Shown: one piece after another, positions 1 to 64,000 of the stretch
How the letters are laid out: each line of letters starts with the position of its first letter
Numbering within the stretch: the first letter of the stretch is position 1
From: Aquamicrobium sp. LC103
Lineage (GTDB): Bacteria; Pseudomonadota; Alphaproteobacteria; Rhizobiales; Rhizobiaceae
Direction: 5' to 3'
DNA length: 64,000 nucleotides
Assembly (NCBI RefSeq): GCF_001014615.2
Contig: NZ_LBCQ02000003.1
Coordinates: 186,001 to 250,000, forward strand
Notes under the pieces: generated by a model
Told to the model about the DNA's origin: nothing
What the model saw: only the letters and a program-made list of their open reading frames with translations
Databases searched by the model: none
Program-made: the position numbers and the translations under genes

Positions 1-535
1 TCGCCCGATGGCGCGCGAGCGCCTGCTCGCATTCGCGCCAGTGGCGCCAGGCGCGTCCGACCGACTGCGCCTCGCCGACATGGCCGCCGAAGGCGTCGAG
101 CAGGTCGCGATGCGCCGAAGCGTCCACCAGCGCGCGATCGTCGTGCTGGCCGTGGATTTCGACCAGGGCACGGCCGATCTCGCGCAACAGCGTCACGCTG
201 GCCGGCTGGTCGTTGACGAAAACGCGGCTGCGCCCGTCGGAGGATTGGTTGCGCCGCAAAATCACGTCGCCGTCGTCGGAAAGCGCGTTGCCGCGCAGCA
301 GCTCGCGCGCCGGATGGTTGGCCGGCACGTCGAAGATCGCCGTGACGCTGCCCTGGGTCGCCCCGTGGCGCACGAGCGAGGCGTCTCCCCGCGCACCGAG
401 CGCGAGCGACAGGGCGTCAAGAAGGATCGATTTGCCGGCACCCGTCTCGCCCGTCAGCACCGAAAGGCCGGACGAGAAATCGATATCGAGCCGCTCGATC
501 AGTACGATATCGCGGATCGACAGATGGCAAAGCAT
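1..535 (-). CDS. recN: DNA repair protein RecN, N-terminal part (cut by window edge)
   Basis: RecN is an SMC-like ATPase that gathers broken DNA ends during recombinational double-strand break repair in the cytoplasm. The visible 178 codons start with the typical RecN opening MLCHLSIRDIVLIERLDIDF, followed by a Walker A motif GETGAGKS at residues 29-36 and the conserved HGQHDDRALVD stretch near residue 128. The rest of the protein, with its coiled-coil arms and Walker B domain, lies beyond base 1. The start ATG at 535 is 13 bp after the bamD stop, so recN is probably read from the same transcript as bamD and lpxC, as in other Rhizobiales. The sequence shows no damage. No LexA box was noticed directly upstream, as expected for an operon-internal gene. 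Confidence 0.93.
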   Translation of the reverse strand, partial: MLCHLSIRDIVLIERLDIDFSSGLSVLTGETGAGKSILLDALSLALGARGDASLVRHGATQGSVTAIFDVPANHPARELLRGNALSDDGDVILRRNQSSDGRSRVFVNDQPASVTLLREIGRALVEIHGQHDDRALVDASAHRDLLDAFGGHVGEAQSVGRAWRHWRECEQALARHRA

Positions 536-548
536 GGCCGCCGGCTGA

Positions 549-1415
549 TCAACCGCCGGCGATGGCGGCGCCGGCGCGGGATATCCACGAGCCCTTGTTC
601 TCGTTCGGCTCGAGACCGCCGGACTGAAGCAGGGCGTAGGATTCCTTGTACCACTGGCTGTCGGGATAGTTGTGGCCGAGCACCGCGCTGGCCGTCTGCG
701 CCTCCGAGGTCAGCCCCATGGCGTAGTAGGTCTCGGTGAGACGGGCGAGCGCCTCCTCGACGTGGCGGGTGTTGGAATAGACCTCGACGACGTTGCGGAA
801 ACGCTTCGCGGCGGCGATGTACTCACGCCGCTCCTGATAGTAGCGGCCGATCTGCATCTCCTTGCCGGCGAGTTGGTCGCGGGCAAAACGGATCTTGGCC
901 TTGGCGTCCTCGACATATTCGGATTCGGGCCAGCGCTGCACCACCTCTTCCATCGCCTCGATGGCGCGGCGCGACTCCTTTTGATCGCGCGTCACGTCCT
1001 TGATCTGGCGGAAATAGCTGAGGCCGACGATGTACTGCGCGTAGGCCGAGTCGTCGGTCGTCGGGTAGAGCGTCACGTAGCGCTTGCCCGCCGTGATCGC
1101 TTCCTCGTACTTGCCCTGGCGATAATTGGTGAACGCCGACATAAGCATCGATTTGCGGGCGAATTCCGAATAGGGATGCTGGCGGTCGATGGCGTCGAAT
1201 TTCTTGGAGGCCTCGTTGAGCCTGCCGGCCTCGAGATTGGCCAGGCCCTGATTGTAGAGCGTGTCCGCCGGCTCGATGCTGTCCACGTAGGATGCGAGAT
1301 CGATGTCCTTCTCGGTGGCGCATGCGCCGACCAGCAGGGGCAGCACCAGGGCCGGCACGATCATCGCCGGGAATCGACCCCGCCTGTCCGCATTGGCAGC
1401 TCGGAAGAAATTCAT
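549..1415 (-). CDS. bamD: Outer membrane assembly lipoprotein BamD
   Basis: BamD is the essential lipoprotein of the BAM complex, which folds beta-barrel proteins into the outer membrane from the periplasmic side. The 288-residue product has a long basic N-region, a hydrophobic segment and a lipobox ending LLVGAC with the lipidated cysteine at position 32. TPR-like helices follow (for example [21 protein letters not shown] and [19 protein letters not shown] regions), the hallmark of the BamD/ComL family. I chose the ATG at 1415 rather than an upstream in-frame ATG at 1451 because the signal peptide then has a normal length and a GGGCGAA ribosome-binding stretch precedes it. It follows lpxC with a 183-bp spacer (1416-1598) in which I see no gene, and is followed closely by recN. 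The set links envelope biogenesis genes to the end of the dcw cluster. Confidence 0.93.
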
Positions 1416-1598
1416 GATGGCTATTCGCCCCTCTGGCGCGTTCAATCTCAAATTTCGCGGCAGTCATAGATGAACTGCCGGCCCTCGGCAACGCTATCGC
1501 GGCGCAATGGCACTTTTTTGTGGCGAGAATGCCGGCGCCGCCCGTTGCCCACAGGGAAGAACCGCGACGGACGGCATTCCCGTCCGCCCGTGGCGAAA

Positions 1599-2549
1599 TC
1601 AGATCATCCAGGGAGCGTAGACCGGCGCGTTGACCGCGACCATCTCGGCGGAGCGCCCGCGTTCGCGCCGGCTCGTTTCGACGATCTGGAAGGCGGAACG
1701 GTCCGAAAGCAGCCTGCGCAGCGCCGCCGCGTTGAGCTTGTGCCCGCCGCGATAGGAACGGAAGCAGCCGATGAAGCGTGCACCGGCAAGCGCGAGATCG
1801 CCCATGGCGTCCAGCATCTTGTGGCGAACGAATTCGTTCTTGTAGCGCAGTCCGCCCATGTTGATGACGCGGTTGTCGTCGCCAATGACGACGGAATTCT
1901 CCAGCGACGAGCCGAGCGCATAGCCCGCTGCCCACAACCGCTCCACGTCCTTCATGAAGCCGAAGGTGCGCGCCCGCGAAATCTCGGCGCGGAAGGTTTC
2001 CGGATCGATGTCGATGGCGAAGAACTGCCGGCCGATCGCCGGGCTCTCGAAGTCGATGTCGATCTCGAAACGCGTTCCGTCATACGGTCGGAATTCCGCC
2101 CAGGAGGCGCCGTTCTCGATCCTGACGGGTTTCATGATGCGGATATAGCGGCGCTTGACCGCCTGGATCTGCATGCCAGCCTGATCGAACGCTTCGACAT
2201 ACATCGCCGCGCTGCCGTCGAGAACCGGCACTTCCGATCCGTCGATCTCGATTGCAACATTGTCGATGCCGAGGCCGGAGAGGGCCGCGAGCAGATGCTC
2301 GACCGTCGCGACGTGAACGCCGGCCGGATCACCGAGAACGGTGCAGAGATCGGTCGCGCCGATTTCGGACACCAGGGCCCGAATCTCGCGTCCTTCGTGG
2401 CCGTCACCTACGCGCGTGAAGACGATCCCCGTATCGGGGTCGGCCGGATTGAAGTGAATGGAAACAGGCTTTCCATTGTGAACGCCAATTCCGGACAACG
2501 TAACGCGTGACTTGAGCGTCGTCTGGTACTCGTGCAAATCGATCCCCAT
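1599..2549 (-). CDS. lpxC: UDP-3-O-acyl-N-acetylglucosamine deacetylase
   Basis: LpxC is the zinc-dependent deacetylase that catalyses the first committed step of lipid A synthesis in the cytoplasm. The 316-residue protein is full length and carries the zinc ligands His85 (in TVEHLLAAL), His243 and Asp247 (in HKMLDAMGD), plus the catalytic-base His270 (in RGGHKLN). The start MGIDLHEYQTTLK matches the family. It lies downstream of ftsZ on the same strand, a common arrangement in proteobacteria, but is separated from it by 273 bp. That gap contains a hairpin after ftsZ and a TATAAT element just upstream of lpxC, so lpxC probably has its own promoter. In many bacteria LpxC levels are set by proteolysis, and nothing in this sequence shows whether that applies here. 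Confidence 0.96.
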   Translation of the reverse strand: MGIDLHEYQTTLKSRVTLSGIGVHNGKPVSIHFNPADPDTGIVFTRVGDGHEGREIRALVSEIGATDLCTVLGDPAGVHVATVEHLLAALSGLGIDNVAIEIDGSEVPVLDGSAAMYVEAFDQAGMQIQAVKRRYIRIMKPVRIENGASWAEFRPYDGTRFEIDIDFESPAIGRQFFAIDIDPETFRAEISRARTFGFMKDVERLWAAGYALGSSLENSVVIGDDNRVINMGGLRYKNEFVRHKMLDAMGDLALAGARFIGCFRSYRGGHKLNAAALRRLLSDRSAFQIVETSRRERGRSAEMVAVNAPVYAPWMI

Positions 2550-2574
2550 AAGCCCGTCCCGGAAAGCGTCCGCT

Positions 2575-2618
2575 AGGCTGAATTATAGCGGATAATGAAA
2601 CCGTTAGCTGGATCCTAA
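2575..2618 (-). promoter_or_regulatory. Candidate lpxC promoter with CtrA-like half sites
   Basis: On the minus strand a perfect TATAAT (2582-2587) lies about 33 bp upstream of the lpxC start. The -35 region lacks a TTGACA but holds TTAG-N7-CTAA (2604-2618), close to the CtrA consensus TTAA-N7-TTAA and centred near -36 relative to the expected start point. This is inference from motif and spacing only. Confidence 0.4.
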
Positions 2619-2766
2619 CCCCACGAATCCAAGCTCGGCTGAACTCGTTGGCGAAGATAGTGACGCGGGAAAGAGACTCCAAATCACGGTTTCTTACCTC
2701 TTGTTACGACCGTTAACAATTATGTATGGGTCGTTAACTCTTTGTTATCTCTTCACCTTATGTGCG

Positions 2767-2796
2767 AACAGGCGGGCTGCCCGGCGCCCGCCTGTT
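2767..2796 (-). terminator. Hairpin downstream of ftsZ
   Basis: A perfect 11-bp inverted repeat (AACAGGCGGGC and its complement) with an 8-nt loop sits 27 bp past the ftsZ stop codon. No T-run follows on either strand, so it may be a 3' end stabiliser or a factor-dependent terminator rather than a classic intrinsic terminator. Confidence 0.45.
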
Positions 2797-2822
2797 ACAA
2801 TCATTCTACAGGAATTTCAACC

Positions 2823-4520
2823 TCAGTTAGCTTGCCGGCGCAGGAACGCCGGAATCTCCAACTGATCGTCTTCCTGGGCGACGCGCGGCTGCACCGACAT
2901 GCGGCCGTGATCGTCGAGCTGGCCGCGGCGAGGCGCGTAGAGCTGGCTTTCCGGCGACGGCGCGCGGCGAGGCTCCATCTGCGGCTGCCGCAGCTTCGGC
3001 TCGCGCGGCTGCGCGGGCTGCAGCCGTGCCGGCTCTTCCTCACGCCGCGACAGGCCCTGGGTCAGCCGCTTGAGCAGGCCCATCGGGCCGCGCTCCTCGT
3101 GATCATGCTCGGGAACGCCCGCCATCTCGGCCTTGACGACCGGCGGGAAGTCCTCGACGCGCGGCATGCGCGGCGCGGCGGCGACCGGGCGCTGCTCGGG
3201 CTGCATCATGTGCTGCGGGGCCGGCTGCGGCTGGATATGCTGCTGCATGGGCGCCTGCTGCATGGGCGCGTGCTGGACGGGCGCCTGCTGCACCGGAGCG
3301 GCCTGCACGGGGGCGGCCGGCGGCGCGAAGAGCTTGCTCTGCGGGCGGAAATCGCTCTCCGTCGGTGCCTGGGCGCGCGGCGCTGCCGCGAGCTCGGCAT
3401 TCATCTCGGCCACACGGATCGCCTCGGCGACCGGATCGACATGACGGGGAGCCTCGGCCGGCTGCTGGCGTGCCTCGGCCGGCTGGGCCGGACGCGGCTG
3501 CGCCGGCTTCTGCGCGGTACGGATCGAAACCGCGGGAGCGGCCATTTCCGCCATCGACTTGTCGATCCCGGTGGCGACGACCGACACGCGGATGACGCCC
3601 TCGAGTTCCTCGTCGAAGGTAGCACCCAGGATGATGTTGGCGTCCTGGTCGACTTCCTCGCGGATGCGGGTCGCAGCCTCGTCCACCTCGAACAGGGTAA
3701 GGTCGCGGCCGCCGGTGATCGAGATCAGCAGGCCCTTGGCGCCCTTCATCGAGGTCTCGTCGAGCAGCGGATTGGCGATCGCGGCTTCTGCCGCGGCCAT
3801 CGCGCGACCCTCGCCGGAAGCCTCGCCGGTGCCCATCATGGCCTTGCCCATCTCGCGCATGACCGAACGGACGTCGGCGAAATCGAGATTGATCAGGCCT
3901 TCCTTGACCATCAGGTCGGTGATGCAGGCGACGCCGGAATAGAGCACCTGGTCCGCCATCGCGAAGGCGTCGGCGAAGGTGGTCTTGTCATTGGCGATGC
4001 GGAACAGGTTCTGGTTGGGGATGACGATCAGGGTATCGACGCATTTCTGCAGTTCCTCGATGCCCAGATCGGCGGTGCGCATGCGCCGCTGTCCCTCGAA
4101 GTGGAACGGCTTGGTGACGACGCCGACCGTCAGAATGCCCTTCTCGCGCGCCGCGCGGGCAACCACGGGAGCCGCGCCAGTGCCCGTGCCGCCACCCATG
4201 CCGGCGGTGACGAAGCACATATGCGTGTTGGAAAGATGATCGACGATCTCGTCGATGCACTCCTCCGCGGCCGCGCGGCCGACTTCCGGCTGCGAGCCCG
4301 CGCCGAGGCCTTCGGTGACGTGGGCGCCGAGCTGGATCAACCGGTCGGCCTTGGATTGGGTGAGCGCCTGCGCGTCGGTATTGGCCACCACGAACTCGAC
4401 CCCGCGCAGACCGGCCGTGATCATGTTGTTCACGGCATTTCCGCCGCCGCCGCCGACGCCGAATACGGTAATCCGCGGCTTGAGCTCGGTGATGTCCGGC
4501 TTCTGCAGATTGATGGTCAT
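2823..4520 (-). CDS. ftsZ: Cell division GTPase FtsZ
   Basis: FtsZ is the tubulin-like GTPase that polymerises into the division ring at midcell. The 565-residue product has the GTP-binding signature GGGTGTG at residues 109-115, the glycine-rich loop [13 protein letters not shown] at 21-33, and the [10 protein letters not shown] region of the T7 loop. The GTPase core ends near residue 315. It is followed by an unusually long linker of about 230 residues, rich in Pro, Gln and Ala and containing QQAPVQ/QAPMQQ tandem repeats, and then the conserved C-terminal peptide [12 protein letters not shown] that binds FtsA. Long linkers are typical of Rhizobiales FtsZ1. The gene lies 67 bp after ftsA and ends before a hairpin, so it is probably the last gene of the dcw operon proper. 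Only one ftsZ is seen in the window. Confidence 0.97.
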
Positions 4521-4587
4521 TGTCCTCGTCCTTTTCGCCTTTCCTGCCGCTACGCCGCCGCGGCTGCCGTGGGGCTGTCCCCGCTGA

Positions 4588-5901
4588 TTAAAAACTGTCT
4601 CTGAACCACTGACTTACGCGTTGAAAACGTCCACCGGTACCGGTGGCCAGGAAACGCAGACCACCACCCTTTCCGTACCGGCTTTCGAAACTCGCCACCT
4701 GCGGGTAGATCAGCAGACCGACCGTGGTCGCGAATGCAGGACCCTTCGCCGCTTCGGGCAAACCCGTTACTCCAAGCGGCCTTCCCAGCCGCACGTTACG
4801 CGCCATGATACGGCGCGCAGCCTCCGTCAGGCCGGTGAGCTGGCTGGCGCCGCCCGTCAGCACGACTCGCTTGCCGATCACGCTGCCGTAACCTGATTTG
4901 TTCAAACGATCACGCACGATTTCGAGCGTTTCCTCGATCCGCGCGCGAATGATCTTGTTCATCACGGCGCGGGGAAGCTGCTGCGGAACGTCGCCGTCGT
5001 CCGGCCCCATCGGCTGGATCGTAACGATGTCGCGATCGTCGTCACCGCCCGGCAGGGCCGAGCCGTGCATGACCTTCAACCGCTCCGCATGCTCCATGCG
5101 CGTCGACATGCCGCGCGCCAGGTCCATGGTGACGTGGTGGCCGCCGACCGGGATCGAATCGGCATGAACCAGCTTGCCGTCGGCGAAGACGGAAATCGTC
5201 GTCGTGCCGCCGCCCATGTCGATGCAGGCGGCGCCCATCTCTGCCTCGTCGTCGACGAGTGCAGCAAGCCCGCTGGCATAGGGCGTTGCGACCATCCGCT
5301 CGACGGAAAGATGCGAGCGGTTGATGCAGAGTTCCAGATTGCGCAGCGGCGCGGCGTCGGCGGTCATCACATGCATGTCGACGCCGAGCATCTCGCCGAG
5401 CATGCCGCGCGGATCGCGCACGCCGCGCTCCGCATCGAGCGAAAAGCCGACCGGCAGCGAATGCACCACCTCGCGCTCGGCGCGCAGCGCCTGCTTGGCG
5501 CCGGCCGCCAGCACGCGGCGGATATCGCCCTCGCCCGCCTGATGGCCGCCCAGATTGACGGTCGCCGAGAAGGTCTCGCTCTTCAACCTTCCGGCCGACA
5601 TGTTGACGATCAGGGATTCGGCGGTGAGGCCTGCCATCCGCTCGGCCGCGTCGACGGCCAGCCGGATCGCCTGTTCGGCCCGGTCGAGATCGATGATGAC
5701 GCCGGACTTCACGCCCTGTGATTTCTGGTGGCCGATGCCGATCACCTTGACCTGATGCGTCCTGCCGGGAAGCGCCTGGCTTTCCTCGCGCGGCTTCAGC
5801 TTGCCGACGACGCAGCAGATCTTGCTCGACCCGACGTCGAGCACGGTGACGACGCCGGAACGGCCCGCACTGCTGTCGTTCTGTCCTCCAAGCCAGCTCA
5901 T
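4588..5901 (-). CDS. ftsA: Cell division protein FtsA
   Basis: FtsA is the actin-like ATPase that anchors FtsZ filaments to the inner membrane. The start [16 protein letters not shown] at 5901 gives a 437-residue protein; an apparent longer frame upstream is only readthrough of the ftsQ region in another frame. The phosphate-1 motif [11 protein letters not shown] is near residue 20, the phosphate-2 segment [15 protein letters not shown] lies in the middle, and an [12 protein letters not shown]-type adenosine motif ([13 protein letters not shown]) is present. The C-terminus ends [12 protein letters not shown], an amphipathic helix of the type that binds membrane. The start codon overlaps the ftsQ stop as ATGA, which indicates translational coupling. 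All features match rhizobial FtsA. Confidence 0.95.
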
Positions 5902-6824
5902 ATCTGACGTTCCCTCGGCTTGTAGTTTTTGCCGAGGCGCTCCTTCAGCGCCGCCTCGCGCGCGGTCGCGGCATCGGGCGTCAAGCGCACGACCAGACGA
6001 TCGCCGAAGCGCATGTCGACCGACGCCACATCCCGCGACAGCAGGTCGTACTGCCTGTCGAGCGCCAGCAGGTCCGTGATCGCCGAATCGACATCGTGCT
6101 CGGGCAGCTTGATCGTGATGCCGTTGCGGAGCCGCAGATTCCAGCGGCGGTCCGAGATGCGCACATACCCCCTCACCTTCGAGGCGAGCGCCGTGTGACC
6201 GGCGATTTCGGCGACGAAGGTGGCCGCACGCGTCTCCGCGCCCTCCCCGATCACCAATGGAAGGTTCAGATGACGCACGCCGGTGAGCGGCGCGATCACC
6301 TTGCCGTCCTCCTCGATTAGGGAAAGCTGGCTGCCGCGCTGCCAGATAGCGAAGGGGGTCTTCTCGACGATCTTCACCTCCAGCGTCGAAGGGTAGACCT
6401 TGCGAACGGTCGCGCTTTCCACCCAGGGGAGGCTGCGAATGCGCTCGCGCGCCGCTTCCGCGTTGAAGCCGACCAGCGAAGTCCAGCCGTCGAGGCCGAC
6501 GCGGTCGAAAATATCGATCTCGGAGGTTTCCAGATTGCCGGAAACGCGTATCTCGTCGACGGCAAAGCCGGTGCGGGCGGTCGTCGCCTGCACCATGACC
6601 GGCATATGCCCGCCCTGGACGGCGCCGTAGATTCCCGTCGCACCCAGGAAAACGGCTGAAAGGATGGTCGCGGCGAAAGGCGGCGCCTCGACCTCGCCGG
6701 ACGTCATGCGCCCGAAGAAACGCGCCGGCCGGCGCAGCCAGCGCGGCAGCACGAAACTGCCGGACGCGGGAAGCCAACCGCGGCGCGCAGTGAAATCCGA
6801 CCGCCCTGACCTCAACGCGAACAC
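5898..6824 (-). CDS. ftsQ: Cell division protein FtsQ
   Basis: FtsQ is the bitopic inner-membrane hub of the divisome that recruits FtsL, FtsW and FtsI. The 308-residue product has a basic cytoplasmic N-terminus, one transmembrane segment ([19 protein letters not shown], roughly residues 50-70), then the periplasmic POTRA domain ([20 protein letters not shown]) and the beta domain ([20 protein letters not shown]). I place the start at a GTG (6824) because GGAGGA lies six bases before it and the resulting MFALRSG-like N-terminus matches rhizobial FtsQ. An ATG seven codons upstream lacks such a site. The gene overlaps ddl by 13 bp and ftsA by 4 bp, so the ddl-ftsQ-ftsA block is tightly coupled. 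Confidence 0.92.
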
Positions 6825-7738
6825 GAAGCGTCCTCCACCATCCAACTCAACAACTCACCAAAACCATGACCCGCCTCAGCGGCGATTTCCGGCACCAGCG
6901 ACGTCGGCGTCATGCCCGGCTGCGTATTCACCTCCAGCCAGACAAGCTCGCCATTCTCGGAATGGCGGTCGTCGTAGCGGAAGTCGGACCGAGAGACCCC
7001 ACGACAGCCAATCGCTTGATGCGCCCTAAGCGCCAGTGTCTGTATTTTTTGGTAAATATTCGGTGAAATTTTTGCCGGGCATTCGTGTTTTGATCCGCCC
7101 GGAACATATTTCGAATCGTAGTCGTAGAAGGAATGACCGGTCGGAATGATCTCGCACACGCCGAGCGCCACGTCGCCCATCACCGCGCAGGTCAGCTCGC
7201 GCCCGTATATGTAGCGCTCGACCATCACCTCATCACCGTAGCGCCACTCGTTCGAGGAAATCACCTGAGGCGGATGCGACTGGTCCTCCTTGACGATGAC
7301 GACGCCGAAGCTCGACCCTTCGTTCACCGGTTTGACGACATAAGGCGGCCGCATCGGGTGCACGTTGCCGATCTCGAAGCGGCTCGCCACCCTCGATTCC
7401 GCCACCGGAATGCCGACCGATTTGGCGATGCGCTTGGCCTGCTCCTTGTCCATGGCAAGCGCCGAGGCGAGAACGCCAGAATGCGTATAGGGGATCTGCA
7501 GATATTCGAGGATGCCCTGGATCGTCCCGTCCTCGCCGAACGGCCCGTGCAGGGCGTTGAAGGCGACATCGGGCGCAAGATCGACGAGAACGGAGGCGAC
7601 ATCGCGGGAAACGTCGACGCGCGTCACCCGATAGTCTTCCGCCTCGAGCGCATCGGCACAGGCATTTCCGGAAGAAAGCGAAACAGGCCGCTCGGAGGAG
7701 AATCCGCCCATCAGAACAGCCACGTGTTTCTTCGCCAT
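6812..7738 (-). CDS. ddl: D-alanine-D-alanine ligase
   Basis: Ddl joins two D-alanines with ATP to give the dipeptide that MurF adds to the peptidoglycan precursor. The 308-residue protein begins [20 protein letters not shown], the family's N-terminal substrate-binding loop. It then shows ATP-grasp features: [15 protein letters not shown], the [18 protein letters not shown] lid region, and the metal-binding [13 protein letters not shown] near the C-terminus. I chose the ATG at 7738, preceded by GAGGGGA; a TTG three codons upstream is also in frame. It is the DdlB-type ligase found inside dcw clusters between murB and ftsQ. A 248-bp spacer before it is the largest gap in the train from mraZ to ftsZ. 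Confidence 0.95.
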
Positions 7739-7986
7739 GCCCGGCAATCCCCTCTTCCGTCGGGCCTCTCTTTCACGTTTCGCCGAAGTTGAATCCGAGT
7801 CTTCCCGCGGAGGTACCGCCGGACGAAAACACGACGAGAACGCGTGCTCGACTCAAATCAGGAAACGAATCTGACCCCAAAGAATCAGAGCTTTGACTCT
7901 GTGACAAGGGGTTGGGATTCAAAGAGATTCACTTTTGGCGACAAAACACGAAACATTGACGCCAAGTCACGTCGAAACAGCCGGTT
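7739..7986. other. Spacer between murB and ddl
   Basis: These 248 bp are less GC-rich than the flanking genes and contain no convincing gene. On the minus strand there is a small hairpin (CAGAG-TCAAAG-CTCTG, near 7888-7905) and several GATTC/GAATC repeats. The position makes an internal promoter for ddl-ftsQ-ftsA-ftsZ likely, but I could not find a good -35/-10 pair. Confidence 0.4.
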
Positions 7987-8952
7987 TCAGAGCAACTGGC
8001 CGAGGAATTCCTGTACCTCGTGGCCGGGCTTGAATTCGCCGAGTCGCTTGATCTCCCATTCGAGGCGGATGCCTGAATGCTCCAGCACGCGGGCGCGCAC
8101 CGTCTCGCCGAGAAACTCGAGGTCGTAGCCGGTAGCGGCACCCGTGTTGATCATGAAGTTGCAATGCAGGGGCGACATCTGCGCGCCGCCGATCATCAGG
8201 CCGCGGCAGCCCGCCTTGTCGATCTCCTTCCAGGCTGACGTGCCTTCCGGGTTCTTGAAGGTCGAGCCGCCGGTCTTTTCCCTGATCGGCTGCACGGTTT
8301 CGCGGTGGAGCTGGACTGCGTCCATCGCCGCCTTGATCGCCTCACGCTCCTCCGCATGGCCCTCGAGGACGGCGCCGACGAAGATCAAATCCTTCGGCGC
8401 GGAGGAATGCCGGTAAGCATAGCCCATCTCCGCGTTGGAAAGGACATGCACCTCGCCCTGACGGTCGAGCACCCGCACCTCGACGACCCGCTCGCGCGTC
8501 TCCACGCCGTTGGCGCCGGCATTCATGCGCAGGGCGCCGCCGATCGCGCCGGGAATGCCATGATAGAAATGAAATCCGCCGATGCCGGCTTCCAGCGCCG
8601 CCGCGGCGACGCGCTTGTCGGGAGCGGCCGCTCCGGCACGGATGCGGTTGTCGCCGATGGCTGCCGCCTCGCCGAAGCCTTTCGCCGAAAGCCGGATGAC
8701 GACGCCGCGAATGCCGCCCTCGCGGACCAGCAGGTTTGAGCCGATCCCCACAACCATTACCGGAATTTCCGCCGGCAAGGCCTTGAGGAACAATGCAAGA
8801 TCCTCTTCGTCGGCCGGCTGGAACAGCACTTCCGCCGGCCCGCCGGCGCGAAACCACGTGATCGCGTCCATCGGCGCGTCGGGCGTCAGCCTGCCGCGAA
8901 CACCCGCCAGCCGATCACCAAGCCGTGCGAGAAGAGCCGCGCCGTCCGTCAT
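7987..8952 (-). CDS. murB: UDP-N-acetylenolpyruvoylglucosamine reductase
   Basis: MurB is the FAD enzyme that reduces UDP-GlcNAc-enolpyruvate to UDP-MurNAc with NADPH. The 321-residue product shows the FAD-binding pieces [12 protein letters not shown] near residue 32, [13 protein letters not shown], and [18 protein letters not shown], plus the late [10 protein letters not shown] segment with the catalytic serine of type I/II MurB. The C-terminus ends in [10 protein letters not shown]. The start ATG at 8952 overlaps the murC stop as ATGA. A much longer open frame continues upstream, but it runs antiphase through murC and is not coding. The gene is downstream of murC, as in other alphaproteobacterial dcw clusters. 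Confidence 0.95.
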
Positions 8953-10352
8953 GTACCGGCCTCTAATTCCTTGGGAAGCGCATAGGCCCACTGGGTTATG
9001 TTGCCGGCGCCGAGGAAGATGACGAAATCGCCTTCCTTCGCCAGGTTCCTGACGATCGGGGCAATCGCGGCCGCGCCTTCGATATGGCGCGCGTCGCGAT
9101 GGCCGCCGGCGCGCAGGCGCGCCACCAGGGCCTCGGAATTGACCCCCTCGATCTGGTCCTCGCCGGCCGCGTAGACCGGCGCGATCATGACCGTGTCGGC
9201 ATCGTTGAAGCAGGAGGAGAAATCGTCGAACAGGTCGCGCAGGCGCGTGTAGCGATGCGGCTGGGCGATCGCGATGACGCGACCCCTGCAGGCTTCGCGC
9301 GCCGCCCGCAGCACCGCCTTTATTTCGACGGGATGGTGGCCGTAATCGTCGAATATCTGCACGCCGTTCCACGCCCCCGTCAGCGTGAAACGCCGCTTGA
9401 CGCCGCCGAAGGACGACAGGCCGCGCTTGATGTCTTCCACGGAAAGGCCGAGCTCATGCGCGACGGCGATCGCCGCCGTCGCGTTCGAGACGTTGTGCCT
9501 GCCGGGCATCGGCAGGCGCAGGTCGGCGATCGCGATCATTTCGCCGCTCTTGCGGTCGCGGATCGAAACGTCGAAGGTCGAGGTGCCGCCGTCGACGCGC
9601 ACGTTGGAGAAGCGCATGTCGGCCTGCGGGTTCTCGCCATAGGTGACGACGCGGCGGTCCTCGATGCGGCTCACGAGCGCCTGCACTTCCGGATGGTCGA
9701 TGCACATCACGCCGAAGCCGTAGAACGGCACGTTCTCGACGAAGTTGCGAAACGCCTCGCGCACCTTGTCGAACGAGCCGTAATGGTCGAGATGCTCGGG
9801 ATCGATATTGGTGACCACGGCGACGTCGGCCGGCAGCTTCAGGAAGGTACCGTCGCTCTCGTCGGCCTCCACCACCATCCACTCGCCGTCGCCCATGCGC
9901 GCATTGGTGCCGTAGGCGTTGATGATGCCGCCATTGATGACGGTCGGGTCGAGGCCACCGGCTTCCAGCAGCGTCGCCACCATCGACGTCGTGGTCGTCT
10001 TGCCGTGCGTGCCGCCGATGGCGATCGCCTGGCCGAAACGCATCAGCTCGGCGAGCATTTCGGCGCGGCGCACTATCGGAAGCAGCTTCTCGCGGGCGGC
10101 CGCCAGCTCGGGATTCGATTTCTTGATCGCGGTGGAGACCACGACCACCTCGGCCTTGCCGAGATTTTCCGCTCGATGTCCGACGAAGCACTCGATGCCC
10201 TTGTCGCGCAGGCGCTGCACGTTCGCGCTTTCGGCCTGGTCGGAGCCCTGGACCTGGTAGCCGAGATTGTGCAGCACCTCGGCGATGCCGCTCATGCCGA
10301 TGCCGCCAATGCCGATGAAGTGCACGACGCCGATTGTCTGCGGCATCTTCAT
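8949..10352 (-). CDS. murC: UDP-N-acetylmuramate-L-alanine ligase
   Basis: MurC adds L-alanine to UDP-MurNAc, the first amino acid of the stem peptide, using ATP. The 467-residue protein has the Rossmann-like start [14 protein letters not shown], the ATP-binding loop [11 protein letters not shown] at 113-123, [10 protein letters not shown] in the central domain and [10 protein letters not shown] in the C-terminal domain, all diagnostic of MurC. A GGAG seven bases upstream supports the first ATG. The start overlaps the murG stop by ATGA and the stop overlaps the murB start by ATGA, so murG-murC-murB form one coupled block. Confidence 0.97.
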
Positions 10353-11473
10353 GGCCGCGCTCCTTTTTTGTATTCGTCGACGGATTCACCAGAGGCAATA
10401 ACCTCTGTGAGATCGGCAAGCAACCTCGTGGCGTCGGTCCGTCCGACGCTGCGCGCGCCCGAGGCCATTGCCGCCAACCGTCCCGGCTCGCCGATGAGGG
10501 AGGCAATGTCGGCCGCGAGGCTCGACGCGTCGATCGTCGCCTGGCGCCGCATGAGCGCCCCGCCCGCCTCGACGAGTATCTGCGCGTTATGACCCTGGTC
10601 GTCGTCGAGCGCGTGAGGCAGCGGCACGAGTATGGACGGCCGTCCGATCACCGACAATTCCAGGACGGTCGAAGCGCCGGCGCGCGAGATCACGAGATGG
10701 GCCGCGGCCATGTGCGCCGGCAGGTCCGGGAAAAAGGGCGACACGTCCGCCCGAATGCCGAGTTCGGCGTAGCGGGCGCTGACCCGCGCCTCGTCCTCCG
10801 GGCGGGCCTGTTGGACCACGCGCAGACGGCTGCGGATATCCCCGGGAAGCCCGCCGATCGCATCCGGAACCATGTCGGAAAAGAAGCGTGCGCCCTGACT
10901 CCCGCCAAAGACGAGGATGTTGATCGCATCATCCCGCGCCGGAGCGGCGAAGGGCGTATCCGCGACGGCGAGCACGGCCGGCCGAACCGGATTGCCGATT
11001 TCCACGATCTTGGCGGCGTGCGGCCCGGCGGCCTTCAGGAATCCTCCCGCGATCGCATTGACGCGCGCGGCGAGCGCCTTGTTGGCGCGGCCCATCACGG
11101 CATTCTGCTCGTGAATGATGGTCGGCACGCCGCGGCGCGTCGCTGCCCACAGCGGCGGCAGCGTCGGGTAACCGCCGAAGCCGACCACCGCCCTGGGCTT
11201 CAACGCGCCGATCAGCTTCGAGGCTTCGCGCGCGCCCCGCCATATCGTCCAGAAGGCGCGGGCGATCGCAATCGGGTTGCGCGAGCCGAAGGTCGCCGAG
11301 GAAATCGGATGGATGGCGCTCGCCGGAAACCCGCCCGCATAGCGCTCGGCGCGCCGGTCCGTCGCCAGATGCACCGACCAGCCGCGCGCGCCGAGCTCGT
11401 GCGCCAGCGCCTCGGCCGGAAAGAGGTGTCCGCCGGTACCGCCGGCGGAAAGCAGGATCGCCCCCTTGGTCAT
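10349..11473 (-). CDS. murG: Lipid II synthase MurG
   Basis: MurG transfers GlcNAc from UDP-GlcNAc to lipid I on the cytoplasmic face of the membrane and so makes lipid II. The 374-residue GT-B glycosyltransferase begins [15 protein letters not shown], the first glycine-rich loop. It contains [17 protein letters not shown] at the start of the C-terminal domain and the donor-binding [12 protein letters not shown] motif. The length is normal for alphaproteobacteria. It starts one base from the ftsW stop and overlaps murC. Confidence 0.96.
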
Positions 11474-11474
11474 G

Positions 11475-12629
11475 TCATTCGGCCGGCGCTATGGCGCGGC
11501 CGAGCCGGTCGAAGCCGAGCGACGTGCGCCGCTCCGGCCGCTTGCGCGTCAATGCCAGCACCATGCCCATGGAGATCGCCATGGCGATCAGCGACGAGCC
11601 GCCATAGGAGACGAAGGGCAGCGTCATGCCCTTGGCCGGCAGGAGTTGCAGGTTCACGCCCATGTTGATGATCGACTGGAAGCCGAAGAACATCACCAGC
11701 CCGCCGACGGCGTAGCGCGAGAAATCGTCGGTTTCCCTGGCCGACTTGCTTAGGCCACGCAGCACGACGAAGGCGAACAGCGCCAGGATGAGGAAGCAGA
11801 CGACGATGCCGAACTCCTCGCCGGCGACCGCGAAGACGAAGTCGGTGTGGCTGTCGGGCAGGATGCGCTTCACCGTGCCCTCGCCCGGTCCCTGACCGAA
11901 CCAGCCGCCGCGGATCAACGCCTCGCGGCCCATGTCGACCTGGAACGTATCTCCCTCGCCGGTGAGGAAGCGATCGATGCGCTCGGCGGCGTGCGGGAAC
12001 GACGTATAGGCCACGAAACCGCCGGCCATGCCGATGCTGCCCAGAACCGCGATCCAGAACCAGGGCATGCCCGCCATGAAGAACATGCCGCCCCATGTCG
12101 CCAGAACGAGAAGCGTCTGGCCGAGATCGGGCTGGGCCACCAGCAGTGCCAGCACGACCCCGAGGAGGATCATCGCGAAGAGATTGCCCGGGATTTCAGG
12201 CCGTCGCGCATTCTCCGAAAACAGCCAGGCGCAGATGATGACGAAGGCCGGCTTCAGATATTCGGACGGCTGGATGGAAACGCCCGCGATATGGATCCAG
12301 CGCCGCGAGCCCTTGATCTCGACGCCGACATAAAGCGCGGCGACCATCAGCACCAGCGAGCCGACGAGCATCAGGAGGGCCAGCCGTCGCACATGGCGCG
12401 CATCGAGAAAGGAAACGCCGATCATGACGATGAGCGCCGGCACCATGAACAGCACCTGACGGGTCACGAAATGATAGCTGTCCAGGCCGATGCGCTCGGC
12501 CACCGCAGGGCTTGCGGCAAAGGACAGAACGATCCCGAGCACCATCAGGCTCAGAAACGAGGCGAGGAACCATCGGTCGATGGTCCACCACCAATTGGCT
12601 ACGGGACTACGGTCGACACGGCTTACCAT
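11475..12629 (-). CDS. ftsW: Septal peptidoglycan polymerase FtsW (SEDS)
   Basis: FtsW is the SEDS-family glycosyltransferase that polymerises lipid II at the septum together with FtsI. The 384-residue protein has about ten hydrophobic segments, starting near residue 20 (WFLASFLSLMVLGIVLSFAA). It carries the SEDS motifs GSRRWIHIAGVSIQPSE, AQPDLGQTLLV, and HTDFVFAVAGEEFG in the large extracytoplasmic loop region, as well as GMTLPFVSYGGSSLIA late in the protein. The start overlaps the murD stop by one base (TGATG). The C-terminus is short and ends RLGRAIAPAE. Motif set and context support FtsW rather than RodA. Confidence 0.95.
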   Translation of the reverse strand: MVSRVDRSPVANWWWTIDRWFLASFLSLMVLGIVLSFAASPAVAERIGLDSYHFVTRQVLFMVPALIVMIGVSFLDARHVRRLALLMLVGSLVLMVAALYVGVEIKGSRRWIHIAGVSIQPSEYLKPAFVIICAWLFSENARRPEIPGNLFAMILLGVVLALLVAQPDLGQTLLVLATWGGMFFMAGMPWFWIAVLGSIGMAGGFVAYTSFPHAAERIDRFLTGEGDTFQVDMGREALIRGGWFGQGPGEGTVKRILPDSHTDFVFAVAGEEFGIVVCFLILALFAFVVLRGLSKSARETDDFSRYAVGGLVMFFGFQSIINMGVNLQLLPAKGMTLPFVSYGGSSLIAMAISMGMVLALTRKRPERRTSLGFDRLGRAIAPAE

Positions 12630-14029
12630 CAGCGTCTCCCTCCAATCGCTTCAATGCCGTCGAGCGCCATCACCGCTTCCCGAAAGGCATCACCCCTGAT
12701 CTCGAAATTCCTGAACTGGTCGAAACTCGCGCAGGCGGGCGACAGCAGCACGACGGATTCCCTCGCCTCGTCGCCTGCCGCTTCCGCCGCCGCATGCTCC
12801 ACCGCCGCGCTCAGCGTACCCGAAATCTCGTAGGGCACCGCCCCCCCGAGCGTCGCCGAGAAGGCGGGCGCCGCCTCGCCGATCAGATAGGCCTTGGCGA
12901 TGCGCGGAAAGAAGCTCCGCAGCGTCTCGATCCCGCCGTCCTTCGCGAGCCCGCCGGCGATCCAGTAGATGTTCTGGAAGCTGGAAAGCGCCGGGGCCGA
13001 GGCATCCGCGTTGGTCGCCTTGGAATCGTTGATGAAGAGCACCCGGTCGCGCCTGGCGACCTGCTCCATGCGGTGCGCCAGGCCCGGAAAGCTCTCGAGC
13101 CCCGACTGGATCTCGCCGAGGTCGAGGCCGATCTTCAGGCAGGCGGCGACAGCGGCGAGCGCGTTCTGCGCATTGTGCTGGCCGCGCAGCGAGCCGATCC
13201 CCTCCAGGAAACCGACCCGGCTGTACTGTCCGTGCACCGCTTCCATGAGGTCGGTTCCGTCGGCGAAATAGCCATCGGTCAGCGGCAGGCGCTTGGAGAC
13301 GCGCACGACATCCTTGCCCACGCGTTCGAGTCGGTCGGCGATCTGCGCGCAATAGGCGTCGTCCACGCCGACGATGGCGGCATCGCTGCCCGCGAGCATG
13401 CGCTCCTTGACCTCCGCGTAGTGCTGCATGGTGCCGTGCCGGTCGAGATGGTCGGGCGTCAGGTTCAGCAGGATGCCGGCATTGGGGTTGATCGAAGGCG
13501 CGAGGTCGATCTGGTAGGACGAGCACTCCACCACGTAGAAGCGGTCGGGCGCGGGCTGGTCGAGCGTCATCACCGCGCGGCCGATATTGCCGCCCATCTG
13601 GGTGTCGCGCCCGGAAGACTGGAGGATGTGGGCGATCAGCGCGGTCGTGGTCGACTTGCCGTTGGTGCCAGTCACGCCGATGAAGGGCGCGTCGGGTGCG
13701 CGTGCCGCCCGCTCGCGCGAGAAAAGCTCGATGTCGCCGATCACCTCGACGCCCGCGCCGCGGGCAAGGTCGACCGTCCAGTGCGGCTTCGGATGGGTGA
13801 GCGGCACGCCCGGAGAAAGCACGAAGGAAGCGAAACCCGCCCAGTCGGCCTGCGCCAGATCGCCGACCGGCAATCCCTCGTCGCGAGCCTTGGCGACGCT
13901 TTCGGGATTGTCGTCCCAGGCGGTGACGTAGGCTCCGCCCTCGACCAGCGCATGCGCCGTCGCTATTCCCGAGCCACCCAACCCGAAGAGGGCGACCTTC
14001 CTTCCGTTGAACGAACGTGCGGGGATCAT
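12629..14029 (-). CDS. murD: UDP-N-acetylmuramoylalanine-D-glutamate ligase
   Basis: MurD adds D-glutamate to UDP-MurNAc-L-Ala. The 466-residue protein has [19 protein letters not shown] at the N-terminus, the Mur ligase ATP loop [15 protein letters not shown] near residue 120, the [12 protein letters not shown] motif and the [12 protein letters not shown] signature of the C-terminal domain. The start lies four bases after the mraY stop with no clear Shine-Dalgarno, so translation is probably coupled. It overlaps ftsW by one base. Confidence 0.96.
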
Positions 14030-14033
14030 CGGG

Positions 14034-15116
14034 TTATCTGAGCTTGAGGGTTGAAAGGCCGATCAGGGCGAGGATGACCGCTATGATCCAGAAGCGGATC
14101 ACGACCTGGCTCTCCGTCCAGCCGAGCTTTTCGAAATGGTGGTGAATCGGCGCCATCAGGAACACGCGCTTGCCCGTCAGCTTGAACCAGAACACCTGGA
14201 TGATGACCGACAGCGCCTCGACCACGAACAATCCGCCGATGATCGCCAGCACGATTTCGTGCTTGGTGGCGACCGCGACCGCGCCGGTGAGGCCGCCGAG
14301 CGCCAGCGATCCGGTGTCGCCCATGAAAATCGCCGCCGGCGGCGCGTTGAACCAGAGAAAGCCGAGGCCGGCGCCGATCACCGCGCCGAGGATGACCGCG
14401 AGCTCGCCGGTTCCAGGCGTGAAATGGATCTGCAGGTAGTCGGCGAACACCGCGTTGCCGGCGAGATAGGCGATCACGCCGAACGAGGCGGCCGCGACCA
14501 TGATCGGAACGATCGCGAGCCCGTCGAGACCGTCGGTCAGGTTGACGGCATTGCCGGCGCCGACGATCACGAAGGCCGCGAACGGCACGAAGAAGATGCC
14601 GAGATTGAGGAGCAGGTCTTTGATGAAGGGAAAGGTCAGCGACGAGGAGAACGGCGCTTGGCCTGCCCGCATGATCACGTAGGCGGCAACGCCCGCGATC
14701 AGGAATTCGGCCAGAAGCCGCACCTTGCCGGACACGCCCAGATGCGACTGCTTCGTCACCTTGAGATAGTCGTCGTAGAAGCCGATCGCGCCGAAGCTCA
14801 GCGTCACGAAGAGCACCACCCAGACATAAACGCTGGAAAGATTGGCCCAGAGCAGTGCGGAGCCGATGATGCCCGTCAGCATCATCAGCCCGCCCATGGT
14901 CGGCGTGCCGGCCTTCTTGAAATGTGTCTGCGGACCGTCCGCGCGGATCGGCTGTCCCTTGCCCTGGCGGATACGCAGCGAATCGATGATAGCCGGTCCG
15001 AACATGAAGACGATGAGCGCCGAGGTGATCAGCGCGCCGCCGGTGCGGAAGGTGATGTATCTAAAGACGTTGAAGGCCGATATCTGGTCGGCGAGTCCAA
15101 CGAGCAGCATGAGCAT
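14034..15116 (-). CDS. mraY: Phospho-MurNAc-pentapeptide translocase
   Basis: MraY is the polytopic enzyme that transfers phospho-MurNAc-pentapeptide onto undecaprenyl phosphate to form lipid I. The 360-residue protein has about ten transmembrane segments and the family motifs [29 protein letters not shown] (with the catalytic Asp pair) and [14 protein letters not shown]. It also has [12 protein letters not shown], the histidine-rich loop near the C-terminus. A GGGGGA eight bases before the ATG supports the start. It sits 20 bp after murF and 4 bp before murD. Confidence 0.97.
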
Positions 15117-15136
15117 GTTTGGCGTCCCCCGACGTC

Positions 15137-16588
15137 TCAGTTCAAATCAATCTGTTCGGATTCCGTTGCCGGCGGCTCGACCGCCGGAAATTGCGCCACC
15201 ATCGCATCGACCAGTTTCGAGAAGCCGATGCTCTTGGAGGACTTGATCATCACCGCGTCGCCGGGCCTGAGCGTACGCAGGAGCGCGGTTTTCAACGCCT
15301 CCACGTCGTCCATATGCTCGAAGCGGATTTCAGCGGGCAGCGTAGCCGCCAGCGCCTTCATCTCCTGTCCGCCGAGAAGGACGATATCGGGCCTGGTGGA
15401 CGCGACGACATCCGCGAGCCCCGCATGCAGCCGTTCGGAGTAGGCGCCGAGCTCCAGCATGTCGCCGAGAACGGCGATGCGGCGCCCGCCCTCGCCCACC
15501 GGCGCGGACTGGAGCAGTTCCAGCGCGGCCTTCATGGACGCCGGATTGGCGTTGTAGCTTTCGTCGATCAGCGTGAAGGAGCCCTGCGGGTGCCGCAGCG
15601 TGTGGCGCATGCCGCGCCCCGCCTCGGCCCGAAGGTTGCCCAGCGACTTCGCGACCTTGCTCATGTCGGCACCCGCCAGATAGGCCGCTCCCAGCACCGC
15701 GAGCACGTTCTGGACGATATGCCTGCCCGGCGCGCCGACCGGCACGACCACCTCGTGGCCGGCCATCTTCGCCGTCAGCGTCGAGCCGTCGCCGCGAAGC
15801 TCGCAATCGACCAGCCTGAACGTCGCCCGTGCATGCGCGCCGAAGCCCCAGACATGCTCGATGCCCGCGTCGCGCGCCGCCTTTTCGAGCACCTTCCAGC
15901 GCGGATCGTCGCGGTTGATCAGCGCATGGCCGCCGCGCTCCACGCCCTCGAATATCTCGGCCTTGGCGGCCGCGATCTCTTCCAGGCCGCGGAAATGGCC
16001 GAGATGGGCGGCCGCGATCAGCGTGACGATCGCGATATGCGGCCGCACGAACTTCACCAGCGGACGGATTTCGCCCGGATGGTTCATGCCGATCTCGAAG
16101 ATGGCGTAGTCGGCATCCTCGGGCATGCGCGCCAGCGTCAAGGGCACGCCCCAATGGTTGTTGAAGGAACGATTCGACGCGTGCACCTTGCCGACGGAAG
16201 ACAGCGCGTGGCGCAGCGCCTCCTTGGTGCTGGTCTTGCCCACCGATCCGGTGACGGCGAAAATCTTCGCCCTCGAGCGCGCGCGCGCCGCAATGCCCGT
16301 CATCTCGAGCGCCGCGAGCACGTCGGGCACCACGATCATCGGCGCGTTGATGCGTCCGAGCGCGGGAAGCTTGCCGTCCGAAACGACGAGCAGGCCGGCG
16401 CCAGCCTTGATGGCGGCGGTCGCGAAATCGTGGCCGTCGAACCGGTCGCCCTTGATGGCGAAGAACGCCTCCCCCGGCTGCAGTGTGCGGCTGTCGATCG
16501 AAATGCCGGTAACGCCCGCCGGCATGGTTCCGAACGGCCTGCCCCTGGTGGCTGCGACGAGGGCTTCGCTGCGCCAGACGAGCGTCAT
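15137..16588 (-). CDS. murF: UDP-MurNAc-tripeptide-D-alanyl-D-alanine ligase
   Basis: MurF adds the D-Ala-D-Ala dipeptide and so completes the UDP-MurNAc-pentapeptide. The 483-residue protein shows [26 protein letters not shown] near the N-terminus, the ATP loop [29 protein letters not shown], and [14 protein letters not shown] in the C-terminal half. I chose the ATG at 16588 because it overlaps the murE stop as ATGA, the pattern used throughout this cluster, and gives the usual [10 protein letters not shown] start. An ATG three codons upstream is possible. Confidence 0.95.
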
Positions 16589-18033
16589 GCCGCGCACTCC
16601 GCTATCGCGGCGCGGACCTCGGCATGGTCGGAAAAGGGCAGCGTCACGTCGCCGATCGTCTGGCCTTCCTCGTGGCCCTTGCCGGCCACGACGAGCGTGT
16701 CGCCCGCTCCCAGCATGGCGACGGCCTCGTGGATCGCCTTGCGGCGGTCGCCGATCTCGATCGCGCCGGGTGCGGCCGCGATGATGGCGGCGCGGATCGA
16801 CGCCGGCTCCTCGGAGCGCGGATTGTCGTCGGTGACGATGGATATGTCGGCGAGCCTCGTCGCGATCTCGCCCATGATCGGCCGCTTGCCGCGATCGCGG
16901 TCGCCACCGCAGCCGAAGACCACGATCACGCGGCCGGTCGTGAACGGCCGCACCGCCGAAAGGACGTTCTCCAGCGCGTCGGGCTTGTGGGCGTAGTCGA
17001 CATAGACCGGCGCGCCGGCCTTCGTGGCGCCGACCAGCTCGAGCCGCCCGGAAGCCCCTTGCAGCCTTTCCAGCGCGTCGAGTGCCGCCCCGACGCGCAC
17101 GCCCGTGGAAATCGCGAGACCGGCCGCGACAAGCGCGTTTGCAACCTGGAAATCGCCGGCCAGCGGCAGATCGATCTCATAGATGCTGCCATCGGCGATG
17201 ATTTCGGCGCGCTGGCGGAAACGCTCATGCTCGACACGCTTCAACTGAAGGAACTCGCCATGGCGGCCGACGGTGCGCACATCGAGGCCCGCCTCGCGCG
17301 CCGCCTTGACGGTCGGCTCCGTCCACGGATCGTCGGCGAAGATCACGGCCGGCGCGCCCTTCGGCAGAAGGCTGTCGAACAGCCGCATCTTGGCGGCGTG
17401 ATACTCCTCGACCGTCGGGTGGTAGTCCATGTGGTCGCGGCCGAGATTGGTGAAGCCGCCGGCGGCGAGCCGCACCCCGTCGAGACGCCGCTGGTCGAGG
17501 CCGTGGCTGGATGCCTCCATCGAGGCATGGGTGACACCGGCGTCGGCCAGCTCGGCGAGCAGCTTGTGGAGCGTCACCGGGTCGGGCGTGGTCAGCGCGC
17601 CATATTCGTTGCGCCCCGGCGCGACCACGCCGGTGGTGCCGATGCTGGCGGCGGAATGACCCGTCTGCTCCCAGACCTGGCGGGTGAAGGAGGCGACCGA
17701 GGTCTTGCCGCTGGTTCCCGTCACGGCGACCATGGTCTCCGGCTGCCGCCCGTAAAACCTGGCCGCGGCGCGCGCCAGCGCGAGCCGCGAATCCTCGACC
17801 ACCAGCAGCGGAGTTCCCGCGGTTTCCGCCGGGTGGTCGCTGACGATGGCGGCCGCGCCGCGATCGATCGCGTCGGCTATGTAGGCTGAACCGTCCGCTT
17901 TGCTGCCGCGAAGCGCGGCGAAGATGTAACCGGGGCCTACCTGTCGGGAGTCCGAGGTGATGCCCGTAATCGTGGTATCGCCCGCTTCGATGCCGTCAAC
18001 GGGCAGAACACCGGTAAATTGGCTGAGCTTCAT
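16585..18033 (-). CDS. murE: UDP-MurNAc-dipeptide-meso-diaminopimelate ligase
   Basis: MurE adds the third residue of the stem peptide. The 482-residue protein starts [12 protein letters not shown] and contains [17 protein letters not shown], the ATP loop [31 protein letters not shown], and [10 protein letters not shown]. The DNPR motif is the known marker for enzymes that use meso-diaminopimelate rather than lysine, so this organism should have DAP-type peptidoglycan. I chose the ATG at 18033 from the family's N-terminus. An in-frame GTG at 18084 overlaps the ftsI stop as GTGA and is an alternative that would add 17 residues. Confidence 0.95.
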
Positions 18034-18080
18034 CAAATTCCATTGGTCCGCAATTTTGCCGCCCCGCCTCCCTGCGAGAA

Positions 18081-19793
18081 TCACTGATGCGAAACGAGCA
18101 GGGCATTACTTTCATGGCCGAATTCGGGCTTCACGCCAAGCAGCACCGCCGAGCGGCGGATTATGTTGCTCACCATCGGCGCCGCGTTGAGGCCGGCCGT
18201 CGCCACCATCCCCGGTTTCTCGGGTTTCGGCTCGTCGATAATGGTGAGAACCACATATTGCGGGTCGTCCATGGGGAACGCCGCCAGGAACGCGTTGAAG
18301 CGCACATCCTTGGCGTAGCGTCCGTTGACGACCTTCTCGGCCGTACCCGTCTTGCCGCCCACGCGATAGCCCGGAACCGTGGCGCGCCGGCCGGACCCTC
18401 CCGGCTGGGTCGCGTTCATGTTGTAGAGATAGCGCATGTTCGCGCTGGTCTGGGCTGAGACCACCTGCTTGCCGTCCGCCTCGGATTGGGCGTCGCGCGC
18501 CATGAAGGTGGGGTCGAGCAGCTTGCCGCCATTGACGAGCGCCGCCGCGCCGACCGCCGTCTGGAGCGGGGTCGTGGCCATGCCGTGGCCGAAGGCGATG
18601 GTGATCGAATGGACCTTTCTCCAGACCTTCGGCTCGGTCGGCGTCGCCACTTCCGGAAGCTCGGTGTGCAGCCGATCGAGCAGGCCGAGGCGCTTCAGAA
18701 ACTCGCGGTGACCTTCGATGCCCACCACGTCGGCCTGACGCGCCGAACCGATATTGGAGGAATAGAGGAAGACTTCCGGCAGGGTCAGCACGCGGCCCTT
18801 GCCGTGGAAGTCGCGGATCGTCTGCCGGCCGATGGTGATGGGACGCGTCGCGTCGAAGGTGCTGCTCATGTTCAGCTTGCCGGAATCCAGCGCCATCGCC
18901 GTCGTGAAGCTCTTGATCGTCGAGCCCATTTCATAAATGCCGGCGGACATGCGGTTGAGCCTGTCCTTGTCGTTGGCGTTGAACGGGTTGTTGGGGTCGT
19001 AGTCGGGCAGCGAGGCCATCGCCAGCACTTCGCCGGTCTTGACGTTCAGAACCACCGCGCCGGCGGCGATCGCGTGGTAGCGCTCCATCGCCTGCACGAG
19101 TTCGTCGCGCACGATGTGCTGCACGCGCAGGTCGATCGACAACTTCACCGGCTGCAGGTCCTTCGGCAGGGCAAGCCCCGTCGCCTGCAGGTCCGCGAGG
19201 CCCTGGTCGTCGATATATTTCTCCATTCCGGCAATGCCCTTGTTGTCGACATTGACGAGGCCGAGAATGTGCGAAGCCGTCGCTCCGCCGGGATAGAAAC
19301 GGCGCTTCTCGGTGCGGAAGCCGAGGCCCGGGATGCCGAGCTCCATGATCGCCTGCTGCTGGCGCGGCGAGAGCTGGCGGCGCAACCAGATGAAGCCCGT
19401 GCCGCTGTTCAGGCGATTGTAGGTCTGCTCGATATTGAGGTCGGGCAGGACGGTGAGCAGCTTCTCGATCGCCTCGTCGGCGTCGACGATGCGGCGCGGC
19501 TCGGCGAAGAGCGACGCCGTGTTGATGTCGGTCGCCAGCACCTCGCCGTTGCGGTCGAGGATGTCCGGCCGCGAGGCCGTCGGCTGGCCGATCGGAAAGC
19601 GCCCGGCTTCCAGATCCTGCATGCCGAGAAACACGAGGCGGCCGGTGATCACGCCATAGATCGCGAAGAAGACGGCCATGGTCATCAAGATGCGCGTCCT
19701 GGCGCGCGCGGCGCTGGAGCCGCTGCCGGCCCTGACGACGATATCGGCGCCGGTCTCCTCCGACGTCCGCGTCTTGCGCCACCTGCCGATCAT
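18081..19793 (-). CDS. ftsI: Septal transpeptidase FtsI (PBP3)
   Basis: FtsI is the class B penicillin-binding protein that cross-links septal peptidoglycan. The 570-residue product has a basic cytoplasmic N-terminus, one transmembrane segment at about 36-57 ([21 protein letters not shown]), and a PBP dimerisation domain beginning with [16 protein letters not shown] at about 75-90. The transpeptidase domain carries the active-site S291-T-I-K294, Ser-Ser-Asn at 345-347, and Lys-Thr-Gly at 481-483. All catalytic motifs are intact. It overlaps ftsL by ATGA at its start and is followed by murE. Confidence 0.96.
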
Positions 19794-20164
19794 TGCACGA
19801 CCCCGCTCGTCACCGTGCCGTCGATGCCCGCATCCGCCATGCCGCCGAGCGGCTGGTTCAGGAGATCCTCGATCTCCAGCGCGCGCATCGGCAGTTCGTT
19901 TATGTCGGCGATCTGATGCGCGTCGACCGGCTCGAGCTGAAGCTCGGATTGATAGACTTCGGCCAGCCGCTGCAGCCGGGAAGGCTGCGTGAGCAGGCTC
20001 CAGTCGGCCTTGAGCACGTCGATCGTCTCTTCCTCGAAGCGGATCGTCGCCTCGATCTTGCGGAGCTTGGAAAGCTCGGCCTCGGCCTGGTGCTTCGTCG
20101 TGTAGGTGAAGGCGGCCGCGGCAACCATCGCGGCGATCAGCACTATGTCGGTTGTTCGAAACAC
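19790..20164 (-). CDS. ftsL: Cell division protein FtsL
   Basis: FtsL is a small bitopic divisome protein that, with FtsB and FtsQ, activates the FtsW-FtsI synthase. The 124-residue product has an N-terminal transmembrane segment (TDIVLIAAMVAAAAFTYTT, about residues 4-23) and a following coiled-coil stretch (HQAEAELSKLRKIEATIRFEEETIDVLKADWSLLTQPSRLQRLAEVY). That short cytoplasmic side, membrane helix and heptad pattern are what define FtsL, whose sequence is otherwise poorly conserved. Position between rsmH and ftsI, with an ATGA overlap to ftsI, makes the call secure. Confidence 0.93.
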   Translation of the reverse strand: MFRTTDIVLIAAMVAAAAFTYTTKHQAEAELSKLRKIEATIRFEEETIDVLKADWSLLTQPSRLQRLAEVYQSELQLEPVDAHQIADINELPMRALEIEDLLNQPLGGMADAGIDGTVTSGVVQ

Positions 20165-20170
20165 CTGGTC

Positions 20171-21190
20171 CTACCTCTCTCCTGCGGCCCGGATTTCGGG
20201 CAGCGCAGGCAATCCGAATATCGAAACGTCTTCCGCACGCGGCGCCGCGTCGGTGCGCAGCGCGGCTCTCAGCTTGGCCGAGCGGGCCCGGGGGTTCTCG
20301 CGTTCTTCCTCCGCGCTCGGTCCGACGACCCCGCCGAGCTTCTCGAAGGTGGCGGCCTTGGCCTCGACCGCCGGCATGTGGCGCGAGCCGCCCGCCTTGC
20401 CGGAGCGGTCGGAAATGAAGCGCTTGACGATGCGGTCCTCCAGGGAATGGAAGGTGACCACCGCCAGCCTGCCGCCCGGTTTCAGCACGCGTTCGGCGGC
20501 GAAGAGGGCGCGGGCGAGCTCGCCGAGCTCGTCATTGACGTAGATCCGCAGCCCCTGGAAGGAGCGCGTCGCGGGGTGGATCTTGTCCTTCGGCTTGCGC
20601 CCGAGCGCACCTTCGATCGCTTCCGCCAGGTCCCGCGTGCGCTCGAACGGCTTGTCGGCGCGCCGCTTCTCGATCATCCGCGCCACGCGGCCGGCATGCC
20701 GCTCCTCGCCGAGAAAACCGAAGATGCGGGCAAGGTCGCCCGCCTTGAAACGGTTGACGACGTCGGCGGCGCTCGGTCCCGCCTGCGCCATGCGCATGTC
20801 GAGCGGGCCGTCATTGCGGAAGGAGAAGCCCCTCTCGGCCTGGTCTAGCTGCATCGAGGAGACGCCGATGTCGAGAACGACGCCGTCGACGGTCCCTTCG
20901 ACATATTCGTCGAGGCGGGAGAACGGCCCGTGGACGAGCTTCAGCCGGCCGGAAAACTCCCGCGCGAGCGCCTGCCCGCCGGCGATGGCGTCCGGATCGC
21001 GGTCGATCGACACGACGTCGGCGCCACTCTCCAGAAGCGCGCGCGTATAGCCGCCGGCGCCGAACGTGCCGTCGACGAAGACCTGGCCTTCGGCCGGTTG
21101 CAGCGCATCGACGACTTCGCGGAGCAGGACGGGAATGTGGCGGGCCGGTCCGCCACCGGCGGGAAGCTCCTCGCCGGGACCCGCCATCAT
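20171..21190 (-). CDS. rsmH: 16S rRNA (cytosine1402-N4)-methyltransferase RsmH
   Basis: RsmH (MraW) methylates N4 of C1402 in 16S rRNA using S-adenosylmethionine. The 339-residue protein contains [15 protein letters not shown] near the start, the SAM-binding [37 protein letters not shown] with the family's DxGVSS motif, and [12 protein letters not shown] plus [13 protein letters not shown] in the C-terminal half. Two ATGs stand in tandem at the start; the first (21190) overlaps the mraZ stop as ATGA. An open frame upstream is longer but runs through mraZ in another phase. It is the second gene of the dcw cluster, as in most bacteria. Confidence 0.95.
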
Positions 21191-21654
21191 TCCGTGCCCT
21201 CGCCCAAGCTCCTGGCCGATGCCGCCTGCCGCAGCCTCAACAGCCGCTGCCGCACCTGCGCCCCATATTCCTCGAGCCGCGACGGCTCCCACATCTGAAA
21301 GAAGGTCCCGCGGCCGACGAATGCCACATCCGTGGTGATGCCCGTGTGCTCGCGTATGAAATCCGTCACCGTTATGCGTCCATCCTGGTCGAATTTCAGA
21401 AAAGCTCCGTCCCCGTGAATGAAGAACGACATGTCGTCCGCAGCCTGCAGGAACGGATCCTCCAGCGAAATCCGCTGCTCGTAGCGGTCGAGAAGGTCGA
21501 GCCCGCCGACATCCAGTGCCGGCACGTCCAGCGCCCGCAGCGCATAAAGATCGCCATAGCCGCGCTTCTGCACCACGGCGCGGAAATGCGCGGGCACGGA
21601 AACCCGTCCCTTCGCATCTATCCTGTTTACCGCACTCGACAGAAACCGGTCCAT
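21187..21654 (-). CDS. mraZ: Transcriptional regulator MraZ
   Basis: MraZ is an AbrB-fold DNA-binding protein that regulates its own operon by binding repeated TGGGN boxes. The 155-residue product begins [23 protein letters not shown], the first SpoVT/AbrB-like half, and repeats the fold with [21 protein letters not shown] at about 92-112. That double-domain layout is the MraZ signature. It is the first gene of the cluster. A candidate MraZ box and promoter lie about 185-215 bp upstream. Confidence 0.95.
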
Positions 21655-21837
21655 CCTTCGATACGGCCGCCTTCGCCGCCGTGCCCCTCATCTCTCCACC
21701 GGCGCCGCCAGGCGCATCCTTCAGGCCCGTCCTTCCGTCTGGATCGAACATTGCGTCGCCCTGCCGGAAAGCCCCCTCGGCCGCCGGTTTGGTGAACGCT
21801 TCACCCGCTACTGAAACGAATTCCTGATTGGAGCTAA

Positions 21838-21870
21838 GGGATAACATGGGGATATATGGGCGTCAACGGG
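21838..21870 (-). promoter_or_regulatory. dcw cluster promoter overlapped by a MraZ-box-like repeat
   Basis: On the minus strand TTGACG (21861-21866) and TATCCC (21838-21843) are separated by exactly 17 bp, a plausible sigma70-type promoter with a weak -10. On the plus strand the same stretch (from 21847) reads TGGGG-N5-TGGGC-N5-CGGGA, three boxes at 10-bp spacing. Known MraZ sites are direct TGGGN repeats separated by 5 nt. Here they cover the -35 and spacer, so bound MraZ should block the promoter. The rest of 21655-22117 holds no gene that I can support. Confidence 0.6.
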
Positions 21871-22120
21871 AATAACCTCCACCAACACGCCAGAGGAGGG
21901 TTTCCGCAGGCGGCATGAGGGCATCATCCGTTTATCGCGCATTAAGCCTAACGAACGGTTAGCGGGCTGATTTGACATGCGGCCGCCTTCCCTGCGCGTG
22001 CGGCTTCACGCGTCATGCACAGTTCATCTTCCCCGCGAACTGGACTCGTCCGCGAGCCCCGTTAACAATCGCCGCGGCGCCGGCTTCACGGCGACCGGTT
22101 TGCGGCAAAGGGAGGAAATG

Positions 22121-23572
22121 ATGAAGATGCGCTCGATCCTGCTCGCGGCGTTGATGAGTTCGGCGGCCACGTCGGCCTTCGCACAGGAGACCAAGTCGGC
22201 CGATGTCGATACCTCGGCCATCGTTGCCGAGTACTCGTCCCGCATGAAGGAGGTGGCGCACAAAATCTGGGAGCACCCGGAACTCGGCTATCTGGAAAAC
22301 GAGACCTCCGCCCTTCTGCAGGAAGAGCTGAAGGCCGCGGGCTTCGAGGTCGAAAGCGGCGTGGCCGGCATTCCCACGGCCTTCACGGCGAAGGCGGGAA
22401 GCGGCGACGGACCGGTCATCGCGATATTGGCCGAAATGGACGCCCTTCCCGGCTTCTCGCAGGCCGCGACGCCGGTGAAGGAGGCGGTCGATGGCATCGG
22501 CTCGGGGCACGCATGCGGCCATCATCTCTTCGGCGCCGGATCGGTCGGCGCGGCGATCGCGATCAAGAAGTGGCTCGAGGAGACCGGCACGCCCGGCCAG
22601 ATCCGCCTCTACGGCACGCCGGCCGAGGAAGGTGGTTCCGGCAAGGTCTACATGGTCCGCGGCGGATTGTTCTCCGACGTCGACACGGTTCTGCACTGGC
22701 ATCCGAGCGATGGCAATTCGGCCGCCCAGGGCGGCACGCTCTCCAACATCAGCGGCAAGTTCCGTTTCCACGGCAAGTCGGCACACGCCGCCATGGCGCC
22801 CGACAAGGGCCGCTCCGCGCTCGACGGCGTGGAAGCGCTCAACTTCATGGTCAACGCCATGCGCGAGCACGTCCCGCAGGAGACCCGCATCCACTACGCG
22901 ATCACCAATGGCGGCGCCGCGCCGAACGTCGTGCCCGACTTCGCCGAGGTCTACTACTACGTCCGCCACCCCGACCCGGCCGTCGTCGCCGACGTCATAG
23001 CGCGCGTCAAGAAGGCGGCCGAGGGCGCGGCGCTCGGAACCGAGACGAGCTACGAGTTCGAGGTGCTGGGCGGGGTCTACAGCATCCTTCCCAACGACAC
23101 GCTCGGAAAGGCGATGCATGAGAGCCTCGCAAGTGTCGGCGCGCCGCAATGGAGCGAGGCCGACATGAAATTCGCAGAGGAACTGCAGCAGTCGCTGCAG
23201 AACAAGCCGCCGCTGTCGAGCGCGGCCGAGATAGGGGAATACACTTTCGGCGGCGTGGGCTATGCTTCGACCGACGTCGGAGACGTGAGCTGGGCGGCGC
23301 CGACGGTCGGGCTCGGAACCGCGACATGGGTCCCGGGCGTTCCAGCCCATAGCTGGCAGGCGGTCGCCTCGGGCGGCATGGATATCGGCTACAAGGGCAT
23401 GGATGTCGCGGCCAAGACGCTCGCCGCGATGGCGGTCAGGCTCTTCTCGGAACCGGCGCTCGTCGAGCAGGCCAGGGCAGAGTTCGACAAAGCCCGCGGC
23501 GAGGGCTTCGAATACCGCCCGCTGATCGGTGATCGCGAGCCGCCGCTGGACTATCGCGTCGCCGGCGAGTGA
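22121..23572 (+). CDS. Exported AbgB-like M20 family amidohydrolase
   Basis: This is a zinc peptidase of the M20D family, closest in layout to AbgB, the catalytic subunit of p-aminobenzoyl-glutamate hydrolase. The 483-residue product has a Sec signal peptide (about residues 1-22, cleavage after SAFA-Q) and the metal-site motif GHACGHHLFG. The substrate region STPAEEGGSGK is present as YGTPAEEGGSG, as are the dimerisation-domain FHGKSAHAA and the AbgB-like late motif STDVGDVSWAAPT. Ribosome-binding GGAGG (22111-22115) fits the ATG at 22121; ATGs at 22118 and 22127 are alternatives. E. coli AbgB is cytoplasmic, so the signal peptide is notable and suggests a periplasmic amide or peptide substrate. 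The PLP gene downstream is on the same strand, 84 bp away. Confidence 0.85.
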   Translation: MKMRSILLAALMSSAATSAFAQETKSADVDTSAIVAEYSSRMKEVAHKIWEHPELGYLENETSALLQEELKAAGFEVESGVAGIPTAFTAKAGSGDGPVIAILAEMDALPGFSQAATPVKEAVDGIGSGHACGHHLFGAGSVGAAIAIKKWLEETGTPGQIRLYGTPAEEGGSGKVYMVRGGLFSDVDTVLHWHPSDGNSAAQGGTLSNISGKFRFHGKSAHAAMAPDKGRSALDGVEALNFMVNAMREHVPQETRIHYAITNGGAAPNVVPDFAEVYYYVRHPDPAVVADVIARVKKAAEGAALGTETSYEFEVLGGVYSILPNDTLGKAMHESLASVGAPQWSEADMKFAEELQQSLQNKPPLSSAAEIGEYTFGGVGYASTDVGDVSWAAPTVGLGTATWVPGVPAHSWQAVASGGMDIGYKGMDVAAKTLAAMAVRLFSEPALVEQARAEFDKARGEGFEYRPLIGDREPPLDYRVAGE

Positions 23573-23656
23573 TCCCTTCCAACCCCGCGCGATCCGGGCG
23601 ATTGTCCGGGTCGCCGCCTGCCTGCGGGCCGGCACAACAGCTCCGGAGAACAGTCG

Positions 23657-24772
23657 ATGCCGCACGGTCCCGATGAACGCGCCGCCCGCTTGGCGCATCT
23701 GCGCGGGCAGAGGCTGAAGAAGGGCGATCCCGTCGCCCTGCCCCTGACGATGTCGACCATGTTCCATCTGCCGGGCGATCCGGCGGGCTTCAAGCAGTAT
23801 GGCCGCTTCTCCAACCCGACATGGGATGCGCTCGAAGAGATGCTGTCGCATCTGGAGGACGCGCCTGCGCTGGGCTTCCCGTCCGGCATGGCGGCCAGCA
23901 GCGCGGTCTTCTATGCGCTGCTCAAGACCGGCGACCGCATCCTCTTGCCGTCCGACGGCTACTATACCACGCGCGTCCTTTCGGACCGTTTCCTCACCCG
24001 CATGGGCATCGGCTTCGACACCCGTCCGACCGCGACCTTCCTCGACGGCGGCTTCGACGGCTATCGCATGGTCTTCGTCGAGACGCCGGCCAATCCCAGC
24101 CTCGACATCTGCGACATCGCGGCCGTCGCCCGGGCCGCGCACGAGGCCGGTGCGATCGTCGTCGCCGACAACACGACGATGACGCCCTACGGCCAGCGAC
24201 CACTCGATCTGGGTGCCGACATCGTCGTGGCCGCCGACACCAAGGCGCCCAACGGCCATTCCGACGTGCTTTTCGGCCATGTCGCGAGCCGCGACACGGA
24301 AATCATGGCCGCCGTGGCTGACTGGCGCAAGCTCGCCGGCGGCATACCCGGCCCCTTCGAGGCCTGGCTGGTCCATCGCGGGCTCGAAACCCTGCACGTC
24401 CGCTTCGAGCGCATGTGCGACACCGCCGAGACGATCGCGCCGCGGCTCGCCGCGCACGAGGCGGTGAAATCCGTGCGCTATCCGGGTCTGCCTGGCGACC
24501 CGTCGCACAATCTCGCCCGCGCGCAGATGCAGCGCTTCGGCTTCCTCGTCGGCCTGACGCTGGCGTCGAAGGAAACGGCGGAACGCTTCATCGGCGAATG
24601 CGAGCTGATCCAGCCCGCGACCTCCTTCGGCGGCGTTCATACTTCCGCCGAGCGGCGTGCGCGCTGGGGCGATGCGGTGGACGATGGCTTCGTGCGCCTG
24701 TCGGTCGGCTGCGAGCCGACGGAAGCGCTGTGGGCGGCGATCGAGCAGGCGCTCGACCGTGCGACAACTTGA
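23657..24772 (+). CDS. Cystathionine gamma/beta-lyase-like PLP enzyme
   Basis: This 371-residue protein belongs to the Cys/Met-metabolism PLP-dependent family (fold type I). It shows YGRFSNPTWDALEEML near residue 48, GFPSGMAASSAVF, VETPANPSLDICDI with the cofactor-binding region, ADNTTMTPYGQRPLDLGAD and the PLP lysine K196 in AADTKAPNGHSD. The usual motif around the lysine is SxTKYxxGHSD, so the missing Ser and Tyr make it a divergent member. Its exact reaction (beta- or gamma-elimination, which substrate) cannot be read from sequence. It follows the M20 amidohydrolase on the same strand, perhaps acting on an amino acid that enzyme releases; this is inference. Confidence 0.82.
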   Translation: MPHGPDERAARLAHLRGQRLKKGDPVALPLTMSTMFHLPGDPAGFKQYGRFSNPTWDALEEMLSHLEDAPALGFPSGMAASSAVFYALLKTGDRILLPSDGYYTTRVLSDRFLTRMGIGFDTRPTATFLDGGFDGYRMVFVETPANPSLDICDIAAVARAAHEAGAIVVADNTTMTPYGQRPLDLGADIVVAADTKAPNGHSDVLFGHVASRDTEIMAAVADWRKLAGGIPGPFEAWLVHRGLETLHVRFERMCDTAETIAPRLAAHEAVKSVRYPGLPGDPSHNLARAQMQRFGFLVGLTLASKETAERFIGECELIQPATSFGGVHTSAERRARWGDAVDDGFVRLSVGCEPTEALWAAIEQALDRATT

Positions 24773-24816
24773 ATCGGTTTCTCCGCCGATCCGGCCAAGG
24801 GATTGAAAAGTAAAGC

Positions 24817-25262
24817 GTCAGCCGGCCTGTAAGCCGGGTTCTGTATGGCCCCGGCACCCTTGCGGATGCCGAAACGTGGCGGCCATTCATCTTGGGCGGA
24901 TGTCACCATCCGCCTCACGCAACCTACCCGGGCGACTGGGCCGGAAACTGCCCTGAAGGTTTCCCTTCGCGCCGCCCCTATTCGGTTTTGCTCCCGGTGG
25001 GGTTTACCGTGCCGCTCCTGTTGCCAGTCGCGCGGTGGGCTCTTACCCCACCCTTTCACCCTTACCCCGCCAGTATTTCGGCTCGATCGATCCGGTCATC
25101 GCCGGCTGAGCCGAAATACAGGCGGGGCGGTCTGCTTTCTGTGGCACTTTCCCTGAGGTCGCCCTCGCCGGACGTTATCCGGCACCGTGTCTCCATGGAG
25201 CCCGGACTTTCCTCACCAGCGGCCTTTCGGCGTTTGCTGGTGCGGCCGCCCGGCCGGCTGAC
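24817..25262 (-). ncRNA. rnpB: RNase P RNA component (class A)
   Basis: On the minus strand the region begins GTCAGCCGGCC, which pairs perfectly over 11 bp (helix P1) with the 3' end GGCCGGCTGAC. Near the 5' end it contains the conserved core GAGGAAAGTCCGGGCTCC, and near the 3' end GGTTGCGTGAGGC and ACAGAACCCGGCTTA, all hallmarks of bacterial type A RNase P RNA. The length of about 446 nt is within the alphaproteobacterial range. The RNA is the catalytic subunit that removes 5' leaders from tRNA precursors. A promoter with correct spacing lies immediately upstream. Confidence 0.95.
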
Positions 25263-25268
25263 AATGCG

Positions 25269-25297
25269 TATAAAGGGGTTCGCGGTTAAAAACGCAA
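25269..25297 (-). promoter_or_regulatory. rnpB: rnpB promoter
   Basis: On the minus strand TTGCGT (25292-25297) and TTTATA (25269-25274) are spaced by 17 bp. The predicted start point, seven bases after the -10, coincides with the G that opens helix P1. The agreement between promoter spacing and RNA 5' end supports both calls. Confidence 0.7.
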
Positions 25298-25361
25298 CCT
25301 CTTGAAGCGCCGTCGGCAGGAAAAAATTCCGCCTCCCGCCGAACGACGCTCCCGATGGCGA

Positions 25362-26219
25362 TTACTTGCCCATGTGCTGCTTGACCTTGGCGCAATAGGC
25401 CGCCGAGATCTTGTTCATGCGCTTGGCCGCATGGCCGGCATTGTATTTGAGGATCGTGCCGCAGGTCGAACCGCCGCCAAGCTCCTGCGCCATGGCGAGA
25501 TACTTCATGCCGTAGCGGATGTTCGTGTCCGGATCATAGAGCCCCTTGACGCTGCCGCTGTAGCCCAGCATGCGCGCGGTCGCCGGCTTGATCTGCATCA
25601 GCCCGATTTCGCCCGCCTGCCCGCGGGCGTCCTGGCGATAATTGCTTTCGACCCTGATGACCGCATGCGCCAGCGCCGGGGAGATCCCGTGGGCGCTCGC
25701 ATATTTGGTGACGATGGTCTGGTAGCGCGTGCCGCCCGCGAGGGATGCGGCCTTGGCTTTCGTGCTTGCCGGCAGGTCCGAACCCTTCTTGGCTGCGACG
25801 GAGGCCGTGGTCGTCTTGTCGACGCCGCGCTTCGACGTGGACTTCCTGGCCCTTGCGGTGACCTTGGGCGCCTTGGCCGTCTTCTCGGCCTTCGCGGCCG
25901 GGGCCTTGCTCCTCGCGGCGGGAGCCTTGGCCTTCTCCGCCACCTCGGCGACCGGAGCGGTCCGGGCGGGATAGGTGGCAACGCTATTGTACTCGTTGAC
26001 CTTGTGCCAGTTGGCCTGCGGACTTGCCGCGGGTTTCGCGCTGGCTTGGGTTTCTTTCTGAGCCGACGGCTTCGTCTTGTTGTTTTCCTTGGCCTGTTGC
26101 GCCTTTCCGGTTTTCTCCCAGATGGCACGCATGTCCATGTCACGGGAGGAATCCGCATGCGCGGCAATAGTGGTCAGCCCGGCAGCGAGGGCTGCCGCCA
26201 GCACGGTCACTTTTCTCAT
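25362..26219 (-). CDS. Periplasmic lytic transglycosylase (SLT domain)
   Basis: This is a soluble lytic transglycosylase-type enzyme that cleaves the glycan strand of peptidoglycan to 1,6-anhydromuropeptides. The 285-residue product has a Sec signal peptide (cleavage after AAHA, about residue 22) and a long low-complexity Lys/Ala/Pro linker (about 35-160). The C-terminal SLT domain has catalytic Glu191 in HAVIRVESNYRQDARG and the GEIGLMQIKPATARMLGY motif that follows. AELGGGSTCGTILKYNAGH marks the end of the fold. The basic linker may sit in the cell wall. The gene lies between rnpB and the amidase gene, on the same strand as both, with a 187-bp spacer upstream in which I see no gene. Confidence 0.88.
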   Translation of the reverse strand: MRKVTVLAAALAAGLTTIAAHADSSRDMDMRAIWEKTGKAQQAKENNKTKPSAQKETQASAKPAASPQANWHKVNEYNSVATYPARTAPVAEVAEKAKAPAARSKAPAAKAEKTAKAPKVTARARKSTSKRGVDKTTTASVAAKKGSDLPASTKAKAASLAGGTRYQTIVTKYASAHGISPALAHAVIRVESNYRQDARGQAGEIGLMQIKPATARMLGYSGSVKGLYDPDTNIRYGMKYLAMAQELGGGSTCGTILKYNAGHAAKRMNKISAAYCAKVKQHMGK

Positions 26220-26406
26220 CAGTACCTATCGTTCTTGCTGGCCGTGCGATGAAGTCGCGCGGCAGGTTTTCGTTGCGCCGGGCCACACACAAGAAGGCTC
26301 GACGACGGCGATGGAAAAGCGATGTGCCGAGCGACTTGGCGTCAATGATGACCGGCCAAGTCAAAAAAAGTTACAGAATATTACCATATGCTGAAACGAC
26401 GGATCG

Positions 26407-27171
26407 TCACCCGATCCGGTCGGGCAGCGCCGACAGCAGGCGATGAAGCGTCTCGATCGTCGACTGGTCGGCAACGCCGTCAATCCGCTCGGGCCGGAAA
26501 TGACGCTGAAAGGCTTCGACGGCCCTGTGCGTCGCGTCATCGAACAAACCGTTGATTTCTATGCCATATCCATAAAGGCCGAGCATCGACTGCAGCGCTT
26601 CCACCGGTTCGCCGCCGTCGCCCATCGCCAGAAATCGGCCGCCGCGCACCGGCGACGGCTCGACATAGTGGCCGACGCCGAGCTCGGCCATCCGACGCCA
26701 CGGAAACCGCGATCCCGGGTCGATTTTTCGCCCGGGCGCGACGTCGGAATGCGCGAGAACGCGTTCCGGAAAAATCGCGTGGCGCGCGCAAATGTCACGG
26801 CAAAGACCTGCAACCGCGTCGATCTGGACCTCCGGAAATTCCGGAAAATCGGCAAGATCGCCCGAATTCACGATCTCGATGCCGACCGAAAAGGAGTTGA
26901 CGTCCGCCCTTTCCTGCCAGGAACCCCTGCCCGCGTGCCAGGCGCGGTCGGCCTCGCGCACGAGCTGCACGATCCTGCCGTCCTCGTAGACCAGATAGTG
27001 GGACGAGACCTCGCTGTCTGGATTGCACAGCCAGGCTTCCGCCGCCGCGCCGCTCTCCATGCCGGTATAGTGCAGGATCACGCAGTCCGGCTTGAGCCCG
27101 TCGCGCCTCGCGCCGAAATTCGGCGAGACATGAACCTCGGCTCCGGGATAGTCGGGTTCAAATCCGCTCAT
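26407..27171 (-). CDS. N-acetylmuramoyl-L-alanine amidase, AmpD/AmiD type
   Basis: The enzyme cuts the bond between MurNAc and L-alanine in muropeptides. The 254-residue product has an N-terminal amidase_2 domain with expected zinc ligands His34 (VILHYTG), His141 (VLAHSD) and Asp151 (GRKIDPG), and a C-terminal peptidoglycan-binding domain 1 (about 180-250, LYGYGIEINGLFDDATHRAVEAFQRHF). No signal peptide is visible, so it may act in the cytoplasm in muropeptide recycling like AmpD. The added binding domain resembles AmiD. I chose the ATG at 27171 because MSGFEPDYPGAEV matches the family start; upstream ATGs (27201, 27231) are in frame. It overlaps the J-domain gene by 14 bp, which suggests co-transcription. 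Confidence 0.87.
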   Translation of the reverse strand: MSGFEPDYPGAEVHVSPNFGARRDGLKPDCVILHYTGMESGAAAEAWLCNPDSEVSSHYLVYEDGRIVQLVREADRAWHAGRGSWQERADVNSFSVGIEIVNSGDLADFPEFPEVQIDAVAGLCRDICARHAIFPERVLAHSDVAPGRKIDPGSRFPWRRMAELGVGHYVEPSPVRGGRFLAMGDGGEPVEALQSMLGLYGYGIEINGLFDDATHRAVEAFQRHFRPERIDGVADQSTIETLHRLLSALPDRIG

Positions 27172-27877
27172 GCACACGCCGGTTTCGCTCGATCCGTTCA
27201 TAGGCGGTGTTGATGGCGGCGAGCCTCGCATTGGCGATCGCGATGAATTCCTCCGGCACGCCGCGCGCGATCAGCCTGTCGGGATGGTTCTCCCCCACCA
27301 ATGTGCGGTAGCGGCGCCGAACCTCCTCGAAGGGCGTCGCTGCCTGGAGCCCGAGGACGATGTAGGGATCGCTCTCGCCGAGAATGACGTGCCGCGAGGC
27401 GATCTGGTCGAAATGAGCATCGTTTATCTCGAATATCTCGGCGACGCGGTGCAGAAAGGCCATTTCCTGCTCATGCACCAGCCCGTCCGCCTTGGCGATG
27501 TGGAACAGCCCGTCGAGAATGTCCTCCAGCATCATGCAGTTCGGCCGGCCGGAGCCGCACAGGCCCGCCATGCGTTCGGCATAGGTTTCGAAGCCGGCAA
27601 TGTCCTGCTTGGCGAGATCGTAGAGCCGCGCGACGTTGCGGGCCTCCTCGCGCGGCACGGAGAATATCTCGTGGAAGGCCCGGATCTCGGCATGGGAGAC
27701 GATGCCGTCCGCCTTCGCCATCTTGGCCGACAATGCGATCATGGCGACGGAAAAGGCCACGCGGCGGCGAAGCTCCGGGTCGCCCTCCAGGATGGTGCGG
27801 AACACCTCCAGGAGATTCGAAAGCGCCGAACCCGGCGCTCTGGCTACAAATTCGGCTATGCGGGCCCAGACAGACAT
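27158..27877 (-). CDS. TerB-like/J-domain protein (DjlA family)
   Basis: The 239-residue product joins an N-terminal TerB-like helical domain (about 35-155, with MAKADGIVSHAEI and HIAKADGLVHEQEM repeats) to a C-terminal J domain with the HPD motif at 198-200, which stimulates DnaK-type chaperones. This is the DjlA layout, but the N-terminal membrane anchor of E. coli DjlA is absent, so a soluble cochaperone is likely. It overlaps the downstream amidase gene and is probably in one transcript with it. The link between a cochaperone and a wall amidase recurs in Rhizobiales, but its meaning is unknown to me. Confidence 0.85.
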   Translation of the reverse strand: MSVWARIAEFVARAPGSALSNLLEVFRTILEGDPELRRRVAFSVAMIALSAKMAKADGIVSHAEIRAFHEIFSVPREEARNVARLYDLAKQDIAGFETYAERMAGLCGSGRPNCMMLEDILDGLFHIAKADGLVHEQEMAFLHRVAEIFEINDAHFDQIASRHVILGESDPYIVLGLQAATPFEEVRRRYRTLVGENHPDRLIARGVPEEFIAIANARLAAINTAYERIERNRRVHERI

Positions 27878-27996
27878 CGCCGTTTAATAGGATGATTTCC
27901 CGCGGAAGGCGAGACCAGTTTCTACGTGTCGGATGATCACATCGCATGCGAAGGGCCAGGCACCTGCCTGGCCCTCGATTGTCGACTGTCGCGCAC

Positions 27997-28197
27997 TTAC
28001 TGCGCCGGAGCAGGCTCCGTCGCCGGCGGCGTGGTGGCCGGCGGAGTTGCAGGATCGGTCGGCGCGGCGCCCGGGTCAGGCGTGGTCGCCGGCGCTTCCG
28101 GCTGGACGCCCTGGGTGGTCGTCTCGTCGGTGTCGCTGCAGGCGGCAAGACCCAGAAGGGCGATGCCGGAAATAGAAGCCAGGATCAGCTTTTTCAT
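27997..28197 (-). CDS. Small proline-rich lipoprotein
   Basis: A 66-residue product with an N-terminal lipoprotein signal MKKLILASISGIALLGLAAC; the lipidated cysteine is at position 20. The mature part is only Pro, Thr, Ala, Asp and Glu-rich low complexity and has no fold that I recognise. AGGAGAA five bases before the ATG at 28197 supports this start over an upstream in-frame ATG at 28215. No function can be given. It may be a surface or periplasmic spacer-type lipoprotein. Confidence 0.65.
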   Translation of the reverse strand: MKKLILASISGIALLGLAACSDTDETTTQGVQPEAPATTPDPGAAPTDPATPPATTPPATEPAPAQ

Positions 28198-28392
28198 CTC
28201 AATTCTCCTTCTCATGACGCCCGATGGGAGCGGGCATCCGAGAGAAGAATGCGCATGCCGGCGCTTGGTTTCGTAACGTTGAATTACGCACTGTTACAGG
28301 GACTTCCGACATGGGACGCGACTTACTCGTTGCTCCCGGGTCCATTCCTGCCTAACACGTAGGAAACTGGAAAAAGAGGGGAGACGAGCGCG

Positions 28393-31300
28393 ATGACGGG
28401 CAGGTGGGATTTCTGGATCGATCGCGGCGGCACCTTCACCGACGTCATCGGCCGGGATCCCGACGGCGGCCTGCATCCGCTGAAGCTTCTTTCCGAGAAT
28501 CCCGAAGCCTACCGCGATGCCGCGATCGAGGGCATCCGCACCCTGCTCGGCGTCGAGCCCGGCGAGCCGGTCCCCTCGCAGCGCATCGGCGACATCAAGA
28601 TGGGCACGACAGTTGCCACCAACGCGCTCCTGGAGCGCAAGGGCGACCGGGTGCTGCTCCTCGTTACCAGGGGGTTTCGCGATGCGCTGCGCATCGCCTA
28701 CCAGGCGCGGCCCGACATCTTCGCCAAGGAGATCGTCCTGCCCGAACAGCTCTACGAGCGTGTCGTCGAGGTCGACGAGCGCGTGCGGGCCGACGGCACG
28801 GTGGAAGCCGCTCCCGACATGGACGCCGTGAACCGTGAGATCGCCAGGGCGCGTGCCGACGGCATCGACGCCGTAGCCATCGTCTTCATGCATGCCTGGA
28901 AATATCCGCGACATGAGGAAATGGTGGCAAGGCTTTGCGAGGATTCCGGTTTCTCGCAGATCTCGGTCTCGAACCGTGTCTCGCCGCTGGTCAAGCTCGT
29001 CGGGCGCGGCGACACCACGGTGGTTGACGCCTATCTTTCGCCCATCCTGTCGCGATATGTGCGCCAGGTGGCGGGGGAGCTGGGCGTTCTGCCTCAACGG
29101 GCGGAGCCAGGCGAGCGCCCGGCCGTGAGCCCAAGATTGATGTTCATGATGTCCTCCGGCGGTTTGACCGCGGCGGAGATGTTCCAGGGCAAGGACGCGA
29201 TCTTGTCCGGTCCCGCCGGCGGCGTGGTCGGCATGGTGGAGACGGCGCGGCTCGCCGGCTTCGACAAGGTCATCGGCTTCGACATGGGAGGCACCTCGAC
29301 CGACGTCACCCATTACGATGGCGATTACGAGCGCGCCTTCGACACCGAGGTCGCCGGCGTGCGCATCCGCGCGCCGATGATGCGCATCCACACGGTGGCG
29401 GCCGGCGGCGGCTCGGTGCTCCACTACGAGGCCGGACGCTTCCAGGCGGGCCCGGATTCGGCCGGCGCCAATCCCGGCCCCGCCTGCTACCGGCGCGGCG
29501 GCCCCCTCGCCGTCACCGACGCCAATGTCATGCTCGGCAAGCTCCAGCCGGATTTCTTCCCGGCGATCTTCGGCCCGAACCAGGATCAGCCGCTGGACGG
29601 GCAGATCGTGCGCGACCGCTTCGTAGAGATGGCGGCGGAGATCGGCGACGGCCGCGATCCCGAGGCGGTGGCCGAGGGCTTCGTCACCATTGCCGTCGAG
29701 AACATGGCCAACGCCATCAAGAAGATCTCCGTGCAGCGCGGCTACGACGTCACCGAATATCTGCTCAACTGCTTCGGCGGCGCCGGCGGCCAGCACGCCT
29801 GCCTCGTCGCCGACGCGCTCGGCATGGAGGCGGTGCTGGTGCATCCCTTCTCCGGCCTGCTCTCGGCCTACGGTATCGGGCTTTCGGCCATCTTCGCCTC
29901 GCGCCAGCAGGCACTGCTGAAACCGTTCGTCGAGGCGTCCCGCGAGGAGATCGAGGGCACCCTGGCCGATTTGCGCGAGGCGGTCGCGGCCGAACTCGCC
30001 GCGCAGGGCGTCACCGGCGAGCATATCGGCTGGAAACCCGTGCTGCAGATCCGCTACGATGGAACCGACACCGCGCTGCCCGTCAACTTCGAGGCACGCT
30101 CGATCGACACGGCGAGGGCCGATTTCGAGGCCGCCCACAAGGCGCAGTTCGGCTTCGTCTACGAGAACAAGCCGATCGTGGTGGAATCGGTGAGTCTCGA
30201 GGGTTCCGACATCCGCAACACGGGCCGCGACGAGGCCGACCGCGACACCACCGCCGGCGAAACCGCGCCGTCGCAGGCCCGCAAGGTCTATTTCGACGGC
30301 GAATGGCGCGACACCGGCATCTTCCGCCGCGAGGAGCTTGCGCCCGGCAACCGCATCGCCGGCCCCGCCCTCCTCATCGAGAGCCATCAGACCATCGTGA
30401 TCGAGCCCGGCTGGCAGGCCGAGATCACCGCCAAGAACCACGTCCTCCTGCGCCGTTTCGAGAAGAAGCGCCGGCAGGCCGCGCTTGGCACGGAGGCTGA
30501 TCCGGTCATGCTGGAGGTCTTCAACAACCTCTTCATGTCGATCGCCGAGCAGATGGGCGTGACGTTGCAGAACACCGCCTATTCGGTCAACATCAAGGAG
30601 CGGCTCGATTTCTCCTGCGCCGTGTTCGACCACGAGGGCGCGCTGGTGGCGAACGCACCGCACATGCCCGTCCATCTCGGTTCCATGGACCGTTCCGTCG
30701 AGACGATCATCCGCCTCAACCGCGGCGACATCCATCCCGGCGACGTCTTCGCGCTCAACGCGCCCTACAATGGCGGCACGCACCTGCCGGACATCACAGT
30801 GGTGACGCCGGTGTTCGAGGAGATAAGGCCGACCGCCCCCTCCACCGCCTTGCGTGGTGGAGGGGGCACGAGCGAACCCCGCATTCTCTTCTGGGTCGCC
30901 TCGCGCGGCCATCATGCCGATGTCGGCGGCACGGCACCGGGCTCGATGACGCCGCTGGCGACCACGGTCGACGAGGAGGGCGTGCTCTTCGACAATTTCC
31001 GCCTGGTCGAGCGCGGGCGCTTTCGCGAGAAGGAGCTCCACCGGCTCCTTACCGACCACCCCTACCCCGCCCGAAATCCACAGCAGAACATCGCCGACCT
31101 CAAGGCGCAGATCGCCGCCAACGAGAAGGGCGTGGCGGAACTCCGGAAGATGGTCGCCCATTTCGGGCTTCCCGTGGTCGAGGCCTATATGGGCCACGTC
31201 CAGGACAATGCTGCCGAGAGCGTGCGCCGCGTGCTGGAGCGCCTGCCGGACGAATCCTCATACGAATATCCGACCGATACGGGCCAGGTGATCAAGGTGA

Positions 31301-32091
31301 GGATCACCGTCGACCGCGAGAAGCGCGCGGCGACCGTCGACTTCACCGGCACCTCGCCGGTGATGAAGAACAATTTCAATGCCCCCGAACCCGTCGCCCG
31401 CGCGGCCGTTCTCTATGCCTTCCGCGTGATGGTCGAGAACAACATCCCGATGAATGCCGGCTGCCTGCGACCTATAAACATCATCATCCCCGAGGGCTGC
31501 ATGCTGCGGCCGTCCTATCCGGCGGCCGTGGTGGCCGGCAATGTCGAGACCTCGCAGCACGTCACCAATGCCATGTTCGGCGCGATGGGCGCGATGGCCA
31601 ACGCCCAGGGCACGATGAACAACCTGACCTTCGGCAACGCGACCTATCAATACTACGAGACGATCTGTTCCGGTTCGCCGGCCGGCAGGATGAACGACGG
31701 CAGGGGCTTTGCGGGCACCTCGGGCGTGCACACCCACATGACGAATTCGCGTCTCACCGACCCGGAAATTCTCGAACTGCGCTTTCCCGTCCTGCTCGAG
31801 GATTTCCACATTCGCCAGGGCTCGGGCGGCAAGGGCAGGTGGAACGCCGGCGACGGCACGCGGCGCACGATCCGCTTCCTGGAAAAGATGGAATGCGCGA
31901 TCCTCTCCTCCCATCGCTCGCATCCGCCGCGCGGGCTGGAAGATGGCGGCGACGGTCAGGCGGGGACGACGCGGGTGCGCCGCCTCGACGGCAGCGTCGA
32001 GAGCCTCGAGGCCTGCGACCAGACGGTTCTCGAAGCGGGCGAGGCCGTGATCGTCACCACGCCGACCGCGGGCGCCGTCGGCAAGGCCTGA
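28393..32091 (+). CDS. 5-oxoprolinase/hydantoinase fusion (HyuA-HyuB)
   Basis: The 1232-residue protein combines the HyuA-type ATPase half (about 1-690) and the HyuB half (about 700-1230), as in ATP-dependent 5-oxoprolinase, which opens 5-oxoproline to glutamate. Key segments are [18 protein letters not shown] at the start, [50 protein letters not shown]-like [12 protein letters not shown], and in the second half [19 protein letters not shown] and [10 protein letters not shown]. At residues about 811-828 a GC-rich palindrome adds an in-frame stretch not expected in the family. GAGGGGAGA before the ATG supports the start. The substrate could instead be a hydantoin or N-methylhydantoin, because these subfamilies are hard to separate. 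Confidence 0.88.
30835..30867. repeat. GC-rich palindrome inserted in frame in the oxoprolinase gene
   Basis: A perfect 12-bp inverted repeat (GCCCCCTCCACC and its complement) with a 9-nt loop. It encodes part of an extra stretch of roughly 18 residues between VFEEI and [17 protein letters not shown]. Its sequence resembles the palindromes at 58120-58252 and 63019-63136, so all three probably belong to one repeat family. Confidence 0.75.
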
Positions 32092-32149
32092 CCCCTCTCA
32101 AATCCGCGCAACAATCGGGTGGCGCGGGCGCGCACGAGGCCGTAATGTG

Positions 32150-32172
32150 CCCGCGAACTCGTTTTTCGCGGG
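32150..32172 (+). promoter_or_regulatory. Hairpin covering the ribosome-binding site of the EamA gene
   Basis: CCCGCGAA (32150-32157) pairs perfectly with TTCGCGGG (32165-32172), loop 7 nt. The 3' arm runs into GGGGAA, the likely Shine-Dalgarno of the gene starting at 32181. It may act as a 3' hairpin of the upstream gene or dampen translation of the next one. Confidence 0.4.
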
Positions 32173-32180
32173 GAACCTCC

Positions 32181-33113
32181 ATGACCGAAATCGCCGCCGC
32201 GGCGCCCGCCGCGCGCACCATGTCCGCGAGGGAATGGGGATTGCTCCTGCTCCTTGGCGCCATCTGGGGCGGATCGTTCTTCTTCGCCCGCGTGGCGGTG
32301 GCGGAAATTCCGCCGCTCAACCTCGTCCTCTTCCGCGTGGCGATCGCCGCCATCACCCTGCATCTCTACCTCGCGATGCGGGGGCCATCCTTCCGGCTGG
32401 CCTTTCCGATGGCGGGAAGCTTCTTCGTACTCGCCCTTCTCAACAACATCATTCCCTTCAGCCTGATGTTCGCCGGCCAGACCGAGCTCGGCGCCGGCCT
32501 CGCCTCGGTGCTGAACGCGACCACGCCGTTCTGGACGATGATTTTCGCCAACATCCTCACCACGGACGAAAAGCTCACCTGGAACAAGCTGGCCGGCGTC
32601 GCGCTGGGCATCGCGGGAACGGCGGTGATGATCGGTCCCGGCCTTCTCGCCGGCATCGGCGGACCGGTATGGGCGAAATTCGCGCTGCTCGGAATGGCTT
32701 TCTCCTATGCCTTCGCCTTCATCTACGCGCGGCGGTTCCGCTCGCTTCCGCCACCGGTCGTGGCGACGGGCCAGCTTACCGCCTCCACCATCATCATGAT
32801 CCCGGTGATCTTGTTCTGGCATGGCCTGCCCGGCCTTTTCACGGCGAGCGCGCATGTCTGGGCAGCGGTGTTCGCACTCGCCATGATTGCAACCGCCTAT
32901 GGCTACATCATCTATTTTCAACTGATTCGCTCGGCCGGTATCACCAATGCCTCGCTGGTGACGCTCATCGTGCCGGTGAGCGCGATCATTCTCGGAGCGC
33001 TTTTCCTCGGCGAAAGGCTGGAAACCTTCGAATTTCTGGGAATGGGCCTGATCGCGGCCGGCCTGCTGACCATCGACGGGCGGCTCTTCAGGCGTCGCGG
33101 GCAAATCGTTTGA
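32181..33113 (+). CDS. EamA/DMT family transporter
   Basis: The 310-residue product has ten hydrophobic segments in two EamA repeats, the layout of the drug/metabolite transporter superfamily (members export amino acids, metabolites or drugs). The first repeat opens with LLLLGAIWGGSFFFARVAVAEIPPLNL, whose WGGSF is typical. The second starts with AKFALLGMAFSYAFAFIYARRF and ends with the characteristic ILGALFLGERLETFEFLGMGLIAAGL region. It follows the oxoprolinase gene by 89 bp on the same strand, so it could move a related compound, but the substrate cannot be read from sequence. An open frame upstream of 32181 overlaps the oxoprolinase gene in another phase and is not used. Confidence 0.85.
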   Translation: MTEIAAAAPAARTMSAREWGLLLLLGAIWGGSFFFARVAVAEIPPLNLVLFRVAIAAITLHLYLAMRGPSFRLAFPMAGSFFVLALLNNIIPFSLMFAGQTELGAGLASVLNATTPFWTMIFANILTTDEKLTWNKLAGVALGIAGTAVMIGPGLLAGIGGPVWAKFALLGMAFSYAFAFIYARRFRSLPPPVVATGQLTASTIIMIPVILFWHGLPGLFTASAHVWAAVFALAMIATAYGYIIYFQLIRSAGITNASLVTLIVPVSAIILGALFLGERLETFEFLGMGLIAAGLLTIDGRLFRRRGQIV

Positions 33114-33189
33114 AAAGAAGCGCCCTTTCATTCCTTTCAGGCGCTGCCGGCCGAGATGCGGCGGGCGTTATGACACAATTTATTCACAA

Positions 33190-33233
33190 GCCCGCCACGT
33201 TTGTTTTTCCTGCAAAAACAAAAACTAGCGGGC
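33190..33233. other. Imperfect hairpin downstream of the EamA gene
   Basis: Nested inverted repeats: GCCCGC with GCGGGC outside, and TTTGTTTTT with AAAAACAAA inside, around a CCTGC loop. It lies 77 bp past the EamA stop and may be a transcript end. The remainder of 33114-33343 shows no gene in the reading frames I examined. Confidence 0.35.
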
Positions 33234-33343
33234 AAAAATAGGTCGCTTTTCCTATAGCGGTGTCGCAATGCAGCACATTTTGGCCTTGCCAGTTACCGAA
33301 ACTGCCTTAGACTCCGCCGATAGTCTGAAGAGGAGACTACGCC

Positions 33344-33430
33344 ATGGGACTTACACGGCCGATCAATGCCATAATAATTTGCGCTGCGTTTACCTTTATC
33401 GGCGCCCTGATAATGGGACTGATTGCCTGA
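33344..33430 (+). CDS. 28-residue single-span membrane protein
   Basis: A complete small open frame: ATG, 28 codons, TGA. AGAGGAG eight bases upstream is a strong ribosome-binding site. The product starts MGLTRPINAIIICAAFTF and continues with a hydrophobic run (about residues 8-27) containing FIGALIMG, so it is one transmembrane helix with a short basic N-terminus. A bidirectional terminator lies 45 bp after the stop. This combination of strong RBS, membrane helix and terminator makes it a credible stand-alone small protein gene. No function is known to me. Confidence 0.7.
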   Translation: MGLTRPINAIIICAAFTFIGALIMGLIA

Positions 33431-33474
33431 CCGGGGACCACCCAACCATCCCATGAACGAGGAAGAAATCACGA

Positions 33475-33500
33475 AAAGGCCGGATCAACATCCGGCCTTT
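33475..33500. terminator. Bidirectional intrinsic terminator
   Basis: An 11-bp stem (AAAGGCCGGAT and its complement) with a CAAC loop, flanked by A-runs on the left and T-runs on the right. It can end the small membrane protein transcript on the plus strand and the metF transcript on the minus strand, whose stop codon is at 33508. Confidence 0.85.
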
Positions 33501-33507
33501 TTCATTT

Positions 33508-34425
33508 TCAGGCGGCCGCGGACGTCGCAGCCACCGCGATCTCCGGACGGGCCCCGATCATATGGCAGATCGCATAGGCGAGATCGGCGCGGTTCATCGT
33601 GTAGAAATGGAACTCGCCGAGGCCGCGCTCGATGAGATCGTGCACCTGCTCGGCGGCGATCGCGGCTGCAACCAAGGCGTGCGTCTGGGGGTCCTTGTCG
33701 AGCCCGTCGAAGCGCTCCGCGATCCAGGCGGGAATGTGGGCACCGCAACGCGAGGAGAAATTCGCCACCTGCTTGAAATTGTGGATCGGCAGCACGCCCG
33801 GCACGATCGGCACGTAGATGCCGGCACGGCGGACCCGCTCGACATAGCGTTCGTAGAGATCGTTGTCGAAGAAGAACTGGGTGATCGCCCGTGTCGCGCC
33901 GTTGTCGACCTTGCGCTTCAGCATGTCGATGTCGGTGGCGAAATCCGCGCTCTCCGGATGCTTTTCCGGATAGGCGGAAACCGAAACCTCGAAATCCCCT
34001 GCCCGCCTGATGGCGCCGACCAGATCGGCGCCGTTCGAATAGCCGTCAGGATGCGGGCGGTATTTCGCGCCGACGCCGGCGGCGGGATCGCCGCGCAGCG
34101 CCACGAAGCGCGTCACGCCCATGTCGGCGAACTGGCGGATCACCTCGTCCACATCGCCGCGCGTGGCGTCGACGCAGGTCATGTGAGCGGCCGGCCGCAG
34201 CGAACTCTCCGTGAGGATGCGCGAGATCGTCCGCGCCGTGCGCTCACGCGTCGAGCCGCCGGCGCCGTAGGTCACCGAAACGTAATGCGGCGAAAGCGGC
34301 TCCAGCTTGGTGACGGTGTCCCACAGGCGGCCTTCCATCTCGTCGGATTTCGGCGGGAAGAACTCGAAGGATACCTTGATCCGATCACCGAGGTCGGAGC
34401 GGCGGGAAAGACGGGGGTCGGCCAT
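33508..34425 (-). CDS. metF: 5,10-methylenetetrahydrofolate reductase
   Basis: MetF reduces methylene-THF to methyl-THF with FAD, supplying the methyl group for methionine. The 305-residue protein has SFEFFPPKSDEMEGRLW at the start (the catalytic Glu lies in FEFFPP), VSVTYGAGGSTRERT, HMTCVDATRGDVDEV, ALRGDP, YPEKHPES and ITQFFFDNDLYERYV, all family hallmarks. Its ATG overlaps the stop of the upstream ArsR-methyltransferase gene by one base (TGATG), so the two are co-transcribed and translationally coupled. The transcript ends at the terminator at 33475-33500. Confidence 0.96.
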   Translation of the reverse strand: MADPRLSRRSDLGDRIKVSFEFFPPKSDEMEGRLWDTVTKLEPLSPHYVSVTYGAGGSTRERTARTISRILTESSLRPAAHMTCVDATRGDVDEVIRQFADMGVTRFVALRGDPAAGVGAKYRPHPDGYSNGADLVGAIRRAGDFEVSVSAYPEKHPESADFATDIDMLKRKVDNGATRAITQFFFDNDLYERYVERVRRAGIYVPIVPGVLPIHNFKQVANFSSRCGAHIPAWIAERFDGLDKDPQTHALVAAAIAAEQVHDLIERGLGEFHFYTMNRADLAYAICHMIGARPEIAVAATSAAA

Positions 34426-35438
34426 CAGGCAATTTCCCTTGTGGTTGCATTGTCTTGAACGGGATCAGCGATCAGCAGGCGCCGATCCCTGGCGATCCAG
34501 AGCTTCACCGTGAGCCCCGAACTGGCTTCCGGTGCGAAGGAGCGTTCGCCTTCGAGGTCGAGAGCCGCTTCATCGAGCCATTCGCCGATCTGCCGGTCGG
34601 AGAAGCCCATGCGCACATGCGCATGCTCCTCGCGCAGGAACTCCAGCGCATGCGGAGCGAAATCGACGATCACGAGCCGCCCGGAGGGCCGCAGGAGGCG
34701 CGCGGCCTCCTTGATCGCCTCGCCCGGCTCGTCGAGATAGTGAAGCACCTGGTGCATCGTCACGAGATCGTAGGAGTCGCGCTCGACCGGCGGGGCATAG
34801 AGATCGCCCTGGCGCACCTGCGCATGGGCGATACCGGCATTGTCGAGATTGGCGCGCGCCACCGAGAGCATCTCGCGCGAAAGGTCGATGCCGACGCCGC
34901 GCCGATAGAGTGGCGCGAAGACCTCAAGGAGCCGGCCGGTGCCGGTGCCAAGGTCGAGCATGGATTGGAACGGCCGCTCGCCGACGAGTTCTCTGAGCGC
35001 AGTCTCCACCGCGCCGTCCGGCACGTGCAGCGAGCGTATCTGGTCCCAGCTTGCCGCATTGGCGCGGAAATAGTCGGACGCCTTCTCCTGCCGCTTGCGC
35101 TTGACCGCGGCGAGGCGCTCTAGATCGCGTTCCACCACGGCGTCCGCCCGGTCGATGCGTGCGATCACACCGTTGAGGAACTCCAGGGCCGCATCGCTGT
35201 CGGAAAGGCGGAAATAGGCCCACGAACCCTCCTGGTAGCGCTCGATGAGTTGCGCTTCCATCAGCAGCTTCAGATGACGCGAGACACGCGGCTGCGACTG
35301 GTTGAGGATCTCGGTCAGGTCGGTGACCGTCAGGTCGCCGCGCGACAGGAGCACCAATATCCTGAGACGGCTGGATTCGGCAGCCGCCTTCAAGGTATCA
35401 ACCATGGTGTTCAAACCGATCGGGGAGCGTGTCAGCAT
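34425..35438 (-). CDS. ArsR-family regulator fused to a SAM-dependent methyltransferase
   Basis: The 337-residue protein has an N-terminal ArsR winged helix (about 10-85, DTLKAAAESSRLRILVLL and NQSQPRVSRHLKLLMEAQLIERYQEG recognition region). A class I methyltransferase domain follows (about 120-330) with motif I MLDLGTGTGRLLEVF at 160-174 and a VTMHQVLHYLDEPGEA segment. It lacks the metal-binding cysteines of arsenic sensors. Its gene is coupled to metF. ArsR-type regulators named SahR control the methionine/SAM cycle in several Proteobacteria, so this protein probably senses SAM or S-adenosylhomocysteine through its methyltransferase fold and controls metF; that is inference. GGAGA before the ATG at 35438 supports the start. 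A perfect palindrome lies 19 bp upstream. Confidence 0.85.
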   Translation of the reverse strand: MLTRSPIGLNTMVDTLKAAAESSRLRILVLLSRGDLTVTDLTEILNQSQPRVSRHLKLLMEAQLIERYQEGSWAYFRLSDSDAALEFLNGVIARIDRADAVVERDLERLAAVKRKRQEKASDYFRANAASWDQIRSLHVPDGAVETALRELVGERPFQSMLDLGTGTGRLLEVFAPLYRRGVGIDLSREMLSVARANLDNAGIAHAQVRQGDLYAPPVERDSYDLVTMHQVLHYLDEPGEAIKEAARLLRPSGRLVIVDFAPHALEFLREEHAHVRMGFSDRQIGEWLDEAALDLEGERSFAPEASSGLTVKLWIARDRRLLIADPVQDNATTREIA

Positions 35439-35456
35439 TCCAATCTCCGAAAAGAC

Positions 35457-35472
35457 ATAAAGATATCTTTAT
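35457..35472. promoter_or_regulatory. Perfect 16-bp palindrome, candidate ArsR/SahR operator
   Basis: ATAAAGATATCTTTAT is a perfect palindrome in an AT-rich island between the ArsR-methyltransferase gene (minus) and trmO (plus). ArsR-type regulators bind such 12-2-12-like or perfect dyads over promoters. Its place 19 bp before the regulator's start codon fits autoregulation together with metF. Confidence 0.6.
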
Positions 35473-35540
35473 ATTGTTTTGACCTGACTTGCAACCGGCA
35501 TGTCGCGTTCGAACAAGAAAATGACGTTGAGCTTATGCAC

Positions 35541-36041
35541 ATGTCCGACAAGCGCGAAGGCGAGATTGAACTTGGTTTCGACCCGGCCACCCTTTCCGGC
35601 GACGGGCGGGTGGTCTTCATCGGCCGCGTCTGCTCGCCGTGGAAGGACCGCGAGACCTGCCCGAAGAACATGGCCGCCGCGCGCGAGACGGGCGAACCCG
35701 CGACCGTCGAGATCCATGCGCCCTACCGTCGGGGCCTTGCCGGCCTCGAAGCCGTCAGCCACGTCGCCCTGCTCACATGGCTCGACCGCGCCCCGCGCGA
35801 CCTCGTCGTCCAGAAGCCCCGTCACGCCGAGAGCCCGCGCGGCGTATTCGCGCTGCGCTCGCCGGCACGCCCCAATCCGATCGGCCTGCATGTCGCGAGG
35901 CTGACGGGCGTCGACGTCGAGGCGGGCCTGCTGCGCCTCGAGGCGATCGACGTGCTCGACGCCACGCCCGTCGTCGACGTCAAGCCTTACTACGCCTCCA
36001 CCGATTCCGTTCCCGACGCGGTGACCGGCAAGAAGCGATGA
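35541..36041 (+). CDS. trmO: tRNA (N6-threonylcarbamoyladenosine37-N6)-methyltransferase TrmO
   Basis: This UPF0066/TsaA-type protein uses SAM to methylate t6A37 in some tRNAs. The 166-residue product shows FIGRVCSPWKDRETCPKN, the TsaA start region, then VEIHAPYRRGLAGLEAVSHVALLTWLDRA, SPRGVFALRSPARPNPIGLHVARLTGV (the conserved RSPxRPNPIG motif), and DATPVVDVKPYYAS. It lacks the C-terminal extension of E. coli TrmO and is the short form. ATGs at 35535 and 35541 are both possible and neither has a strong ribosome site. It overlaps the DUF2293 gene by ATGA. The divergent neighbour controls SAM metabolism, which may be a meaningful link. Confidence 0.85.
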   Translation: MSDKREGEIELGFDPATLSGDGRVVFIGRVCSPWKDRETCPKNMAAARETGEPATVEIHAPYRRGLAGLEAVSHVALLTWLDRAPRDLVVQKPRHAESPRGVFALRSPARPNPIGLHVARLTGVDVEAGLLRLEAIDVLDATPVVDVKPYYASTDSVPDAVTGKKR

Positions 36042-36355
36042 CGAAGCCTTCCACCAACCGCCAGCGGGCGATCGCCAAATCGCTGACAGCGCTCCTGCCG
36101 CTGGCGCCCTACGCCGACACGGAGAAGATCCGCGAGATGGCAAGCGCGCGCAAGATGCGCGAGCTGCCGGCCTCGATCGCCGTCTGGATCGCGACAGTCA
36201 CCCACGTGCGCCATGAGCACACCGGCTACGACGCGCTGCTCGATGAAGGCTACGACCGCGACGCCGCCCGCTTCTTTGTCGTGGGCGAGATCAACGAGAC
36301 GCTGACCCGCTGGCGCGCCACCCGTCTGCTCGACCCGGACGACGAGGACGAATAG
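36038..36355 (+). CDS. DUF2293 family protein
   Basis: The 105-residue product matches what I recall of the DUF2293 family of alphaproteobacteria, with the typical THVRHEHTGYDALLDEGYDRDAARFFV stretch. The N-terminus is basic (TKPSTNRQRAIAKSLT) and the rest is predicted helical. No catalytic motif is seen and the function is unknown. The start overlaps the trmO stop as ATGA, which implies joint expression with the tRNA methyltransferase. A role with tRNA or ribosomes is a guess from this coupling alone. Confidence 0.75.
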   Translation: MTKPSTNRQRAIAKSLTALLPLAPYADTEKIREMASARKMRELPASIAVWIATVTHVRHEHTGYDALLDEGYDRDAARFFVVGEINETLTRWRATRLLDPDDEDE

Positions 36356-36457
36356 GCGGTCCCGTCCCTCCGGTGGCCCCATGATCTGCCCGCCTTGGGA
36401 TATGGTGCGATCCACGGCGCCCGGACAGCATCGCGCGAAAGTGAGGGAGGATGGAGA

Positions 36458-37405
36458 ATGGACCGGCAAGAACGCACCCTGCCCGCGCTCGGCACCCGCC
36501 ATGTCGACCCGCATGCCTATCCGAGTGGCGTCGCCTATCTCGACGGACAGTTCCTGCCGATGTCGGAGGCCAAGATTTCCGTCCTGGACTGGGGCTTTCT
36601 CCACTCCGACGCCACCTATGACACGGTGCATGTATGGGACGGCCGCTTCTTCCGCCTCGACCTGCATATCGACCGCTTCTTCGGCGGCCTGGAGCGCCTG
36701 CGGATGACGTTGCCCTTCGGCCGCGAGCGGCTGGAGGAGATCCTGCACGACTGCGTCGCGCTTTCCGGTCACCGCTCGGCCTATGTGGAGATGCTGTGCA
36801 CGCGCGGCGCCTCGCCCACCTTCAGCCGCGACCCGCGCGACGCGGTGAACCGCTTCATGGCGTTCGCCGTGCCCTTCGGCTCCGTCGCCGACGCCGAACA
36901 GCTCGAACGCGGGCTGCATGTCGCTATAAGCGGCCGCGTGCGCATTCCGCCGTCCTCGATCGATCCCGCGATCAAGAACTACCACTGGCTCGACCTGGTG
37001 CGCGGTCTCTATGACGCCTATGACCGTGGCGCCGAGACCGCCCTGCTGGTCGATGCCGACGGCAATGTCGCGGAAGGCCCGGGCTTCAACGTCTTTGCGG
37101 TACAAAAAGGCCGGCTGACGACGCCGGCAAGCGGCGTGTTGCCGGGCATCACGCGGCGCAGCGTCTTCGACCTTTGCGCCGAGGAAGATATCGAGGCGGT
37201 CGCCGCCGATCTCCCGGTGGCGGCCCTGAGGAGCGCCGACGAGGTGTTCATCACTTCCACCGCCGGCGGCATCATGCCCGTGACCGCCGTCGACGGCGCG
37301 CCAGTGGCCGACGGCGAGGTCGGCCCGGTCACGCGGCGCCTGAAGGACCTCTATTGGACCAAGCACAAGGACCCGGCATGGTCGAGCCCGGTGCGGTACG
37401 GCTGA
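36458..37405 (+). CDS. Fold-type IV aminotransferase (branched-chain or D-amino acid type)
   Basis: A 315-residue class IV PLP enzyme related to branched-chain aminotransferase and D-alanine aminotransferase. It shows SVLDWGFLHSDATYDTVHVWDGRFFRLDLHIDRF near residues 41-74, RSAYVEMLCTRG, and the PLP lysine K173 in PAIKNYHWLDLVR. ALLVDADGNVAEGPGFNVFAV and SGVLPGITRRSV follow. Class IV members also include 4-amino-4-deoxychorismate lyase, and the sequence alone does not fix the substrate. GGAGG before the ATG at 36458 supports the start; a longer open frame upstream has no such site. The gene appears to be monocistronic. Confidence 0.85.
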   Translation: MDRQERTLPALGTRHVDPHAYPSGVAYLDGQFLPMSEAKISVLDWGFLHSDATYDTVHVWDGRFFRLDLHIDRFFGGLERLRMTLPFGRERLEEILHDCVALSGHRSAYVEMLCTRGASPTFSRDPRDAVNRFMAFAVPFGSVADAEQLERGLHVAISGRVRIPPSSIDPAIKNYHWLDLVRGLYDAYDRGAETALLVDADGNVAEGPGFNVFAVQKGRLTTPASGVLPGITRRSVFDLCAEEDIEAVAADLPVAALRSADEVFITSTAGGIMPVTAVDGAPVADGEVGPVTRRLKDLYWTKHKDPAWSSPVRYG

Positions 37406-37478
37406 GCGCCGCTTGTCGGCTAACGCCACATCTGGTTTTCCTTGAGTGCCAGCCAGCTTTGAAGGGCTAAGGCACGAC

Positions 37479-37721
37479 ATGGCGGAAAGCACCGAACCCT
37501 ATCGCCATTACCACAAGGACGGCAGCCTTTGGGCCGTCGGGCAGCTCCGCGACGGCCAGGCCGAAGGCTACTGGGAATGGTTCCGCAAGGACGGGACCAA
37601 GCTTTGCTCCGGCCATTTCCGCGGCGGCGTCCAGGTCGGCGAATGGACGACATACGACGGAACCGGCAAGGTCCATAAGGTCACGGTGATGAAGGAGAAA
37701 TCGGCGTCGAAGGCGAAATAG
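37479..37721 (+). CDS. MORN-repeat (YwqK-like) small protein
   Basis: The 80-residue product consists of three MORN-like repeats (YRHYHKDGSLWAVGQLRDGQAEGYWEWF, then KDGTKLCSGHFRGGVQVGEWTTY, then DGTGKVHKVTV). Such repeats occur in YwqK-type proteins, some of which are labelled antitoxins. No toxin gene is adjacent, so I do not call a toxin-antitoxin pair. No signal peptide is present. The downstream MOSC gene converges on it with a 7-bp gap. Confidence 0.75.
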   Translation: MAESTEPYRHYHKDGSLWAVGQLRDGQAEGYWEWFRKDGTKLCSGHFRGGVQVGEWTTYDGTGKVHKVTVMKEKSASKAK

Positions 37722-37728
37722 CGGCGAC

Positions 37729-38346
37729 CTATGTCCGATAGATCCACTGCTCCGGAACGCGCACCGAGATCGCCTCGCCGGTCGTGATGCGCCCCGGCTT
37801 CTCCACCCACGCCACCAGCCCGCGCAGCCGCTTGGCGGCCTTCGGGAAAAGCAGCGCGCCGGCCTCGGCATCGGCCATGCCCGCGTTCTCGGCGATGGAA
37901 CGGCCGGCGATGCGGCAGGGCCCGTTCTGCGCGTCGATCTTCAGCGTCACGCCATTCTCGAAGAACATCATCGTGCCCGCCGGCAGCATCGAAAGGCGAG
38001 GCACACCCTCGACGACCAGATTGGCGCCGATCCATTCCGGCCTGATCTCGGCGATCTCCATGCGTCGCGCGACGATCGCGAGCTCATCGGCCGCGACGAT
38101 CGACAATTGCCGCTCGTTGCGCATCTCCGTGCCGCGCGGATACCAGGGCTCGCGTCCGCCGGAGCGGCGTGTGTGGCCGGCGTGGAAATCGCCAGCGATT
38201 CCCTCGAACGAAAGCTCCAGCGCGTCGATCGCACATGTCTCGAAACGGTCCGACGGCGCCGTATAGGCACCCGTCACCCGCGCCGCCAGCTTGCGGGCGG
38301 GCAGGATTTCGATGTCGGCTTCGAGCGCGCTCAGCAGATCGACCAT
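37729..38346 (-). CDS. MOSC domain-containing protein
   Basis: MOSC domains occur in molybdenum cofactor sulfurases and in enzymes of the YiiM/mARC group that handle sulfur or N-hydroxylated compounds. The 205-residue product shows SFEGIAGDFHAGHTRRSGGREPWYPRG, NERQLSIVAADELA, IRPEWIGANLVVEGVPRLSMLPAGTM, and GPCRIAGRSIA with the conserved cysteine. It is the short, stand-alone MOSC form. GAGGACGAG before the ATG at 38346 supports the start. Natural substrate unknown. A mosaic repeat lies upstream. Confidence 0.83.
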   Translation of the reverse strand: MVDLLSALEADIEILPARKLAARVTGAYTAPSDRFETCAIDALELSFEGIAGDFHAGHTRRSGGREPWYPRGTEMRNERQLSIVAADELAIVARRMEIAEIRPEWIGANLVVEGVPRLSMLPAGTMMFFENGVTLKIDAQNGPCRIAGRSIAENAGMADAEAGALLFPKAAKRLRGLVAWVEKPGRITTGEAISVRVPEQWIYRT

Positions 38347-38451
38347 GTTCTCGTCCTCGTTCTCGGTCGATGAGAAATGCCGGGGAAACGCGCTTCGAGT
38401 CCAGCCAAAAAGCCTGATCGTTCGATGAGCGGCGCTTATCGATGCGGGATA

Positions 38452-38574
38452 CCTCAACCCGGCCCGCTGCACGAGCCACCTCGCCCTGTCGGGAAAGAAG
38501 CGGAAGTCGACATCGTCGCCGTATTCTTCACCCCGTCGGGGAGAAGGTGGCCGCGAAGCGGCCGGATGAGGGGG
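38452..38574. repeat. RIME-like mosaic palindromic repeat, copy 1
   Basis: The intergenic stretch contains CCCGGCCCGCTGCACGAGCCACC, then CCCCGTCGGGGAGAAGGTGGCC and CGCGAAGCGGCCGGATGAGGGG in order. This is the pattern of the Rhizobium-specific intergenic mosaic element (RIME). A second copy with the same core is at 62275-62405. The surrounding 38347-38635 holds no gene that I can support. Confidence 0.75.
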
Positions 38575-38635
38575 AACAACGCCAGTCTCCATCAAGGGCC
38601 CGGAAAACAGGCTGCGACGACGCGCTTCCGCGCCC

Positions 38636-39760
38636 TCACATCATCCTGAGCAGCGCGCCGCCGATCGAATAGCCGGCGCCGAAGGCGCAGAGCAGGCCGT
38701 GGTCGCCGGCCTTCATGTCCTTGTGGTTCTCGTAGAGCGCGACGATCGCGCCGGCGGCCGCCGTGTTGCCGAGTCGGTCCAGCACCATCGGAGCCCGGTC
38801 GTGGCCGACATCGACGCCGCCGAAGGACAGTTTCAGGATCATCGCGTTCATGCGCGCATTGGCCTGGTGCAGCCAGAAGCGGCGCATGCTCTCCGGCGTA
38901 TGGCCGTGCTCGGCCAGGAAATCGACGATGAAGCGATGACCGGCGACGGTCACTTCCTTGAAGACCTTGTTGCCCTGCTGCTTGATCAGGTTGCCCTCGG
39001 CCGGCACCGAGCTCGTGTCCTCCTGCGCTGCCCGATTCAGATAGGAGAAGTTGGAGCGGATGTTGTTGGAGAACTGCGTCCAGCTCCGCGTGTCCACCAC
39101 CTCGAAGCGGCCGGGCCGTTCGTCGCCCTCCTCGATCGCCTCGACCAACAGCGCGGTCGCCGCATCGCCGAAGATGAAATGCGTCTGGCGGTCGCGGAAA
39201 TTGAGATGCGCGGTGATCAGTTCCGGTGTGATCACCAGCACGCGCCTGTGGGCGCCCGAGCGCACAAGATGATAGGCGACATGCAGCCCTGCGACGGCCG
39301 AGGAGCAGCCGAGGCTCATGTCGAAGGCGGCGCCGCCCGTGCCGAGCTCCTTCTGGATCTCGATGGCGATCGCCGGATAGAGCCGCTGCAGATGCGAGCC
39401 GGCGCAGATCACCATGTCGACCTCGCCGGGCGGCACGCGCGCGTCGAGCAGCGCCTTGCGCCCCGCCTTGGCGCCGAACTCCGCGGTTACCGAGAGGTCG
39501 TCGTCGTCGCGCGCCGGAATGTAGGGCGCCATCCTATCCGGATCGAGAATGCCCTTCGGTGTGTGGACATGGCGCGAGCGGATGCCCGAGGCATGCTCGA
39601 TGAAGCTTGCGCTGGAAAACGACAGTGGCTCGAGACCTTCGCGCTCGCGCTGCTGGTTTTCCTGACCCACCCAGAGATTGAAGCTTTCGACGAGCTCTTC
39701 GTTGGAGATCGAGCTCTCGGGAATTTCGATCCCCATCCCGCTGATGATGACGCGATGCAT
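38636..39760 (-). CDS. Beta-ketoacyl-ACP synthase III family protein
   Basis: This 374-residue thiolase-fold enzyme has the complete KAS III triad: Cys152 in DMSLGCSSAVAGL, His297 in FWLHQANARMN and Asn331 in RLGNTAAAGAI. It is longer than E. coli FabH (about 317) and starts MHRVIISGMGIEIPESSISN, a form that I recall from a distinct group that includes the P. aeruginosa PA3286 enzyme, which condenses medium-chain acyl-CoA with malonyl-ACP. The group assignment is from memory. It is not next to plsX or ihfA, the usual fabH neighbours in alphaproteobacteria, so it is probably not the housekeeping fabH. A role in feeding acyl-CoA into fatty acid or secondary lipid synthesis is inference. Confidence 0.85.
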   Translation of the reverse strand: MHRVIISGMGIEIPESSISNEELVESFNLWVGQENQQREREGLEPLSFSSASFIEHASGIRSRHVHTPKGILDPDRMAPYIPARDDDDLSVTAEFGAKAGRKALLDARVPPGEVDMVICAGSHLQRLYPAIAIEIQKELGTGGAAFDMSLGCSSAVAGLHVAYHLVRSGAHRRVLVITPELITAHLNFRDRQTHFIFGDAATALLVEAIEEGDERPGRFEVVDTRSWTQFSNNIRSNFSYLNRAAQEDTSSVPAEGNLIKQQGNKVFKEVTVAGHRFIVDFLAEHGHTPESMRRFWLHQANARMNAMILKLSFGGVDVGHDRAPMVLDRLGNTAAAGAIVALYENHKDMKAGDHGLLCAFGAGYSIGGALLRMM

Positions 39761-39889
39761 ACTAAACTTGTCCCGTGCGCACCCTACACGATCTGCTTGC
39801 GCACGCTGGCAGAAACGCGGTTTTCCCGACGGCAATCTTGCAGCGCGGCAGTTTACGTCAGCTTAATCCGGCTGGCAAAGCCAACCGTT

Positions 39890-40657
39890 TCACGCCCTTT
39901 GTGCCACCATGAACAATCTCGGGAAACGCAGGAGAACCTTGCCGTTCGCGGCCGGCGGATAGGCCTTGGCGATCTTCGCCGTGTAGCTTTCGAGAAACGC
40001 CTCCCTCTCCGCCTCGTCGAGCGGGTCGAGGAACGGCCGAAGTCCGGTCGATTTCACCCATTCCACGATTGCTTCCGCGCCGGCGAGCGGATGATTGTAG
40101 AAGGTGTGCCAGACGTCGAGCGTGCGCGCCCGCGGCGACAGGAGGTCGTAATAGGCGGCGACGGGCGGCAGCGGCGCGCGGCTGGCCCCGGCCAGCTTCG
40201 CGGCGAAAGCCGTTTCGGCCGCCGTCTCGCGCATCAGCACATGCGAGGGCTCGCCGATATTGTCAGGCATCTGCACCGCGAGGAACCCGCCCGGCGAAAG
40301 CATGCCGAGCAGGCGAGACAGGATTGCGCGATGGTTCGGCAGCCATTGCAGCACCGCGTTGGCGAAGATGACGTCGACCGGCCCGTCCGGTTCCCAGGCC
40401 GCGACGTCCGCGACCGCGAAATCCAGGTCCGGCAGGCGCCGCCGCGCCTCCTCGATCATCGCCGGCGAGCTGTCGATGCCGCCAACCTTCGCCCGCGGCC
40501 AGCGCGCGGCGAGCAGTTCCGTCGAATTGCCTGGCCCGCAACCGATGTCGACCACATGGGCCGGATCGCCGAGCCGCACCTGCGCCAGCAGATCGCGGGC
40601 CGGACGGGTCCGCTCGTCCTCGAATTTCAGATATTGGGATGCGGACCAGTCTTCCAT
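39890..40657 (-). CDS. tam: Trans-aconitate 2-methyltransferase
   Basis: Tam methylates trans-aconitate, a side product that inhibits the TCA cycle, with SAM. The 255-residue product starts [24 protein letters not shown], a very characteristic Tam opening. It has motif [44 protein letters not shown] and a C-terminal [11 protein letters not shown]. It is a cytoplasmic single-domain enzyme. The gene lies between the KAS gene and ettA on the same strand, 22 bp after the ettA-facing end, but no functional link is evident. Confidence 0.92.
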
Positions 40658-40679
40658 CGCCTACTCGCTTCGCCTCTAC

Positions 40680-42329
40680 CTACCGCGTCAGCCTCTTATA
40701 CGTCACCCGCTTGGGGTTGACGCTGTCGGGGCCGAGGCGGCGGATCTTGTCCTGCTCGTAATCCTCGAAATTGCCCTCGAACCATTCGACATGGCTGTCG
40801 CCCTCGAAGGCGAGGATGTGGGTCGCGAGGCGGTCGAGGAACATGCGGTCGTGGCTGATGATGACCGCGCAGCCGGCGAAGTTCTCCAGCGCGTCTTCCA
40901 GTGCCGCCAGCGTCTCGGTGTCGAGGTCGTTGGTGGGCTCGTCGAGCAGGATGACGTTGCCGCCGCTTTTCAGCATCTTGGCGAGATGCACGCGGTTGCG
41001 CTGGCCGCCCGAGAGATTGCCGACCTTCTGCTGCTGGTCGCCGCCCTTGAAGTTGAAGGCGCCGCAATAGGCGCGCGAGTTCATCTCGAACCTGCCGAGC
41101 TTGATGATGTCGTTGCCGCCCGAGATCTCCTCCCAGACCGTCTTGTTCGGATCGAGATGGTCGCGGCTTTGGTCGACATAGCCGAGATCGACCGTGTCGC
41201 CGACGCGGATTTCGCCGGCATCCGGCTTTTCCTGACCGGTGATCATCTTGAACAGCGTCGACTTGCCGGCGCCGTTCGGCCCGATCACGCCGACGATGCC
41301 GCCCGGCGGCAGCTTGAATTCGAGGTCCTCGATCAGCATGCGATCGCCGAAGCCCTTGGTGAGACCATCCGCCTCGATGACGACCTGGCCGAGCCGCTCG
41401 CCGACCGGGATGATGATCTGCGCATCGCCGGGGCGGCGGTCGTTCGCCGCCTGAACCAGTTCGTCATAGGCCTTGATGCGCGCCTTCGACTTGGCCTGCC
41501 GAGCCTTGGGGCTCGATGCGATCCATTCGCGCTCGCGCGCAAGCGCCTTCTGGCGCGCCCCTTCCTCGCGCTCCTCCTGCCCCATCCGCTTGGCCTTGGC
41601 TTCCAGATAGGCGGAATAATTGCCCTCGTAGGGAATGCCGCGGCCGCGGTCTAGCTCGAGAATCCAGCCTGTCACATTGTCGAGGAAGTAGCGATCGTGA
41701 GTGATGATCAGCACCGCGCCCGGATATTCGCGCAGGTGCTTTTCAAGCCACGCGGTCGTCTCCGCGTCGAGATGGTTGGTCGGCTCGTCGAGCAGCAGGA
41801 GGTCGGGCTGGCGCAGAAGGAGCTGGCAGAGCGCCACGCGGCGCTTCTCGCCGCCCGAAAGCTTGGTGACGTCGGCGTCGCCGGGCGGGCAGCGCAGCGC
41901 CTCCATCGCCATCTCCACCTGGCTGTCGAGGTCCCACAGGTTTTGGCTGTCGATCTGGTCCTGCAGCTTGGCGGCCTCGTCGGCGGTCTCGTCGCTGTAG
42001 TCCATCATCAATTCGTTGTAACGATCGAGGATCGCCTTCTTCGCCGCCACGCCTTCCATGACGTTGCCGAGCACGTCGAGCGCCGGGTCGAGCTCCGGCT
42101 CCTGCGGCAGATAGCCGACGGTCGCGCCTTCCGCGAGCCAGGCCTCGCCGGTGAATTCCTTGTCGAGGCCGGCCATGATCTTGAGCACGGTCGACTTGCC
42201 GGCGCCGTTCGGACCGAGAATGCCGATCTTGGCGTCGGGATAGAATGAAATATGGACGTTCTCCAGCACCTTCTTGGCGCCGAAGGATTTGTTGAGGCCG
42301 GACATGTGATAGATGAACTGGCGTGCCAT
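40680..42329 (-). CDS. ettA: Energy-dependent translational throttle protein EttA (ABC-F)
   Basis: EttA is a cytoplasmic ABC-F ATPase that binds the ribosomal E site and gates translation with the ATP/ADP ratio. The 549-residue protein starts [17 protein letters not shown]. It carries two ABC modules, each with [20 protein letters not shown] or [11 protein letters not shown] signature, and [10 protein letters not shown] / [10 protein letters not shown] Walker B. The linker region between them (about 240-300) has the basic P-site tRNA interaction motif and the EttA-like arm in the first domain. It has no membrane domain, as expected. An in-frame upstream extension to 42434 is not supported by the family. 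Confidence 0.93.
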
Positions 42330-42654
42330 GGCGCGCGTCGAACTCCGTTGCTCGTGTTCGGGAAATCGAAAGTCGAGGCGTATGTAGGCGAATCCGCCGC
42401 CGAGGGCAATGCATCGGCGCGCCCTGCCACGCATCAGGTCGGCTCGAAAATACCCTCCTCAAGCGCCCGGATGCACATTCCCGCATCGCCGGCCTGCGGA
42501 AAATAGCGGGAAGCGAGCAGGTCGGTTTCACCGCGCCATCGCAATGACCTGCGCCGAAACCGTTGATCGGATTGAACTTCGCGTCGCGATTTTTATCCGA
42601 CGCGGGTCGGCGGCGATCAAACAATCGCCATTGTCTTTGCGCAATCCCGTCCGC
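42330..42654. other. Intergenic region between ettA and the Inh lipoprotein gene
   Basis: A divergent spacer of about 325 bp. It should contain the promoters for ettA (minus) and the lipoprotein gene (plus), but I could not identify convincing -35/-10 pairs. In-frame upstream codons of the lipoprotein gene extend into it, so part may be coding if that gene starts at the ATG at 42544. Confidence 0.4.
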
Positions 42655-43299
42655 GTGACACGGGGACAGTTTCAGCGTTCGTTCGGATTCATCGCGCTCG
42701 CCTTCGGCGGCGCGCTGCTCGCCGCCTGCCAGTCGGGCGGCGAGAGCGGGCTTGCCGGCGTTTCCGCGGGGGCAACCGCCCCGATGGCCGGGCCGATGCA
42801 ATGCGCCGTTCCGCTGCCCGGCGGCCCGCCGCCCAGGCCGGATCGGCTGCGCAATTTCGGCACCACGGCCGCCTGGAACGCCGGGAGAGGCGTCGGTCGG
42901 ACGGTCATCACCGGAACCGGCGTAGCGGTCGGCGGACCGGCTGGCGGCATCGTCGCGGGCGGCTTCGCGGCGCGGACCATCCGCTCCGGCTACGACTTGC
43001 GCGGTGGCGCCTGGACGATCATCGACGGCGCGCCAGACTGCGGTTGCTCCGTCACCTTCCAGGCCTCCGCCTGGGCCGCCGGCAGCCCGGAAAAAGGCCG
43101 CGTCTCGTCGAAGGGTTGCGGCAATCCGCTGCTTGCGACGATGAACGACTGGCGGCTCGACGAGACGATGACCGGCTACGACGCCGAGCTTCTGATCTAT
43201 GCCGCCGACGGCGACCGGATCGCCGTCCTGAAGCGCGAGGATGCCGATTATTATTCCGGCACGCTTTCCGACGGCACGCCGATCACGCTCTGGCGATAG
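42655..43299 (+). CDS. Lipoprotein with an AprI/Inh-type protease inhibitor domain
   Basis: The product has a lipoprotein signal (FIALAFGGALLAACQSGG) with a lipidated cysteine, a Pro/Gly-rich linker, a glycine-rich hydrophobic stretch (VITGTGVAVGGPAGGIVAGGFAA), and a C-terminal domain (about 120-214). The domain's pattern (GAWTIIDGAPDCGCSVTFQAS, GCGNPLLATMNDWRLDE, LLIYAADGDRIAVLKRE, YYSGTLSDGTPITLWR) matches the Inh/Omp19-type metallopeptidase inhibitor fold. Brucella Omp19 is a known relative that inhibits proteases. The start is uncertain: GTG at 42655 gives a normal signal peptide, while an ATG at 42544 is also in frame. No ribosome site is obvious. Confidence 0.68.
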   Translation: MTRGQFQRSFGFIALAFGGALLAACQSGGESGLAGVSAGATAPMAGPMQCAVPLPGGPPPRPDRLRNFGTTAAWNAGRGVGRTVITGTGVAVGGPAGGIVAGGFAARTIRSGYDLRGGAWTIIDGAPDCGCSVTFQASAWAAGSPEKGRVSSKGCGNPLLATMNDWRLDETMTGYDAELLIYAADGDRIAVLKREDADYYSGTLSDGTPITLWR

Positions 43300-43428
43300 C
43301 CGCCGACCCTCGCGATTTTTGCATGGCCGCCCTGCATGCGGCGCGATTGTTGGCGCGCCGGACTTCCACTAGCGTCGCCCCGACGAGATCGCTGAAGGAG
43401 GAGCAGCGAGACACGGGGAACCAAGACG

Positions 43429-44643
43429 ATGAACGACATGTCGGTCGGCCGGTCCGCGACGGCTGCCAGACCCGCCGCGGAGCTTCGGACGACGAAGGTC
43501 GGGCTCGTCATGTTCGCGCTTGCCATGGGCGGCTTCGCGATCGGCACCACCGAATTCGCGGCCATGAGCCTCCTGCCCTATTTCTCCGCCGGGCTCGGCG
43601 TGGACGAGCCGACCGCGGCCCATGCGATCAGCGCCTACGCGCTCGGCGTCGTCGTCGGCGCGCCGCTGATTGCCGTCCTCTCCGCGCGCCTTTCGCGGCG
43701 AACCCTGCTCATGGGCCTGATGGCGGTGTTCGGCCTCGCCAACTGCCTGAGCGCGCTTTCGCCTTCCTATCCGTGGATGCTCCTCTTCCGCTTCATGAGC
43801 GGCCTGCCGCACGGCGCCTATTTCGGCGTCGCGGCACTCGTCGCCGCCTCGCTGGTGCCTTCCAACAAGCGCACCCAGGCGGTCGCGCGGGTCATGCTCG
43901 GCCTGACGATCGCGACGATCATCGGCGTGCCGATGGCGACATGGCTCGGCCAGGCGATGGGCTGGCGCTGGGGCTTCGCCGTCACCGGCCTGCTCGCGCT
44001 CCTCACATTCGCGCTGATCGCGGCCTTCGCGCCGAGGGACCGGCCGATGCCCGACGCAAGCCCGCTGCGCGAGCTCGACGCGCTGAAAAACCGTCAGGTC
44101 TGGCTCACCTTGGCGACGGGCGCGATCGGCTTCGGCGGCATGTTCGCCGTCTATTCCTACACCGCCTCGACCCTGCTCACGGTGACGCAGGTCTCGCCCG
44201 CTCTGGTGCCGGTGGTCATCGCCGTCTTCGGCGTAGGCCTCACCCTCGGCACGCTCGCGGCCGCCTGGGCCGCCGACAAGGCGCTGATGCAGACGGCGGC
44301 CGGCCTGCTGATTGCAAGCGCGGTGGTGCTCGCGAGCTATCCATTCGCCGCAACCAATATCTGGGCGATCAGCCTGGTGATCTTTCTCGTCGGCTTCACC
44401 GGCAGCCTCGGCACCGTGCTGCAGACGCGGCTGATGGACGTGGCGCGCAACGGACAGACGCTGGCCGCCGCCCTCAACCACAGCGCCTTCAACACCGCCA
44501 ACGCGCTCGGTCCGTGGCTCGCCGGCATCGCCATCACCATGGGCTACGGCTTCCCGTCGTCGGGCTGGGTCGGCTGCGCGCTCGCCCTTATCGGCCTCTG
44601 CATCTGGCTCGTCGCCTGGTGGGACGCACGCGGAAGCGCCTGA
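43429..44643 (+). CDS. MFS transporter, DHA1 family (AraJ/YdhP-like)
   Basis: The 404-residue product has 12 predicted membrane segments and belongs to the DHA1 drug-H+ antiporter family. It shows MGGFAIGTTEFAAMSLLPYF in TM1, the MFS motif A-like stretch ARLSRRTLLMGLM after TM2, and MSGLPHGAYFGVAALVA in TM4. The central loop (APRDRPMPDASPLRELDALKNRQVW) is typical of the AraJ/YdhP group, which includes arabinose- or drug-type exporters. Substrate unknown. ACGGGGA ten bases before the ATG is the likely ribosome site. The VOC gene at 44660 converges on it with a 16-bp gap. Confidence 0.85.
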   Translation: MNDMSVGRSATAARPAAELRTTKVGLVMFALAMGGFAIGTTEFAAMSLLPYFSAGLGVDEPTAAHAISAYALGVVVGAPLIAVLSARLSRRTLLMGLMAVFGLANCLSALSPSYPWMLLFRFMSGLPHGAYFGVAALVAASLVPSNKRTQAVARVMLGLTIATIIGVPMATWLGQAMGWRWGFAVTGLLALLTFALIAAFAPRDRPMPDASPLRELDALKNRQVWLTLATGAIGFGGMFAVYSYTASTLLTVTQVSPALVPVVIAVFGVGLTLGTLAAAWAADKALMQTAAGLLIASAVVLASYPFAATNIWAISLVIFLVGFTGSLGTVLQTRLMDVARNGQTLAAALNHSAFNTANALGPWLAGIAITMGYGFPSSGWVGCALALIGLCIWLVAWWDARGSA

Positions 44644-44659
44644 GCTAAGTTCCGGCCGC

Positions 44660-45040
44660 TCAGCCGTTCGTCAGCGCATGGATATTGCCGTCCGGATCGG
44701 CGAACCATGCGGTCTTGATCTCGCCGAACACGTAGACGTCGCCCTGCCGGTTCTCCGCCGGGATGTCGTCATAGTGCTCGAAGACGACGCCCCGCTGGGC
44801 AAGCGCCGCAGCGATCTCCGTAATGTCCTCGCCCAGATTCCACGTCGCGCACGTCGCCTTGTTGGTGCCGGCATGCGGCGATTCGTAGACGAACAGCACC
44901 GACCGGCCGCATTGGTAGCCGACCATCTGCGGCTCGGGATCGCGGGCCGGCGTCAGTCCCAGCGCCTCCTCGTAGAATTTGCGCGACCTCTTCAGGTCGC
45001 GTACCGGCACCGTTGCCATCGCTTCCTTGGTTTTCAGCAT
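44660..45040 (-). CDS. Glyoxalase/bleomycin-resistance-like VOC protein
   Basis: A 126-residue single VOC module: ATVPVRDLKRSRKFYEEALGL at the start, then FVYESPHAGTNKATCATWNLGEDITEIAAAL, and AWFADPDGNIHALTNG at the end. The paired beta-alpha-beta units match the vicinal oxygen chelate fold. The expected N-terminal metal ligand (His or Glu at the start of the first strand) is not clear, so enzymatic activity is uncertain. AAGGAG eight bases before the ATG at 45040 supports the start. A 227-bp spacer (45041-45267) separates it from the divergent desaturase gene; I see no gene in it. Confidence 0.8.
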   Translation of the reverse strand: MLKTKEAMATVPVRDLKRSRKFYEEALGLTPARDPEPQMVGYQCGRSVLFVYESPHAGTNKATCATWNLGEDITEIAAALAQRGVVFEHYDDIPAENRQGDVYVFGEIKTAWFADPDGNIHALTNG

Positions 45041-45267
45041 CGTTTTCTCCTTGGATCGCATCGTCGATCCCTTTTTCGCACCCCGTTCAAACGACGAACC
45101 GACGAGGCCTGTTTCGACACACGGCGCATTTTTTTCGCGTTCGAAGGCGGCGTTGGCCAAAACGTTCGGCGGATTGACGCCTGGCGGCTTGCCAAAGCGC
45201 GTTCCGGTCCATAAGCGGAGAACCCTGATCAAGTTGAACCCATCCGGCCGCCTCGTCGGGAGACCCC

Positions 45268-46278
45268 ATGCAGTCCACATCCCGGCCAGACAACCGCGCT
45301 TGGCCAAAGCTCCTTTCCAAATATCGCCAGCCCGACCGTGTTCGCAGCACGTTCGAACTGATCGTCACCATCGTCCCGTTCGCCGCCTTGTGGGCGCTCT
45401 GCTGGGCCGCCGTCCATTTCGAGGTCTGGTGGGGGCTGGTTCTGATCCTGCCCGCGGCCGGCTTTCTGCTGCGCCTGTTCATGATCCAGCATGATTGCGG
45501 CCACGGCTCGTTTTTCGCGCACCGGACCGCCGACGACTGGACCGGACGCGCGATCGGCGTGCTGACATTGACGCCCTACGACTACTGGCGCCGCTCCCAC
45601 GCCGCGCATCACGCCTCGACGGGCAATCTCGACGAACGCGGCATCGGCGACATCACGACGCTGACCGTGGCCGAGTATGAGGCGCTGTCGGGCTGGGGCC
45701 GGCTTGGCTACCGTCTCTACCGGCATCCCGTGGTGACGTTCGGCATCGGTCCGGTATGGCTATTCATCTTCAAGCAGCGGCTGCCTTTCGGCATGATGAA
45801 AGCCGGCGCGCGGCCCTGGATATCGACCATGACCACCAATCTGGCGATCGCGGTGCTCGCGACCGGACTGATCTGGCTGGTCGGCCTCGGACCCTTCCTG
45901 GCAATCCACCTGCCGATCGTCATCCTGGCGGGAGCCGCCGGGATCTGGCTTTTCTACGTCCAGCACCAGTTCGAGGAGACCCACTGGTCGCAAGGCTCCG
46001 ACTGGCAGTTCCAGGAAGCGGCCCTGCACGGCTCTTCCCACTACGACCTGCCGCCGGTTCTGCGGTGGCTGACCGGCAACATCGGCATCCATCACGTTCA
46101 CCACCTTTCCAGCAGGGTGCCGTGCTACCGCTTGCCGGAAGTCCTGCGCGACTTCCCCGAGCTCGCCGGGATCGGCCGCATCACCATCGCCGACAGCCTG
46201 CGCTGCGTGAAACTGGTGCTGTGGGACGAAAACCGGGGGCGGCTCGTATCGTTCCGCGAGGCGCGAACGGCCAGTTAG
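45268..46278 (+). CDS. Membrane fatty acid desaturase (delta-12/omega-6 type)
   Basis: A 336-residue integral membrane diiron desaturase. It contains the three histidine boxes: HDCGHGS at 75-81, HAAHH at 111-115, and HHVHH at 275-279, plus the FEETHW segment with an extra histidine near 239. Four to six hydrophobic segments surround them. Plant-type delta-12 desaturases and bacterial DesA-like enzymes share this layout, but regioselectivity cannot be read here. Its stop overlaps the stop of the convergent ABC permease gene by two bases (TTAG). No cytochrome or ferredoxin partner is adjacent. Confidence 0.85.
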   Translation: MQSTSRPDNRAWPKLLSKYRQPDRVRSTFELIVTIVPFAALWALCWAAVHFEVWWGLVLILPAAGFLLRLFMIQHDCGHGSFFAHRTADDWTGRAIGVLTLTPYDYWRRSHAAHHASTGNLDERGIGDITTLTVAEYEALSGWGRLGYRLYRHPVVTFGIGPVWLFIFKQRLPFGMMKAGARPWISTMTTNLAIAVLATGLIWLVGLGPFLAIHLPIVILAGAAGIWLFYVQHQFEETHWSQGSDWQFQEAALHGSSHYDLPPVLRWLTGNIGIHHVHHLSSRVPCYRLPEVLRDFPELAGIGRITIADSLRCVKLVLWDENRGRLVSFREARTAS

Positions 46279-47057
46279 CCGTTCGCCATCTGGCTGCGAT
46301 GCGCCCAGCCGGTCATGCGCATCTCGATCCACGCCATCAGCGCGTACATGACGATGCCCTCCACGGCGAGCATGATGAGGCCGGCCCACACCAGCGGCAC
46401 GTTGAACTGGCTCTGCGCGGCGAGCATCATGTGGCCGAGCCCGGAATTGGCCGCTACGGTCTCGGCGATGATCGAACCGACGAAGGCGAGCGTGATCGCG
46501 ATCTTCAGCGAGCCGAAGAAATAAGGCATCGAGCGCGGAATGCCGACCTTCAGCATGATGTCCATCTTCCTGGCGCCGAGTGCGCGCAGCACGTCCTCCA
46601 TCTCGGGCTCGATGGTGGCAAGGCCGGTCGCCACGTTCACCACGATTGGAAAGAAGGCGATGAGGAAGGCGGTGAGCACCGCCGGCACGGTGCCGATGCC
46701 GAACCAGATGACGAGGATGGGCACGATCGCCACCTTGGGGATGGCGTTGAAGCCGACCATCAGCGGGTAGAGCCCGGCATAGATGAAGCGCGACCAGCCG
46801 ACGAGGATGCCGAGCGCCAGCCCGCCCACCACCGCCAGTATGAAGCCGAGCGTGGTCGTATAGAGCGTCTGCAGCGAATTCTTCCAGATCGCCGGCCAGA
46901 ACTGGACGATCGCCTCGGCGATGCGCGTTGGCGCGGGCAGGATGAATTGCGGCAGCGCGAAGATCCGCACCGCCAGTTCCCAGATCACGAACAGCGCGAC
47001 CGTGTAGAGCCACGGCGCGGCCTTGATCCAGTCGAAGCCTTTCGACGGCGTGCTCAT
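46275..47057 (-). CDS. ABC transporter permease (SsuC/TauC type)
   Basis: The 260-residue permease has six hydrophobic segments and the binding-protein-dependent transport EAA loop (MEDVLRALGARKMDIMLKVGIPRSMPYFFGSLKIA) that docks on the ATPase. Sequence pattern (ILPAPTRIAEAI near residue 39, IAETVAANSGLGHMM) places it with SsuC/TauC/ThiX-type permeases for sulfonates, nitrate or pyrimidine precursors. Its ATG overlaps the ATPase stop as ATGA, so it is the last gene of a three-gene operon. The stop codon overlaps that of the convergent desaturase gene. Confidence 0.87.
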   Translation of the reverse strand: MSTPSKGFDWIKAAPWLYTVALFVIWELAVRIFALPQFILPAPTRIAEAIVQFWPAIWKNSLQTLYTTTLGFILAVVGGLALGILVGWSRFIYAGLYPLMVGFNAIPKVAIVPILVIWFGIGTVPAVLTAFLIAFFPIVVNVATGLATIEPEMEDVLRALGARKMDIMLKVGIPRSMPYFFGSLKIAITLAFVGSIIAETVAANSGLGHMMLAAQSQFNVPLVWAGLIMLAVEGIVMYALMAWIEMRMTGWAHRSQMANG

Positions 47058-47845
47058 GCCGCCTTCCTCGCATCGGCGATGTTGCCGCGCAGTTCGTGGA
47101 CGATGTCGTTGAAATCGCTCTCGTAGAGGATTTCGAGGTCACGCGGACGGGCGAAGGGCACCGTCTGCTCCTTGATGATGCGGCCGGGACGCGCGCTCAT
47201 GACGAAGATGCGGTCGGCGAGGAAGACCGCCTCGCGCAGGTCGTGGGTCACCAGGACGATGGTGACGCCCTGCGCGGCATGGAGGTCGCGGATGACGCAC
47301 CACAATTCCTCGCGGGTGAAGGAATCGAGCGCCCCGAACGGCTCGTCCAGCATCAGGAGGTCGGGCTCGTGGATCAGCGCCCGGCAGAGATTGGCGCGCT
47401 GCTGCATGCCGCCCGAAAGCTGCCACGGAAACTTCTGTCCGAATCCCTTCAGGCCGACGGTTTCCAGGAGCCTCTCCGCCTTGGCGACATATTCGGCCTT
47501 GTTGCGGCGCAGGCGGTGACGGTGCTTGTCGACCACTTCGAGCGGCAGGAGAATGTTGTCGAGCGTCGTACGCCAGGGCAGCATGGTCGGGTTCTGAAAG
47601 GCCATGCCGACGATGGAAACGGGCTTGGTCACCCGTTCGCCGGCGACGGTGACGACGCCCCGCTGCGGGATATGGAGCCCGGTGACGAGCTTCATCAGCG
47701 TGGATTTGCCGCAGCCGGAAGGTCCGACGACGGCCGCGAACTCCCCCTTCCCGACGGAAAGGTTGAGCCCCTGCACGGCAAGCAGGCCTTCCGGCCCGCC
47801 GTAGCGCATGTCCACATTGTCGATGGTGACGAGGGATTGGGGCAT
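47054..47845 (-). CDS. ABC transporter ATP-binding protein (SsuB/TauB type)
   Basis: The 263-residue ATPase has Walker A GPSGCGKST at 41-49, Q-loop FQNPTMLPW at 83-91, signature LSGGMQQR at 143-150, Walker B LLMLDEPFG at 163-171 and the switch histidine in VLVTHD. The FQNPTMLPWRT stretch is typical of nitrate/sulfonate/taurine importers. It powers the permease encoded downstream. The ATG at 47845 gives the usual MPQSLVTIDNV start. A strong hairpin lies between this gene and the upstream binding-protein gene. Confidence 0.9.
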   Translation of the reverse strand: MPQSLVTIDNVDMRYGGPEGLLAVQGLNLSVGKGEFAAVVGPSGCGKSTLMKLVTGLHIPQRGVVTVAGERVTKPVSIVGMAFQNPTMLPWRTTLDNILLPLEVVDKHRHRLRRNKAEYVAKAERLLETVGLKGFGQKFPWQLSGGMQQRANLCRALIHEPDLLMLDEPFGALDSFTREELWCVIRDLHAAQGVTIVLVTHDLREAVFLADRIFVMSARPGRIIKEQTVPFARPRDLEILYESDFNDIVHELRGNIADARKAA

Positions 47846-47866
47846 GAATTGCGCGCTGATTTGGAA

Positions 47867-47906
47867 GCCGGCGCCTCCCGCCCGTGCATGGGCGAGAGGC
47901 GCCGGC
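47867..47906 (-). promoter_or_regulatory. Intercistronic hairpin in the ABC importer operon
   Basis: GCCGGCGCCTC (47867-47877) and GAGGCGCCGGC (47896-47906) pair perfectly, and CGCCC/GGGCG extend the inner stem after one mismatch, leaving a six-base loop. Such hairpins behind a binding-protein gene often stabilise its mRNA or reduce readthrough, so that more binding protein than ATPase is made. Confidence 0.6.
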
Positions 47907-47925
47907 AAGATGGCCCTTGCGCCGG

Positions 47926-48960
47926 TTACGGCAGCAGCCGTTCTTCCTTGGCCGGAAGGAACGAGGCGTCGAAAATGTCGGCCGGACCGACATTGCCCTT
48001 CAGGCCCATGGAGATCTTCAGTGCCTCGATGGAGCTTGCGAGCTTGCCCTCGTCGATCCCACCGAAGCCGTTCTCCTTGACGTAGGGCGTGTTGATGTTC
48101 ATGGCGTTCGCCATTTCGAGGCGCTCGACCTCGATCTCCTTGATCAGCACCTCGTTGCGCTTCATCACCGCCTCCGCGCCCGCCGTGGGGTCGGCGACCG
48201 CATCGGCGAAGCCCTTGGCGATCGCCCTGAGGAAGCCCTTCACCGCGTCGGGATTCTCGGCGGCGAAATCGGTGTTGACGAGGATCGAATTGCCGTAGAG
48301 GTCGAGGCCGTTCTCGGCCATCAGGATGGTCGAGATGTCGTCGGCGGGAACGCCCTGCGACTTGAGATTGAGAACGCTGGAGAAGGCGAAGCCGAAGATG
48401 CCGTCGACCTGGCCCTGGGCCAGCATCGGCTCGCGGACGGGGAAGCCGACGCTCTCGATCGTGACCTTGGTCTCGTCGATACCGGCGGCCGGCACGAAGG
48501 CCTTCCACTGTGCGAAGGCGCCGTCAGGCGGCGGCGCCCCCAGCTTCCTGCCTTCCAGTGATTTCGGATCATCGGTCACGCCGAGGCTCTTGCGTCCGAT
48601 GATCGAGAACGGCGGACGCTCATAGACGACCATCACCGCCCTGACCTTCTGGGACTTGTCCTCGTCGAGGAACTTGATCAGCGAATTGATGTCGCCGAAA
48701 CCCATCTGGTAGGCGCCTGTGGCGACGCGCGGGATCGCCTCGACCGAGCCGTTGCCGGTGTCGATGGTGACGTTGAGGCCTTCGTCGTTGAAGTAGCCCT
48801 TGTCCTGCGCGAGGAAGAAGCCCGCAGCCGGTCCCTCGAACTTCCAGTCGAGCGTGAACTTGACGTCGGTCTCGGCGAACGTCGGCGCGACCGCCCCGCC
48901 GAAAATGCCGCCGGCAAGCGCGGTCGCGGCGGCCAGCGAGAAAAGCCTTCTGGTAATCAT
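47926..48960 (-). CDS. ABC transporter substrate-binding protein, NMT1/THI5-like
   Basis: The 344-residue periplasmic protein has a Sec signal peptide (about 1-29, MITRRLFSLAAATALAGG with cleavage after TFA) and the NMT1/THI5-like fold of SsuA, TauA, ThiY and related proteins. It opens with KFTLDWKFEGPAAGFFLAQDKGYFNDEGLNVTI and ATGAYQMGFGDINSLIKFL. The LDW-KFEGP region is like ThiY or pyrimidine-binding proteins, but I cannot fix the ligand. AGGGAG precedes the ATG. It is the first gene of the operon with the ATPase and permease, and lies behind a palindromic operator candidate. Confidence 0.86.
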   Translation of the reverse strand: MITRRLFSLAAATALAGGIFGGAVAPTFAETDVKFTLDWKFEGPAAGFFLAQDKGYFNDEGLNVTIDTGNGSVEAIPRVATGAYQMGFGDINSLIKFLDEDKSQKVRAVMVVYERPPFSIIGRKSLGVTDDPKSLEGRKLGAPPPDGAFAQWKAFVPAAGIDETKVTIESVGFPVREPMLAQGQVDGIFGFAFSSVLNLKSQGVPADDISTILMAENGLDLYGNSILVNTDFAAENPDAVKGFLRAIAKGFADAVADPTAGAEAVMKRNEVLIKEIEVERLEMANAMNINTPYVKENGFGGIDEGKLASSIEALKISMGLKGNVGPADIFDASFLPAKEERLLP

Positions 48961-49030
48961 GTAAAAATACTCCCTGCCCTCTCAATCTTCCTTCATGAAG
49001 CAGAGGCGCGCCGCCCTTGGCAAGTGTTTT

Positions 49031-49064
49031 TGCACAAGCGTTCAGCATTTTTGTGCAGTGCACA
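49031..49064. promoter_or_regulatory. Palindromic operator candidate for the ABC importer
   Basis: TGTGCAGTGCACA (49052-49064) is a perfect inverted repeat with one central base, flanked by T-runs. A further TGCACA half site stands at 49031-49036. All lie in the divergent promoter region between the binding-protein gene (minus) and the hydrolase gene (plus). No regulator gene is adjacent. Confidence 0.5.
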
Positions 49065-49124
49065 TTTTTACGTCAGGCCTCGCCCAAAAAGCGGGCGAGC
49101 GACGATATTGACCGGAGGCTCGGG

Positions 49125-50108
49125 ATGGCTTCAATCTGCCCGCAAACGGGGGGACAGGCAATGGCGTTCGACACACAAACCGAATTGATCTCGCCGACCG
49201 GAGCCACGCTGCGACTCTATATCAGCCATGCCGAGGACGCGCGCGGGGTCATGCACGTCAATCATGGGCTTGCCGAGCATGCGGCGCGCTATGCGCGCTT
49301 CGCCGATTTCCTGGCCGGACGCGGCTTTCACGTCTACGCGCACGACCATCGCGGCCACGGCCATACCCGCGCACCCGACGCGCCGCTCGGCAGGTTCGGG
49401 CGCGAGCGGCAGGTCGATCTCGTGCTTGCCGACGTGCTTGCCGTGCATGAACGCATCGCTGCCGACCATGGCGGCCTGCCGGTGATCCTTTTCGGGCATT
49501 CCATGGGCGGCCTGATCGCGCTGAACTTCGCCCTGCGCCATTCCGACCGCATCGCGGGTGCCGCGATCTGGAACGCCAACTTCACTGCCGGCCTGCCGGG
49601 GCTCGCGGCCAAGGCGCTCCTTGCCTGGGAGCGTTTCCGGCTCGGCTCCGACGTGCCTTCGCGACTCCTGCCGCGCCTGACCTTCCAGGCGTGGGGAAGA
49701 CAGATCCCCGGCGCAACCACCGATTTCGACTGGCTTTCCCGCGACAAGAAGGAAGTCGCCAGATATGTCGCCGACCCGTTGTGCGGCTGGGACGCGTCCG
49801 TCGGCATGTGGCAGGCCGTGTTCGACCTGATCTTCGCGGGCGCCGACGACCGCAACTTTGCCGCGATGCGGCGCGACCTGCCGGTAAATCTCGCCGGCGG
49901 GGAGAAGGATCCTGCAACCGCTGGTGGAAAGTCGGTGACCGCGCTGGAGAGAAGGATGCGCGCGATGGGTTTTTCGAATCTGGTTTCAAAGGTTTACGCC
50001 GAAACCCGCCACGAATCCCTCAACGAGTTGAATCGGAATCTCATCATGGACGAGCTCGCCACCTGGGCCGAAAGCGTAGTTGACTTAAATGGAGCCGGCT
50101 CTCTTTAG
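49125..50108 (+). CDS. Monoacylglycerol-lipase-like alpha/beta hydrolase
   Basis: A serine hydrolase of the lysophospholipase/monoglyceride lipase group (hydrolase_4). It has HGLAEHAARYARFADFLAGRGFHVYAHDHRGHG (oxyanion region and the HGxG-like start) and the nucleophile Ser126 in FGHSMGG. HESLNELNR carries the likely catalytic histidine (ETRHESLNE), with an acid residue in LAGGEKDPAT. No signal peptide is present, so it acts in the cytoplasm or at the membrane. GGAGG six bases before the ATG at 49125 supports a 327-residue product. Another in-frame ATG at 49161 gives the family-like MAFDTQTE start and is a real alternative. Confidence 0.83.
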   Translation: MASICPQTGGQAMAFDTQTELISPTGATLRLYISHAEDARGVMHVNHGLAEHAARYARFADFLAGRGFHVYAHDHRGHGHTRAPDAPLGRFGRERQVDLVLADVLAVHERIAADHGGLPVILFGHSMGGLIALNFALRHSDRIAGAAIWNANFTAGLPGLAAKALLAWERFRLGSDVPSRLLPRLTFQAWGRQIPGATTDFDWLSRDKKEVARYVADPLCGWDASVGMWQAVFDLIFAGADDRNFAAMRRDLPVNLAGGEKDPATAGGKSVTALERRMRAMGFSNLVSKVYAETRHESLNELNRNLIMDELATWAESVVDLNGAGSL

Positions 50109-50168
50109 AATAAATTGAGCATTGCAACCTATACTTTCCGCTACTGATATGGCGCGGATGGGGTTCCA

Positions 50169-52232
50169 ATGTTCTACAAGGTTCTGTCTTGCCTTGCCTA
50201 TGAGCACGACCACAAATTCCTGCTGGTCGCGACGATCGTCTGCACGATCGGCTCGGTTCTGGCGATGCGCCTCTACGACCGGGCGTTGAATTTTCCCGCG
50301 CTCAACAAAATCACATGGGTGGCTCTCGCCGGACTGTTTGGCGGAACCGCGATCTGGACCACCCATTTCGTGGCGATGCTGGGCTTCAACCCGCCGTTCG
50401 AGCGCACATACGACCTTCTCCTGACCTCCCTTTCCCTGCTGATCGCCATCGGCTTCAGCGTCGCGGGCTTCTGGCTGGCGGCGTCGGCGAAGTGGAAATA
50501 CGCGGCACCGGCGGGAGGGCTGGTCATCGGCGTCGGCATCGCCGCGATGCACTACACCGGCATCGCCGGCTATCGGATCGCCGCCCGGATCGAATGGGAC
50601 CTCGTCGCGGTCGCGACCTCGATCGTCGCCGGCTGCGTCTTCGGCGTGATCGCGCTCGGCATAAGGCCGAAGACGCCCTACACCGGCCTGACGCGCCCCG
50701 CGGCCTTCGTCGCCGCCATCTGCAGCATGCATTTCACGGCGATGGGAGCGGCCACTTTCGTTCCCCTGCCGATCGAGATCGGCGCCCGGGATTTCTTCTC
50801 CAACGAGCTGATCGCCATGATCATCGTGGCGGTGACCGCCGCGGTGATGGGCATCGGCCTCTATTCGGTCGATGCGCGCTCGCAGCGCGAGATGCTGGAA
50901 AACTATCGTCACGCGGCGATGCACGACCCGCTGACCGGCATGCCCAACCGGGCCTCCCTGTCGAACAGGCTGCCGGCGATGCTGTCTCGGGGGCAGGACA
51001 AGGCCTGCATCATCGCGATCGACCTCGACCGCTTCAAGGACGTCAACGACGCGCATGGCCATGGCGCGGGTGACGTGCTGCTGCAGGAACTGGCCGGCCG
51101 GCTCCGGGCCATGCTCGGGGAAGGCGAGTTCATGGCGCGAGTCGGCGGCGACGAGTTCATCGCCGTGAAGAGCGGGCTTTCATCGTCCGACGACGCGCAG
51201 GACTTCGCCAACCGCCTTCTCTCCTGCATCTGCCTGCCTATCGCCCATGGCGACGAGATGCTGTCCGTCGGCGCCAGCCTCGGCATCGGCATGTCTCCCG
51301 ACAACGGCGCCTCGCCGGACGATCTGGTCAAGGCAGCCGACATGGCGATGTACCGCGCCAAGAAATCGGCGATCCACAATATCTGCTTCTACGACGAGGC
51401 CATAGACGGCAACCAGCGCAGCCAGAAGGCGCTGGCGATGGATCTCCGCCACGCGGTCGAGCGCGGCGAGCTCGAGCTTTACTATCAGCCGCAGGTCGAC
51501 GTCGCGAGCGGCGAAACGATCGGCTACGAGGCGCTGCTGCGCTGGCACCACAGGGAGCGCGGCCTGATCGCGCCGAGCGAGTTCATTCCGATCGCCGAGG
51601 AGACTGGATTGATCCTGCCGATCGGCGAATGGGTGCTGCGCGGCGCATGCCGGGAGGTCGCCTCCTGGAATTCGTCCTGCAAGATCGCGGTCAACGTCGC
51701 CGCCTCCCAGCTCACCCAGAGCGACCTGCCGCGAATCGTACGCGAAGCGCTCGTGCAGAGCGGCCTGGCGCCCTGGCGCCTGGAGCTTGAGATTACCGAG
51801 GCGAGCCTCATCGAGGACCGCGCGCAGGCGCTCCACGTGCTGCGCCAGATCAAGGCGCTCGGCGTCACGCTCGCGATGGACGATTTCGGCACCGGCTATT
51901 CGTCGCTGGCGACATTGCAGCTTTTTCCGTTCGACAAGATCAAGATCGACCGTTCCTTCATCAGCGTGGTGACGACCAGCGCGGACTCGCTCGCCATCGT
52001 CAAGGCGACGATCCAGCTTGCGCGCTCGCTCAACATTTCCGTGCTGGCCGAAGGCGTCGAGCGCGACGAGCATCTCGAACTCCTCCGGGGTCAGGGCTGC
52101 GCCGAGGCCCAGGGCTTCCTGTTCGGGCGCCCCCGGCCCGTCCGCGAACTGCCGTCGGGTGCTGCGCGCGCCCAGCGGGAGGCCGGTGCCGTCGCGGCGG
52201 CGATGCTTCCCGCGCTCGCCTCGCGCGCCTGA
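50169..52232 (+). CDS. Membrane MHYT-GGDEF-EAL cyclic-di-GMP protein
   Basis: The 687-residue protein starts with a seven-segment MHYT sensor (about 1-235) whose metal-binding motifs are THFVAM at 65-70, MHYTGI at 127-132 and MHFTAM at 187-192. Next is a GGDEF domain (about 245-405) with intact active site GGDEF at 326-330, and a C-terminal EAL domain (about 425-670) with EAL at 454-456, the DDFGTGYSS loop and the family's other acidic residues. It can therefore in principle both make and degrade c-di-GMP. No RxxD inhibitory site is seen before GGDEF. MHYT domains are thought to sense oxygen, CO or NO through copper. The gene stands alone. Confidence 0.93.
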
Positions 52233-52352
52233 GGTGATGACCCAGGACGCCGAAATTCCTGCGCCAGGGGCTTGAGCGACACATCGAACCCGTGACACCG
52301 GGGCCGCATATTGCTACGCACGGCCAACATGAATGGAGCCGCGTCGAAGCAA

Positions 52353-53531
52353 ATGGCAGCAGAACCGCCGCTGAAAGGTATCCGCGTTATCGAACTCGCC
52401 CGCATCCTCGCCGGGCCGTGGGCCGGTCAACTCCTTGCCGATCTCGGCGCTGACGTCATCAAGATCGAGAACCCCGACGGCGGCGACGACACGCGCAAAT
52501 GGGGGCCTCCCTTCGTCGAGTCGCATGACGGCGAGAACCTTTCCGCCGCCTATTACCACTCGACCAACCGCGGCAAGCGCTCGATCGCGATCGATTTCTC
52601 GACCCCTGAAGGCGCCGAGACGGTCAGGCGGCTGGTCGCAACGGCCGATGTGATGATCGAGAATTTCAAGCTCGGCGGCCTCAGGAAATACGGCCTCGAC
52701 CATGAGAGCCTCAAGAAGATCAACCCTCGCCTCGTCTATTGCTCGGTTACCGGCTTCGGACAGGACGGGCCTTATGCGCCGCGTGCCGGCTACGACTTCA
52801 TCATCCAGGCCATGGCGGGCATGATGTCGATCACCGGCGAGCCCGGCGGCGAGCCGCAGAAGGCGGGCGTGGCCATTTCCGACATCTTCACCGGCCTCTA
52901 TTCCGTCATCGCCATACAGGCCGCATTGCGCCACGCGGAGGCCACCGGCGAGGGCCAGTATATCGACATGGCGCTCTACGACACGCAGATCTCCATCCTC
53001 GGCAACCAGAACCTCAACTATCTGGTTTCCGGCGTGTCGCCGGTACAGATGGGCAATGCCCACATGAACATCGCGCCCTACGAGGTGGTGCCGGTCAAGG
53101 ACGGCCACGTCATCCTCGCCGTCGGCAATGACGGCCAGTTCCAGCGCTTCTGCAAGGTCACCGGGCTGGAGCATCTGGCAAGCGACCCGGATTTCGCGAC
53201 CAATGCCGCGCGCGTCGTCAATCGCGTGCGGCTGCGCGAGCAGATCGTCGAGACCACGCAGAAGTGGGAGCGGGACGCCCTCCTCCCCGAACTGGAAAAG
53301 GCCGCGGTGCCCGCGAGCCCGATCAACACGATCGGCCAGATGTTCGCCGACCCGCAGACGATCGCCCGCGGCATGCGGCTCGACCTCGACGACGGCCATG
53401 GCAACAAGCTGCCATCGGTGCGCGCGCCGATGGTGATGTCGGGCACGCCGCTCAAATACGAGCGGCCTTCGCCGCGACTGGGCGAGCATACCCGGGAAAT
53501 CCTCGAGGAACTGGAACGGAGCGGCAAATGA
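52353..53531 (+). CDS. CaiB/BaiF family (class III) CoA-transferase
   Basis: A 392-residue class III CoA-transferase, a family that moves CoA between carboxylates in steps such as formyl-CoA:oxalate or carnitine conversion. It shows LKGIRVIELARILAGPWAGQLLADLGADVIKIE at the N-terminus, STNRGKRSIAIDF, AGYDFIIQAMAGMMSITGEPGG, and AGVAISDIFTGLYS with Asp177 in the place of the catalytic aspartate. Possible starts are 52329 and 52353; the latter gives the family-like length. The stop overlaps the start of the ThDP enzyme gene as ATGA, so the two proteins are made together. The pair resembles the formyl-CoA transferase/oxalyl-CoA decarboxylase design, but the substrate is unknown. Confidence 0.87.
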   Translation: MAAEPPLKGIRVIELARILAGPWAGQLLADLGADVIKIENPDGGDDTRKWGPPFVESHDGENLSAAYYHSTNRGKRSIAIDFSTPEGAETVRRLVATADVMIENFKLGGLRKYGLDHESLKKINPRLVYCSVTGFGQDGPYAPRAGYDFIIQAMAGMMSITGEPGGEPQKAGVAISDIFTGLYSVIAIQAALRHAEATGEGQYIDMALYDTQISILGNQNLNYLVSGVSPVQMGNAHMNIAPYEVVPVKDGHVILAVGNDGQFQRFCKVTGLEHLASDPDFATNAARVVNRVRLREQIVETTQKWERDALLPELEKAAVPASPINTIGQMFADPQTIARGMRLDLDDGHGNKLPSVRAPMVMSGTPLKYERPSPRLGEHTREILEELERSGK

Positions 53532-55177
53532 AGACGGGTGGTCAACTGATCGTCGACGCGCTGGAAGCGAACGGCGTCAAGCGCATCTATTCGGTGCCCG
53601 GAGAGAGCTATCTGGCGGTGCTCGACGCGCTGCACGATTCCAAGATCGAGAACGTCGTCTGCCGGCAGGAAGGCGGCGCCGCCATGATGGCCGACTGCGA
53701 GGGCAGGTTGACCGGCAGGCCCGGCATCTGCTTCGTCACGCGCGGTCCCGGCGCCACCAACGCCTCGGCAGGCATCCACATCGCGCAGCAGGACTCCAAT
53801 CCGATGATCCTCTTCATCGGGCAGGTCGCGCGCGGCATCAAGGAGCGCGAAGCCTTCCAGGAGGTCGACTACAAGGCCTTCCTCGGCACGATGGCGAAAT
53901 GGGTGGTCGAGATCGACGATGCGGCACGCGTTCCCGAACTCGTCACCCGCGCCTTCGCGGTGGCGACCTCGGGTCGTCCCGGCCCCGTGGTGGTCGCGCT
54001 CCCGGAGGACATGCTGACCGACAAGGTCGAGGCGCCGACACCCCTGCCTTTCACGCCGGTGGAGACGCGGCCCGGCCAACCGGAGATGGAGCGGCTGACG
54101 GAACTGCTCAACGGTGCGGAGCGACCGTTCCTCGTGCTGGGCGGCACGCGCTGGACGGAAGACGCGGTGAAACAGGTCTGCGCCGGCATCAGCAACTGGA
54201 AGCTGCCGGTCGGCTGCTCGTTCCGCCGCCAGACTTTGTGCGACCAGCTGCACGAGAGCTATGCCGGCGACATCGGCATCGGCGCCAACCCGAAGCTGTC
54301 GAACTACATCAAGCAGAGCGACCTCGTCATCCTCGTCGGCTGCCGCTTCGGCGAGATGCCCTCGGCCGACTACACGCTCTTGAAAAGCCCCTACCCCGAC
54401 CAGAAGCTGGTGCACATCTTCCCCGACCCCGAGGAGCTTGGCCGCGTCTACCGGCCGGAACTGGCGATCAACGCCTCGAACACGGCATTCGCCGAAGCCT
54501 TCGCGCGGACCGCGCCGGACGCGACGCCGCGCTGGGCGAACCGCACGGAAGAGCTGCATCAATCCTACCTGGAATGGTCGACGCCGCCCCAGGACGGCCC
54601 CGGCGACGTGAAAATGGGCCGCGTGATGGCGTGGCTGGAGGAGAACCTGCCCGAGGACGTCATCGTCACCAACGGCGCCGGCAATTTCGCGACGTGGATG
54701 CACCGCTTCCACCGCTATCGCCGCTTCAACGGGCAGGCCGCGCCCACCTCCGGCTCGATGGGCTACGGCGTTCCCGCCGGCGTGGCCGCGAAGGGCATCT
54801 TCCCCGAGCGCGAGGTGCTGGTCTGGGCCGGCGACGGCGACTTCATGATGCACGGGCAGGAATTCGCGACCGCCGTGCAATATGACCGCCCGGTGATCGT
54901 GGTGATCCTCAACAACGGCATCTTCGGCACGATCCGGATGCATCAGGAGCGCGACTATCCTGGCCGCGTCTCGGGAACCTCGCTGAAGAACCCCGACTTC
55001 GCCGCCTACGCCCGCGCCTTCGGCGGCCATGGCGAGACGGTCACGACCACGGAGGAATTCGCCCCCGCCTACGAGCGCGCGCGGGCGAGCGGCAGACCGT
55101 CGATCATCGAGGTGAAGCTCGATCCGGAGGCGATCACGCCGACGCGCACGCTGACCGACATCCGCGAAGGACGCTGA
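53528..55177 (+). CDS. Thiamine diphosphate-dependent enzyme (acetolactate synthase-like)
   Basis: A 549-residue ThDP enzyme with the three-domain layout of acetolactate synthase, oxalyl-CoA decarboxylase and related decarboxylases. The N-terminal Pyr domain has the cofactor-activating Glu48 in VVCRQEGGAAMMAD and FVTRGPGATNASAGIHIAQQDSNPMILFIGQ. The central domain is around 190-330. The C-terminal PP domain has the ThDP motif WAGDGDFMMHGQEFATAVQYDRPVIVVILNN. It lacks the long extra features of biosynthetic IlvB and no ilvH follows. Translational coupling to the CoA-transferase upstream suggests a decarboxylation or carboligation of an acyl-CoA or 2-keto acid; this is inference. Confidence 0.86.
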   Translation: MKTGGQLIVDALEANGVKRIYSVPGESYLAVLDALHDSKIENVVCRQEGGAAMMADCEGRLTGRPGICFVTRGPGATNASAGIHIAQQDSNPMILFIGQVARGIKEREAFQEVDYKAFLGTMAKWVVEIDDAARVPELVTRAFAVATSGRPGPVVVALPEDMLTDKVEAPTPLPFTPVETRPGQPEMERLTELLNGAERPFLVLGGTRWTEDAVKQVCAGISNWKLPVGCSFRRQTLCDQLHESYAGDIGIGANPKLSNYIKQSDLVILVGCRFGEMPSADYTLLKSPYPDQKLVHIFPDPEELGRVYRPELAINASNTAFAEAFARTAPDATPRWANRTEELHQSYLEWSTPPQDGPGDVKMGRVMAWLEENLPEDVIVTNGAGNFATWMHRFHRYRRFNGQAAPTSGSMGYGVPAGVAAKGIFPEREVLVWAGDGDFMMHGQEFATAVQYDRPVIVVILNNGIFGTIRMHQERDYPGRVSGTSLKNPDFAAYARAFGGHGETVTTTEEFAPAYERARASGRPSIIEVKLDPEAITPTRTLTDIREGR

Positions 55178-55244
55178 AAGCCGCCCTCGTGCTTCGTATC
55201 CGCCTCGCACGCATTCGAAACCTGAATGCCGATTGGTCCCGAAG

Positions 55245-55531
55245 ATGCTGACAATCTCGGTCATCATTCCGTGTAAGAATGAAGCCGCGAACTCGGCTAT
55301 CACGAGCCGAGCCTGGTTTTCCTCACCGACACCGGCACGGCCCTGGTCTCGGCCGGCGAGGCGGCGAGGCTTCCGTCGACAAGCCCGGCCTGCTCCGTGG
55401 CGGTCGTCGATCGGGTCGATTTCGAACGTTTCGCCGCCGCCCTGCCGGGCAGATCCCAGGGTCTGACCGAGCTTGGCATGATCGAGGGCATCAATTATCC
55501 CAAGGGTGAACCGCGCAAGCTCACCTTCTAA
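55245..55531 (+). pseudogene. Deletion scar joining GT2 and GT39 glycosyltransferase remnants
   Basis: The first 16 codons (from ATG 55245) read MLTISVIIPCKNEAAN, the unmistakable start of a family 2 glycosyltransferase. At about 55292 the sequence switches, in another frame, to YHEPSLVFLTDTGTALVSAG and onward to GINYPKGEPRKLTF before TAA at 55529-55531. This resembles the C-terminal end of an ArnT/GT39-type membrane glycosyltransferase. The stop is TTC-TAA-CGC-GTC-GCC-GAG-TAG, which would read FYRVAE-stop with a single A to C change. The simplest reading is an internal deletion that removed most of both genes. Neither fragment can function. Confidence 0.7.
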
Positions 55532-55555
55532 CGCGTCGCCGAGTAGGAACCGGAA

Positions 55556-56524
55556 ATGAAAGTGCTCCTCACCGGTGCCGCCGGCTTCATCGGCCATCAC
55601 GTGGCGCACCGGATGCTCGAACGGGGCGACGAGGTCGTCGGCCTCGACAATATGAGCGATTATTACTCGCCGGCCCTGAAGGCGGCGAGGAACGACCGGC
55701 TCGCCCGGTTCGAACGCTTCTCCTTCCTGAAGCTCGACCTTGCCGATCACGCGGCGCTGCAATCGGCCGGCGGACTTTCCGATCTCGATCTGGTCGTCCA
55801 TCTCGCGGCCCAACCCGGCGTGCGCCATTCGATGGAGAACCCCTTCCCCTATGTCGAGGCGAATGTGATGGGGCAGGTCTCGCTCCTGGAATTTGCCGCC
55901 AAGCGCGGCCTGCCGCTCGTCTATGCAAGCTCCTCGTCCGTCTACGGCGCCAACGAGGTCGTCCCCTTCCGCGAGGGCGACAGGGTCGACAGGCCGATTT
56001 CGCTCTACGCCGCGACCAAGAGGGCCGGCGAGCTCTTGGCGCATTCCTACCGCCACACGCATGGCCTGCGCGCCGTCGGGCTTCGCTTCTTCACCGTCTA
56101 TGGCCGCTACGGCCGGCCCGACATGGCGCCGTGGCTCTTCACCGACGCCATCCTTCACGGCAAACCGATAACCGTCTTCAACAATGGCGAGATGGAGCGC
56201 GATTTCACGCATGTTTCCGACGTCGCCCGCGGCGTGACTGGCGCCGCCGACCGCATCCTCGCCGCCGCGGGCGAAATGGAGCCGCTCTATAATCTGGGCG
56301 ACAACCGGTCCGTGCCGCTCATGGACTTCATCGCCCTCGTCGAGAAGGCGGCCGGCCGCAAGGCGAAGATCGAATTCAAGCCGAGACCGCCGGGCGACGT
56401 CCCGCGCACCTATGCCGACATCGCCCTTGCCGAATGCGATCTGGGTTTCAAACCGACGGTCGTGCTGGAGGACGGCATCGCCGATTTCGTCGAATGGTTC
56501 CGCGAGGAAGCCAACCGCTTCTGA
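55556..56524 (+). CDS. UDP-glucuronate 4-epimerase (LpsL-like)
   Basis: A 322-residue extended SDR enzyme. It has the NAD motif TGAAGFIGHHVAHRML at 6-21 (GxxGxxG), HLAAQPGVRHSMENP, the catalytic SASSSVYG-type segment (YASSSSVYGANE) and the YxxxK pair Tyr151/Lys155. LRFFTVYGRYGRPDMAPWLFT and the GDNRSVPLMDFI region are typical of UDP-glucuronate/galacturonate epimerases such as LpsL, which supply galacturonate for lipopolysaccharide. The lost glycosyltransferases just upstream were probably its former partners in polysaccharide synthesis. GGAACCGGAA precedes the ATG. The gene converges on paaE with a 6-bp gap. Confidence 0.87.
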   Translation: MKVLLTGAAGFIGHHVAHRMLERGDEVVGLDNMSDYYSPALKAARNDRLARFERFSFLKLDLADHAALQSAGGLSDLDLVVHLAAQPGVRHSMENPFPYVEANVMGQVSLLEFAAKRGLPLVYASSSSVYGANEVVPFREGDRVDRPISLYAATKRAGELLAHSYRHTHGLRAVGLRFFTVYGRYGRPDMAPWLFTDAILHGKPITVFNNGEMERDFTHVSDVARGVTGAADRILAAAGEMEPLYNLGDNRSVPLMDFIALVEKAAGRKAKIEFKPRPPGDVPRTYADIALAECDLGFKPTVVLEDGIADFVEWFREEANRF

Positions 56525-56530
56525 GGTGCT

Positions 56531-57607
56531 TCACGCCGCGTCGAAATCGAGCACCAGGCGGCCCGAGACCGGCCGCGTCTGACAGGCGAGCGTGAATCCC
56601 GCCTCGATCTCCCAGGGCTGCAGCGAATAGTTGACCGCCATCTCGGCCTTACCCTCGACCACGCGGCAGCGGCAGGTGCAGCACATGCCGCCCGCGCAGG
56701 AATAGGGCAGCTCCAGCCCGACACGGTGCGCCGCGTCCAGCACGGTCGCATCCGCCTCGCTCATCGGAAATGAACGGCGAACGCCGTCGAGCACGATTTC
56801 GACCTCGACCCCCGCCTCGGCGGCCTTCTGAGCCTCCGCCGAGCGCGCGCGCGGTCGCGGCGCATCGCCGGACGGCGTGAAGCGCTCGAAGCGGATGCGG
56901 TCCTCCTCGACGCCGAGCGCCTTCAGCGTCGCCGAAACGCCGTCGATCATCTCGCCGGGGCCGCAGAGGAAGATCCCGTCCGCTGAAAGAAGATCGATCA
57001 GCCCGCGCGAGGCAAGCTCGGCGACGCGTTCGCCGTCGATGCGGCCGTTGAGCAGTTCCACGTCCTGCGCCTCGCGCGACAGCACATGGACGAGGCTGAG
57101 ACGGCTCATATGGCGGTCCTTCAGATCCTCCAGCTCCTCGCGGAACATGATCGTATCGGTAGAGCGGTTGCCGTAGATCATCGTGATCGTGCTTTCCGGC
57201 TCGTGGCCGAGCACGGTCTTGGCGATCGAAAGCATCGGCGTGATGCCCGATCCGGCGGCAATCAGGATATAGTCGTGCCGCTCACCGGCGAGCGAGGTGA
57301 AGCGCCCTTCCGGCGGCATGACGCGGATCGTGTCGCCGACGGCGAGGTGCTCGTTCACGAAGCTGGAGAAACGTCCGTCGGCGACCTTCTTCACGCCGAC
57401 CTTGAGCGCATCTCCCGGTGCGGAGCAGATAGAATAGGAGCGCCGCGCCTCCTCGCCGTCGATTTCGGCGGCGAGCGTCAGATACTGGCCCGGCCGGAAG
57501 GCGAAGGCCTCGCGCAATTTCTCCGGCACCTCGAAGGCGATCGCCACGGCATCCGGCGTCTGCCACGAGATTTCGGTGACTTTCAGGTCGTGGAAACGCG
57601 GAGCCAT
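56531..57607 (-). CDS. paaE: Phenylacetyl-CoA epoxidase reductase subunit PaaE
   Basis: PaaE passes electrons from NADPH through FAD and a 2Fe-2S centre to the diiron site of the PaaABC epoxidase. The 358-residue protein has a FAD-binding domain with RRSYSICSAPGD and VMPPEGRFTS, an NAD(P)-binding domain beginning ILIAAGSGITPMLSI, and a C-terminal plant-type ferredoxin domain (about 265-358). The ferredoxin cluster motif is CAGGMCCTCRC followed by ACQTRP. The start ATG at 57607 is preceded by GAGGTGG and lies 7 bp after the paaD stop. It closes the paaA-VOC-paaB-paaC-paaD-paaE operon. Confidence 0.95.
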   Translation of the reverse strand: MAPRFHDLKVTEISWQTPDAVAIAFEVPEKLREAFAFRPGQYLTLAAEIDGEEARRSYSICSAPGDALKVGVKKVADGRFSSFVNEHLAVGDTIRVMPPEGRFTSLAGERHDYILIAAGSGITPMLSIAKTVLGHEPESTITMIYGNRSTDTIMFREELEDLKDRHMSRLSLVHVLSREAQDVELLNGRIDGERVAELASRGLIDLLSADGIFLCGPGEMIDGVSATLKALGVEEDRIRFERFTPSGDAPRPRARSAEAQKAAEAGVEVEIVLDGVRRSFPMSEADATVLDAAHRVGLELPYSCAGGMCCTCRCRVVEGKAEMAVNYSLQPWEIEAGFTLACQTRPVSGRLVLDFDAA

Positions 57608-57614
57608 CGCCACC

Positions 57615-58295
57615 TCAGATGCATTTGAAATAGTCGAACGGCTCGCGGCAGGCCGTGCAGCGATAGAGCGCCTTGCAGGCGGTGGAGCCGAATTCGGAGA
57701 CGCGCTCGGTCTCGGGCGCGCCGCATTTCGGGCAATCGACCTGGGTCTCGCCGAACAGCGCGCGGATCGAATTCGATGCGGCGGCCGGCGGCGCGATGCC
57801 GTATGCGGCAAGCTTTTCGCGCCCTTCCGGCGTGATCCAGTCGGTCGTCCATGGAGGCGACATCACGCGCTCCACCCGTGCCTCGAAACCCTCCTCGCGA
57901 AGTGCCGTCTCCACCGCCAGCTCGATCGCCAGCACCGCCGGGCAGCCGGAATAGGTCGGCGTCACCTTGGCCACCGCGACGCCATCGACGATATCCACCG
58001 AACGCAAGATACCGAGATCAGCCACCGTGATGCAGGGAATTTCGGGGTCGGGCACGGCGGCTGCCGCGGCGTAGGCGCGGTGGCGCAACGCTTCCTCTTT
58101 CCTGTCCGCCGACAGGAAACCACCCCCACCCCTTACCCCTCCCCACAAGGGGGAGGGCCTTGGTGTCCCGCAATTCCCGGGAGCGTTCGTGCCGCGCATC
58201 CACGGTCCAGAATCCCCCTCCCCCTTGTGGGGAGGGGGAAGGGGTGGGGGTGCGCAGTCGCCCAGAGCTTCGCGGTCTTCACGCGCAATCGCCAT
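57615..58295 (-). CDS. paaD: Phenylacetyl-CoA epoxidase maturation subunit PaaD, with N-terminal repeat insertion
   Basis: PaaD is a SufT/MIP18-like protein required to make an active epoxidase. The conserved part runs from RAYAAAAAVPDPEIPCITVADLGILRSV through VTPTYSGCPAVLAIELAVE and ends with a zinc ribbon-like VDCPKCGAPETERVSEFGSTACKALYRCTACREPFDYFKC. The product is 226 residues, while PaaD is normally about 165. The excess sits near the N-terminus: after MAIAREDREAL come about 53 residues, rich in Pro and Gly (LPPPHKGEGDSG, PSPLWGGVRGGGG), encoded by a palindromic repeat at 58098-58252. Then the family sequence resumes in frame. ATG 58295 lies 35 bp after paaC and has no strong ribosome site. 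Whether the long form is functional or trimmed is unknown. Confidence 0.88.
   Translation of the reverse strand: MAIAREDREALGDCAPPPLPPPHKGEGDSGPWMRGTNAPGNCGTPRPSPLWGGVRGGGGFLSADRKEEALRHRAYAAAAAVPDPEIPCITVADLGILRSVDIVDGVAVAKVTPTYSGCPAVLAIELAVETALREEGFEARVERVMSPPWTTDWITPEGREKLAAYGIAPPAAASNSIRALFGETQVDCPKCGAPETERVSEFGSTACKALYRCTACREPFDYFKCI
58098..58252. repeat. Large palindromic repeat inserted inside paaD
   Basis: Two arms of about 36 bp (58120-58156 and 58217-58252) are inverted copies that differ at one internal base, around a 60-nt centre. Each arm holds a smaller palindrome of the CCCCTCCCC-ACAA-GGGGGAGG kind. A separate perfect 9-bp hairpin (TTTCCTGTC/GACAGGAAA, 58098-58119) adjoins the left arm. 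The element keeps the paaD frame open, so it adds residues rather than breaking the gene. Confidence 0.85.
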
Positions 58296-58330
58296 GCCGC
58301 TCGGGATGGGAAAACGCTGCAAAGCCGCGC

Positions 58331-59092
58331 TCACCACACCGCTCCCGGATAGGTGCGCTGCATGTATTGCAGGTCGGCGAGCAGATAACCCATCGCCTCG
58401 CCGTGGCGGCCGCCGCGCCCGCCGGTCTGAGGCCATGCCGCTGACGGCATTTCGAGGAAGGCTTCCGCGAAGATGCGCGAGACGGTGGCGTCGAAGGCGG
58501 GACGCAGCGAGGCGGGGTCGGGCGCAATGCCGGCGGCAGCCATCGCATCGCTGACCTCGTCGACCTCGAACAGCTCGTCCAGATAGGGCGCGAGCGCCTC
58601 CACGGCGGCCTGCATCCGGGCAGCGCTTTCCTCCGTACCGTCGCCCAGCCGGATCACCCATTCGCCGCAATGGCGGATGTGGTAGGCGACCTCCTTGACC
58701 GCCTTGGCGGCGATGCCGGAGATCGTCTCGTCCGAGGAAGCCGAAGCCTTTTCCCAGAACGGATGCATGAAGGCGGCGAACCAGAGCTGGCGCAGCATCG
58801 TATGCGCGAAATCGCCATTCGGCCGCTCGACCATGAGGCAGTTGAGATACTCACGCTCGCGGCGCAGATAGGCGAGATCGTCCTCGCTGTGGCCCCTGCC
58901 CTCGACCTCGCCCGCATACTGGTATAGCACCCTCGCCTGCCCGATCAGGTCGAGCGCGATGTTGGGCATGGCGAGATCCTCCTCCAGCATCGGCGCGTGG
59001 CCGCACCATTCCGACAGGCGATGACCAAGGATCAGGTGATCGTCGGCGAGCCGCAGCAGGAAGGTGGCGAGATGGTCGCGCGGGATCGCCAT
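58331..59092 (-). CDS. paaC: Phenylacetyl-CoA epoxidase structural subunit PaaC
   Basis: PaaC is the ferritin-fold partner that stabilises the catalytic PaaA subunit in the multicomponent epoxidase. The 253-residue protein shows LLRLADDHLILGHRLSEWCGHAPMLEEDLAMPNIALDLIGQAR in the first helix pair, REREYLNCLMVERPNGDFAHTMLRQLWFAAFM, and AVKEVAYHIRHCGEWVIRLGDGTEES, all diagnostic. The start is the ATG at 59092, overlapping the paaB stop as TGATG. A GTG one codon upstream is an alternative. Confidence 0.95.
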   Translation of the reverse strand: MAIPRDHLATFLLRLADDHLILGHRLSEWCGHAPMLEEDLAMPNIALDLIGQARVLYQYAGEVEGRGHSEDDLAYLRREREYLNCLMVERPNGDFAHTMLRQLWFAAFMHPFWEKASASSDETISGIAAKAVKEVAYHIRHCGEWVIRLGDGTEESAARMQAAVEALAPYLDELFEVDEVSDAMAAAGIAPDPASLRPAFDATVSRIFAEAFLEMPSAAWPQTGGRGGRHGEAMGYLLADLQYMQRTYPGAVW

Positions 59093-59379
59093 CACATGTG
59101 CCCCACGTCATCCGGGATCTTGTAGAAGGTCGGGTGCCGGTAGATCTTCGACATCGCCGGATCGAAATTCTCGTCCTTCAGTTCCGGATCGGAAGCGGTG
59201 ATGGCCGACGACGGCACCACCCAGATCGAGACGCCCTCGCCGCGCCGCGTGTAGACGTCGCGCGCCGCCTGCAGCGCCATCACCTCGTCGGCGGCGTGCA
59301 CCGATCCGCAATGCTTGTGCGCCAGTCCGTTGCGCGGGCGGATGAAGACTTCCCAGAGGGGGATTTCGTTCTTCGCCAT
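59092..59379 (-). CDS. paaB: Phenylacetyl-CoA epoxidase subunit PaaB
   Basis: PaaB is a small (95-residue) subunit that organises the epoxidase complex. It begins MAKNEIPLWEVFIRPRNGLAHKHCGSVHAADEVMAL and contains ARDVYTRRGEGVSIWVVPSSAI and SKIYRHPTFYKIPDDVGHM, the standard sequence of the family. GGAGG seven bases before the ATG at 59379 supports the start. It is separated from paaA by the inserted VOC gene. Its stop is shared with the paaC start. Confidence 0.95.
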   Translation of the reverse strand: MAKNEIPLWEVFIRPRNGLAHKHCGSVHAADEVMALQAARDVYTRRGEGVSIWVVPSSAITASDPELKDENFDPAMSKIYRHPTFYKIPDDVGHM

Positions 59380-59392
59380 GATCAAACCTCCA

Positions 59393-59800
59393 TCATCCCC
59401 TGCCGCGATCGGCGTCGAGGCCCGGTCCCGGCACCGGATGCAGCGACTGTCCGAAGGCGATGCGGTGGCCATCGGGATCGACCACGTCGAAATCGATGCA
59501 GCCGTAATCGTCCGGGAAATGCATCTCGGTGAGCTGCGGCAGGTCGAGCGCGGCGAACTCGTCGCGCAACGCCTTCGCATCGTCGACATAGATGTATGCG
59601 GCCCACCACTGATTGAGCGGGATGGGGCCGTCCTGCCGCGCCTTGTCGAGCGCGAGCGTGACGTCGCCCCGCTGGACGATGGCGAAGAGCGGCGGGTCGC
59701 CCCACGCGCCATGGCTGGTAAAGCCCAGCCTTTCGTAAAACACCAGCGAGCGCGCCACGTCGCTCACCTGCAGCACCGGCATGGAACGGAGCGTCGCCAT
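59393..59800 (-). CDS. VOC-family protein encoded between paaA and paaB
   Basis: A 135-residue vicinal oxygen chelate protein of the bleomycin-resistance-like type: MPVLQVSDVARSLVFYERLGFTSHGAWGDPP, then LNQWWAAYIYVDDAKALRDEFAAL, and YGCIDFDVVDPDGHRIAFGQSL. The ligand positions that would bind metal in glyoxalases are not clear. The ATG at 59800 overlaps the paaA stop as TGATG and it ends 13 bp before paaB, so it is fully part of the epoxidase operon. A binding or detoxifying role for a reactive pathway intermediate, such as an epoxide or a thiol derivative, is inference from context. Confidence 0.82.
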   Translation of the reverse strand: MATLRSMPVLQVSDVARSLVFYERLGFTSHGAWGDPPLFAIVQRGDVTLALDKARQDGPIPLNQWWAAYIYVDDAKALRDEFAALDLPQLTEMHFPDDYGCIDFDVVDPDGHRIAFGQSLHPVPGPGLDADRGRG

Positions 59801-60795
59801 CACTCGGCCGCCATCTTCGCCGCCTCGCGGCGGGCCTTGCGCTTTTCGGCGTGCGCAAGCGCGGCCTCGCGCACCCACGCGCCCTCGTCCCACGCCTTGC
59901 GGCGGGCTTCGAGGCGTTCCTTGTTCATCGGGCCGCCGCCCTTCACCACGCGCCAGAACTCTTCCCAGTCGATCGGGCCGAAATCGTAATGGCCGCGCGC
60001 CTCGTTCCACTTCAGCTCGGGATCGGGAATTGTCAGCCCGAGGAAATCGGCCTGCGGCACCGTCGCGTCGACGAATTGCCTGCGCAGCTCGTCATTTGTG
60101 AAGCGCTTGATCTTCCACTTCATCGACTGGTCGCCATGCTGGCTTTCGGAATCGTGCGGGCCGAACATCATCAGCGACGGCCACCACCAGCGGTTCAGCG
60201 CGTCCTGCGCCATGTCCTTCTGCCCGGCTGTGCCGGCGGCGAGCGTCATCATGATCTCGTAGCCCTGGCGCTGGTGGAAGCTCTCCTCCTTGCAGACGCG
60301 GATCATCGCGCGGGCATAAGGTCCGTAGGAGCAGCGGCAGAGCGGGATCTGGTTCATGATCGCGGCACCGTCCACCAGCCAGCCGATGGCGCCTATATCG
60401 GCCCATGTCAGCGTCGGATAGTTGAAGATGGACGAATATTTCGCCTTTCCGGCAAGCAGTTCCTCAGTCATCTCCTCGCGGGAAACACCCAGCGTCTCGG
60501 CGGCCGAATAGAGATAGAGGCCGTGGCCGCCCTCGTCCTGCACCTTGGCCAGAAGCGCCGCCTTGCGGCGCAGCGACGGCGCGCGCGTGATCCAGTTGCC
60601 CTCCGGCAGCATGCCGACGATTTCGGAATGCGCATGCTGGCCGATCTGGCGGATCAGCGTGCGGCGGTAGCCTTCCGGCATCGGATCGTTCGGCTCGATC
60701 TTCTCCTCGGCATCGATGCGCGCCTGGAAGGCGGCAAGGAACGCCTCGTCCTCCGCGGTCTCGGTCTTTGCGCCGATGAGGCCCTGGCTATACAT
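59800..60795 (-). CDS. paaA: Phenylacetyl-CoA epoxidase catalytic subunit PaaA
   Basis: PaaA is the diiron catalytic subunit that converts phenylacetyl-CoA to the ring 1,2-epoxide. The 331-residue protein starts [28 protein letters not shown]. It has the ferritin-like iron ligands in [40 protein letters not shown] and [16 protein letters not shown], and continues with [25 protein letters not shown] before the ATG at 60795 is a strong ribosome site; an upstream extension to 60870 lies in the promoter region. It is the first gene of the epoxidase operon and has a repeat-flanked promoter. Confidence 0.96.
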
Positions 60796-60841
60796 GGCTG
60801 CTCCTCCGTGCTCGAATGCCGGTGCATTCGCCGATTTCCAA

Positions 60842-60882
60842 TATGTAACGAAAAATCGGCAGATAATCAATATTTCGTAACA
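60842..60882 (-). promoter_or_regulatory. paaA promoter with a bracketing inverted repeat (operator candidate)
   Basis: TGTAACGAAA (60844-60853) and TTTCGTAACA (60873-60882) form an inverted repeat with one mismatch and a 19-bp spacer. On the minus strand TTGATT (60865-60870) and TACATA (60842-60847) are 17 bp apart, so the repeat arms touch the -10 and lie just upstream of the -35. The site is between paaA and the divergent thioesterase gene, where PaaX or the TetR-type regulator would be expected to bind. Confidence 0.5.
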
Positions 60883-60899
60883 TGTTTTGAGGGCAAGGA

Positions 60900-61316
60900 A
60901 TGACGGACACGCTCAAGCAGGCGAAAGCCAACCTGACGCGCTTTTTTGCGCCGTGGATCGTCGATCTGGGCCTGGAGGCGGTCGCCTTCGATGCGGCCGG
61001 CGGCGATTTCGTGCTGCCGGAAAACCCGCGCCTCGTGCATGGCGGCGGCGTGATCTGCGGCCAGGCGACCGCATCGGCGGCGGACACCGCCAGCGTGGTG
61101 ACGCTCGCCGCGCTCAACGGTCGCTTCCGCATGTGCACGACCGTCGACCTGACCACCCATTTCATCCGTCCGCTGAAGCCCGGGCCGCTCGACATCCGCG
61201 TCGAGGTGCTGTCGAACGGCAGGCGCATGGCCTATACGCGCGTCGAGATGAAGGCCCGGAGCGAGACGAAAGTGGCAGTTACCGCCACCAGCGCCTTCGC
61301 CTATCTCGAGGATTGA
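60900..61316 (+). CDS. PaaI-like hotdog-fold thioesterase
   Basis: A 138-residue hotdog protein of the PaaI/YiiD-like group, which hydrolyses aryl-CoA thioesters and so protects cells from dead-end CoA adducts in phenylacetate breakdown. The segment [26 protein letters not shown] holds the conserved HGG and downstream acidic residue, and [39 protein letters not shown] is the typical second half. It is divergent from paaA and only 17 bp beyond the candidate operator, with AAGGA close to the ATG. Its end overlaps the paaX end by 16 bp on the other strand. Confidence 0.83.
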
Positions 61317-62212
61317 GCGTCGACCTGCGAAGGCTGTCGGGTCCAGCGGGCCGCCGCTTGCTCGGGGCGGATCTGCGGCGGCAGTCCGGCCGCGTCCAAC
61401 CATGCCTCGCTTTGAGCCGAAAGATGCCGTGAGATCTCGCGAGCGAGCGCCCGCGCCTCCTCGCCCGGCCAATTCTCCGGCAGTAGCGCGGCCGGCAGGC
61501 CCGGATCGCGCAGCACGACGCGGCGCCAGTCGTGAATGACCAGCGTGCGGGCGGCCATCGCGTCGATGCCCCCCAGTTCCTCACCCTCATCCAGCGCCTT
61601 CAACAATGGCCGGTGGTTGTCGATGAAGCCCCTATAGGCCTCCTCGACCTCGCCCGAAGGCCAAAGCAGGCGCAGCGCCTCGGGATGTTCCGCGCTCTCG
61701 CCATGCACCACCAGCAGGCCGGCGAGTTCCTTGCCCGCCTCGGGCGCGTCCGCGGCCTCGGGCCGCAGATAGACGCCGCCATTGATGCGCACGAAGCCGA
61801 GGCTCGTCAGGTCCTGCCAGAGGTCGTCGGCCACCCCGGGCGGCGCGATCGCCACGGTCCAGGTGCCGTCCCATTGCGGCGGCCCCGCCGCATAGATGCG
61901 CCGGGTGGCGAGGTCGAACGCATGGCGGCCATTGGCGTTGAGGCTGAAATAGGAGTTGCGGCCCTGCTTTTCGCGCTCCACCCAGCGGTCTGCCGCCAAT
62001 CGCGACATGGCGGTGCGCAGCGCCCCCGGCTCGACCCGCAGCCGTTCGATGATCTCCTGTAGCACGGCGAGCGGCACCCGCCCGCCGCGCGGCACGACGG
62101 CGTCGCCGAAGACGGTGATGACCAGCGACCAGACGCGCAGCCGCCCGCGCTCATGGAGCCGGCCGATCAGGGTTTCGAGGGCCCGGACTGCCGGGTTCTG
62201 CTTCGATATCAT
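61301..62212 (-). CDS. paaX: Phenylacetic acid degradation repressor PaaX
   Basis: PaaX is a GntR-like repressor of the paa genes, released by phenylacetyl-CoA. The 303-residue protein has an N-terminal winged helix (about 25-95, WSLVITVFGDAVVPRGGRVPLAVLQEIIERLRVEPGALRTAMSRLAADRWVEREKQGRNSYF), a central PaaX domain (GTWTVAIAPPG, GFVRINGGVYLRP) and a C-terminal domain with IHDWRRVVLRDPGLPAALLPENWPG. Order and motifs match the family. It is separated from the TetR-type regulator by a mosaic repeat. Its presence beside PaaR means two candidate regulators of one pathway. Confidence 0.93.
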   Translation of the reverse strand: MISKQNPAVRALETLIGRLHERGRLRVWSLVITVFGDAVVPRGGRVPLAVLQEIIERLRVEPGALRTAMSRLAADRWVEREKQGRNSYFSLNANGRHAFDLATRRIYAAGPPQWDGTWTVAIAPPGVADDLWQDLTSLGFVRINGGVYLRPEAADAPEAGKELAGLLVVHGESAEHPEALRLLWPSGEVEEAYRGFIDNHRPLLKALDEGEELGGIDAMAARTLVIHDWRRVVLRDPGLPAALLPENWPGEEARALAREISRHLSAQSEAWLDAAGLPPQIRPEQAAARWTRQPSQVDAQSSR

Positions 62213-62274
62213 CGCCGATCAGATGACATGGGAAGGCGCGGTGCCGCAAGCAGCATGCTGTCGGACCTGTCGAT

Positions 62275-62405
62275 CCCCTCACCCGGCTCGCTGCGCGAGC
62301 CACCCTCTTGCCAAGCGGAGAGGAGGGCCGGGAAGGCGCGGGGACGATGCAGCTTCCCCCGTCTCCCCGCCGGGGAGAAGGTGGCCGCGAAACGACCGGA
62401 TGAGG
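62275..62405. repeat. RIME-like mosaic palindromic repeat, copy 2
   Basis: Contains CACCCGGCTCGCTGCGCGAG, CTCCCCGCCGGGGAGAAGG, GTGGCCGCGAAACGACC and GGATGAGG in order, the same modules and order as 38452-38574. It lies between paaR and paaX and ends 8 bp before the paaR stop codon, so it is in the shared transcript or 3' region. No gene is seen in 62213-62413. Confidence 0.75.
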
Positions 62406-62413
62406 CGCGCGCC

Positions 62414-63013
62414 TCATTCCCCCAGCCCGCGCACCCCGCTCACCAGGATGCGCGTCGCAAGCCGGCCATAGTCGGCGCGGCTGACCGCCCCGCCGTCGCG
62501 AAACCACATATAGGCCCAGTTCAGCATGCCGAAGAGGCTCATCGTCACCGGCTTGAGCAGCGGCTTGCCCGCGAAAAGCACCGGATCGAGCGCGCGGATG
62601 GCGGCGGCGAACTTCTCCACCAATTGCCGCTCCAGCGCCTTCAGCTCCTCCTGCTCGGCCTCGGGCAGCAACCGCAGCGTACCGATCTGCACCTTGTGCT
62701 CGGCATCGGCGTCGCGATAGGCCTCCAGCAGCGCCAGCACCAGCGCCTCGAGCCGCGCCTCCGGCTCCAGCCTTTCGTCGTCGGCCAGTTCCACGATTTC
62801 GGCGAGTTCGGCGAGATGGCTGCGGATGATGTCGAAGAGCAGCGTCTCCTTGGAGACGTAATAATGGTAGAGCAGCGCCTTCGACACGCCGCACTCGGCA
62901 GCGAGCTGTGCCATCGACGCCCGGTCGTAGCCGTCGCGCGCGAACACCATCGCCGCCCGGCGCAGGATTGCCTCCCGCTTCTCGTCATGGTCCTTGGCGC
63001 GGGTACGAGCCAT
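62414..63013 (-). CDS. TetR-family regulator (PaaR type)
   Basis: A 199-residue TetR-family repressor. The N-terminal helix-turn-helix (about 15-60) reads EAILRRAAMVFARDGYDRASMAQLAAECGVSKALLYHYYVSKETLLFDI. The C-terminal ligand domain is helical (ALVLALLEAYRDADAEHKVQIGTL). PaaR-type TetR proteins control phenylacetate genes in several bacteria, and the position downstream of paaK and beside paaX supports that role. The ATG at 63013 is preceded by AAGGGGAAGGA, which is part of a palindromic repeat. Confidence 0.85.
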   Translation of the reverse strand: MARTRAKDHDEKREAILRRAAMVFARDGYDRASMAQLAAECGVSKALLYHYYVSKETLLFDIIRSHLAELAEIVELADDERLEPEARLEALVLALLEAYRDADAEHKVQIGTLRLLPEAEQEELKALERQLVEKFAAAIRALDPVLFAGKPLLKPVTMSLFGMLNWAYMWFRDGGAVSRADYGRLATRILVSGVRGLGE

Positions 63014-63018
63014 ACTAT

Positions 63019-63136
63019 CCTTCCCCTTGTGGGGAGGGGTATTTTGTTGTGTTTCCGCCAGGACGCCAATCGCCAAGGAATCCGCTGGGCATCGCGGTCG
63101 AGCGGTCCCCCTCCACCTTGCGAGGAGGGAGTGGGG
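63019..63136. repeat. Palindromic repeat between paaK and paaR
   Basis: CCTTCCCCTTGTGGGGAGGG (63019-63038) and CCCCCTCCACCTTGCGAGGA with AGTGGGGG (63107-63136) resemble the two arms of the element in paaD and the palindrome in the oxoprolinase gene, but the arms have diverged. The left arm supplies the ribosome-binding site of paaR. The rest of 63014-63221 shows no gene. Confidence 0.6.
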
Positions 63137-63221
63137 GTGTGAAGCCGCCGGAATTTTGTTCGATACCATATGCGGTCGAGCTACTCACGAGGGGACGGGT
63201 AAGCGGCGGCGTCTGCATTCC

Positions 63222-64000
63222 CTATCCCTTCGGCCGATTGTCGACGATGCGCACCGCCTTGCCCTGGCTGCGAGCGACCTGCTCGGGCTCGGTCACGTGG
63301 CAGCGCACCGAAACGCCGACGACCTCCTTGATCCGGGCGACGAGCATCGCCGCCGATGACTCGCGCGCTTCGGCGCCGGCGCTGTCCCTCGCCGCCTCGA
63401 CATGCACCACCATCTCGTCCATGCGGCCCTCGCGCAGCAACTCGATCTGGAAATGCGGACTAAGTGCTGGAATCTTCAGGATCTGCTCCTCGATCTGCGT
63501 CGGAAAGACGTTGACGCCGCGCAGGATCATCATGTCGTCGCAGCGTCCGGTGATCTTCTCCATGCGTCGCATGGAGCGCGCTGTGCCCGGCAGCAGGCGG
63601 GTCAGGTCGCGCGTGCGGTAGCGGACGATCGGGAAAGCTTCCTTGGTGAGCGAGGTGAAGACCAGCTCGCCGCGCTCGCCGTCGGCCACCGGCAGGCCCG
63701 TCTCCGGGTCGATGATCTCGGGATAGAAATGGTCCTCCCAGATGTGCAGGCCGTCCTTGGTCTCCACGCATTCATTGGCGACGCCTGGTCCCATCACTTC
63801 CGACAGTCCGTAGATGTCGACCGCGTGCATGTCGAAGGCCTCCTCGATCTCGGCGCGCATCGCGTTAGTCCACGGCTCGGCACCGAAAATGCCGACCTGC
63901 AGCGGGCTTTCGCGCGGATCGAGGCCCTGCGCGCGATATTCGTCGAGGATCGAGAGCATGTAGGACGGCGTCACCATGATGGTGGTCGCCTTGAAATCCT
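63222..64000 (-). CDS. paaK: Phenylacetate-CoA ligase, C-terminal part (5' end outside window)
   Basis: PaaK activates phenylacetate to phenylacetyl-CoA with ATP, the entry step of the pathway. The visible 259 codons (reading from DFKATTIMVTPSYML at the window edge) include GIFGAEPWTNAMRAEIEEAF, the ANL-family AVDIYGLSEVMGPGVANECVETKDGLH, HFYPEIIDPETGLPVADGERGELVFTSL and YRTRDLTRLLPGT with the hinge region. GRCDDMMILRGVNVFPTQIEEQILK completes it, all typical of PaaK. It is on the same strand as paaR and paaX. The N-terminal AMP-binding P-loop lies beyond base 64000. Confidence 0.95.
   Translation of the reverse strand, partial: DFKATTIMVTPSYMLSILDEYRAQGLDPRESPLQVGIFGAEPWTNAMRAEIEEAFDMHAVDIYGLSEVMGPGVANECVETKDGLHIWEDHFYPEIIDPETGLPVADGERGELVFTSLTKEAFPIVRYRTRDLTRLLPGTARSMRRMEKITGRCDDMMILRGVNVFPTQIEEQILKIPALSPHFQIELLREGRMDEMVVHVEAARDSAGAEARESSAAMLVARIKEVVGVSVRCHVTEPEQVARSQGKAVRIVDNRPKG

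Follow-up and report, generated by a model that had tools for sequence, protein, structure and literature searches.

Palindromic elements of several families in frame at the N-terminus of PaaD in Rhizobiaceae

The paaD gene of Aquamicrobium sp. LC103 carries a palindromic element between its probable start codon, which is coupled to the stop of paaC, and the conserved core of PaaD. Close relatives carry palindromes of other families at the same site with the reading frame kept. We consider it very probable that a mobile palindrome has settled at this point, is translated as an unstructured arm and is tolerated if its frame is open, and that the site has been refilled by unrelated families. In the proposed mechanism the palindrome would be non-autonomous and would be translated as a proline/glycine-rich N-terminal arm of PaaD; insertions with an open frame would survive, and their encoded residues would be free. 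In Rhizobiaceae, unrelated palindrome families would have come repeatedly to occupy this flexible site of PaaD, together with linkers of at least two other proteins. Translation in the cell, neutrality of the insert and mobility of the element are what we infer from the comparisons below.

The palindromic element in paaD

All positions refer to the window, the whole stretch of 64,000 nucleotides that was analysed (Table 1). The gene is identified as paaD by the FeS_assembly_P and Zn_ribbon_PaaD domains of its product (Pfam, on 57615-58295). The preliminary description had noticed an inverted repeat with arms of about 36 bp plus a hairpin, in a reading frame without stops. The arms are 37 nt long, 97% complementary and 58 nt apart, the hairpin has a 9-bp stem, and the minus-strand frame is indeed uninterrupted by stops across the element. 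Two of its details have to be corrected. It counted about 53 added residues, and there are 59 between MAIAREDREAL and RHRAY. It also took the ATG of MAIARED as the start; the GTG overlapping the paaC stop is the likelier one, and many relatives likewise have a GTG or ATG at this stop, in frame with PaaD. From the coupled GTG, PaaD would be 239 aa long, and PaaD of the uninserted locus L036 would have 165 aa (495 nt).

Table 1. Features of the paaC-paaD region, in window positions
Feature	Position	Strand	Description or basis
paaD	57615..58334	-	239 codons plus stop when read from the coupled GTG; open frame, relatives, Pfam
GTG that overlaps the stop codon of paaC (58331-58333)	58332..58334	-	likeliest paaD start
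In-frame ATG (MAIARED)	58293..58295	-	paaD start taken by the preliminary description
Conserved PaaD core from RHRAYAAAAAVPDPEIP on	57615..58085	-	relatives, alignment, folded region
TTG immediately before the PaaD core	58086..58088	-	sole in-frame ATG/GTG/TTG past the element's last hairpin core
paaC, upstream operon gene	58331..59095	-	Pfam PaaA_PaaC
Palindromic element of family A (132 bp), in the reading frame of paaD	58121..58252	.	inverted repeat, dispersed copies
First arm (plus-strand order), contains the CCCTCCCC/GGGGAGGG hairpin	58121..58157	.	inverted repeat
Second arm of the family-A element	58216..58252	.	inverted repeat
Separate 9-bp hairpin TTTCCTGTC/GACAGGAAA, between element and PaaD core	58098..58119	.	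sequence reading; paired in the RNA fold

The minus-strand RNA of 58080-58340 is predicted to fold with -161.8 kcal/mol (z -7.46), and none of 200 shuffles is equally stable. An AlphaFold2 model built with 25 aligned PaaD sequences (mean pLDDT 71.3, pTM 0.58) has no secondary structure in residues 1-70, where block means are 46-57 pLDDT, and its fold starts near residue 74. An identity of the element with an Rfam family was rejected; all seven matches lie under the gathering scores and five are microRNA-like matches on the GC-rich hairpin, as expected by chance.

Junctions, reading frames and families among relatives

A paaD gene is present in 135 of 394 genomes of the family. The compared set holds 121 loci, including 3 from other families, and leaves out 18 of 136 matches, at 52-61% identity. 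The junction, between the paaC stop and the conserved PaaD core, was measured with the DPE motif as its far end; 119 loci are measurable, and L067 and L072, with no usable distance, were dropped. Loci with at least 70% identity are called close (n = 57) and the other 62 more distant. The junction spans 49-107 nt in 95 of the 119 loci. Among close loci 36 junctions are short, 26 of them in the coupled frame, and 21 are long, at 128-329 nt. Every one of these 21 keeps the frame of the coupled start, and keeps it open. Palindromes of at least four families account for 20 of them, including partial elements in L089 and L090, and L069 and L087 have the look of decayed remnants. Long junctions are found at just three distant loci. 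L146 is in frame and element-like, L118 is in frame with no palindrome seen, and L148 has its element in a non-coupled frame, with a stop between. A GTG within the L148 element (L148:520-730) may act as a start.

The preliminary description had proposed comparing paaD of relatives with and without the insertion. Those without the repeat have short N-termini. The extension was looked for in relatives that lack the repeat and was not seen there; L080 is the sole long close junction without a recognisable palindrome. The comparison supports the earlier suggestion that PaaD would tolerate the in-frame insertion. An assembly or annotation artefact, for which the draft state of some genomes speaks and nothing more, is hardly credible, as the same arrangement recurs with different sequences in many assemblies, including the one-contig genomes G033 and G200.

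Of the three sense frames, the coupled one is open over all 21 long close junctions and the other two over 7 and 3; the antisense frames are open over 8, 13 and 11. On this comparison of frames we reject chance openness as the whole explanation. Gaps in six aligned junction pairs are 3, 36 or 51 nt long. Each pair consists of two in-frame junctions, so the informative point is only that the gaps split into single multiples of three; some of the pairs may go back to more than one insertion. Differences between paired junctions are flat over the three codon positions (3, 5, 2 for L068/L071; 4, 0, 3 for L082/L085; 23, 18, 20 for L035/L099; 16, 17, 18 for L063/L078; 16, 23, 21 for L031/L062; 8, 16, 12 for L068/L061). 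The flanking genes of the same pairs, in the same order, have 14, 5, 59; 11, 2, 71; 43, 37, 136; 28, 22, 146; 33, 16, 132; and 46, 40, 135. Selection on the residues of the extension is thereby rejected, since the junctions, unlike the flanking genes, have no third-position excess. The best reading is of selfish palindromes that proteins tolerate in their tails and linkers, where the frame would be selected and the residues free.

An alternative opposed to translation of the element takes the palindrome for a leader that is untranslated or dispensable. PaaD would then start after it, here at the TTG 58088-58086, and a GC-rich, stop-poor repeat would look in frame by chance. This TTG directly precedes the core, has a AGGAAAGAGG stretch ahead of it (by eye), and is a possible paaD start in this genome. 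Frames of the element are also often open: 41 of 78 in the 13 two-arm copies of this genome, the paaD copy included, compared with 0.41 in shuffled copies. An open frame by itself is therefore weak evidence of a coding insertion; the strong evidence comes from comparing relatives. Of the 23 loci in which a hairpin core was identified, 11 retain an in-frame start codon after the last one, and the L148 element lies outside the coupled frame. However, the upstream frame is kept throughout the close long junctions, with the other sense frames mostly closed, and 12 of the 23 loci have no in-frame start past the last hairpin core. Starts were tested in 25 loci, namely all 21 long junctions of the close set, two remnants, L146 and L118, and in five (L061, L068, L071, L079 and L069) there is no other in-frame ATG, GTG or TTG between the coupled start and the core. 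Elements inside a PutA-like protein and a molybdenum hydroxylase, described below, also speak against a leader, and we regard this alternative as quite improbable. The preliminary description had left two options, an arm accepted by PaaD or a bypass through an internal start. The comparison favours the first; the second is disfavoured because all 21 close long loci keep the coupled frame and five of the 25 lack an inner start.

Plain neutrality of the insert does not predict how slowly the junctions change. Differences are less frequent at junction sites than at core third positions (10/168 vs 59/339, 7/171 vs 71/339, 61/231 vs 136/308, 51/189 vs 146/339 and 60/210 vs 132/339), and the paired sites are slowest when set against unpaired ones (5/126 vs 5/42, 3/126 vs 4/45, 31/160 vs 30/71, 28/140 vs 23/49 and 37/157 vs 23/53). 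The slow paired sites may reflect a function of the hairpin or gene conversion with dispersed copies. A function is what we would expect if the insertions were selected. The hairpin at the paaC-paaD border would then adjust the dosage of PaaD or shield the upstream message, as is reported for REPs at gene borders, and would be translated only through its position. The hairpin is very stable, and the low counts at paired sites in the first two comparisons, against both unpaired sites and core third positions, fit such a role. So does the location of the strict hairpin-core motif. It has 32 matches in the junctions of 22 loci (4.6/kb), compared with one chance-like match upstream (L102; 0.01/kb) and matches in three loci past the paaE end; in the paaD loci scanned there is none in the paaD core or in the next 100 nt. 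A separate scan of 80 further loci, few of them close relatives, gave 76 distances and one motif-like junction match (L282, Bacteroidetes). Selection for the hairpin nevertheless appears unlikely, given that 36 of 57 close relatives do with short junctions, that L069 and L087 look decayed, that gene conversion could explain the slow arms equally well, and that linkers of other proteins are also hit, where a role at a gene border does not apply. Also doubtful is a version in which the border recruits hairpins. Unrelated families would be captured in parallel because a strong hairpin in the translated part of paaD fixes how much PaaD is made relative to PaaABC, with the residues irrelevant.

Insertion of mobile palindromes, the reading that we prefer, is consistent with the diversity of the junction elements, which we sorted by eye into four families. 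Family A is found in this genome and in L062. Family B occupies L035, L099, L078 and L063 and is partial in L083, L089 and L081, and in L081 a second palindrome sits on top of the B remnant with the frame still kept. Family C is found in L061, L068, L071, L085 and L082, partially in L084 and L090, and as remnants in L069 and L087. Family D is found in L066 and L070 and, less certainly, in L033 and L079. On a tree of paaC and PaaD-core DNA from 57 loci the families are patchy, with eight changes of family state among 22 inserted or remnant rows and six among the 13 clearest; the number becomes 15 when 'none' and L080 count as states.

Families B, C and D are dispersed in the genomes as well. 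Family C has 88-125 matches in G308, G200, G064 and G159 and 22 in G128. Family B has 42-127 matches in G033 (among the matches listed), G154, G171, G333, G278 and G323 and 8 in the draft G275, and is also abundant where paaD has no B insert (e.g. 51 matches in G308 and 55 in G291). Family D has 11-20 matches in G291, G121, G035 and G079. The A copy of L062 scores best, at 118 bits, with dispersed copies in G308, compared with 95 bits with the paaD copy of this genome, and the B copy of L035 scores 180 bits with dispersed copies of its own genome, compared with 152 bits with the paaD copy of G275. In family C, paaD copies of other genera score at least as high as dispersed copies, and L071 scores higher with the paaD copies in G064 and G308 than with dispersed copies of its own genome, so that the C copies in paaD may be partly inherited. 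Since inserted loci share ancestry, the number of independent insertions is uncertain; a cautious minimum is five (A, B, C, D and the second palindrome in L081), and parsimony gives 7-9. If five insertions were independent, all of them would keep the frame with a probability of (1/3)^5, about 0.4%, with an open frame not yet required.

Copies elsewhere in the genome and in other proteins

A BLAST search of the own genome (G000) with the paaD element returned 54 rows, which we count as 22 places. Two are coding (paaD and the PutA-like gene), one at a contig end is unclassified and the others look intergenic; these classes rest on a codon score (table derived from the window) for 21 of the 22 and on detailed reading of 12. 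The two other related palindromes that the preliminary description placed in the window lie near 62364 and 63022; one is C-like and the other a single arm. Three own-genome copies (L009, L012 and L013, near 1501-1640) have one spacer in common, reversed between the arms in L013, and L004 and L007 are apparently one element in opposite orientations (by eye). This pattern of spacers and orientations suggests recent mobility or arm-to-arm inversion. The copies in L009 and L012 have TA at both ends and the paaD copy does not, and there is no close empty site for comparison.

The search for the repeat arm inside other genes of this genome, which had also been proposed, found one arm in frame after the aldehyde dehydrogenase domain (Pfam Aldedh) of a protein that we take to be PutA-like. 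G086 has an A-type element at the same linker. Matches to the protein were found in 122 genomes and 44 loci were read; these two carry the element, and a motif scan found none in the other 42.

Family B has entered coding DNA in G033. Among the matches listed, 32 copies were examined (31 besides paaD, which were scored with the codon table trained on the window), and at least four are coding, the paaD copy among them. Another lies within a molybdenum hydroxylase, where Fer2 and Fer2_2 precede the element and Ald_Xan_dh_C and MoCoBD_1 follow it (Pfam). This protein is one long frame already in relatives with short linkers. Forty genomes had a match, and 7 of the 30 linkers read carry an element or fragment. 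L329-L331 have long perfect arms of 36, 41 and 48 nt, the elements of L332, L333 and L353 look degenerate, L334 is fragment-like, and L354 has a motif-like match in a short linker. Two further B elements of G033 were noticed at protein ends. One (L321:1001-1160) apparently provides the first ATG and first residues of an SLT_2 lytic transglycosylase, before a signal-peptide-like stretch, and the other (L315:954-1181) apparently adds to the C-terminal end of a protein that has no Pfam match.

Relation to known repeats

Palindromes that are read in frame within genes are a known kind. What appears to be new, as far as we are aware, is that one and the same protein site is refilled by unrelated families. 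Among open-licence papers, judged by title and the start of the abstract, we found no report of the paaD site or of one site refilled by several families. With MITEs the paaD element shares terminal inverted repeats. RIME is presumably another alphaproteobacterial palindrome comparable to these elements.

Coding palindromes are best known from Rickettsia. According to two papers (PMC2229807, PMC10969869), the Rickettsia palindromic elements (RPE) are palindromes of about 100-150 bp, intergenic as well as in frame in conserved genes, and thought to be neutral or nearly so. Coding palindromes of the same kind in Wolbachia appear there as a reference title, and in-frame fusion of palindromes or MITEs is described for RPE, ERIC and Correia repeats. 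The paaD element, a dispersed 132-bp palindrome with 37-nt arms at 22 places of its genome, agrees with the RPE in size (about 95-150 bp) and in its terminal inverted repeats, and elements of this kind are likewise in frame in conserved genes (paaD, the PutA-like gene and the molybdenum hydroxylase gene). The host differs, being Rhizobiaceae with a genome of 6.04 Mb and not the genus Rickettsia, and so do the GC-richness of the elements and the several unrelated families at one protein site. The RPE had been named as the classic case at the outset; as an analogy this is apt, by description and not by sequence, and it does not extend to membership.

In our view the small genomes of Rickettsia could tolerate coding palindromes through weak selection. 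Here they are found in genomes that range from about 3 to 6.5 Mb, with one protein site filled by unrelated families across lineages, the frame kept and the residues free. Such repeats can lengthen proteins repeatedly without obvious harm. This amounts to a natural replicated experiment on protein lengthening by mobile DNA, in which the neutrality of the inserts can be put to a direct test. A further suggestion is that annotated N-terminal extensions of this type can be real and not errors of the start site.

Other repeat systems share single features with the elements described here. For ERIC/RU-1 and the Correia 107-bp repeats, repeat-borne open reading frames fused in frame to genes are described (PMC2229807), as in paaD, in other hosts. 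Bru-RS are palindromic repeats of 103-105 bp in a genus related to this host; the source (PMC2267715) marks them as intergenic, and the likeness is again one of description. REP and REPIN sequences are also short palindromes with paired inverted units, and some tagged REPs are reported to lie within coding regions (PMC3733652). The ends of the paaD element, CACCCCCACC and GGTGGGGGTG, have no GTAG/CGTC tag. A RAYT transposase as mobiliser was rejected; Y1_Tnp (PF01797) is absent from the own genome and from five of six other carriers. The only Y1_Tnp match among the seven carriers searched (G200:C1:718770-719093) lies about 2.6 kb from a family-C copy (G200:C1:721651).
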